Shown in pieces: positions 1-33,240 of a stretch of 33,240 nucleotides of DNA (its first letter is position 1; the number at the start of each line of letters is the position of its first letter). The stretch spans positions 1 to 33,240 of the forward strand of contig JAILRW010000136.1 of the NCBI GenBank assembly GCA_024698005.1, given 5' to 3'. The position numbers and the translations under genes are program-made. This DNA is from Sphaerochaetaceae bacterium. Its GTDB lineage: Bacteria; Spirochaetota; Spirochaetia; Sphaerochaetales; Sphaerochaetaceae. The notes beneath the pieces are model-generated. The model saw only the letters and a program-made list of their open reading frames with translations, searched no databases and had not been told where the DNA came from.

Positions 1-134
1 CAAGAGCGATTGCTTCGTCGGAGACGAATTCGTCTTCTTTCTTAGCATTTAATTTTTTTTGCTAGTTTAACAAGTTGGCGCTTGGCCCGCAGTCTCAGAC
101 CTGATCTACCGCCAGTCGAAACCGGTACACCCCC
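1..134 (-). ncRNA. ssrA: tmRNA (transfer-messenger RNA), 5' part, cut by the window edge
   Basis: tmRNA rescues stalled ribosomes together with SmpB, whose gene lies directly upstream on the same strand. Read on the minus strand, the mature 5' end would be GGGGGUGUACCGG at about position 134. It is followed by the hallmark GGUUUCGACUGG and a pseudoknot-1-like segment in which CAAG can pair with CUUG around a GGC/GCC stem. An A/U-rich stretch then leads to a resume codon GCU at 46-44. The open tag frame reads AKKEDEFVSDEAIAL and leaves the window inside the next codon, which starts with G, consistent with an Ala-Ala ending. The 3' tRNA-like half lies outside the window. The exact 5' end is inferred from the acceptor-stem position in other tmRNAs. 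Confidence 0.9.
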
Positions 135-141
135 GTGTACC
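124..141 (-). other. Perfect hairpin across the pre-tmRNA 5' processing point
   Basis: The 18-base segment is a perfect inverted repeat with 7-base arms, GGTACAC and GTGTACC, around a GGGG loop when read on the minus strand. The first arm lies in the predicted precursor leader. The loop and second arm are the first bases of mature tmRNA, which normally pair with the 3' end to form the acceptor stem. There is no T-run after it, so it is not a terminator. Confidence 0.55.
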
Positions 142-152
142 ATGCAAATGAA

Positions 153-181
153 AATATAATTAAGTTATATGAAATTAGCAA
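153..181 (-). promoter_or_regulatory. Candidate sigma-70 promoter for ssrA
   Basis: On the minus strand TTGCTA (181-176) is separated by exactly 17 bases from TATATT (158-153). Transcription would start near 146, giving an ssrA precursor with a leader of about 12 bases before the mature 5' end. The promoter sits wholly in the smpB-ssrA gap, so ssrA can be transcribed apart from smpB. Called from consensus match only. Confidence 0.55.
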
Positions 182-189
182 GTAAAATC

Positions 190-669
190 TTAATAATTCA
201 TATTTCTGAGTTCACGCCCAGCTTCTCTCTTGAGATCACGCTCTTTGATAGCTGCCTTCTTGTCATAAGTAGCTTTACCACGAGCAAGTGCAATCTTCAT
301 CTTAACTAGGTTTCCCTTGATATATATCTCAAGAGGAACAATAGTCATACCCTTGGAATCTACCTTACGTGCAAACTTCTTTATCTCTTCCTTGTGGGCA
401 AGAAGATACCTGACTCTATCTCCAACATGATTGAAGACCTTACCACCATGAGAGTAGGGCTGGATAGTAAAACCAATAAGTTGAAGCTGACCATTCTTGA
501 TGTTTATATAGCTGTCACCAAAGGAACATCGGCCATCACGAACAGATTTTACTTCTGTTCCGACCAAAGACATACCACACTCGAGATCTTCAATGATCTC
601 ATAGTTGAAGTATGCTTTCTTATTTTTCTGAATGAGCTTAAAGCCCTTCTTTTCTTCTTCCTTTGCCAT
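190..669 (-). CDS. smpB: SsrA-binding protein SmpB
   Basis: SmpB binds the tRNA-like domain of tmRNA and delivers it to stalled ribosomes for trans-translation. The 159-residue product has the family features: an early KKAYFNYEI strand, the GTEVKS(V)R block, an RVRYLLAHKEEI segment, and a basic tail (KKAAIKERDLKREAGRELRN) that in the family enters the empty mRNA channel. The frame stays open 22 codons further upstream, but the ATG at 669 is preferred. It follows GGTGAG with a short spacer, gives normal SmpB length, and lies one base after the stop of the upstream gene instead of inside it. ssrA follows on the same strand 55 bases downstream with no terminator between, so partial co-transcription is possible. 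Confidence 0.96.
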   Translation of the reverse strand: MAKEEEKKGFKLIQKNKKAYFNYEIIEDLECGMSLVGTEVKSVRDGRCSFGDSYINIKNGQLQLIGFTIQPYSHGGKVFNHVGDRVRYLLAHKEEIKKFARKVDSKGMTIVPLEIYIKGNLVKMKIALARGKATYDKKAAIKERDLKREAGRELRNMNY

Positions 670-670
670 A

Positions 671-2086
671 TTACTCACCAAGTGCCAGTCTGAAACCAAG
701 ATACTCCGAGGTGTCCTTTCTATCAAGAGCTCCAACAGTATATGAATCTACACTATTTGGATCAGAAATAAAGGAACCACCTTTTACAACAACATCTCCA
801 ATCTCAAGGTTACTTAAATCATAGCAATCAGCAACTCTGGAAAGAGGAAGGAACGCAGTGCTTGTAAGCTCCCAAAGACCACCATTAAGGGACTTAGGGC
901 CCTGAGTGTAATCAGAGTAGAGAAGGGATGATGAGAACTCTTCAGTAGAAAGATAAGATGCAAGCTCAAGCTCTGCTTCAGTTGGAAGACGATAATTCTT
1001 TCCTGTTTCACTCTTCATCCACTCAGCATATGCCTTAGCTGCATAGTAACTGATATTTCTTATTGGCTTATCATTCTTGATGTTTGTTGTAGGGAAGATA
1101 CCAGCAAGATAGTATTCATCTGCCATTCCATCTTTTACGATTGTATCTATATTATCCTTTGCCCAATAAGGATTTGCTTTAATAAACAGAGCATATTCAT
1201 ATTCACTTACAAGCATTTCTGAAAGAGTGAAGGTATCAAGCTTAACAGAGACAGGGAACTGAGCTATAGAATCAAATAGAGCATTTTCCTGATTGCCAAT
1301 TGTGAACTCTGTTGCTTGATACTTAAAGCCATCAGCTGTTATGACAGGTGCAAGATTTGGAATAAGAATCTCACCATCAAATTCTGGATTCTCTCCATTG
1401 AATAGCTTCTCAAGTGCCTTATCTAGCTTATCGAGTTTGTTGGATTCATACTTAATATTGTTATCTGAGTAGATTGTCTTTGCACTCTTATAATCTTCAT
1501 ACATTTTCTCTGTTGTTATGAACAGAGCTTCAAGCAGAAGATCTTTAGATACATCCTTTACACCTGCAGATACTGCATCCTTTGCTAGGTTGGTCAGAAC
1601 AGGTCTGTAATTAAAAGCTGATGGATAATCTGTAACTGCAGAATAGAGTGGCAGGTCTTCAAGAGCAAGAGATAGAGCCTTCTCATAAATCTTAGTATCC
1701 TGAGAAATAGCTACATCCTTTTCAAGCGTGCGTTTGAATAGAAGAGTCAAGAAGATAGGATGGTCGATCTCGAGCTCTTCACTGAGTACTACATCTCCAC
1801 TTTTTATATATTCAATTTTATGATTTCCACTTGAAAGGAAGAATCTGGAACCTTCTGTAGAACCGACATAGATATCATCAACGATTACACCAACATCAGA
1901 GTATGGGGATTCGAAATGAACATACCTTCCACCATTAATAATTCCTGGCAGAAAACCGATCAAGAAGGTCAGAACAAGGATTACCAGAATCAACAAGATA
2001 AGAATATATTTACCGGGTCTCATTCCAAATAGCTTTGGGAGTTTTACTTCTTCGACCTCGGGCAGTGTAATTTTCTTTTTGAACAT
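671..2086 (-). CDS. Membrane-anchored PEGA/SUMF (formylglycine-generating enzyme-like) protein
   Basis: Predicted inner-membrane protein with a large periplasmic part; the exact function is unknown. It has a short basic N-terminus, one hydrophobic segment at about residues 26-50, a PEGA-like beta domain at about 55-115 (a VDDIYVG...LSSGNHKIEY pattern), a helical middle, and a C-terminal SUMF1/FGE-type domain. SUMF hallmarks include PTTNI, YRLPTEAELELA, GGLWELTS, VVKGGSF and the final LGFRLA. True formylglycine-generating enzymes use a cysteine pair. This protein has a single cysteine in total (about residue 421), so catalysis is unlikely and a binding or structural role is more plausible. The frame also has an in-frame TTG at 2095. 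I chose the ATG at 2086, but neither has a strong Shine-Dalgarno sequence. The stop is one base before smpB, so the two are probably co-transcribed. Confidence 0.85.
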   Translation of the reverse strand: MFKKKITLPEVEEVKLPKLFGMRPGKYILILLILVILVLTFLIGFLPGIINGGRYVHFESPYSDVGVIVDDIYVGSTEGSRFFLSSGNHKIEYIKSGDVVLSEELEIDHPIFLTLLFKRTLEKDVAISQDTKIYEKALSLALEDLPLYSAVTDYPSAFNYRPVLTNLAKDAVSAGVKDVSKDLLLEALFITTEKMYEDYKSAKTIYSDNNIKYESNKLDKLDKALEKLFNGENPEFDGEILIPNLAPVITADGFKYQATEFTIGNQENALFDSIAQFPVSVKLDTFTLSEMLVSEYEYALFIKANPYWAKDNIDTIVKDGMADEYYLAGIFPTTNIKNDKPIRNISYYAAKAYAEWMKSETGKNYRLPTEAELELASYLSTEEFSSSLLYSDYTQGPKSLNGGLWELTSTAFLPLSRVADCYDLSNLEIGDVVVKGGSFISDPNSVDSYTVGALDRKDTSEYLGFRLALGE

Positions 2087-2097
2087 ATTATTCAAAA

Positions 2098-2109
2098 GTT
2101 AATATTAAC
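2098..2109. promoter_or_regulatory. 12-bp perfect palindrome in the divergent SUMF/lepB gap
   Basis: GTTAATATTAAC is self-complementary. It lies 12 bases upstream of the minus-strand ATG (2086), in the only non-coding stretch between the divergent SUMF gene and lepB. It could be an operator or simply an A/T-rich promoter sequence; no family consensus was recognised. Confidence 0.3.
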
Positions 2110-2117
2110 CCTTTCTA

Positions 2118-2146
2118 TTGTCAACAAAGCTCAACTTGAGTATCTT
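2118..2146 (+). promoter_or_regulatory. Candidate sigma-70 promoter for lepB
   Basis: TTGTCA (2118-2123) is followed after 17 bases by TATCTT (2141-2146). The start point would fall near 2153, only a couple of bases before the lepB ATG, implying a leaderless or nearly leaderless message. This fits the lack of a Shine-Dalgarno sequence there. On the other strand TTGACA overlaps the same bases, so the two divergent genes may share -35 DNA. Consensus match only. Confidence 0.4.
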
Positions 2147-2154
2147 CTAAAGAT

Positions 2155-3153
2155 ATGGAGAAGGTGTACACATTTCTAGAAAAAAACACAGTCAGGTACC
2201 TTACCAAACGTAAGGCGCTCAAGGCATACGAAAAAAGTAAGAAGAAAACAATATTTACTGAAATATATAGCTGGGTAGATGCTCTTGTATTTGCAGTCAT
2301 TGTTGTAATGCTTATCAACCAGTTCTTTTTCCAGCTCTTTGTTATCCCATCTCCATCCATGGTAAGCACATTACTTGTCGGGGACAGAGTAGTTGTAAGC
2401 AAACTTGCTTATGGTCTTGAACCATATCCTGCTGCAAAAAACCGTTTCTTCACTTCAAGCCACAGAGTAGAGAGAGACGATATCATCACCTTCTACAATC
2501 CTGAGTATGAATCTAAGGGACCATTTTTCGATATTCTTTCCCAGGCAATCTATATGGGAACTCTTTCTCTAGTAAATATAGATAGAAATGAAGATGGCTC
2601 AGTTGCGGAACGACTTTATGTCAAGAGAGCTATAGGTTTTCCTGGTGATCAAGTAAGAGTAATAGATGGAAATATCTATATTAGACCTGCAGGATACGAT
2701 AAGTTTATATCAGAAGAGGAGTTCAGGAAAGCTAATGGCCTCGTCGATGGCCCTAATAGAAGTGCAGATACCGAGCTTTATGATGGTCTGAAGGCCTGGG
2801 CAAGACTATATGCTGACAACGAAAAGGGCAATAGGACCAGAGTCAATCATCTTATAAATAGCTATGAAGCTGTAAAGAATGAGAATTTCCCTTTTGACCT
2901 CTATGAATTTGAAAAGCAGAGGGCAAAGGAGCACACCTTCATCGATCCATCTAGCAGAGAGGCAAGGGGAGAGTGTGCAATATTCAGAGCAGGTATCTAT
3001 GTACCTAACGATTACATCCTTCCTTTAGGGGACAATAGAGATAACTCCCACGACGGTAGATATTTCGGACCTGTTGGTGAAAACCGAATTAATGGAAGAG
3101 TAATCTACAGATTCTGGCCTCTTGGCAGGGCCTCTGTCATGACAGATAAATAG
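2155..3153 (+). CDS. lepB: Signal peptidase I
   Basis: Removes signal peptides from proteins exported across the inner membrane. Of 332 residues, the first ~40 are basic and cytoplasmic, followed by a membrane segment at about 42-62 and the periplasmic catalytic domain. The catalytic serine is S68 in PSPSM. The general-base lysine is K157 in YVKRAIGFPGD, and the GDNRDNSHD box is at 292-300. About 125 residues lie between the PGD and GDNR boxes, similar to large Gram-negative enzymes. The stretch between the serine and lysine boxes is rather long. The ATG at 2155 has no clear Shine-Dalgarno sequence. hemW begins one base after the stop, so they form a two-gene unit. The product presumably processes BamA and other exported proteins of this window. 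Confidence 0.95.
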   Translation: MEKVYTFLEKNTVRYLTKRKALKAYEKSKKKTIFTEIYSWVDALVFAVIVVMLINQFFFQLFVIPSPSMVSTLLVGDRVVVSKLAYGLEPYPAAKNRFFTSSHRVERDDIITFYNPEYESKGPFFDILSQAIYMGTLSLVNIDRNEDGSVAERLYVKRAIGFPGDQVRVIDGNIYIRPAGYDKFISEEEFRKANGLVDGPNRSADTELYDGLKAWARLYADNEKGNRTRVNHLINSYEAVKNENFPFDLYEFEKQRAKEHTFIDPSSREARGECAIFRAGIYVPNDYILPLGDNRDNSHDGRYFGPVGENRINGRVIYRFWPLGRASVMTDK

Positions 3154-3154
3154 C

Positions 3155-4288
3155 ATGGAATTTATTGACAACACAAAGCCAGTATCCCTTTATATCCACA
3201 TACCTTTCTGTACTACCAAGTGTGCCTACTGCGCTTTTTATTCGCTTGAAGAAAAAGCGGTAATGGCAGAGGAAAAAGAGTTGTTCTACAAGACAATTCT
3301 TAACCAACTTGATGAACTGGTAGAAGATTTGAAGCGTCCCTTCTATACAATCTTCATAGGTGGGGGAAACCCAGGAATGCTCGGTTTTGATAAACTGTAT
3401 GAATTATTGAAAACAGCCTGTCGATATGGAAAAGCAGTTGAATGCACAACTGAAATCAATCCTGAATTTCTTAATGATGATATCATCCCTCTATTCGAGT
3501 ATCTTACTCGCGTATCTGTAGGAATACAGAGTATGAGTTCAGAACATTTGAAAACTCTAGGTAGGAATGCAAATAGAAATACAAATATCAAGGCTCTAGA
3601 ACTGCTGAACAAATATAAGAATAAATATGGAATTACATTCAATGCCGATATCATGACAAACATCCCTACGGAAAGTATTGAAGATGCTATTAATGATATA
3701 AAGGCAGTATCTGATTACAACCCTGACCACATCTCTCTCTATTCACTGACTTTTGAAGAAGGAACAAAACTTATTGAAAATTGTGTTCCAATGGATGAAG
3801 AGGAGCAGAGAAGTATGCTTATTTCATGCTGGAATACATTGCAGGAGCTTGGCTACAAGCAATATGAAATTTCAAACTTTGCAAAAGATGGCCATGAATG
3901 TCTTCATAATAAGGTCTACTGGGAGCTAGGGCAGTATATCGGTCTGGGTCCAACAGCCGAATCGAGTGTAGGGTATGAGAATATAATCTCTTCCCGTGAA
4001 GCTGATTCTCTATCTGAATATCTCAAGAATCCGGGCTTCAATAGTATCAAGCTAACTAAGGATGAAGCAGAGGAAGAATACCTGCTTACAACATTGAGAA
4101 CAGTCTATGGAATAGACAAACAAGAGTATTATTCAAGATTCCATTCAAATTTTGATGAAAAATATAGAACATTTATTCAAGAAATTGATGAAATGCTATA
4201 TGAGGACAATAAAGAAAAATTTAGCCTCACAAGGGAGGGTTTTTTGCTACTAGATAATGTAATTCTTTCTCTAGCAATGGCAATATAG
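3155..4288 (+). CDS. hemW: Radical SAM protein HemW (coproporphyrinogen oxidase-like, heme chaperone family)
   Basis: The HemN/HemW radical-SAM family includes oxygen-independent coproporphyrinogen oxidase (HemN) and the heme-binding HemW. The product has 377 residues with the iron-sulfur motif CX3CX2C at C19, C23 and C26 after the typical YIHIPFC lead-in. The extra cysteine that follows in HemN (CX3CX2CXC) is absent, which favours HemW. The SAM-binding glycine motif reads GGGNPG at 69-74, where GGGTPS is usual. The conserved SVGIQS, NADIMTNIP and YEISNFAK blocks are present. It lies one base downstream of lepB. No heme-synthesis gene is in the window, so the substrate or partner cannot be inferred from context. 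Confidence 0.88.
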   Translation: MEFIDNTKPVSLYIHIPFCTTKCAYCAFYSLEEKAVMAEEKELFYKTILNQLDELVEDLKRPFYTIFIGGGNPGMLGFDKLYELLKTACRYGKAVECTTEINPEFLNDDIIPLFEYLTRVSVGIQSMSSEHLKTLGRNANRNTNIKALELLNKYKNKYGITFNADIMTNIPTESIEDAINDIKAVSDYNPDHISLYSLTFEEGTKLIENCVPMDEEEQRSMLISCWNTLQELGYKQYEISNFAKDGHECLHNKVYWELGQYIGLGPTAESSVGYENIISSREADSLSEYLKNPGFNSIKLTKDEAEEEYLLTTLRTVYGIDKQEYYSRFHSNFDEKYRTFIQEIDEMLYEDNKEKFSLTREGFLLLDNVILSLAMAI

Positions 4289-4300
4289 TATTTCGCTGTG

Positions 4301-4328
4301 TTGACAGCATATTTTTCTTTATGATAAT
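4301..4328 (+). promoter_or_regulatory. Promoter of the yebC-ruvCAB-queA operon
   Basis: TTGACA (4301-4306, perfect consensus) is followed after 16 bases by GATAAT (4323-4328, five of six). It lies in the 88-base gap between hemW and yebC and would start transcription near 4335, about 42 bases before the yebC ATG. This is the best-matching promoter in the window. Confidence 0.65.
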
Positions 4329-4376
4329 TTTCTTAAGTTCGAAAAACTAATTAAATAAATATAAAAGAGGTTTCAT

Positions 4377-5120
4377 ATGTCTGGCCACAGTAAATGGGCA
4401 ACTATTAAACACAAGAAAGGATTGGCCGATGCAAAGCGCGGTCAGAAGTTTACAAAGCTGATTAAGGAAATCACTGTTGCAGCAAAGATGGGCGGTGCCG
4501 ATCCTGAATCAAACGCAAGACTCAGAACTGCAGTTCTCAAGGCAAGAGCTGAGAACATGCCAAAGGATAACATCGAGAGAGCAATCAAGAAGGCTGCTGG
4601 TGAAGATGCAAACACCAACTTCTACGAACTCACTTACGAAGGCTATGCTGGCGGTGGTGTAGCAATCATTATCGATACTCTTACCGATAACAAGAACAGA
4701 ACTGCTGCTGATGTAAGATCTACACTCACAAAACTCGGTGGTACCCTCGGTGCTCCTGGTTCAGTTTCATACATGTTCCAGACTAAGGGTGTAATCACCT
4801 ATGATGCAACCAAGTACACTGAAGATGAAATTCTTGAAGCTGCACTTGAAAATGGTGCAGAAGATGTAAGCAACGACGGTGAAGTCATCGAAGTCACAAC
4901 AGCTCCAAATGATTTCGCAGCTGTTCTTGAAGCAATGCAGGCTGCTGGTTTCGAACAGGATTCTGCTGATGTCAACAAGATTGCAGATCAGATGGTTTCT
5001 GTTGACAAGGAAAAGGCTCAGAAGGTCATGAAGATTGTTGAGCGCCTTGAAGATCTTGAGGATGTACAGCAGGTTTCCACAAACCTCGAACTCCCAGATG
5101 ATTACGAAGACGGAGAATAA
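4377..5120 (+). CDS. yebC: YebC/TACO1-family protein (translation or transcription regulator)
   Basis: YebC-family proteins act in ribosome-associated translation of difficult sequences, and some members have been described as DNA-binding regulators. The 247-residue product is full length. It starts with the signature MSGHSKWATIKHKKG, continues with KFTKLIKEI and DNIERAIKKA, and has the YEGYAGGGVAIII and DNKNRTAADVR blocks typical of the family. The ATG at 4377 follows AGAGG with six bases between. It is the first gene behind the promoter at 4301 and precedes ruvC by six bases, an arrangement seen in many bacteria. Codon use is C-ending and regular, as in the highly expressed genes later in the window. 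Confidence 0.95.
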   Translation: MSGHSKWATIKHKKGLADAKRGQKFTKLIKEITVAAKMGGADPESNARLRTAVLKARAENMPKDNIERAIKKAAGEDANTNFYELTYEGYAGGGVAIIIDTLTDNKNRTAADVRSTLTKLGGTLGAPGSVSYMFQTKGVITYDATKYTEDEILEAALENGAEDVSNDGEVIEVTTAPNDFAAVLEAMQAAGFEQDSADVNKIADQMVSVDKEKAQKVMKIVERLEDLEDVQQVSTNLELPDDYEDGE

Positions 5121-5126
5121 TAGAAT

Positions 5127-5627
5127 TTGATAGTCCTCGGAATTGATCCGGGATTGGCTAATACAGGCTGGGGAGTTGTGGAAGTGATTTCACATCACTA
5201 CCGGCCTGTTTCTTTTGGTGTCATAAAAACTGATACCGAACACAGCCTACCCGATAGAATATCAGCAATAGCGAAGGAAGTAGGAGCATTAGTAGATAAA
5301 TACTCTTGCGAGGTGGTTTCCATGGAGGATATATTCTTTACTAAGAATGTTTCCTCTGCAATCTCTGTTGCAAAAGTAATTGGTGCAATCTGTCATGAAT
5401 TGAGAAGCAAGAATATTGAAGTCCATCTATTTTCTCCTCCTCAGATCAAACAGGCTGTTACAGGTATGGGCAAGGCTGATAAGAATCAGGTTCAGCAGAT
5501 GGTCAAGATTCTCTTGGGCATGAACTCTGTTCCAAAACCTGACCATGCAGCGGATGCACTCGCAGACTGCATCACATATGCAGTCTTCTCTCAGACTTAT
5601 TCAAGAATTGGAGTGAAAGGGAATTAA
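5127..5627 (+). CDS. ruvC: Holliday junction resolvase RuvC
   Basis: RuvC cleaves four-way DNA junctions during recombinational repair, working with the RuvAB motor encoded next. The 166 residues show the RNase-H-like catalytic set: D7 in LGIDPG, E67 in SMEDIFF, and H140/D143 in the PDHAADALAD block. The last two match the His/Asp arrangement described for the Thermus enzyme. Translation most likely starts at a TTG (5127), because the family begins two or three residues before LGIDPG. A GGAG at 5112-5115 is 11 bases upstream, within the end of yebC. ruvA follows after three bases. Confidence 0.96.
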   Translation: MIVLGIDPGLANTGWGVVEVISHHYRPVSFGVIKTDTEHSLPDRISAIAKEVGALVDKYSCEVVSMEDIFFTKNVSSAISVAKVIGAICHELRSKNIEVHLFSPPQIKQAVTGMGKADKNQVQQMVKILLGMNSVPKPDHAADALADCITYAVFSQTYSRIGVKGN

Positions 5628-5630
5628 GCT

Positions 5631-6251
5631 ATGATCAATGCGCTCAATGGAAAAATTGTTGAGGTAACTCACAACTCAGTCATTGTAGATGTTAATGGAG
5701 TTGAATACTATGCTGAGGTTTCCACCAATGCTGCTAGCTACTTTTCAAGTCATAGAAATGAAAAGGTCAGAGTTCTAACAAAGCTTAATATAAGTGAATA
5801 TGCAACAAGTCTTTATGGCTTCAAGGATGAAGAGGAAAGGGACTGCTTCAATCAACTTCAGACAGTTCCAGGAATTGGAGCTAAGCAGGCACTTAAAGTC
5901 CTTTCGTCAATTTCTGTAGAGGATTTCATAAAAGCACTGGACCAGAGAGATATTTCTGCTCTTTCAAGGATTCCGGGAATTGGAGCAAAGAGTGCACAGA
6001 AGCTTATTCTTCAGCTCAGAGACACCCTTGTCTATACAGATGATTCTGCTTCAGGAGTAGAAAATCTCAAGAATATTGGCAAGCAGTGGAATGATATCCT
6101 TGAATCCTTCATCGCCATGGGATACGACAAGAAGGTCGTACAGAAAAAGCTCGATGAGATTTTGAAGAAAGAGTCTTCAAAGCTCGCTACTATGAGTCAT
6201 GAGAAGGCTGAAGCATTCATCTTCCCAATTCTGCTTAGGAGTCTTGCATGA
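5631..6251 (+). CDS. ruvA: Holliday junction DNA helicase subunit RuvA
   Basis: RuvA binds the Holliday junction as a tetramer and loads the RuvB ring motors. The 206-residue protein has the N-terminal OB-fold domain (residues 1 to ~65, beginning MINALNGKIVEV). Two helix-hairpin-helix motifs follow, PGIGAKQAL and PGIGAKSAQ, in domain II. The C-terminal three-helix domain III (about 155-206, with ESFIAMGYDKK) contacts RuvB. The ATG at 5631 matches the family start. The stop overlaps the ruvB start by four bases (ATGA), so translation of the two is probably coupled. Confidence 0.96.
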   Translation: MINALNGKIVEVTHNSVIVDVNGVEYYAEVSTNAASYFSSHRNEKVRVLTKLNISEYATSLYGFKDEEERDCFNQLQTVPGIGAKQALKVLSSISVEDFIKALDQRDISALSRIPGIGAKSAQKLILQLRDTLVYTDDSASGVENLKNIGKQWNDILESFIAMGYDKKVVQKKLDEILKKESSKLATMSHEKAEAFIFPILLRSLA

Positions 6252-7306
6252 AGTACGAAGAAGATTATTACGATCCAGAAGATAGTCCTGTAGCTGTCAC
6301 CTTTCAGAAAGCTGATGAACAGAATGACAACGTTCTAAGGCCTAAATATCTTGAAGACTTCCAGGGACAGAAGAAACTCAAGGACAATCTTCAGGTTTTC
6401 ATCAATGCAGCAAGAGCAAGAGGAGAAGCGCTTGACCACACATTTCTTGTAGGACCTCCAGGTCTTGGCAAGACAACTCTTGCTTCAATAATTGCCAACG
6501 AGATGCATGCTGAAATCAGGATGACAAGTGCTCCAGCCCTTGAAAAACCAAAAGATCTTGCAGGTATTCTCACCAATGTAACTGAAAATTCAATCTTCTT
6601 TATCGATGAAATCCATCGCTTAAAGCCAGCGCTTGAAGAGATGCTGTACATCGCAATGGAAGACTATGAAATAGACTGGGTAATTGGTCAGGGACCAAGT
6701 GCCAGAACGATGAGAGTTCCTCTTCCTAAATTTACATTGATTGGTGCAACAACCAAGGCAGGAAGTGTAGCAATGCCACTTTCTGAACGTTTTGGTATCA
6801 ACTGTCATCTTGAGTATTACACTCCAGAAGAGCTCAAGGATATTGTTCTAAGGTCTGCAAAGCTTCTTGATACCAAGATTGATGATGATGCTGCTTTGAT
6901 GCTTGCAGCCTGTTCAAGAGGTACACCAAGAATTGCAAACAGACTTTTAAAGCGCCTCAGAGACTTTGCCTTTGATTTGAAGAGTGAACACATCACCACC
7001 AAGATTGTCAAACATGGACTAGATAGAATGGGTATCGATCCAAATGGTCTTGAAAGAATGGATAGACAGATTCTTAAAACTATCATTGAGTTCTATGATG
7101 GTGGTCCTGTCGGTGCTGACACTCTTTCAATCAGTGTTGGTGAAGCTGTCGAGACAATTGAGGATTATTATGAGCCTTATCTGATTCAGAAGGGCTATCT
7201 CAAACGAACTAAATCAGGCCGATGTGTAACACAGAAGGCCTATGAATTATTGAATATACCTACTAGAGGTGCAAATTCCAATGTTGACCAAGGAATACTA
7301 TTTTGA
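6248..7306 (+). CDS. ruvB: Holliday junction branch migration ATPase RuvB
   Basis: RuvB is the hexameric AAA+ motor that drives branch migration. The 352 residues contain Walker A GPPGLGKTT (69-77), Walker B FFIDEIH with D120/E121, the sensor-1 region (LIGATTKAG), the SERFG arginine-finger segment, and a C-terminal winged helix ending in ...PTRGAN. The canonical opening block RPKYLEDFQGQ begins at residue 31, so the N-terminal tail is about 20 residues longer than in the shortest homologues and rich in acidic residues. It overlaps ruvA by four bases, and its 3' end overlaps queA. Confidence 0.97.
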   Translation: MKYEEDYYDPEDSPVAVTFQKADEQNDNVLRPKYLEDFQGQKKLKDNLQVFINAARARGEALDHTFLVGPPGLGKTTLASIIANEMHAEIRMTSAPALEKPKDLAGILTNVTENSIFFIDEIHRLKPALEEMLYIAMEDYEIDWVIGQGPSARTMRVPLPKFTLIGATTKAGSVAMPLSERFGINCHLEYYTPEELKDIVLRSAKLLDTKIDDDAALMLAACSRGTPRIANRLLKRLRDFAFDLKSEHITTKIVKHGLDRMGIDPNGLERMDRQILKTIIEFYDGGPVGADTLSISVGEAVETIEDYYEPYLIQKGYLKRTKSGRCVTQKAYELLNIPTRGANSNVDQGILF

Positions 7307-8321
7307 ACTTCCTCCTGAACTTATAGCTCAGGAACCTGTAGAGAGAAGGGGAGATGAGAAGCTCCTTCTTTTAAATAAGAATACTGGACTCTTTGAAGAT
7401 AAAGTGATGAAGGATTTTCCTTCTCTTCTTGATGAGAACTCAATACTTGTAGTTAACAACTCAAAGGTCAGAAAGGCCAGATGTTTTGGTAAGACAGAAT
7501 TTGGAGGCCTTGTAGAATTTCTTTTCTTGGAAGAGAACGAAGACCACTCCTGGATCTGCATGATATCAAAATCAAAGAAGCAGAAAATTGGTAGAAAGTA
7601 CTCCTTCTATGATAAGAATGGAGAGCTTGTTAAAGTTGCAACCTTAATTGGTGAATATCCAGATGGAAACAGACAGGTAACTTTTGAAGAACCTCTCGAA
7701 GAAGAGTTCTTCTCTCGATGTGGCCATGTTCCTCTTCCTCCATATATCAAGAGAGAGGACAAGTTTTCTGACGAAACGAGATACCAGACAATCTATGCAA
7801 AGAATGAGGGGTCAGTTGCAGCTCCTACAGCAGGACTTCACTTCACTCCAGAAATCCTGGAAGAGATCAAGAATAGAGGAATTGAAATTGTAGAAGTAAC
7901 TCTTCATGTTGGTGCCGGAACATTTCTTCCTGTCAGAAGTGAAAATATTGAAGATCATCACATGCACTATGAAAGATATACAATCCTTCCTGAAGTTGCC
8001 GACAAACTCAATGAAGCAAAGAAGAGTGGCAAGAAGATTGTATCAGTTGGAACAACTAGCGTAAGAACACTTGAAAGTGCAGTGAACGAAAATGGATTAA
8101 TCGAAAGTGGAACAAGAAGAACAAATATATTTATCCACCCAGGTGTTCCTTTCCGTTTTGTAGATAACCTTTTGACTAATTTCCATACTCCAGAGTCAAC
8201 ATTGTTGATGCTTGTTAGTGCCCTGGCTGGAAAGGAGAATATCTTCAGAGCATATGAACACGCAGTACAAGAAAGGTACCGCTTCTTCAGTTATGGAGAT
8301 GCAATGTTCATCAATGGTTGA
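7281..8321 (+). CDS. queA: S-adenosylmethionine:tRNA ribosyltransferase-isomerase QueA
   Basis: QueA transfers the ribosyl part of SAM to preQ1 in tRNA, making epoxyqueuosine. It acts after Tgt, which is encoded at the far end of this window. The product has 346 residues from the ATG at 7281. It opens with FELPPELIAQEP and carries the family blocks SVAAPTAGLHFTPEIL, TLHVGAGTFLPV, VGTTSVRTLES and TNFHTPESTLLML. The frame is open from a GTG at 7269, but that would bury the AGAGGT at 7265-7270, which is a reasonable ribosome site for 7281. The gene overlaps ruvB by 26 bases. Its stop lies inside the end of the convergent tmk gene, the two coding regions sharing 11 bases. Confidence 0.96.
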   Translation: MLTKEYYFELPPELIAQEPVERRGDEKLLLLNKNTGLFEDKVMKDFPSLLDENSILVVNNSKVRKARCFGKTEFGGLVEFLFLEENEDHSWICMISKSKKQKIGRKYSFYDKNGELVKVATLIGEYPDGNRQVTFEEPLEEEFFSRCGHVPLPPYIKREDKFSDETRYQTIYAKNEGSVAAPTAGLHFTPEILEEIKNRGIEIVEVTLHVGAGTFLPVRSENIEDHHMHYERYTILPEVADKLNEAKKSGKKIVSVGTTSVRTLESAVNENGLIESGTRRTNIFIHPGVPFRFVDNLLTNFHTPESTLLMLVSALAGKENIFRAYEHAVQERYRFFSYGDAMFING

Positions 8322-8931
8322 TATAGCCTTCGATTTCCTTAAGTACCAATAAGGATGCTTCCACAGCACTTAGTTCTGCAGGAATCCTAATAAGTTTTAC
8401 GCCTTCAGGGAGTTCTCTGAAGGCTTTTTCAAAGTTTTCTCTGACACTCTTCAGATACTCTTCCTTTTCAAACAGTTCCTTTGCCTCTCCTCTAGAGTTA
8501 ATTCTTTCCATACAGAGAGAAACTGGTGCATCAAGGTAGATTACACATCGAGGATGAGGATAGTTGTTGATTGTCTTAACATAGTCAAAATCAAGCTGAA
8601 CTGTCTGATATGCAAGAGAAGAGTAGAAGTAACGATCAGAAAGAACGATTGTCCCTTCTTTTGTCTTTTTCTCAATTCCATAATCAGGATTGTAAAGATG
8701 GTCATGCCTGTCTGCAGAATAGAGCAGGGCCAATGCTTGGGGTGTAGTAATAATTTCATGTCTCAAAGCCTGTCTAACGACCTTGCCAATTGCATTATCT
8801 GTAGGTTCGAATGTAGTTTCTACATTAAAACCTATATTGATTAATGCATTGCCAAGAAGTTTGAGCTGGGTAGACTTTCCAGAGCCATCAAGACCTTCAA
8901 ACACAAAGAAATTATCAAGAACTTTATTCAT
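8311..8931 (-). CDS. tmk: Thymidylate kinase
   Basis: Phosphorylates dTMP to dTDP. The 206-residue product has the P-loop GLDGSGKST at 13-21, an FEPTD loop where many homologues have REPGG, the SADRHDHL and SDRYFYSSLAYQ nucleotide-binding blocks, the YLDAP strand, and a lid segment around RGEAKELFEK. The frame extends 11 codons upstream of the chosen ATG (8931). That ATG is preceded by GGAG with six bases between and gives normal family length. It is a single-gene unit on the minus strand between two plus-strand operons. It converges on queA with an 11-base overlap and diverges from tamB across about 80 bases. No terminator for tmk itself was seen. Confidence 0.95.
   Translation of the reverse strand: MNKVLDNFFVFEGLDGSGKSTQLKLLGNALINIGFNVETTFEPTDNAIGKVVRQALRHEIITTPQALALLYSADRHDHLYNPDYGIEKKTKEGTIVLSDRYFYSSLAYQTVQLDFDYVKTINNYPHPRCVIYLDAPVSLCMERINSRGEAKELFEKEEYLKSVRENFEKAFRELPEGVKLIRIPAELSAVEASLLVLKEIEGYINH
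8401..8429 (+). terminator. Intrinsic terminator for the queA operon, inside tmk (antisense)
   Basis: GCCTTCAG (8401-8408) and CTGAAGGC (8417-8424) form a perfect 8-bp stem around an 8-base loop, followed at once by TTTTT on the plus strand. It is 80 bases past the queA stop. The same bases encode the KAFRELPEG segment of tmk on the other strand. On the minus strand the stem is not followed by a T-run, so it should act only on plus-strand transcripts. Confidence 0.7.
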
Positions 8932-9013
8932 CCAAAACTCCAATTTCAAAGAATATAATAACAATTAGTGATGAATAAAAACAATCAATGGATTATATTT
9001 AAAATGGATAAAT

Positions 9014-12000
9014 ATGAAATATCATACGACACTTTCAGTAATTCTGATTTCTCTTGGAGCACTTCTGTTTTTCCTTGCAGTAGCAGTTTTCTGTGTCGAC
9101 TCACTCAACCTTGATTCCCCTGGAAACATTCTTATTGAGAGTTTAGAGAATATAAGGGATGACGATCTACCTTTTACTCTTTCTTTCTCAGCAATCGATA
9201 GAAAGATGGACAGGGAGATTACAGTACATGATATTGACTTCAATTATAAGGGGGTTCAGCAAGTAAAGGCCAGAACCGCTACTATTGTACAGAACCCAGC
9301 CTCTCTCTTCTCCAAACTACTTTTGAGAAGGGGAAGCATAAGAATTTTGATTGAAGGTCTTGAGTTCAAATATGCAAATTATCCAGAAGAAGATAATAGT
9401 GATAAGCCATCAACATTTGATGAAAAAGTTCTGCTTAACCAGATAGCAGATCTAATAGAGAAAAGGACAAAGGGATACCTCTTCAACTTTGACTACGAGG
9501 TAATCATAGATAATGCCAATATTTCTTATGAAGATCTAATTCTTATAGATGACTGCTATGCTGAGCTGAAGTTTGATAGAGGAATGCTGCTTAGAAATAT
9601 CTATTTTGATATTCCTAGTATTGTAATGAAGCAGGGTGAGACGGTCACAAAACTTGATAAACTTGTAGCCATAGCAGATAGAACAAACTCCTACGATATT
9701 GATGCCAGTTTTGATAGCCTATCTGTAATCAGCAATGATATTTCCTTGATCACAGGAAATATGAGTTTTTCTTCAAAATTTGACACTCTTTATGATCTAG
9801 ATATAAAACATGTTCCTTTTGATGCAAAACTAGAGAGTATTGCCTATGCAGATGGCAAGACAGAATTCAATATTACAGATGTAACAGCAAAAGAAGAAGA
9901 AAGGGGAGCATCCCTTATTGCCTCTTCTTTTCTGTTAAAACATAGTGAATACACTGCATCTACAGAAAATATTGAAGCATTATTATCTGGAAATTTATCT
10001 GATGAATATCAGGTCTCTATCAACTCAAATATTCCTATCATCATAAAACAAGGTGATGAAGATCTGATCGATGTAAATGGGTACGATGCAACATTGAAAT
10101 ATGATGGCCTGTATACACTCGAAGCAGTGCTTGATGATGTAGACTTTGTATACGTAGATGATTTCACAAAATCAATTATCAAAAATATCAATCTTAACGA
10201 TAGCCACATCTACTGTCAGTACATAGAAGATAAACTATACGGAGAAATCAACTCTGAATTATCTATTGACAGTGACAAGAAATATTTTGATAAGACAAAA
10301 ACAAAATTCTCAGCAGGTTTCTTCAGTGATAAGAATAAGGTTACTGAATATTTCTTGAATGTTGATGGCCTTTATTTCCCAAGTGTAAGTTCTCCAATAG
10401 TTGGAAAACTATCATATAGCAATGAAAAACTGAGTGGTAATTTCCGTTATTCCGACTCACTGTTTATTAGCCTTGATAGAACCAAAGGTTTCAGGCTCAA
10501 TGCAGATATCAACTCTCTTGATCTCTTGGATTTTGAACCACTTATTTCTATGGTCACTCCAATTTTCAAGAACTACATTGCAAAGGAAACCGCACTATCT
10601 GGAACTATAAGAATCAACTCTGAAAATGAAATCCTAAAGTCATCAACTATTTATTCATCCTTGGCTCTTTCCAATATCAGATTCAATGATTACAGATTTG
10701 GCTTTGCAACTCTCGTAGATTCTTCAATCGAAGACAGTATTATCAAAATCAAATCTATATCAGCTTCAACTGAATTCTTCAGAGCTTCCTATACAGGACA
10801 GATTGATTTGAAAACAAAGATTCCTGAAGGTCATTTCGAAATTGTAAATCCTAATTCAGGCAAGGAATATTTCACAACAGATGTAAATTTGAATGTCAAT
10901 AACGGATATCTTTTCAATGCATCCCTTCCAACTATCTATGAAAGCAGTGTAAAGGGTATTGTAAAGAGAGATAACAACAATTGTCTTATCGCAAATGGTA
11001 CACTTGTTTCTGGTATTGATAGCTATCCTGTAAGTGTTTTCAATGATCCAGAGAATGGTATTACTAAAATTACTTCAAAAGGTTTCAACTTCAATCTTGA
11101 AATCATTGAATCAATCATTTCATCCAAGCTTGAATTTGCATCATATAAAGTCCCTGTAAAGAGCAAGGAAATCAAACCATTGATAATCAACGGTAAGCTA
11201 TTGGCTACCTTCAACTTCCAGGACCAGAGTCTTTATGGAAACAGTACAACAATTGACTTGATCGACTTCAGATTCCTTCCTTCAGAACCCGATATCCATT
11301 TCAATGTTGAATTTACAAATGATTATCTTGCAGTAAATGAGATATCTGTAGTCAATGATTTTTCTCTTCTCACAGGTAGATTCTTTTTTGATTTCAAGAA
11401 GAGTGCTATTGCTGCTAGGTTGGGAAATGAAGAAGAGAATGCTTATCTATCAATTTTGAAGAAGACAAAAGGGTACACAGGTATTATCGATGTTGAAAAC
11501 TTCAATCTTGCTAGATTTGGATTTGAAAACCTCAGAGCCAATGCCTCTCTCACAGGTAGAGGAACCAAGCTTGATGAATTTACCTTCTCTGGTAGCATGA
11601 ACGCTGCAAATGAAAATTCAGATAACTACATCCTGAAATCAGATATCATCTTAACCCCAGTCAAACTTGCACTGTCCAATTTTGATTACGATACCGATGT
11701 ACTTGATGTTCATTCAGATTCAATTACTCTTGATTCCACGACTGGAAGTTCTGCAGCTATTTTCAACATCAAGTATAATATCAAGAACAAGGATAGAGAT
11801 TATCCATTAGATATCAACTTCAACTATTCACTCAAATTACCAGACTATGAGAACTTCATTGATATGGGTTTCAATATCGGAGACTACATAAAAGGTGGCG
11901 GATTTTTGGATTCCCAGATACATATCAGCGATATCGTTCTTGATAATGGAATTGGCATTTGGAATAGGGATATATCTCTTAAATTCAACAAGGAAGAGTT

Positions 12001-13618
12001 CACAGCAAGCGGAAATCTAGTTGATGGAAAGTATGAAATTGCTACCAAGACAATGGACGTGACAATTTATGAGAATGAAATATTCTCCGGTCATTTCAAG
12101 GGAAGTGTCGTATATCCTGAATACGATATTCTCGTAGAAGATATGTCTTTCAATTTACATACTCTTGTTTCCTTCTTTAAGTATCCAATCTTCTACTTTG
12201 GACCAGATTCCTATGTAAACGCTAATCTTAGAGTTTATGGCAAGGGCAGGAATTTCCATATCTTTGGTGATGTTTCCTCTGAGAAGATGATGATGAATAC
12301 CTGGTGGATCGATCAGGATGATTTTGTTGCTACCAACTTGAAGATGACAATTATTGATAATGAATTGGATTCAGGTTTGATGCCAACAACAATTATCAAC
12401 AGAGAAACAGGAGAAATCAGGGAAGGCAAGGTCAGATTCTTCGGAACTTTCGGAGGCCCTAACTTAGTTGACCATATCGCACTTGATGCATATACAGATG
12501 AGAATGCCAAGTTACATATTTTCTGTCCTATAAGTTCCTACAATGCACAGATCGAAGGTTATGGCTGGGGCCATTTCACATATGAAAGTGAAGTCCTGCT
12601 TCAGCACATGACAGGTGAAATGTATATTGAAGATTTTGACATTGGTATTGGAATCGATCCACTCCCTGAATGGTGGGAAGAGGGTACGATCCAGTATACA
12701 GATGACTTCCTCCTTACATTCTCAAAAAATGTTCGCTTCCTGCTTCCAAACAGTTCAGATCCAATCCTTACTGCGTATGTAAAGGAAGGAGATCAAGTTA
12801 GATTCCAATATGATACTAGATATAAGAATGCAACAGTAACTGGTGAAATCAATCTCAAAGGTGGAGAAATCTATTACTTCAACAAGAATTTCTATATCAC
12901 TGAAGGTAGTTTGTTCTTCCCATCAAATGCTCTGAGAGAACCACGCATTTCTCTGAGAGCAAAACTGTCTGATTATGATAGTAAAGGCAATAGAGTTGAT
13001 ATCTATCTTGTCCTGAACAACTCAACAATTAATGAATTCAATCCATACTTTGAATCATCTCCACAGAAGACGACATCAGAGATAATGAGTATTCTTGGAA
13101 ACGTACTTGTTGCCCCAGAAAATGAGGCCAATTCAAGTATCCTTGGTTCTTTGGTATCTATTTTCTCAAGTGGTATGGATATGATGGGTAGGGCAGGTGT
13201 TATCAGCAATAAATTCTCAATAAGGAACTTGTCAGACTCTATTAAAGAGAACTTGAAACTAGATATGTTCTCTGTTCGCACTCAGCTTGTTCAGAACGTA
13301 ATTCTTGATTCTGTTTTCACACCAGGACAGACAGTATATACACCAATTTCAAGAATTCTGAACAATACAACAGTTTTCTTTGGAAAACAGCTTTCTGATT
13401 CTTTGTTCATAAAAGGTATGATCAGACTGAACTCAAAGGAACAGACTAAAAACAAGAATCCATTCCTGTCCAAGGATCTCATGCTTGATTATGAGTTGTC
13501 ACTTGACTGGGAAAATCCTATTGGTCTTTTTACTTTCAGTACTAATCCAATTAATCTATTCCCTCACAATATTATGAAGAATTTTGGAATCTCTTATCGC
13601 AAACGAATTGAATTCTAG
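9014..13618 (+). CDS. tamB: TamB-like translocation and assembly module protein (DUF490/AsmA-like)
   Basis: TamB-family proteins are inner-membrane-anchored periplasm-spanning beta structures that help outer-membrane protein insertion and probably lipid transfer. In Borrelia the TamB orthologue is reported to interact with BamA, whose gene follows here. The 1534-residue product has an N-terminal membrane anchor at about residues 7-28. A very long, repetitive, beta-rich middle follows with no enzymatic motif. The C-terminal TamB domain (about the last 300 residues) includes ATVTGEINLKGGEIYYFNKNF-type strands, NPYFESSPQKTTSEIMSILG and a terminal phenylalanine. Similarity is by domain pattern, since the middle is poorly conserved in the family. 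The ATG at 9014 lacks a strong ribosome site, with a candidate TATATT -10 at 8994-8999. Next gene: bamA, 80 bases on. Confidence 0.88.
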   Translation: MKYHTTLSVILISLGALLFFLAVAVFCVDSLNLDSPGNILIESLENIRDDDLPFTLSFSAIDRKMDREITVHDIDFNYKGVQQVKARTATIVQNPASLFSKLLLRRGSIRILIEGLEFKYANYPEEDNSDKPSTFDEKVLLNQIADLIEKRTKGYLFNFDYEVIIDNANISYEDLILIDDCYAELKFDRGMLLRNIYFDIPSIVMKQGETVTKLDKLVAIADRTNSYDIDASFDSLSVISNDISLITGNMSFSSKFDTLYDLDIKHVPFDAKLESIAYADGKTEFNITDVTAKEEERGASLIASSFLLKHSEYTASTENIEALLSGNLSDEYQVSINSNIPIIIKQGDEDLIDVNGYDATLKYDGLYTLEAVLDDVDFVYVDDFTKSIIKNINLNDSHIYCQYIEDKLYGEINSELSIDSDKKYFDKTKTKFSAGFFSDKNKVTEYFLNVDGLYFPSVSSPIVGKLSYSNEKLSGNFRYSDSLFISLDRTKGFRLNADINSLDLLDFEPLISMVTPIFKNYIAKETALSGTIRINSENEILKSSTIYSSLALSNIRFNDYRFGFATLVDSSIEDSIIKIKSISASTEFFRASYTGQIDLKTKIPEGHFEIVNPNSGKEYFTTDVNLNVNNGYLFNASLPTIYESSVKGIVKRDNNNCLIANGTLVSGIDSYPVSVFNDPENGITKITSKGFNFNLEIIESIISSKLEFASYKVPVKSKEIKPLIINGKLLATFNFQDQSLYGNSTTIDLIDFRFLPSEPDIHFNVEFTNDYLAVNEISVVNDFSLLTGRFFFDFKKSAIAARLGNEEENAYLSILKKTKGYTGIIDVENFNLARFGFENLRANASLTGRGTKLDEFTFSGSMNAANENSDNYILKSDIILTPVKLALSNFDYDTDVLDVHSDSITLDSTTGSSAAIFNIKYNIKNKDRDYPLDINFNYSLKLPDYENFIDMGFNIGDYIKGGGFLDSQIHISDIVLDNGIGIWNRDISLKFNKEEFTASGNLVDGKYEIATKTMDVTIYENEIFSGHFKGSVVYPEYDILVEDMSFNLHTLVSFFKYPIFYFGPDSYVNANLRVYGKGRNFHIFGDVSSEKMMMNTWWIDQDDFVATNLKMTIIDNELDSGLMPTTIINRETGEIREGKVRFFGTFGGPNLVDHIALDAYTDENAKLHIFCPISSYNAQIEGYGWGHFTYESEVLLQHMTGEMYIEDFDIGIGIDPLPEWWEEGTIQYTDDFLLTFSKNVRFLLPNSSDPILTAYVKEGDQVRFQYDTRYKNATVTGEINLKGGEIYYFNKNFYITEGSLFFPSNALREPRISLRAKLSDYDSKGNRVDIYLVLNNSTINEFNPYFESSPQKTTSEIMSILGNVLVAPENEANSSILGSLVSIFSSGMDMMGRAGVISNKFSIRNLSDSIKENLKLDMFSVRTQLVQNVILDSVFTPGQTVYTPISRILNNTTVFFGKQLSDSLFIKGMIRLNSKEQTKNKNPFLSKDLMLDYELSLDWENPIGLFTFSTNPINLFPHNIMKNFGISYRKRIEF

Positions 13619-13632
13619 TTTATGTATAATTA

Positions 13633-13648
13633 TTGTGAAGAATCACAA
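13633..13648. promoter_or_regulatory. Operator-like palindrome upstream of bamA
   Basis: TTGTGA-AGAA-TCACAA is a perfect dyad with 6-base arms in the 80-base tamB-bamA gap, about 60 bases before the bamA start. The half-sites resemble those of Crp/Fnr-family regulators, but the 4-base spacer differs from the classic CRP spacing. It could equally be an RNA hairpin in the tamB-bamA message. Confidence 0.3.
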
Positions 13649-13653
13649 CATAA

Positions 13654-13682
13654 TTGGAAATTTACGTTTTTTATTATATAGT
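13654..13682 (+). promoter_or_regulatory. Weak candidate promoter for bamA
   Basis: TTGGAA (13654-13659) is followed after 17 bases by TATAGT (13677-13682). The implied start near 13689 would leave a leader of only about ten bases beginning at the AAAGGAG ribosome site. The region is A/T-rich, so a chance match is quite possible. Confidence 0.3.
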
Positions 13683-13700
13683 TCATGAAAGGAGAATATG

Positions 13701-16226
13701 ATGTTCAAGAAAAAAACTCTTATTTTTATCCTTATTTTTTTGACTATTAGCATGTCGCTATTTGCGAATGATTGGTATATAGGGAAAACAATTTCGAGCA
13801 TTGAATATGTAAACAATCAAAATATTTCAACTAGAAAGCTTACTGGCTTGCTTTCTTCTTATAAGGGAAAAACCCTTACAGATGATGTTATTTATGAAAT
13901 TGATGATATTCTCTATGCAGAGAATTGGATGAACTATTATATTCTCGATCCTATTCAAGATGAAAATCCAGACACTGTAACTTTAAGGCTCGAAATCCAT
14001 GAGCAACCTATGATCAAGTCCATTACTGTCGTAGGAAATGAAAAGGTAAAAGAGAGAGTTCTATTGGAAGAACAGTCAATCAATGTTGGCGATTTCTTCT
14101 CTCCAGGTGTTCTTAGTAGTCAGGCAGCAGCCCTTACAGAGTACTACATCTCAAATGGCTTTGTTTATGCTGAAGTCACTGCAGATTATGAAGAAAACAC
14201 AGAACTTAACCAGGTAAATATTATTTACAACTGCTTCGAAGGTGAAAGATACAAGGTTGGTGAGATTGTCTTCAGAGGCGTTGAAAGCTTTACTGACAAG
14301 CAGATCTTGAAGGTCATGGAAACAAAAGCAAAAGGCCTTTTCAAGAGTGGTTTCTATATTGAATCAGCAATCAACAACGATAGAAGAGCAATTGTAGATT
14401 ACTATAAAGAGAACGGCTTTAACGATGCTGAAGTTTCAAACATTGAGCTTTATAACATTACTTCTCCTGATGATGAATGTACTATGCTGCAGATTATCAT
14501 CTACATAAAAGAGGGTACTCAGTGGAGACTTGGTAATATTACATTTGAAGGTAACAATATCTTCACAGATGAAGAGATTCAGAAGGTAATATATCTGACA
14601 CCAGGCAATGCAAATAATGCACTTCAGGTTCAGACACAGATTCAGGAAATAGCATCCATGTATTATAACAATGGTTATATTTCAACTGGTATTACGGATA
14701 TTCAGACCAGAAATGAAGAAACAAAGACCATTGATCACAATTTTGTTATTGAAGAATCCAATAAGTCATATATTGAAAAGATTATTCTTACTGGCATGAA
14801 GAAGACAAAGCCTAAAGTATTCTTAAGAGAACTTGAGATAAAGGAAGGCGAAGTATTCTCACAGGCTAAGCTACAGAAGTCTTTCCAGAATTTGATGAAC
14901 ACCGGTATTCTCGAAGATGTCAAGACAGGCCTTTACAGAGGTGATACAGACAATGGCGTCGTTCTTGAACTTGCAGTCCAGGAAGGAAACCAGATGGAAG
15001 TACAGTTTGGTGCTACCTTCGGTGGTAATGTTGACGGTTTCCCAATCTCTGGATTCCTGCAGTGGTCCGATAAGAACCTTTTTGGTACTGGTCGTGACCT
15101 TACAATTGGTACAAACATCTCTCCTGATGCTCAGTCACTTAACATTTCTCTTTCTGATGACTTTGTAGGAAACAAGAGATGGAGTAATGGTATTTCTCTT
15201 TCTCTTGAAAAGAACAACAGAAAGAATCAGCTCCAGAAGCATCCAGGTAGTAAATACTACGATGGTAGAGATGATGAAAAGGAAACATTCCCACTTGGCT
15301 ATTATTCCTGGCAAGCATGGGATGATTCCGATAATAAGTATCCAGATAGCAGCTATCTTATGAACTATGATTTCTACAAGATTGCAGTTGGATACAACAC
15401 TGGTTATACCTTCACATACGATAAAGGAAACCTGAAGCTTGGTGCAGGTCTTTCAATTGGTTGGAACCATGCTACATATGATTCTAACTATGACCCTTAT
15501 GAGTTCTTGATCAAGAAATATGCCGAAGGCTGGAAGATGTCCAATAAGCTCACGTTCTCTATCACTTGGGATGCTAGAGACCTCGCAAAGAATACAAGTA
15601 GGGGCTATGTTCTTTCTTCTGGTTGGACTTATGCAGGTGGTATTCTCCAGGGTCTTTCCAACTACAACAAGCTTTCATTCTCTGCCTCTGGATACAAGAC
15701 AATCAAGAAGTTTGAGAACAAAGATGGTGATATCAAGAATTTAGTGTTGTCTGGAACTTCTCAGCTTTCATTCATGCTTCCACAGTATTGGGATTACTCA
15801 GCTGATGGTGGTATGGGCTGGCATGCTGCTTACATGGGTGCAACCAAGTACGAGATGCTTTATATGGATGGCATGAACATTGGTAGAGGTTTCTCTACAA
15901 TTTATGACCAGTCAATAATGTGGCATAACCAGGTAGAGTTAACATATCCATTGATCAAGAATGTACTTTCTTGGGAAATCTTTACTTCAGCAACTGCGCT
16001 CAAGAAGAGAATTGACAATAGTAAAGAGCTTAGCTGGTATCTTGGAGCAGGTGCAGGTATCAAACTCTCTATTCCAGGCTTCCCACTTGGTCTTTATCTC
16101 GTTAAGAACGCTACAAAGCTAGCTGGTAATGATTTCACATTCTTGTCAGGCCCAATTTTCAGGAACTCTGGTAGTTCAACTTCTGGTCTAAGATTGGTTC
16201 TCGCTATTACAACCAGTTTCTATTGA
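13701..16226 (+). CDS. bamA: Outer-membrane protein assembly factor BamA (Omp85)
   Basis: BamA is the central barrel that inserts beta-barrel proteins into the outer membrane. The signal peptide (FKKKTLIFILIFLTISMSLFA) should be cut before ND at about residue 23. Five POTRA repeats follow, roughly at 25-105, 106-185, 186-275, 276-357 and 358-433, each opening with a pattern like IKSITVVGNEKV. The last ~410 residues form the barrel. The loop-6 motif appears as GRGF (in NIGRGFSTIYDQ), and the C-terminus ends with alternating residues to a terminal SFY, a normal beta-signal. Two ATGs are adjacent (13698 and 13701). The second is six bases from AAAGGAG (13688-13694) and is preferred. tamB is upstream and mutS starts three bases after the stop. 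Confidence 0.95.
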   Translation: MFKKKTLIFILIFLTISMSLFANDWYIGKTISSIEYVNNQNISTRKLTGLLSSYKGKTLTDDVIYEIDDILYAENWMNYYILDPIQDENPDTVTLRLEIHEQPMIKSITVVGNEKVKERVLLEEQSINVGDFFSPGVLSSQAAALTEYYISNGFVYAEVTADYEENTELNQVNIIYNCFEGERYKVGEIVFRGVESFTDKQILKVMETKAKGLFKSGFYIESAINNDRRAIVDYYKENGFNDAEVSNIELYNITSPDDECTMLQIIIYIKEGTQWRLGNITFEGNNIFTDEEIQKVIYLTPGNANNALQVQTQIQEIASMYYNNGYISTGITDIQTRNEETKTIDHNFVIEESNKSYIEKIILTGMKKTKPKVFLRELEIKEGEVFSQAKLQKSFQNLMNTGILEDVKTGLYRGDTDNGVVLELAVQEGNQMEVQFGATFGGNVDGFPISGFLQWSDKNLFGTGRDLTIGTNISPDAQSLNISLSDDFVGNKRWSNGISLSLEKNNRKNQLQKHPGSKYYDGRDDEKETFPLGYYSWQAWDDSDNKYPDSSYLMNYDFYKIAVGYNTGYTFTYDKGNLKLGAGLSIGWNHATYDSNYDPYEFLIKKYAEGWKMSNKLTFSITWDARDLAKNTSRGYVLSSGWTYAGGILQGLSNYNKLSFSASGYKTIKKFENKDGDIKNLVLSGTSQLSFMLPQYWDYSADGGMGWHAAYMGATKYEMLYMDGMNIGRGFSTIYDQSIMWHNQVELTYPLIKNVLSWEIFTSATALKKRIDNSKELSWYLGAGAGIKLSIPGFPLGLYLVKNATKLAGNDFTFLSGPIFRNSGSSTSGLRLVLAITTSFY

Positions 16227-16229
16227 TCT

Positions 16230-18827
16230 ATGGCAGGAAAAAAGGATGAAATGACGCCAATGATGCGTCAATATCTTGAAATCAAAGGAGAGCATCCAGA
16301 CAAGGTGCTCTTCTTCCGTCTCGGCGACTTTTATGAAATGTTCAATGATGACGCATTAGAGATTTCAAGGCTTCTCAACCTTACACTTACTCACAGAGCT
16401 GGAAATCCTATGTGTGGAATTCCATTCCATGCAGCTAAGAATTATCTTAAAAGACTATTGGATGCAGGGAAAAAAGTTGCGATTTGTGAGCAACTTTCAT
16501 TACCTGAAAAAGCTGGAGAACTTGCAAAGCGTGAAGTTGTCCAGATCTACACACCAGGCACTATCATAGAAGATGATTTTCTTGATGGTGGATTGTCAAA
16601 CCATATTTTTTCTGTTCACTACACAAAGGGTGAGTACGTAGCCGCCTGGACTGATATCTCAACTGGCGATTTTTCTATTTCACACATCAAGAAGGACAAG
16701 AAATTATCAAACCTCAATGCGCTAATTTCCTCATTGTCAATTAGAGAAATAGTCGTCTCAGATGATTTATATTTTACTGATAGAGTTTTAAGAGATGTAC
16801 TCGATTCAACTGGATATATAGTTACTAAGCTTCCTGCTTGGTACTTTTCTAACAGGGAAGCGAAGAAGCAAATTCTTGAACAATTCGGAGCATTCAACTC
16901 TACAGTATTTGGCTTTGATGAGAATGATAGTGCGCTCACAGCAGCCGGAGGCCTTCTGAAATATGCTCTTGAAATGTGCAAAACTCCACTCAAGCAGATA
17001 AAGAGCATCAGACTAGTTACAGAAAATGGTAGACTTTCACTTGATGAAGCAACTGAAAAGAATCTTGAAATTGTAAGAAATCTAAGTGAAGGCAAGAGTG
17101 CCTACACCCTTTTATCTGCTATCAACAAGACTAAAACAAGTCCTGGCATGAGACTACTTAGGGAATTCATGTTGAATCCTCTCTCTGATTATGAACTAAT
17201 CAATGAACGCCTTGACTGGTGTGAATATCTTAATGCAAACATTGATGAGCGAAAGAGGGTAAGACAAGCCTTATCATCTGCTGCAGACCTCATTCGTCTT
17301 ACCAGTAAATTTGAGATGGGAAGAAGCGTTCCCCGTGATCTTATAAGTGTAAGGGAAACTCTTCTCTGTTTCTTTACTCTTGCAGGTAACAATGAGAAGT
17401 ACCTTTCATTGCTTGATAACGAGCTGAAAGCTCCTGAAAGGCTTACTGAGCTTTGTGAGAGAATCGGTAGAGAAATCAATCCAGAATGTACCAATATCAA
17501 TCATGTAGGCCGTATTCTATTATCAGGTTTTGATGAAGAACTTGATAGGCTCAGAGATATTGAGAATGGTTCAAGTGTTCTATTGGACAATTACCTTGAG
17601 AAGATCAAGGACGAAACAGGAATTACAATCCTCAGGATGGGCAATAACAAGATTATTGGAACCTATCTTGAAGTTTCCAAGGGACAAGTTTCCAGAGTAC
17701 CTGACTACTTTGTTAGAAGGCAGACTTTAGTCAACTGTGAAAGATTTACAACACCTGAACTTTCAGATATCGAGTTGAAGATCAACAGTGCAGCAGATGA
17801 AGCAACAAAGAGAGAGAAGGAGCTCTATCAAATCTTGGTCGATGATACTACAGCTCTCTCCTTTGAGCTGAGAAGTATAGGTAAACTATTATCATTACTT
17901 GATGTATACCAGAGCTTTGCAGAAATCAGTTCAGTCTGGAACTATACAAGACCAGAAATCATCATCGATGGAAAGCTTGAAATTACAGATGGTAGGCATC
18001 CTGTTGTAGAGCAACATCTTGCTAGTGGAAGTTTCGTTTCTAATTCTCTTTCCACAGAAGAATCGAGTTTCTTTCTGATCACAGGTCCAAACATGGCTGG
18101 TAAGTCTACATTCCTCAGACAGACAGCTTTAATTGTTCTTCTATCTCATATTGGCTGCTTTGTTCCTGCAAAGAAAGCAATAATTCCTATTACAGATTCA
18201 CTGTTCTGTAGGGTTGGTGCTTCTGATAATCTTGCTAGAGGAGAATCTACATTCCTTGTCGAGATGCAGGAGTCAGCACATATTTTAAGAAATGCAACAA
18301 AGCATTCACTCGTAATAATGGATGAAGTAGGTAGAGGTACCAGTACACAGGATGGTATGTCCTTGGCATATGCAATGATGAAGTTCCTCTCTCAAGTAGG
18401 ATGTACAACTCTATTTGCAACCCATTATCACGAACTTACAATGCTTGACACTCAGGGTATGGTACTACTGACACTTGAAGTTGAAGAGAACAAGAATGAA
18501 ATCAACTTCATAAGAAAGGTAATCAAAGGTGTTGCAAAATCATCCTACGGTCTCCACGTTGCCAAACTTGGTGGTGTTCCACAGTCAGTAATAAGAATGG
18601 CTGCAGATTTCCAGAAGCGTCACTTTGCAGATTATCGTCTTGAGGATGCAGCTGGTCAGATGGATCTCTTTACAGATACTGCCAAGGCAACTGAAGATTT
18701 CAAGAGCAAGGCGATGGATGAAATTCTTGATCTTGATATAACTTCAATGACACCACTCGATGCTCTGCTAACTCTTTCTGACTTACAGAAAAAGATAAGA
18801 AAAGAGCTGGGTAGTATTGACAGTTAA
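16230..18827 (+). CDS. mutS: DNA mismatch repair protein MutS
   Basis: MutS recognises mismatches and recruits MutL. The 865-residue product is full length. The mismatch-reading motif FYE is F34-Y35-E36 in GDFYEMF. The connector, core and clamp domains follow, then the ABC-type ATPase with Walker A GPNMAGKS at 619-626, Walker B LVIMDEVGRGTS, and the ATHYHEL histidine loop. A helix-turn-helix dimer segment is near the C-terminus. The gene is translated from an ATG three bases after bamA, with no ribosome site of its own outside bamA. No mutL is nearby. A strong terminator follows 43 bases after the stop. Confidence 0.97.
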   Translation: MAGKKDEMTPMMRQYLEIKGEHPDKVLFFRLGDFYEMFNDDALEISRLLNLTLTHRAGNPMCGIPFHAAKNYLKRLLDAGKKVAICEQLSLPEKAGELAKREVVQIYTPGTIIEDDFLDGGLSNHIFSVHYTKGEYVAAWTDISTGDFSISHIKKDKKLSNLNALISSLSIREIVVSDDLYFTDRVLRDVLDSTGYIVTKLPAWYFSNREAKKQILEQFGAFNSTVFGFDENDSALTAAGGLLKYALEMCKTPLKQIKSIRLVTENGRLSLDEATEKNLEIVRNLSEGKSAYTLLSAINKTKTSPGMRLLREFMLNPLSDYELINERLDWCEYLNANIDERKRVRQALSSAADLIRLTSKFEMGRSVPRDLISVRETLLCFFTLAGNNEKYLSLLDNELKAPERLTELCERIGREINPECTNINHVGRILLSGFDEELDRLRDIENGSSVLLDNYLEKIKDETGITILRMGNNKIIGTYLEVSKGQVSRVPDYFVRRQTLVNCERFTTPELSDIELKINSAADEATKREKELYQILVDDTTALSFELRSIGKLLSLLDVYQSFAEISSVWNYTRPEIIIDGKLEITDGRHPVVEQHLASGSFVSNSLSTEESSFFLITGPNMAGKSTFLRQTALIVLLSHIGCFVPAKKAIIPITDSLFCRVGASDNLARGESTFLVEMQESAHILRNATKHSLVIMDEVGRGTSTQDGMSLAYAMMKFLSQVGCTTLFATHYHELTMLDTQGMVLLTLEVEENKNEINFIRKVIKGVAKSSYGLHVAKLGGVPQSVIRMAADFQKRHFADYRLEDAAGQMDLFTDTAKATEDFKSKAMDEILDLDITSMTPLDALLTLSDLQKKIRKELGSIDS

Positions 18828-18845
18828 TAGTCAAAAAAGTAAATT
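18817..18845 (+). promoter_or_regulatory. Candidate promoter for the rimP-nusA-infB operon
   Basis: TTGACA (18817-18822, perfect consensus) lies at the very end of mutS. After 17 bases comes TAAATT (18840-18845, four of six), with further TATATA just beyond. A start near 18852 would place the terminator hairpin at 18870-18899 inside the leader. The -35 is also one arm of a TTGAC-N8-GTCAA dyad (18817-18834). Confidence 0.4.
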
Positions 18846-18869
18846 ATATATAGTTCAATTATTTTAAAT

Positions 18870-18899
18870 AAAGGAACCAATAAAGCTGGTTCCTTTTTT
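18870..18899 (+). terminator. Strong intrinsic terminator in the mutS-rimP gap (possible leader attenuator)
   Basis: AAAGGAACCA (18870-18879) and TGGTTCCTTT (18887-18896) form a perfect 10-bp stem with a 7-base loop, ending in a run of six T (18894-18899). The rimP ribosome site and start codon follow within about 14 bases. No promoter can therefore fit between the terminator and rimP, and transcription of rimP-nusA-infB must read through this hairpin. Confidence 0.85.
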
Positions 18900-18913
18900 A
18901 TTTGGGAAAAGGA

Positions 18914-19420
18914 ATGCTGAGTAACGATATTAGGGAAAATGCACTTTTCAATGAGATAGAAAGTCTTATCTCACCTATGAATCTCAAGGTTGTTGATGTA
19001 GTAAAGAACGACCTTCCTAGCGGCTGCCAGATGACAGTAACCATCTATTCAGAGGACAGGGAAGTAAATACAGATGATCTTGCAGAGGTCTATAATGTAA
19101 TCTACCCACGTTATCAGCTTCTGCTTGGAGAAAGAGATCTCAATCTAGAAGTCTCAAGTCCAGGCCTTACTAGAAATTTTAAAGATTTTTATGAATTTAC
19201 ACTATTTATGGGAAAGGTATGTAAAGTCTATTCCTCTACTTACTCTTCCTGGATCGAAGGTGTAATTAATAATGTTGACAATTCATCTGTCTTGCTTTGC
19301 AAGGCAATAATTCAAGATTCAGGAGAAGAGTTTGAAGAGCTGAAGCTCAACTTCTCCGAAATACAGAAGGCAAAGCTTTCATACCGTTGGGAGGAAGAAA
19401 ATAATGGTCAATCTAACTGA
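18914..19420 (+). CDS. rimP: Ribosome maturation factor RimP
   Basis: RimP assists late assembly of the 30S subunit. The 168-residue product has the expected two-domain layout: an N-terminal alpha/beta domain with VTIYSEDREVNTDDLAEV and the signature LNLEVSSPGLTRNF, then a C-terminal SH3-like barrel (WIEGVINNVD...FSEIQKAKLSY). The frame is open from a TTG at 18902. The ATG at 18914 is preferred because GGGAAAAGGA precedes it and the family usually starts about this far before the first helix. It is the first gene of the nusA/infB operon. It overlaps nusA by 17 bases, and a strong terminator sits directly upstream. Confidence 0.92.
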   Translation: MLSNDIRENALFNEIESLISPMNLKVVDVVKNDLPSGCQMTVTIYSEDREVNTDDLAEVYNVIYPRYQLLLGERDLNLEVSSPGLTRNFKDFYEFTLFMGKVCKVYSSTYSSWIEGVINNVDNSSVLLCKAIIQDSGEEFEELKLNFSEIQKAKLSYRWEEENNGQSN

Positions 19421-20906
19421 AGCCATCAATGAGATGATTGCTGAGAAGAACATCAGCAAAGAAATGGTAGAGGATACAGTTCGCGAATTTGTCAAAGCAG
19501 CTTATAAGAGAAAGTTCGGTACAGACGAGAATGTTATCGTCAACTTCATTGAAGATGATGGACAGATCAATTTGGAAGTCAGTGCTAGCAGAGTCGTAGT
19601 TGAAGAAGAGAACTACTATAATGAAGTAACTGAAATCCCTCTTGATGAAGCTAAAGAGATGAGCGAGGACGCAGAAGTAGGTGATGAGCTTGTTATCTCC
19701 CTTGATCCTCAGACATTTGACCGCAGTGCTGTTCAGTCTGCAAAGCAGAGAGCACAGCAGTCCTTCAAGGATATCCAGAACAACTATACTTACAAGGAAT
19801 TCAAGAACAAGGAAGGAAAGGTAATCCAGTGCTACGTCAACTCAATTACTCCATCCGGCGATCTTATCCTCAATGTTGGTAACAACACAGAAGGTATTCT
19901 TCCAAAGAAGAACATCTCTCCACTTGAAAGCTATACAGTTGGAGAAGGTCTCAAGTGCTATCTTGAAAGAGTTGAGAATGCAGAAAAGGCTGAAGATCTT
20001 CAGAAGCAGGGTGGTTTCAGAGGAAGAAAGCCTAAGAAGGATGTAAGAATCATTCTTTCCAGAACCTCTCCAGAGCTAGTCAGAAACTTCATTGAGGCAC
20101 AGGTTCCTGAAATTGATAATGGTCAGATCGAGATTGTAAATATTGTTAGAGAAGCAGGTTTCAGGACTAAGGTTGCTGTTAGAACCTTCTCTGATATTGA
20201 CCCAATCGGTGCAACAGTTGGCCTCAGAGGTATCAGAATCCAGACCATCATGCAGGAAATTGATGGTGAAAAGATTGATGTCATCAAGTGGGAAGATAAT
20301 CCTCTTCTCCTTATCAGCAATGCATTGACTCCTGCAAGAGTAAACAAGGTTCTTGTTCTCAATGCAGAAACCCGTCAGGCTGTTGCAATTGTTGATGAAA
20401 ACCAGGTTGGTCTTGCAATTGGACAGAAGGGTGTCAACGTCAAACTCGCCAAGAAACTCTGTGATTGGCTTATTGAGGTAAAGACTCAGGCAGAGTATGA
20501 CCAGATGGAAATCAGCCAGGAGATCAGAAATCAAGCTGAAGCTATTTTCGAGCAGGGTGGTGATAGCCTTATCGAAAATGAAGTTGCAGATGAAGATAGA
20601 ATCTACACCAAGGAAGAACTTGGAATTGGAGAAGATGAAAATCTTCTTTCCGATCTTCCTCTTTCAAAGGAGCTCGTATTAAAGCTCAATAGAATGGACG
20701 TATATACTGCTGAAGAATATTTCAACATGACAGATGAAGAAAGAGAAGGTCTTGGTCTTACAGAAGATGAAGTCAATGAGATCAACTCCTGTGTTGCAGT
20801 CGAAGAAGAATACGATGACTCCTTCGAATGTCCAACCTGTCATCAGATACTTCCAGCAGGTACTCTCAAGTGTCCACACTGCATGACAGAGTTTGTCTTT
20901 GAATAA
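19404..20906 (+). CDS. nusA: Transcription factor NusA with C-terminal zinc ribbon
   Basis: NusA binds RNA polymerase and modulates pausing, termination and antitermination. Of 500 residues, the N-terminal polymerase-binding domain is about 1-125 and the S1 domain about 137-220, with a basic GGFRGRKPKKD insertion near 203-213. KH1 is about 225-300 (PIGATVGLRGIRIQ) and KH2 about 305-365 (LAIGQKGVNVKLA). Next come an acidic linker and one helix-hairpin-helix-like repeat (about 405-465). The tail is unusual: C476, C479, C490 and C493 make a CX2C-X10-CX2C zinc ribbon (CPTCHQILPAGTLKCPHC) at the very end, where Escherichia coli NusA has acidic repeats. The ATG follows GGGAGG by nine bases and overlaps rimP, indicating coupled translation. 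infB follows after 20 bases. Confidence 0.95.
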   Translation: MVNLTEAINEMIAEKNISKEMVEDTVREFVKAAYKRKFGTDENVIVNFIEDDGQINLEVSASRVVVEEENYYNEVTEIPLDEAKEMSEDAEVGDELVISLDPQTFDRSAVQSAKQRAQQSFKDIQNNYTYKEFKNKEGKVIQCYVNSITPSGDLILNVGNNTEGILPKKNISPLESYTVGEGLKCYLERVENAEKAEDLQKQGGFRGRKPKKDVRIILSRTSPELVRNFIEAQVPEIDNGQIEIVNIVREAGFRTKVAVRTFSDIDPIGATVGLRGIRIQTIMQEIDGEKIDVIKWEDNPLLLISNALTPARVNKVLVLNAETRQAVAIVDENQVGLAIGQKGVNVKLAKKLCDWLIEVKTQAEYDQMEISQEIRNQAEAIFEQGGDSLIENEVADEDRIYTKEELGIGEDENLLSDLPLSKELVLKLNRMDVYTAEEYFNMTDEEREGLGLTEDEVNEINSCVAVEEEYDDSFECPTCHQILPAGTLKCPHCMTEFVFE

Positions 20907-20926
20907 TAGGGTGATAACTGAAGAAT

Positions 20927-23527
20927 ATGAATAATGAAAATAAACCTAAAGTAACAATCATCAAGAAGAGCCCAGTAAAAGAGCAGAAGGAACAGGAAAA
21001 GAGCACAGCCTCTACTTCTGTTCAGCCTAAGGTTACTGTAATCAAAAGAGTACAGCAGACTGTAAAAGTCAAACCTAAGGAAGAGCCAAAGAAGGAAGAA
21101 AAGACTGAAGAAAAGAAAATCACAGTATCTCCTGCTCTTGGTATCAAGAAAGAGGCTCCTGTTCAGCCTAAGCCAGCAGCCCAGACTAGACCAGTTGTCA
21201 AAAGACCTGTTAGGACTGGTGCCATGGCTCCTGAAGCCAACAAAAATATCATTCGTGGAGAAAGGATTGCATCCAATCTTCACAATGGTCCAGTCATCAT
21301 CAAGAGCGGAAACCTTCCTCCTGTACCAGGACAGAAGGTTGATACTCCAGCCCCAACTAACAGACCTAGAGTAGCTGGTATTGTTGGTGGAAAACCAACT
21401 AGAACACCAGGCCAGAGATCTTTTGGTAATTTCGATAGAAAAAACGGCCAAAATGGTGGCTTTAATAGAAACAATAATGGTGAAGGTGGAAGAAACTTTG
21501 GTAATAAGAACAACCAGGGTGGATTCAACCGCAATAATAATGGTCAGGGTGGAAGACCTTTTGGTAACCGTCCATTTACTCCTCGTCCTAATCAGGGCGG
21601 CGCAGGAGAGAGTGTAGATCTCAACCAGAAGGGCAACCAGAGAAAAGCTCCAACCAACTCCAAGAAGAAGAGTGAAGATTACAGAAACAGAAGAGATCAG
21701 GAGATCGATTTCCAGTATCAGCTCAAGAAGAAGGAAGAAAGCAAGCTTGCTGCAGTTCCTAAGTCAATTGATATCATGGAAAACATCACTGTTGCTGAGC
21801 TTGCAAAGAAGATGAATCTCAAGCCAGCAGATATCATCTCCAAACTCTTCAAGATGGGTACAATGGTCACTATCAATCAGCAGATTGACCATGAAACAGC
21901 TGAAATCATCTGTTCAGAGTACAACTGTGAAGTTCACCTCGTTTCTCTCTACGATGAAACCATCATCGAGGAAGAGGTCGATAACGAAGAGGATCTTGTC
22001 CCAAGATCTCCTATCGTTACCATCATGGGTCATGTCGACCATGGTAAGACCAAACTTCTTGATGCAATCCGTTCAACTAACGTTGTAGCAGGAGAATTTG
22101 GTGGAATCACACAGCACATCGGTGCTTACAAGGTCAAGGTACCAGGAAAGGTCGATGTCGTATTCCTCGATACTCCGGGCCATGCAGCATTCTCAATGAT
22201 GAGAGCTCGTGGTGCTCAAGTTACAGATATTGTAGTACTTGTAGTTGCAGCTAATGATGGTGTTATGCCTCAGACAAGAGAAGCTATTGACCATGCTATG
22301 GCAGCAAAGGTACCTATCATTGTTGCTATCAACAAGGTCGATCTTCCTGAAGCAAATCCTGATAGAGTCATGCAGCAGCTTTCTGAGATAGGTCTCGTTC
22401 CAGAAGAATGGGGTGGCCAGACTCTCTACTGCAAGATTTCTGCTCTCAAGAAGGAAGGTATCGATGACCTTCTTGAAACAATTCTTCTTCAGGCTGAAAT
22501 GCTTGAGCTCAAGGCTAATCCTAACTGTAGAGCAGTTGGTAAGGTTCTTGAATCTAGAATTGATCAGGGTAGAGGTACTGTAGCAACTGTTATGGTACAG
22601 AAGGGTACTCTCAGACAGGGAGACTACTATGTCGCTGGTATCTACCCAGGTAGAGTTAGAGCGATGTTCGACGACAAGGGCAAGAAGATCAAGGAAGCTG
22701 GTCCTTCAACTCCTGTTGAAATCATCGGCCTCTCTGATGTTCCATCAGCTGGTGACCCGTTCCAGGTTACAGAGGATGAAAAGACTGCAAGAACTATCGG
22801 TGCAAAGAGACAGGAACTTGAAAAGCTTGGAGCTGGTGCTGGTGGTAACAAGGTTACACTTGAGAACCTCTCCGAGAAGATCAAGGAAGGCTCTATTCAG
22901 GACTTCAATGTCATCATCAAGGGTGATGTACAAGGTTCTGTTGAAGCACTCCAGAGCACACTTGAAAAGCTATCTACCCCTGAAATCCGCTTGAAGGCAA
23001 TCAGAGCAGCTGCTGGTGCAATCATTGAATCTGATATCACACTTGCTTCTGCTTCAAATGCACTTGTCATTGGCTTCAATGTAAGACCAACACCAAGGGC
23101 ACAGGTTCTTGCTGAGCAGGAGAAGGTAGAAATCAAGAAGTACAATGTCATCTATGATGTTGTAGACGACGTAAAGGCTGCTATGGAAGGTATGCTTTCA
23201 CCAGATATCAAGGAAGTCGATATCGGAAAGGGCGAAGTCAGAGATACATTCCGTGTACCAAAGGTCGGCGTAGTTGCTGGTGTATACATCACAGAGGGCA
23301 AGGTCACAAGAAACTGCTTTGTTCGTGTTATCCGTGACTCCATCCAGATCAACCAGGAGAACATCAAGATGTCCTCTCTCAAGAGATTCAAGGATGATGC
23401 TAAGGAAGTCACTGTTGGCTACGAATGTGGTGTAGGACTTGAAAACTTCCAGGATATCCAGGTTGGTGACCAGCTTGAATTTGTCCTCAAGCAGGAAGTC
23501 GCAAGAAAGTTGGATTTTGAATTATGA
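20927..23527 (+). CDS. infB: Translation initiation factor IF-2
   Basis: IF-2 is the GTPase that places initiator tRNA on the ribosome and promotes subunit joining. Of 866 residues, the first ~280 are disordered: a Lys/Glu/Pro-rich part, then a Gly/Asn/Arg-rich part with tandem repeats at 177-218. An IF2_N helical domain is at about 286-335. The GTPase has G1 GHVDHGKT at 368-375, the switch with [11 protein letters not shown]3 DTPGH at 415-419 and G4 NKVD at 469-472. Domains II-IV complete the protein. The ATG at 20927 is preceded by AGGGTG at some distance (13 bases). The stop overlaps the rbfA start by four bases (ATGA). Confidence 0.97.
21455..21580 (+). repeat. Tandem 63-bp repeat (two copies) in the infB N-terminal region
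   Basis: Two adjacent imperfect copies (21455-21517 and 21518-21580) encode 21-residue units. Each begins GGFNRNNNG followed by E or Q, then GGR and FGN. The DNA differs mainly at third codon positions, so the repeat is held at protein level rather than being a recent duplication. It forms a Gly/Asn/Arg-rich flexible segment upstream of the IF2_N domain. Confidence 0.8.
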
Positions 23528-23877
23528 GTGAATATTCAGGTGCAAGGCTAGAAAGTCGTATTTTAGAGGCTGTCAGTACGATGATTGTGAAGAAGATGAT
23601 CAAGAATCCCAATCTATCTACATTCACAAGCATCACCGAAGTACATCTTGCTTCTGATAACACCTCTGCAACATTGCTCGTTTCAACAGCAATGGAAAAG
23701 GATCTGGATAAAAGTGTAGAAGCACTCAACAGTGCAGCTCCTTTCATCCAGAGCCATATTGCAAAGGTATTGAGAACAAGAAATACTCCTCGCCTCTATT
23801 TCAAAGCAGATAGAAGCTATCAGGAAGGAGAGAAGATCAACGCCCTGATAGATAAGGCAATGGGAAGGAATGAGTAA
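23524..23877 (+). CDS. rbfA: Ribosome-binding factor A
   Basis: RbfA is a cold-adaptation and 30S maturation factor that binds near the 5' helix of 16S rRNA. The 117-residue product has the KH-like fold pattern. It includes RLESRILEAVSTMI at the start, the VHLASDNTSATLLVS strand pair, the helix leading to HIAKVLRTRNTPRLYFKAD, and a final helix. The size is normal. The start ATG overlaps the infB stop (ATGA) and the end overlaps truB by eight bases, so all three are probably translationally coupled. Confidence 0.94.
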   Translation: MSEYSGARLESRILEAVSTMIVKKMIKNPNLSTFTSITEVHLASDNTSATLLVSTAMEKDLDKSVEALNSAAPFIQSHIAKVLRTRNTPRLYFKADRSYQEGEKINALIDKAMGRNE

Positions 23878-24709
23878 ATTCTCAATACTTCTTTTGGACA
23901 AGAAGGAGGGTGAAACCTCCTTCAGAAGCCTTGGTGCAGTCAAGAGAGAGTTCAGAGGTTCAAAAGTAGGCCATGCTGGCACACTAGATAAGTTTGCTAC
24001 TGGCCTTATGCTTGTTCTTACAGGAGAAGCAACTAAATTGAACCCTCTTTTTTCTGGAATGGACAAGAGCTACAGAGCCAGTATTCGCTTTGGCAGTGAA
24101 ACTGACACCCTTGATCCAGAAGGGGAAGTCATTGCAGAGGCCAACATTCCATCATTAGAAACAGTTGAAAATGTTGTAAGGTCCTTTGTAGGCACACAAT
24201 CCCAGCTTCCTCCAATCTATTCAGCAATTCATGTTGATGGGAAAAGAGCTTATCAGAGTGCCAGAAGTGGTCAGAGTGTTGATATGCCTTCAAGGACTAT
24301 CACAGTCTATTCTGCTGAGCTAATCAGCTACAGCGATGGATTGGCTGTTGTTGATTTTCATGTAAGCAAAGGGACTTATATAAGATCACTTGCTCGTGAT
24401 ATCGGACTAAAAGCCAACTCCAGAGCTCACCTTGAAAACCTAGACAGGTTTACTTTAGGACCATTCTCAAAAGCTGATATAGGAAAGTCAACCGAAGAAT
24501 TACTAGAAAAGCTTGCTCTTGGAAGAATGGATTTTTCCAAAGATTATAGAAAGACATTAATTAATGGATATCTCGATAAAAAGGGAATTAAATCTCTATC
24601 AGATGGTAGTAGCAACTACTATATGATATATATCGATGATGAGTTTACTGGAATCATTCAGAAGGAAAATGGAAAGTATTCCATCATAGCGTTAAAGAGC
24701 CGTGAATAG
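23870..24709 (+). CDS. truB: tRNA pseudouridine(55) synthase TruB
   Basis: TruB makes pseudouridine 55 in the T-loop of tRNAs. The 279 residues carry the catalytic aspartate D40 in GHAGTLDKFATG, the YRASIRFGSETDTLD block, the QLPPIYSAIHVDGKRAYQ motif and the GTYIRSLARDIG motif. The C-terminal region is shortened, with a small PUA-like end (YYMIYIDDEFTG...YSIIALKS). The ATG at 23870 follows GGGAAGGA and overlaps rbfA. The 3' end overlaps ribF by eight bases. The order rbfA-truB-ribF-rpsO is common in bacteria. Confidence 0.95.
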   Translation: MSKFSILLLDKKEGETSFRSLGAVKREFRGSKVGHAGTLDKFATGLMLVLTGEATKLNPLFSGMDKSYRASIRFGSETDTLDPEGEVIAEANIPSLETVENVVRSFVGTQSQLPPIYSAIHVDGKRAYQSARSGQSVDMPSRTITVYSAELISYSDGLAVVDFHVSKGTYIRSLARDIGLKANSRAHLENLDRFTLGPFSKADIGKSTEELLEKLALGRMDFSKDYRKTLINGYLDKKGIKSLSDGSSNYYMIYIDDEFTGIIQKENGKYSIIALKSRE

Positions 24710-25496
24710 TTATAGCTTTCAATCATTATTAGATTCTGGTCTTTTAAAAGATACTAAGATTGTATTGGCAATAGGTGTCTTTGATGGTGTCCATCTTGGT
24801 CATAGCCACATATTCTCAACCTTGAATGAAGAAAAGCTGAAGAGTGGGGCCAAGAGCATGGTAATTACTTTCGACCACAATCCTAAAAGTGTAGTAAAAG
24901 GTTCTCTAGATACTATGAGACTTAGACGTGAATACGTTGAAAGTTTTAATGTGGATTTCTTTGTAGTTATTGACTTTTCTAAAGATTTCAGTATGATATC
25001 AGGCAGTGAGTTCATTCGCTTGCTATGTACTATGAGCCGTATAGAAACAGTCATAGTCGGTGAGGACTTCAAATGCGGAAACCCAAAGACAAGGATAACG
25101 GCCATGGATCTTGAGGGTGAGTTCATTAAACAAGGTAGTAATACCAGTGTGAACATCGTCAATCCAATTTTGGATGACGAAGGCATTAGAATCTCCTCCA
25201 CCAACATACGCAATCTGATCTTACAGGGAAGAATGGAACGTGTTTTTGCTCTTTCCGGCAAAGCCTATGAGCTAGATCTTATGGATGTTAAATCTATAGA
25301 AGATAGCAATGGTATTGCTTACATGACCAGTTCCATATTTCAGCTTCTACCTCCTATAGGAAGTTATAGAGCTGAAGCCTTGATGGAGGATGGAAGAATT
25401 CTTAAGACTGTTCTCAGAGTCCAAGAGTTTTCAATTCTCCTTGAGAATATAGAAAATGGCCATATCAAAACTTTGAGAATTATTACTAAGGAGTAA
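24702..25496 (+). CDS. ribF: RibF-type FAD synthetase (FMN adenylyltransferase domain; kinase domain degenerate)
   Basis: RibF proteins are normally bifunctional, phosphorylating riboflavin to FMN and adenylating FMN to FAD. The 264-residue product is shorter than the usual ~300. The N-terminal adenylyltransferase domain is intact: [10 protein letters not shown] at 25-34, EDFKCGN near 121-127 and RISSTNIR at 163-170. After residue ~185 the expected kinase signature (a GxVxxG...GR-LGFPTAN block) is missing. Only a weak remnant of the beta barrel ([10 protein letters not shown] onward) can be matched. Kinase activity therefore looks doubtful. Translation starts at a GTG overlapping truB by eight bases. 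rpsO follows after seven bases. Position between truB and rpsO supports the RibF assignment. Confidence 0.85.
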
Positions 25497-25503
25497 TAGA
25501 AAA

Positions 25504-25770
25504 ATGGTAACAAAGGAACAGAAATCAGAAATTGTTTCAACTTATGGTGGCAACACCTCTAACACAGGCGACAGTGCAGTACAGGTAGCTCTTCTCACTG
25601 CTAGAATCAATGACCTTCAGAATCACTTCAAGGCTAATCCAAAGGATCACGCATCTAGAAGAGGTCTTCTCAAGATGGTTGGTCAGAGAAGAAGACTTCT
25701 CCGCTACATCGCTAATAGAAACATTAACGAGTACAGAGAACTTATTGCTAAGCTCGGTATTAGAAAGTAA
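25504..25770 (+). CDS. rpsO: 30S ribosomal protein S15
   Basis: S15 binds the central domain of 16S rRNA and starts platform assembly. The 88-residue product is full length, with the family blocks [42 protein letters not shown] and a final LGIRK. AAGGAG (25488-25493), overlapping the end of ribF, is ten bases before the ATG. Codon use is strongly biased, as for highly expressed genes. A hairpin follows ten bases after the stop, and pnp comes next, the classic rpsO-pnp pairing. Confidence 0.97.
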
Positions 25771-25779
25771 TTATATATC

Positions 25780-25809
25780 GAAAAGCTCAGTCGACTGGCT
25801 GAGCTTTTC
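25780..25809 (+). terminator. Terminator-like or RNase III-like hairpin between rpsO and pnp
   Basis: GAAAAGCTCAG (25780-25790) and CTGAGCTTTTC (25799-25809) form a perfect 11-bp stem with an 8-base loop. The T-run is only four bases and is part of the stem, so termination is probably partial. A processing site in an rpsO-pnp transcript is equally likely. Confidence 0.55.
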
Positions 25810-25812
25810 TGC

Positions 25813-25828
25813 TATCTCAAAAGAGATA
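25813..25828 (+). other. Second small hairpin in the pnp leader
   Basis: TATCTC-AAAA-GAGATA is a perfect 6-bp stem with a 4-base loop, three bases after the first hairpin and 24 bases before the pnp ribosome site (AGGA at 25853-25856). It lacks a T-run. Confidence 0.4.
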
Positions 25829-25862
25829 TAAAGAACAAAAAAAGAACAGAAAAGGAAATTTT

Positions 25863-27977
25863 ATGGCAAACGTAACAACAGTTTCTGTCAAGGTAGGAGA
25901 CGGAGAACTCGTCTTCGAGACAGGCAGAATTGCAAAGCAGGCAAACGGTGCTATCTATGCACGTTTCAAGGGCTCAGCAGTTATCGCAACCGTATGTTGT
26001 GGTGATGCTCCATCAGAGCCAATCGACTATGTTCCAGTTTCAGTAGAGTACAATGAGAAGTACTATGCAGCTGGTAAAATTCCTGGAGGCTTCCTCAAGA
26101 GAGAGGCAAAGCCAAAGGACAAGGAAATTTTGGTCTCAAGACTTATCGATAGACCAATGAGACCTCTTTTTGACAAGGCATTCGGACGCGAGATTCAGAT
26201 TGTTCCAACAGTAGTTTCCACCGACATGACCAACACCCCAGATATCGTAGCAATCAATGCAGCATCCTGTGCGGTTACTATTTCAGATATCCCATTCTAT
26301 GGCCCAATTGCAGCAGTTAGAGTTGCACTTATCGATGACAAGTACGTCATCAATCCAACCTTCCAGCAGATTCCACAGGCAAAGCTTGATATCGTTGTAG
26401 CTGGTACTCATGACGGAATCACAATGGTTGAAGGTGGTGCAAAGGAAGTATCAGAACAGAATATGCTTGATGCAATTGCAGCAGCTCAGCCTGTCATCAC
26501 AAGAATCTGTGACGCTCAGATCAAGATGAGAGAACTCTGTGGCAAGGAAAAGCTTCCACTTATGGATATCACTGAAGATCTTTCCTGGCTCGAGCCAGTT
26601 AAGGAGTTCGCTCTTCCACTTGAGAAGGAAGCTTCCTTCGTAAAGGGTAAGATGAACCGCTATGCAGCACTTGAAGAAGCTCACAATAAGGTAAAGGAGA
26701 AGTTCGCTGACCTTATCGCAGAAGATCCAAAGAGACCTGGTCAGCTTGCTGCTTGCTTTGATGATATGGAATACCACATCCTCAGAGCTTCCATCCTTGA
26801 TGATGGAGTAAGAACTGATGGCAGAAAGGTTACTGAAATCAGACCTATCTCCTGTGAGGTTGGTGTTCTTCCATGCACTCATGGTTCTGCACTCTTCACA
26901 AGAGGTGAAACTCAGTCCCTTGCTGTAACAACACTTGGTACAGCTCAGGATGAGCAGATGTTCGATACAATCGATGGTGAGAAGACCTTCTCCAACTTCA
27001 TGCTTCACTACAACTTCCCTCCATACTCAGTAGGTGAGTGTGGCAGACTTACAACAGGCAGAAGAGAGATCGGTCATGGACACCTCGCACAGAGAGCTCT
27101 TGAAGGTGTAATTCCATCAAAGGACAACTTCCCATACACAATAAGAGTTGTATCTGAGATCATGGAATCCAACGGTTCTTCTTCAATGGCTTCTGTTTGT
27201 GGTGGCTGTCTTTCCCTCATGGATGCAGGTGTACCAATCTCCAAGCCAGTTGCTGGTATTGCAATGGGTCTCATCACTGAAGGTGCTGATTACTCCAGAT
27301 ATGTTGTTCTTTCCGATATCCTTGGAGAAGAAGATCATCTTGGTGATATGGACTTCAAGGTAGCAGGTACTAAGGACGGTATCACAGCATTCCAGATGGA
27401 TATCAAGATTGCTGGTGTAACTCCAGAAATCATGAGCAAGGCTCTCCAGCAGGCTAAGGAAGGCAGAATGCACATTCTTGGAATCATGACCGATACACTT
27501 CCAGCTCCAAGAGCTGATGTATCCGAGCTTGCTCCAAAGGTACTTTCTGTTAAGGTTCCTGAAGAGATGATCGGTGCTGTTATCGGTACTGGTGGTAAGA
27601 CTATCAAGAGTATTGCTCAGCAGTCTGGTGCAGAAATCAACATCGATGATGACGGAACTGTCATGATCTATGGTAGAAACAATGCTAGCGCTCAGGAAGG
27701 TAAGAGACTTGTTCTTTCCATCATTGAGAAGCCTGAAGTTGGCAAGATTTATCATGGTACTGTAAAGAGAATCGTTGATTTTGGCGCATTCATCGAAATT
27801 CTTCCTGGAAAGGAAGGTCTCTGCCACATCTCTAAGCTTGCAAAGACAAGAGTAAAGCAGGTTTCTGATGTTCTCTCAGTTGGTCAGGAAGTTGATGTAA
27901 AGCTTATCGAGATTGACAGAATGGACCGCCTCAATCTCTCATATGTCGACGCACTTGAGGAAGAGAAGAAGAATTGA
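25863..27977 (+). CDS. pnp: Polynucleotide phosphorylase
   Basis: PNPase degrades RNA 3' to 5' with phosphate and is a core of bacterial mRNA turnover. The 704 residues comprise two RNase PH domains split by a helical domain. The catalytic second domain carries GETQSLAVTTLGT and DFKVAGTKDGITAFQMD starting at residue 497. A KH domain is at about 560-620 (IGAVIGTGGKTIKSI) and an S1 domain at about 628-700 (GTVKRIVDFGAFIEILPGKEGLCHISKLA). The ATG at 25863 is six bases from AGGA. Two hairpins precede it. In Escherichia coli PNPase controls its own message through a leader hairpin, so similar control is possible here. The stop overlaps the dut start. Confidence 0.97.
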   Translation: MANVTTVSVKVGDGELVFETGRIAKQANGAIYARFKGSAVIATVCCGDAPSEPIDYVPVSVEYNEKYYAAGKIPGGFLKREAKPKDKEILVSRLIDRPMRPLFDKAFGREIQIVPTVVSTDMTNTPDIVAINAASCAVTISDIPFYGPIAAVRVALIDDKYVINPTFQQIPQAKLDIVVAGTHDGITMVEGGAKEVSEQNMLDAIAAAQPVITRICDAQIKMRELCGKEKLPLMDITEDLSWLEPVKEFALPLEKEASFVKGKMNRYAALEEAHNKVKEKFADLIAEDPKRPGQLAACFDDMEYHILRASILDDGVRTDGRKVTEIRPISCEVGVLPCTHGSALFTRGETQSLAVTTLGTAQDEQMFDTIDGEKTFSNFMLHYNFPPYSVGECGRLTTGRREIGHGHLAQRALEGVIPSKDNFPYTIRVVSEIMESNGSSSMASVCGGCLSLMDAGVPISKPVAGIAMGLITEGADYSRYVVLSDILGEEDHLGDMDFKVAGTKDGITAFQMDIKIAGVTPEIMSKALQQAKEGRMHILGIMTDTLPAPRADVSELAPKVLSVKVPEEMIGAVIGTGGKTIKSIAQQSGAEINIDDDGTVMIYGRNNASAQEGKRLVLSIIEKPEVGKIYHGTVKRIVDFGAFIEILPGKEGLCHISKLAKTRVKQVSDVLSVGQEVDVKLIEIDRMDRLNLSYVDALEEEKKN

Positions 27978-28411
27978 CTGAAGTGAAAATTATTCTGAAG
28001 GATGGGGCCAAGGCTCCATCCTATCAGACAGAGGGAAGTGCCGGTGCTGATGTATCGGCATTTCTTGAAGAGGATTTTATTTTAAAAAGTGGTTGCTACA
28101 GTGCAATCCCTACAGGAATCTTTATGGCAATTCCTAAGGGTTACGAGGTACAGGTACGTCCTCGCTCCGGACTTGCTTTCAAGAGTGGTATTACTGTGCT
28201 CAATGCTCCTGGAACTATCGATAGTGATTACCGTGGAGAAGTTAAAGTTATTTTGATCAACCATTCCGATAAAGATTTTACAATTCATAATGGCGACAGA
28301 ATCGCACAGCTTGTACTATCTAAAGTAGAGGAGGCAGCCTTTTCCTCTGTTGAATGTCTTGATGAGACACAAAGACAGGGTGGTGGCTTTGGATCAACTG
28401 GATTTAAATGA
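27974..28411 (+). CDS. dut: Deoxyuridine 5'-triphosphate nucleotidohydrolase (dUTPase)
   Basis: Hydrolyses dUTP to dUMP, preventing uracil incorporation and feeding thymidylate synthesis, upstream of the Tmk step also encoded here. The 145-residue trimeric-type enzyme shows all five motifs in order: GSAGADVSA, RPRSGLAFKSG, NAPGTIDSDYRGE (catalytic Asp), GDRIAQLVL, and the C-terminal arm RQGGGFGSTG. The start is a TTG overlapping the pnp stop (TTGA). A GTG three codons later (27983) is the alternative. The 3' end overlaps lptF by four bases (ATGA). Confidence 0.95.
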   Translation: MTEVKIILKDGAKAPSYQTEGSAGADVSAFLEEDFILKSGCYSAIPTGIFMAIPKGYEVQVRPRSGLAFKSGITVLNAPGTIDSDYRGEVKVILINHSDKDFTIHNGDRIAQLVLSKVEEAAFSSVECLDETQRQGGGFGSTGFK

Positions 28412-29679
28412 TAAATAGATCCTCATATTTCAGATTGAAGTTCTATATAGCAAAGGAGTTCATCACTTCCTTTGCTGTCTCATTTTTATTCTATTTTTTT
28501 ATTTTTTTTGTTAACCAGATTCTGGTCCTTGTAAGAAAAGTAATGCTCAAGAATGTAGATACAACTACAATGCTAATTCTTGTAATTTCTTCTATCCCTC
28601 AATTCCTACAGTATGTAATTCCTTTTGCAACGCTCACAGCAAGTGCAATGATACTAGGTAATCTTGCATCCTCTAATGAACTACTTGCGATGAGAAGCTT
28701 GGGTATACCTATAAGAAAGATATTCAGGGTTCTTATAATCACCTCAATTCTATTGAGTTTAGTAACCCTCTACATTGCAGATTATCTTCTACCAACCTCA
28801 TCAAAGAATTATAAAACCATTCTTGCCAAGGTAATGAGAGAGCTTCCTACCTTTGAGCTTTCAGAGAATGGAGTAAATAGTGTAGGGCCAATAGTTCTAT
28901 CAAATGGTAGAATCGATCAGGATACAATAGAAGATATAATCTTGATCTCTGATCAGAATGGGAACAAAGAGACACTTTCTGCAAAAGAAGGCAGATTGAG
29001 TTTAATCGATACAGATAGATACATATATGAACTTGCATTGAAAGAACCACGCATGTTCATCCATGAAAAGAATATAAACAACTGGATGATTGCTGATAGC
29101 GATGATGCAGTTCTTTACATGGACTTTTCAAAACAGATTCCTGCTCTTACAAGTGATTCACCAGGAAACAGAAGCTCACAAGAGCTACTTGCACTGATTG
29201 GAGAAAAACGAGAGACAACGAATAGAGATCGTTTAGAATATCACAAGAACAGAGAGAACAAATTAATATCTATTTTAAAGAATCTTTCTCTTATGGATAG
29301 TCCAGAGGCAATAGATAAATATGAAAATGAAATTAAGAAGAAGATAGTTGAGCTTGAGCAGCTAGGGCCTCATCAGCCAACTAACTATCATCTTAAATAT
29401 TACTCTGCAGAGCTCAACAAAAAGTTTGCACTATCTTTTGCCTGCTTTGCATTGACAGTTCTATCTCTTGCCATAGGGTCAATGAGAATGCGACATGGAA
29501 AACTGTTGGGTTTTGGCATAGCAATTCTATCTGCTGTTGTCTACTGGTACTTCTTATTTGCCTGTCAGATTGGTGTATTCAGGATGAATTTCAATGCAGG
29601 TATTCTCATGTGGGTTCCTGATCTTTTCTGTATTCTTTTAGGTTTGATCATCCTGTTTTTCAGGAGGAGAAATGTATGA
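28408..29679 (+). CDS. lptF: LptF/LptG-family permease, first copy
   Basis: Inner-membrane half of an ABC-type lipid extractor; in Gram-negatives LptF and LptG pair with the LptB ATPase to move lipopolysaccharide. The 423-residue protein has three membrane segments near the N-terminus (about 17-40, 53-77, 98-122), a periplasmic beta-rich domain, a charged coiled-coil-like stretch (about 260-320), and three C-terminal membrane segments ending in FFRRRNV. The SNELLAMRSLGIP motif after the second segment is typical of the YjgP/YjgQ family. The ATG overlaps dut by four bases, and lptG overlaps its stop. No lptB, lptC or lptA is in the window. Which copy is F and which is G is assigned only by order. 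Confidence 0.85.
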   Translation: MINRSSYFRLKFYIAKEFITSFAVSFLFYFFIFFVNQILVLVRKVMLKNVDTTTMLILVISSIPQFLQYVIPFATLTASAMILGNLASSNELLAMRSLGIPIRKIFRVLIITSILLSLVTLYIADYLLPTSSKNYKTILAKVMRELPTFELSENGVNSVGPIVLSNGRIDQDTIEDIILISDQNGNKETLSAKEGRLSLIDTDRYIYELALKEPRMFIHEKNINNWMIADSDDAVLYMDFSKQIPALTSDSPGNRSSQELLALIGEKRETTNRDRLEYHKNRENKLISILKNLSLMDSPEAIDKYENEIKKKIVELEQLGPHQPTNYHLKYYSAELNKKFALSFACFALTVLSLAIGSMRMRHGKLLGFGIAILSAVVYWYFLFACQIGVFRMNFNAGILMWVPDLFCILLGLIILFFRRRNV

Positions 29680-30761
29680 AGAAACTTGATAGATATATCA
29701 TCTTCTCTATATTGAAAACAGGAATAGCAACTCTTCTACTGTGTACCTTCATGGTCATTGCAATTCAACTATTTCTAGATATGAACAACATCATATCTTC
29801 TAATGCAAAAATTCTTGATGTTATCCTGTTGTCAATCTATGGGCTACCTGAATACATGATGATGGTAAGCTCGATATCATTTCTATTTGCTACAACCTAT
29901 TTTCTCTCACAACTTGTTGCAAATAATGAATTGATCATTTTATATAATTCAGGCCTAAGCTATAGAAGAATTCTTAGGCCTATTGTTCTGCTTGCAATTA
30001 TTCTATCGCTAATTTTCAGTTTTATGACTGAAAATCTCTTTATATCGATGACCAAGCTCAGGGATATGAAGAGAGATGAATTATTCGGTAGAAGCAGCAC
30101 ACATGATAATAGAAATGTAAATTTCTTGGATACTGATGAAGAATATCTATTGCATGCAAATTCATACAGGGAATCAAATCAGTCTCTGAATAATATAACA
30201 ATAGTCAACTATGAGGATGGAAACATAACATCCAGACTTGAAGCAAATACTGCAACATTCAATAAAGATACAAAAGTGTGGGATTTCAAAAATGTTACAT
30301 TATTCAACTTCATTGGCAATACAGTTGAAATAGAACAGTATCAAGACTATTCAAAACCACGCTATCATCTAGAGCCAAGGCTATTCAAGAATCTTTCAGG
30401 CAGTATCAAATCCATGCCTTTACAGGATGCAAAAGCATATCTAAATAGGATGGAAAAGCTTGATATAAATGCATACAGAGAGAATGTAGTAGACCTTATC
30501 GATCGCCTTTTTTCTCCATACTCTATATTGATATTGATGCTTATTTCGTGTTCAATGAGCTACAGATTCAAGAAGAATGTATTTCTCTTCTCGATTATCC
30601 AATCACTTTGTACAGCGGTTGTATATTATGTAGCTCAGATGGTACTAGCAATTACAACTAAACAAGGTTTTTCACCAGAGTATGTCTACCTTGTTGGCCC
30701 AATAATACTAGTAGTTTTCTTTGTTATATTAATTAAGATTATAGGAATAAAGAATGTCTAA
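29676..30761 (+). CDS. lptG: LptF/LptG-family permease, second copy
   Basis: Partner of the preceding permease. The 361 residues show the same plan: segments near 11-33, 46-75 and 98-120, a periplasmic beta domain (about 130-270), and three C-terminal segments. NNELIILYNSGLSYRRILRP corresponds to the conserved SNEL...GIS region of the family. It lacks the long charged insert of its neighbour. AGGAGG (29662-29667) is eight bases before the ATG, the best ribosome site in this part of the window, and the start overlaps the lptF stop by four bases. The tandem arrangement strongly supports a heterodimer. Cargo cannot be deduced from sequence, since many spirochetes lack classical lipopolysaccharide. 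Confidence 0.85.
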   Translation: MKKLDRYIIFSILKTGIATLLLCTFMVIAIQLFLDMNNIISSNAKILDVILLSIYGLPEYMMMVSSISFLFATTYFLSQLVANNELIILYNSGLSYRRILRPIVLLAIILSLIFSFMTENLFISMTKLRDMKRDELFGRSSTHDNRNVNFLDTDEEYLLHANSYRESNQSLNNITIVNYEDGNITSRLEANTATFNKDTKVWDFKNVTLFNFIGNTVEIEQYQDYSKPRYHLEPRLFKNLSGSIKSMPLQDAKAYLNRMEKLDINAYRENVVDLIDRLFSPYSILILMLISCSMSYRFKKNVFLFSIIQSLCTAVVYYVAQMVLAITTKQGFSPEYVYLVGPIILVVFFVILIKIIGIKNV

Positions 30762-31878
30762 AAATATTTATACATGTACCTTACAGGATAAAGAAACTAA
30801 AGCTAGACTAGGTTATATCGATCTTCCTCATGGAAGGATTGAAACTCCTGCATTTATGCCAGTTGGCACTAATGCTACTGTAAAAGGTATATACCACGAC
30901 AAGATCAAGGAGATAGGTTATAGAATCATCCTTGGAAATACATACCATCTTTACCTGAGACCAGGCATGGAAGTAATGGAAAAGTTCGGTGGAATTCATA
31001 AGTTCTCCAACTGGAATTACAACGTTCTCACTGACTCAGGTGGCTTCCAGGTATTCTCTCTTTCTGGTCTTAGAAAGATTAAGGATAGTGGTGTAACATT
31101 CCAGTCCCATATTGATGGGTCCAAGCATATATTCACACCTGAGAAGGTTGTTGATATCCAGAATATCATCAACTCTGATATCTGTATGGTCCTTGATGTC
31201 TGTACACCTCCAGATATTGAGCATAGAGCTGCAAAGGAAGCTTGGAGAGTTACAAAGCTTTGGGCAGAAAGATCCATTGCAGAAAGAAACAGGCTAGGGG
31301 AACGCTTTAATGGAAATCTCTTTGGCATTGTCCAGGGAAATTTCTATGAAGATTTGAGAAAGGAGTCTGCAGAAACCCTATCTGAAATGGATTTCCCAGG
31401 CATCGCAATTGGAGGACTTTCTGTAGGAGAGAGCAAGGAGAAGTTCATAGACTTTGTTTCTTATACAGCTCAGTATGTAACACCTGAAAAACCTCGCTAT
31501 GTAATGGGTATCGGTTCACCTGACTACATACTTGCCTGTGTTGAAAATGGTATCGATCTCTTTGATTGTGTACTTGCAACAAGAATGGCTAGAAATGGTG
31601 CAGTCTTCACAGATGATGGTGTTCTCACTATGAAGAAAGCTATTCATAAATTTGATGATAGACCACTTCAGGAAGGCTGTACTTGTTCAGCTTGTACAAA
31701 GTATTCAAGAGCTTATGTCCATCACCTGATAAAATGTAACGAAATGCTTGGAGGTATGCTCTGCACTGAGCACAATATGACTTATTTCTATACTTTCCTT
31801 GAAAGGATCAAGAAGTCTATCAGAGAAGGTAACTTCGCTACATTCAAGAGGGAATACCTTGCAAGATTCTACGGCTAG
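30754..31878 (+). CDS. tgt: tRNA-guanine transglycosylase
   Basis: Exchanges guanine 34 for preQ1 in tRNAs with GUN anticodons, the step before QueA. The 374-residue product is full length. DSGGFQVFSL holds D94, the base-recognition aspartate. The expected nucleophile is D271 in LFDCVLATR. Zinc ligands are C309, C311, C314 and H340 (CTCSAC...H). GIVQGN, AIGGLSVGE and YVMGIGSPDY blocks are also present. The ATG overlaps the lptG stop by eight bases. With queA in this window, the cell makes queuosine-type tRNA from an internal or salvaged preQ1 supply. Confidence 0.97.
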   Translation: MSKNIYTCTLQDKETKARLGYIDLPHGRIETPAFMPVGTNATVKGIYHDKIKEIGYRIILGNTYHLYLRPGMEVMEKFGGIHKFSNWNYNVLTDSGGFQVFSLSGLRKIKDSGVTFQSHIDGSKHIFTPEKVVDIQNIINSDICMVLDVCTPPDIEHRAAKEAWRVTKLWAERSIAERNRLGERFNGNLFGIVQGNFYEDLRKESAETLSEMDFPGIAIGGLSVGESKEKFIDFVSYTAQYVTPEKPRYVMGIGSPDYILACVENGIDLFDCVLATRMARNGAVFTDDGVLTMKKAIHKFDDRPLQEGCTCSACTKYSRAYVHHLIKCNEMLGGMLCTEHNMTYFYTFLERIKKSIREGNFATFKREYLARFYG

Positions 31879-33240
31879 AAGTGAAAGAAGTTCTATTATC
31901 ATGATGATCTGCACCTTCCTTTCAAGGTTCTTGGGAATCTTTAAGGCAAGGGCTATTTCAACTGTCTTTGGAGCAGGTGCAGTTACTGATGCAATAAACT
32001 TCTCTTATAATCTTCCAAACAATGCAAGAAAGCTCTTTGCTGAAGGTGCATTCACAACAGCCTATCTACCACTATTTGCAAGAAGCAGAGAGGATAAGGA
32101 AAGAAGTGAGAAGATTGCTTCAATCCTCATTACATTTCAGCTTACATTCTTTCTTCCATTAATTGTATTGATTGCACTCTTTTCAAAAGAGATAACAATA
32201 TTTCTCTCTTCATTCAGAAGTGAAGAACAGATTGAGATAGCATCATTTTTATTACCATTTTTCTTTCTATTTCTTATCTTTATATCTCTATCTTCTATCT
32301 TTGCATCTCTTTTACAAGCAAGAGAACGCTTTTTGGCAGCTAGTGCATCGCCAATTGCATTCTCTCTTGCCGTAATCTTCTGCGTCTATTTCCTAGGTAC
32401 TAGAATTGGAGCAGTAGCAATGGCAATAGGTGCAGTATCTGGATCTATTATGCAGATGCTGGTTACCTATATAGCGATAAAGAGAAGGGGACTTGAATTC
32501 AAGCTCAATTTCAATTTCAAGGATGAGGATTTCAAAAGAGTTCTTTCAGATTGGGGTCCTGCAACTCTGACTTCATTGATGATGGTAATTTCACAACAGA
32601 TTACACTCTACATTGCCTCAGGCCTTGAGGTTGGTTCAATTACAGCCTATACAAATTCAATAATCTTCTACCAAACACCATATGGTATCTTTTTTGCATC
32701 CATTGCAGGAGTATATTTTCCTAAGTTTGCCAGTATCAAAAATGATGAAGAAAGAAAGAAAGAACTGACTCTTTCCCTCACGTATCTTTTTACTTTTCTA
32801 TACCCAAGTGCAATTATCTTGATTGCATTTGGACGTGAATGTATAGCTGTGCTATTGCAAAGTGGAGAGTTTACTCTAGAAAACACGTATTTGACCTATA
32901 GTGTTCTCTTCTATTTCCTTGTAGCAATGATTCCAGCTTCCTTTGTTGGAATTCTTCAAAGATATATGCAATCGACAGGCAAATACTGGACAACTGTTTT
33001 AGTATCACTACTGACAACAGTGATTGAATTCTCATTGATGATATTCTACATAAAGAAAGGAGCAGGGGCAGAAGCTCTTTCAAAAGCTTTTGTTTTTTCA
33101 TCAATGATTGGATTTTTTATTTATCTGGAACTTATTCATTACAAGGATTATCTAAAACTTATAAAGAGCTTATTGAAGCTTGTAATGATTAACATCCCAC
33201 TTTTGATCTATTTGGTTCTTTATCTTCATTTCCAGAATTA
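31859..33240 (+). CDS. murJ: Lipid II flippase MurJ (MviN), N-terminal part, cut by the window edge
   Basis: MurJ flips the peptidoglycan precursor lipid II across the inner membrane. The open frame runs to the end of the window (at least 460 residues). It has the family opening SRFLGIFKARAISTVFGAGAVTDA and the signature NNARKLFAEGAFTTAYLPLF, followed by many hydrophobic segments. Conserved arginines in SRFLG and NARKLFAEG and the TDA aspartate are present. An ATG at 31901 would cut off part of the first membrane helix. I prefer the TTG at 31859, which has GAGGG (31848-31852) six bases upstream and restores SERSSIIMMICTFLSR. This start overlaps tgt by 20 bases. The C-terminus is outside the window. 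Confidence 0.88.
   Translation, partial: MQDSTARSERSSIIMMICTFLSRFLGIFKARAISTVFGAGAVTDAINFSYNLPNNARKLFAEGAFTTAYLPLFARSREDKERSEKIASILITFQLTFFLPLIVLIALFSKEITIFLSSFRSEEQIEIASFLLPFFFLFLIFISLSSIFASLLQARERFLAASASPIAFSLAVIFCVYFLGTRIGAVAMAIGAVSGSIMQMLVTYIAIKRRGLEFKLNFNFKDEDFKRVLSDWGPATLTSLMMVISQQITLYIASGLEVGSITAYTNSIIFYQTPYGIFFASIAGVYFPKFASIKNDEERKKELTLSLTYLFTFLYPSAIILIAFGRECIAVLLQSGEFTLENTYLTYSVLFYFLVAMIPASFVGILQRYMQSTGKYWTTVLVSLLTTVIEFSLMIFYIKKGAGAEALSKAFVFSSMIGFFIYLELIHYKDYLKLIKSLLKLVMINIPLLIYLVLYLHFQN

Follow-up and report, generated by a model that had tools for sequence, protein, structure and literature searches.

The window, which here means the whole analysed stretch of 33,240 nucleotides from a Sphaerochaetaceae bacterium (assembly size 1.68 Mb), contains mutS followed by rimP, nusA and infB, all on the forward strand. 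A short leader with its own promoter and terminator lies between mutS and rimP. The features are the following:

16230..18827, + strand: mutS, the upstream gene here, with MutS domains I-V; its last codons overlap the -35 element of the leader promoter
18817..18822, + strand: -35 element TTGACA of the leader promoter, from sequence match and conservation
18840..18845, + strand: -10 element TAAATT after a 17-nt spacer, from sequence match and conservation
18851..18853, + strand: putative transcription start, ~7 nt past the -10 element; the genus-conserved segment AGTTCAATT begins here
18853..18877, + strand: alternative 5' hairpin, antiterminator-like, mutually exclusive with the terminator; GUUC (18853-18856) pairs with GAAC (18874-18877) and UUAUU (18859-18863) with AAUAA (18867-18871)
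18870..18896, + strand: intrinsic-terminator hairpin with a 10-bp stem and a 7-nt loop
18894..18899, + strand: U-tract of six T
18907..18913, + strand: likely ribosome-binding site AAAAGGA, judged from its sequence
18914..19420, + strand: rimP, starting at ATG 18914, with a RimP_N domain; the start is conserved in relatives
19404..20906, + strand: nusA, with NusA_N and KH_5 domains; putative source of the feedback and the gene that the leader follows
20927..23527, + strand: infB (IF-2), third gene of the operon

The terminator and its promoter in the window

The terminator stem (18870-18879 / 18887-18896, AAAGGAACCA...TGGTTCCTTT) is a perfect helix of 10 bp with only four G-C pairs, and 14 bases separate the end of the U-tract from the rimP ATG at 18914. 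The preliminary description gave a perfect 10-bp stem and six T about 14 bases before rimP, and each of these numbers holds on re-measuring. As the three outer A-U pairs consume the first three T of the run, it is safer to speak of a 7-bp core followed by a full U-tract. The TTG at 18902 is only the mechanical start of the rimP reading frame.

The stem-loop alone has a predicted energy of -12.1 kcal/mol. The 60-nt hairpin region has a z-score of -3.1 against dinucleotide shuffles and folds better than 198 of 200 of them. Among the terminator-like sites on the + strand of the 33-kb window the leader hairpin ranks second. The top-scoring one (8401-8424) lies inside a thymidylate-kinase-like gene on the opposite strand (8311-8964), and a further terminator-like hairpin, AGCTCAGTCGACTGGCTGAGCTTTTC, is found at 25784-25805, shortly before pnp.

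The promoter, TTGACA-17-TAAATT (18817-18845), matches 10 of 12 consensus positions, which is the joint-best match between 15000 and 25000. Over the whole window such promoter matches number 21 against 19 expected, no more than chance would give; the leader promoter is nevertheless taken as real because it is conserved in relatives. The TTGACA with a possible -10 element just upstream of the hairpin, as originally proposed, is in this way borne out. The hairpin begins 42 nt past the mutS stop and about 20 nt past the putative start, so that a terminated RNA would be ~45-50 nt long.

The NusA protein itself ends in a zinc-ribbon-like tail, CPxC...CPxC (residues 475-493, window 20826-20882), matched by Pfam UPF0547 below the cut-off of that family. 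Its four cysteines are invariant in ten NusA sequences of the family, and a similar tail is found at L171.

Conservation across Spirochaetota

A conserved hairpin in related genomes had been suggested as a check. Using two detectors, we find a terminator before rimP in 184 of 198 distinct spirochaete upstream regions, a count that includes a few picks of a neighbouring repeat instead of the leader hairpin (e.g. L050, L225). By group, the terminator is present in 69/70 regions of the own family, 28/29 of the rest of the class, 25/36 of other classes and 63/64 of a named set. The named relatives in a public genome set are Spirochaetales MAGs, including Sphaerochaeta species. Detector misses include Brachyspira-like regions, where the hairpin lies farther upstream (L236, L237; also L317). 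No leader hairpin was found before rimP in L218 (genome G194, 1.1 Mb), L246-L248 (family f26), L254, L257, L263, L264 and L266.

The promoter is widespread, too. A match of at least 9/12 lies ahead of the hairpin in 157 of 163 leaders (27% of shuffles), and an exact TTGACA in 123 of 163 (1.3% in shuffles). The distance from promoter to hairpin hardly varies: 136 of the 163 leaders, but just 4.4% of shuffles, have the -10 element 22-34 nt ahead of the hairpin. Within the window's genus the complete block, that is TTGACA, 17 or 18 nt, -10 element, AGTTCAATT, hairpin, U-tract and rimP, is found in 16 of 16 genomes, one of which has AGTTCAGTT in place of AGTTCAATT. In other genera of the family the layout is the same while the stem sequence differs (GGGACC, GGGATCGC, GGAATCG). 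The layout is also seen in Treponema-like, Borrelia-sized (L230-L233) and many other lineages, with stems such as GAGTCG...CGACTC and GAGTGGC...GCCACTC. Candidatus Aphodenecus shares the motif of the window's genus (g1), and Candidatus Ornithospirochaeta carries that of a second genus (g10). The leader layout spans the phylum Spirochaetota, including nearly all sequenced relatives.

The stem also covaries. In an alignment of 51 hairpins of the family, one stem pair shows a compensatory change, with G-C in 32 sequences and A-U in the other 19. Cells changed on both sides number 31, against 11.2 after shuffling, and when the partner is slid by one column the stem pairing falls from 89% to 62-68%.

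We also searched for the pattern AGTTCAATT-N1-22-GGAAC as a sign of the same leader at other genes of the genus. It returned the rimP leader in 15 of 16 genus genomes and a handful of strays, of which the two in the window's own genome are not terminators; the reversed pattern gave two matches. Use of this leader at other genes was rejected, given that mainly rimP leaders were returned.

Two simpler readings of the hairpin can be weighed against these data. One is that it arose by chance, and shuffled upstream regions do yield such hairpins at 1-3% (2.7% in one control, about 1% in another); conservation together with covariation leaves this explanation practically without credit. The other, offered by the preliminary description as the simpler one, is a mutS terminator with strong read-through and nothing regulatory about it. 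Its position, 42 nt past the mutS stop, would suit this role, and 65 of 66 regions with mutS upstream have the terminator. However, so do 119 of 132 regions where mutS was not detected upstream, and even within the window's genus only 9 of 16 genomes had a detectable mutS upstream, the other 7 having none. Further, the DNA 5' of TTGACA is unrelated among several genus genomes, and a conserved promoter between mutS and the hairpin would be needless for a plain mutS terminator. Because the block is conserved irrespective of the upstream gene, we reject this reading as very improbable.

What the leader follows is rather the gene downstream. In almost all genomes searched rimP stands directly before nusA. 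In three genomes, G300 (leader L171), G303 (L300) and G161 (L235), a whole-genome search detected no rimP, and nusA is the gene that immediately follows the leader. For G300 and G303 this leader aligns with that of the sister genome G328, which retains rimP, and infB comes after nusA in both G300 and G303. No clear leader is seen in G164, a fourth genome in which rimP was not detectable. These rimP-less cases are draft assemblies, and a promoter would be kept anyway, so the informative point is that the terminator is kept too. As the leader is retained in genomes with no detectable rimP, it serves nusA-infB and tracks nusA rather than rimP; the three cases indicate nusA as the controlled gene.

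By its anatomy the leader is an attenuator, as it is a terminator with its own promoter just ahead, conserved and covarying. This agrees with what was first proposed from the short promoter-leader-terminator arrangement, a block now seen upstream of rimP across Spirochaetota, also without mutS, and directly before nusA. The accompanying statement that every rimP-nusA-infB transcript must read through the terminator is too strong for nusA and infB, where internal promoters within rimP or nusA are possible.

Candidate signal and the alternative 5' hairpin

We propose that RNA polymerase would start at the promoter (18817-18845), make ~45-50 nt and meet the intrinsic terminator, so that only the read-through fraction would enter rimP-nusA-infB. 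Plentiful NusA would stimulate termination at the hairpin, while scarce NusA would allow more read-through, a negative feedback. NusA is a general transcription factor that promotes pausing, and its cellular level is believed to be under tight control. Taken together, the leader of rimP-nusA-infB probably holds a transcription attenuator for which NusA itself is the most likely signal. The start site, termination in cells and the role of NusA are all three what we infer from the arrangement of the locus.

The size of the leader narrows the choice of signals. Between the putative start and the terminator (~20 nt) no sensor domain or open reading frame was found, nor was there an Rfam match. A leader peptide, T-box or riboswitch would not fit into these ~20 nt. 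This speaks for a general transcription factor, one that acts on the polymerase or on the hairpin. NusA-responsiveness of the spirochaete leader is plausible by homology, as its layout is that of the published precedents. One feature counts against NusA: the window terminator is strong, with a perfect, uninterrupted tract of six U, and the U-tracts of NusA- and NusG-dependent terminators in B. subtilis are reported to be preferentially interrupted in their distal part. In the second genus the U-tracts are interrupted (TTTATTTATG). The spirochaete lineages in which no leader hairpin was found also count against the proposed feedback.

An attenuator could also respond to something other than NusA, for instance RimP, IF-2, NusG, a ribosomal protein, nucleotide levels or growth rate. 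The products of the operon act in ribosome assembly and translation, NusG too stimulates intrinsic termination in B. subtilis, and the role of NusA here is argued by analogy. Yet the interval between start and hairpin is too small for a large sensor, and NusA feedback on the rimP-nusA-infB operon has been reported in both B. subtilis and E. coli. RimP in particular is an unlikely signal, given that the leader also precedes nusA in genomes where no rimP was found. On balance we regard a signal other than NusA as unlikely, if far from negligible, and keep NusA as the preferred one.

NusA-related RNA motifs were considered as well. The genus motif AGUUCAAU has UCAAU in common with the boxC RNA of M. 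tuberculosis, but a boxC-like NusA site was rejected, as a match of five letters is too short and rRNA leaders of the family have GUCAAU far from boxA. In several rimP leaders of the family the terminator is immediately preceded by GAUUUUUG, which resembles the boxA-like GAUUUUUGACAGA in the rRNA leaders of those genera. As a general feature of the leader boxA was rejected, GAUUUUUG being absent from other clades, and it is a lead only. The rRNA leaders L101, L113, L116 and L103-L105 have in common a boxA resembling GAUUUUUGACAGA and, following a hairpin, a conserved GUCAAU.

The 5' end of the RNA offers a possible route to factor dependence. In the window's genus it can pair with the 5' arm of the terminator, and the same shape is predicted in 15 of 15 leaders analysed: 4 bp, a small internal loop, 4-6 bp and a loop of 3-7 nt. 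The inner helix differs by species (UUAUU:AAUAA, UUUUC:GAAAA or other). In the second genus 24 of 24 leaders have GUUUC:GGGAC together with UUAAA:UUUAA or UUUAAA:UUUAAA, and the loop is GUGA, GUAA, GCAA or GAGA, always GNRA. Compared with shuffled 5' segments, the mean z is -2.77 in the window's genus and -3.30 in the second genus; it is weak (-0.69) in the remaining clades and not above chance (0.07) in termite Treponema.

The RNAalifold support from a MAFFT alignment of the 5' hairpin is weak. Since this alignment misplaces the variable loop, we instead swapped the halves of the hairpin between species. Native combinations average -5.87 kcal/mol and chimeras -4.01 kcal/mol, with a permutation p-value of 0.0002, or 0.0036 on representatives, both of which are optimistic because the genomes are related. 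In the window the 5' hairpin is weak (-3.8 kcal/mol) next to the terminator (-12.1 kcal/mol). Nevertheless, when the growing transcript is folded, a calculation that leaves out kinetics and contacts with polymerase or proteins, the 5' hairpin is the best structure while the polymerase is between 18887 and 18901; the terminator takes over only at 18902, once the polymerase has just cleared the U-tract. Given this result, termination would depend on pausing, promoted by NusA.

In the window's genus, then, the 5' end of the RNA may pair first with the 5' arm of the terminator, and termination would need time or help for the rearrangement. The hairpin at 18853-18877 would be a genuine antiterminator that a factor stabilises or melts, an idea compatible with the attenuator explanation. 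For the two Sphaerochaetaceae genera the folding predictions outline a possible minimal two-state switch of 50 nt, in which a 5'-terminal hairpin (GNRA-capped in one genus) would hold the terminator arm until pausing lengthened by NusA lets the terminator displace it. The constant shape in both genera, their z-values, the GNRA-only loops, the better pairing of native halves and the fold of the growing transcript all favour such a switch, but they have to be set against the weak hairpin of the window, the weak RNAalifold support, p-values made optimistic by relatedness, and clades in which the fold is weak or at chance. We therefore put it forward tentatively, as a possibility that falls short of being the probable one. 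If true, this is how a strong terminator would come to sense NusA, and a competing 5' hairpin is a concrete way to make a strong terminator factor-dependent. The very short leader would be a simple template in vitro.

The termite-gut Treponema leaders L284-L313 (also L174, L182, L189) carry a conserved 5' segment, AUAGUUUUUCAUUUAAAA, with no significant folding. An antiterminator in termite Treponema was rejected, as the conserved AGUUUUUCAUUUAAAAA segment folds no better than chance.

Comparison with published leaders of the nusA operon

The rimP-leader was named by Naville & Gautheret 2010 (PMC2965389), who proposed NusA as its regulator; rimP ranked first among the genes with predicted attenuators, and spirochaetes are not mentioned in the main text. 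As here, it is an intrinsic terminator just upstream of rimP-nusA-infB whose 5' arm is rich in G and whose 3' arm is rich in C, lying 4-130 nt ahead of the start of the gene (14 nt from U-tract to ATG in the window). Its signature GGGc...gCCC is, however, not that of the window, which has GGAACC...GGUUCC. Other spirochaete stems are GGGACC, GGGAUCGC, GAGUCG and GAGUGGC, and some relatives come closer to the signature (GAGTGGC...GCCACTC, GGGATCGC). No antiterminator was seen in the general form of the rimP-leader, while two genera here have a candidate for one.

The preliminary description had pointed to a NusA-dependent leader terminator in Bacillus subtilis, correctly so: attenuation at the terminator of its own leader autoregulates NusA in this organism (Mondal et al. 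2016, in the summary given by PMC12288461). Going by that summary, polymerase is let into the nusA operon or stopped short of it at this leader terminator, as we propose here. The order of promoter, leader, intrinsic terminator and nusA operon is also found in the window, the promoter being assigned by consensus and conservation. The differences are that the leader measures about 180 nt in B. subtilis (PMC2965389), against about 50 nt here, and that stimulation by NusA is, following the same summary, demonstrated there and deduced here.

In length the closest case is the gbs0413-gbs0418 operon of Streptococcus agalactiae (PMC4448216), where the leader RNA terminates 31 nt past its start and NusA feedback was proposed. 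This leader, too, is very short and has its terminator before rimP-nusA-infB. It belongs to a different phylum, and its start and 3' end were mapped by RNA-seq, whereas both are predicted from sequence here. NusA feedback has also been described for E. coli (PMC6511841). The metY-nusA-infB operon of E. coli, with its terminators t1/t2, resembles the window in having a hairpin, ACTGGGCTTTAGGCCC-TTTTTTT, just before rimP, but unlike the window it has a tRNA and a second terminator upstream. The Rfam family RF01770 (rimP) is built on this E. coli form; at its gathering cut-off of 47 bits it matches neither the window nor 20 relatives, and only 1 of 14 control genomes passes. At curated thresholds no Rfam family matches the window. 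Within spirochaetes, a study of RNA ends in B. burgdorferi (PMC10319736) calls NusA and NusG unstudied in that organism.

The leader is a spirochaete form of the published rimP-leader, and both the kind of attenuator and the NusA idea were already known. The same promoter-terminator-nusA layout, this far from Bacillus and E. coli, suggests that the feedback is old or has been chosen repeatedly. Compared with the main texts of these papers, four things are new: the Spirochaetota-wide layout, the clade-specific stems that fail GGGc...gCCC, a leader that is retained ahead of nusA when rimP is missing, and the antiterminator candidate.
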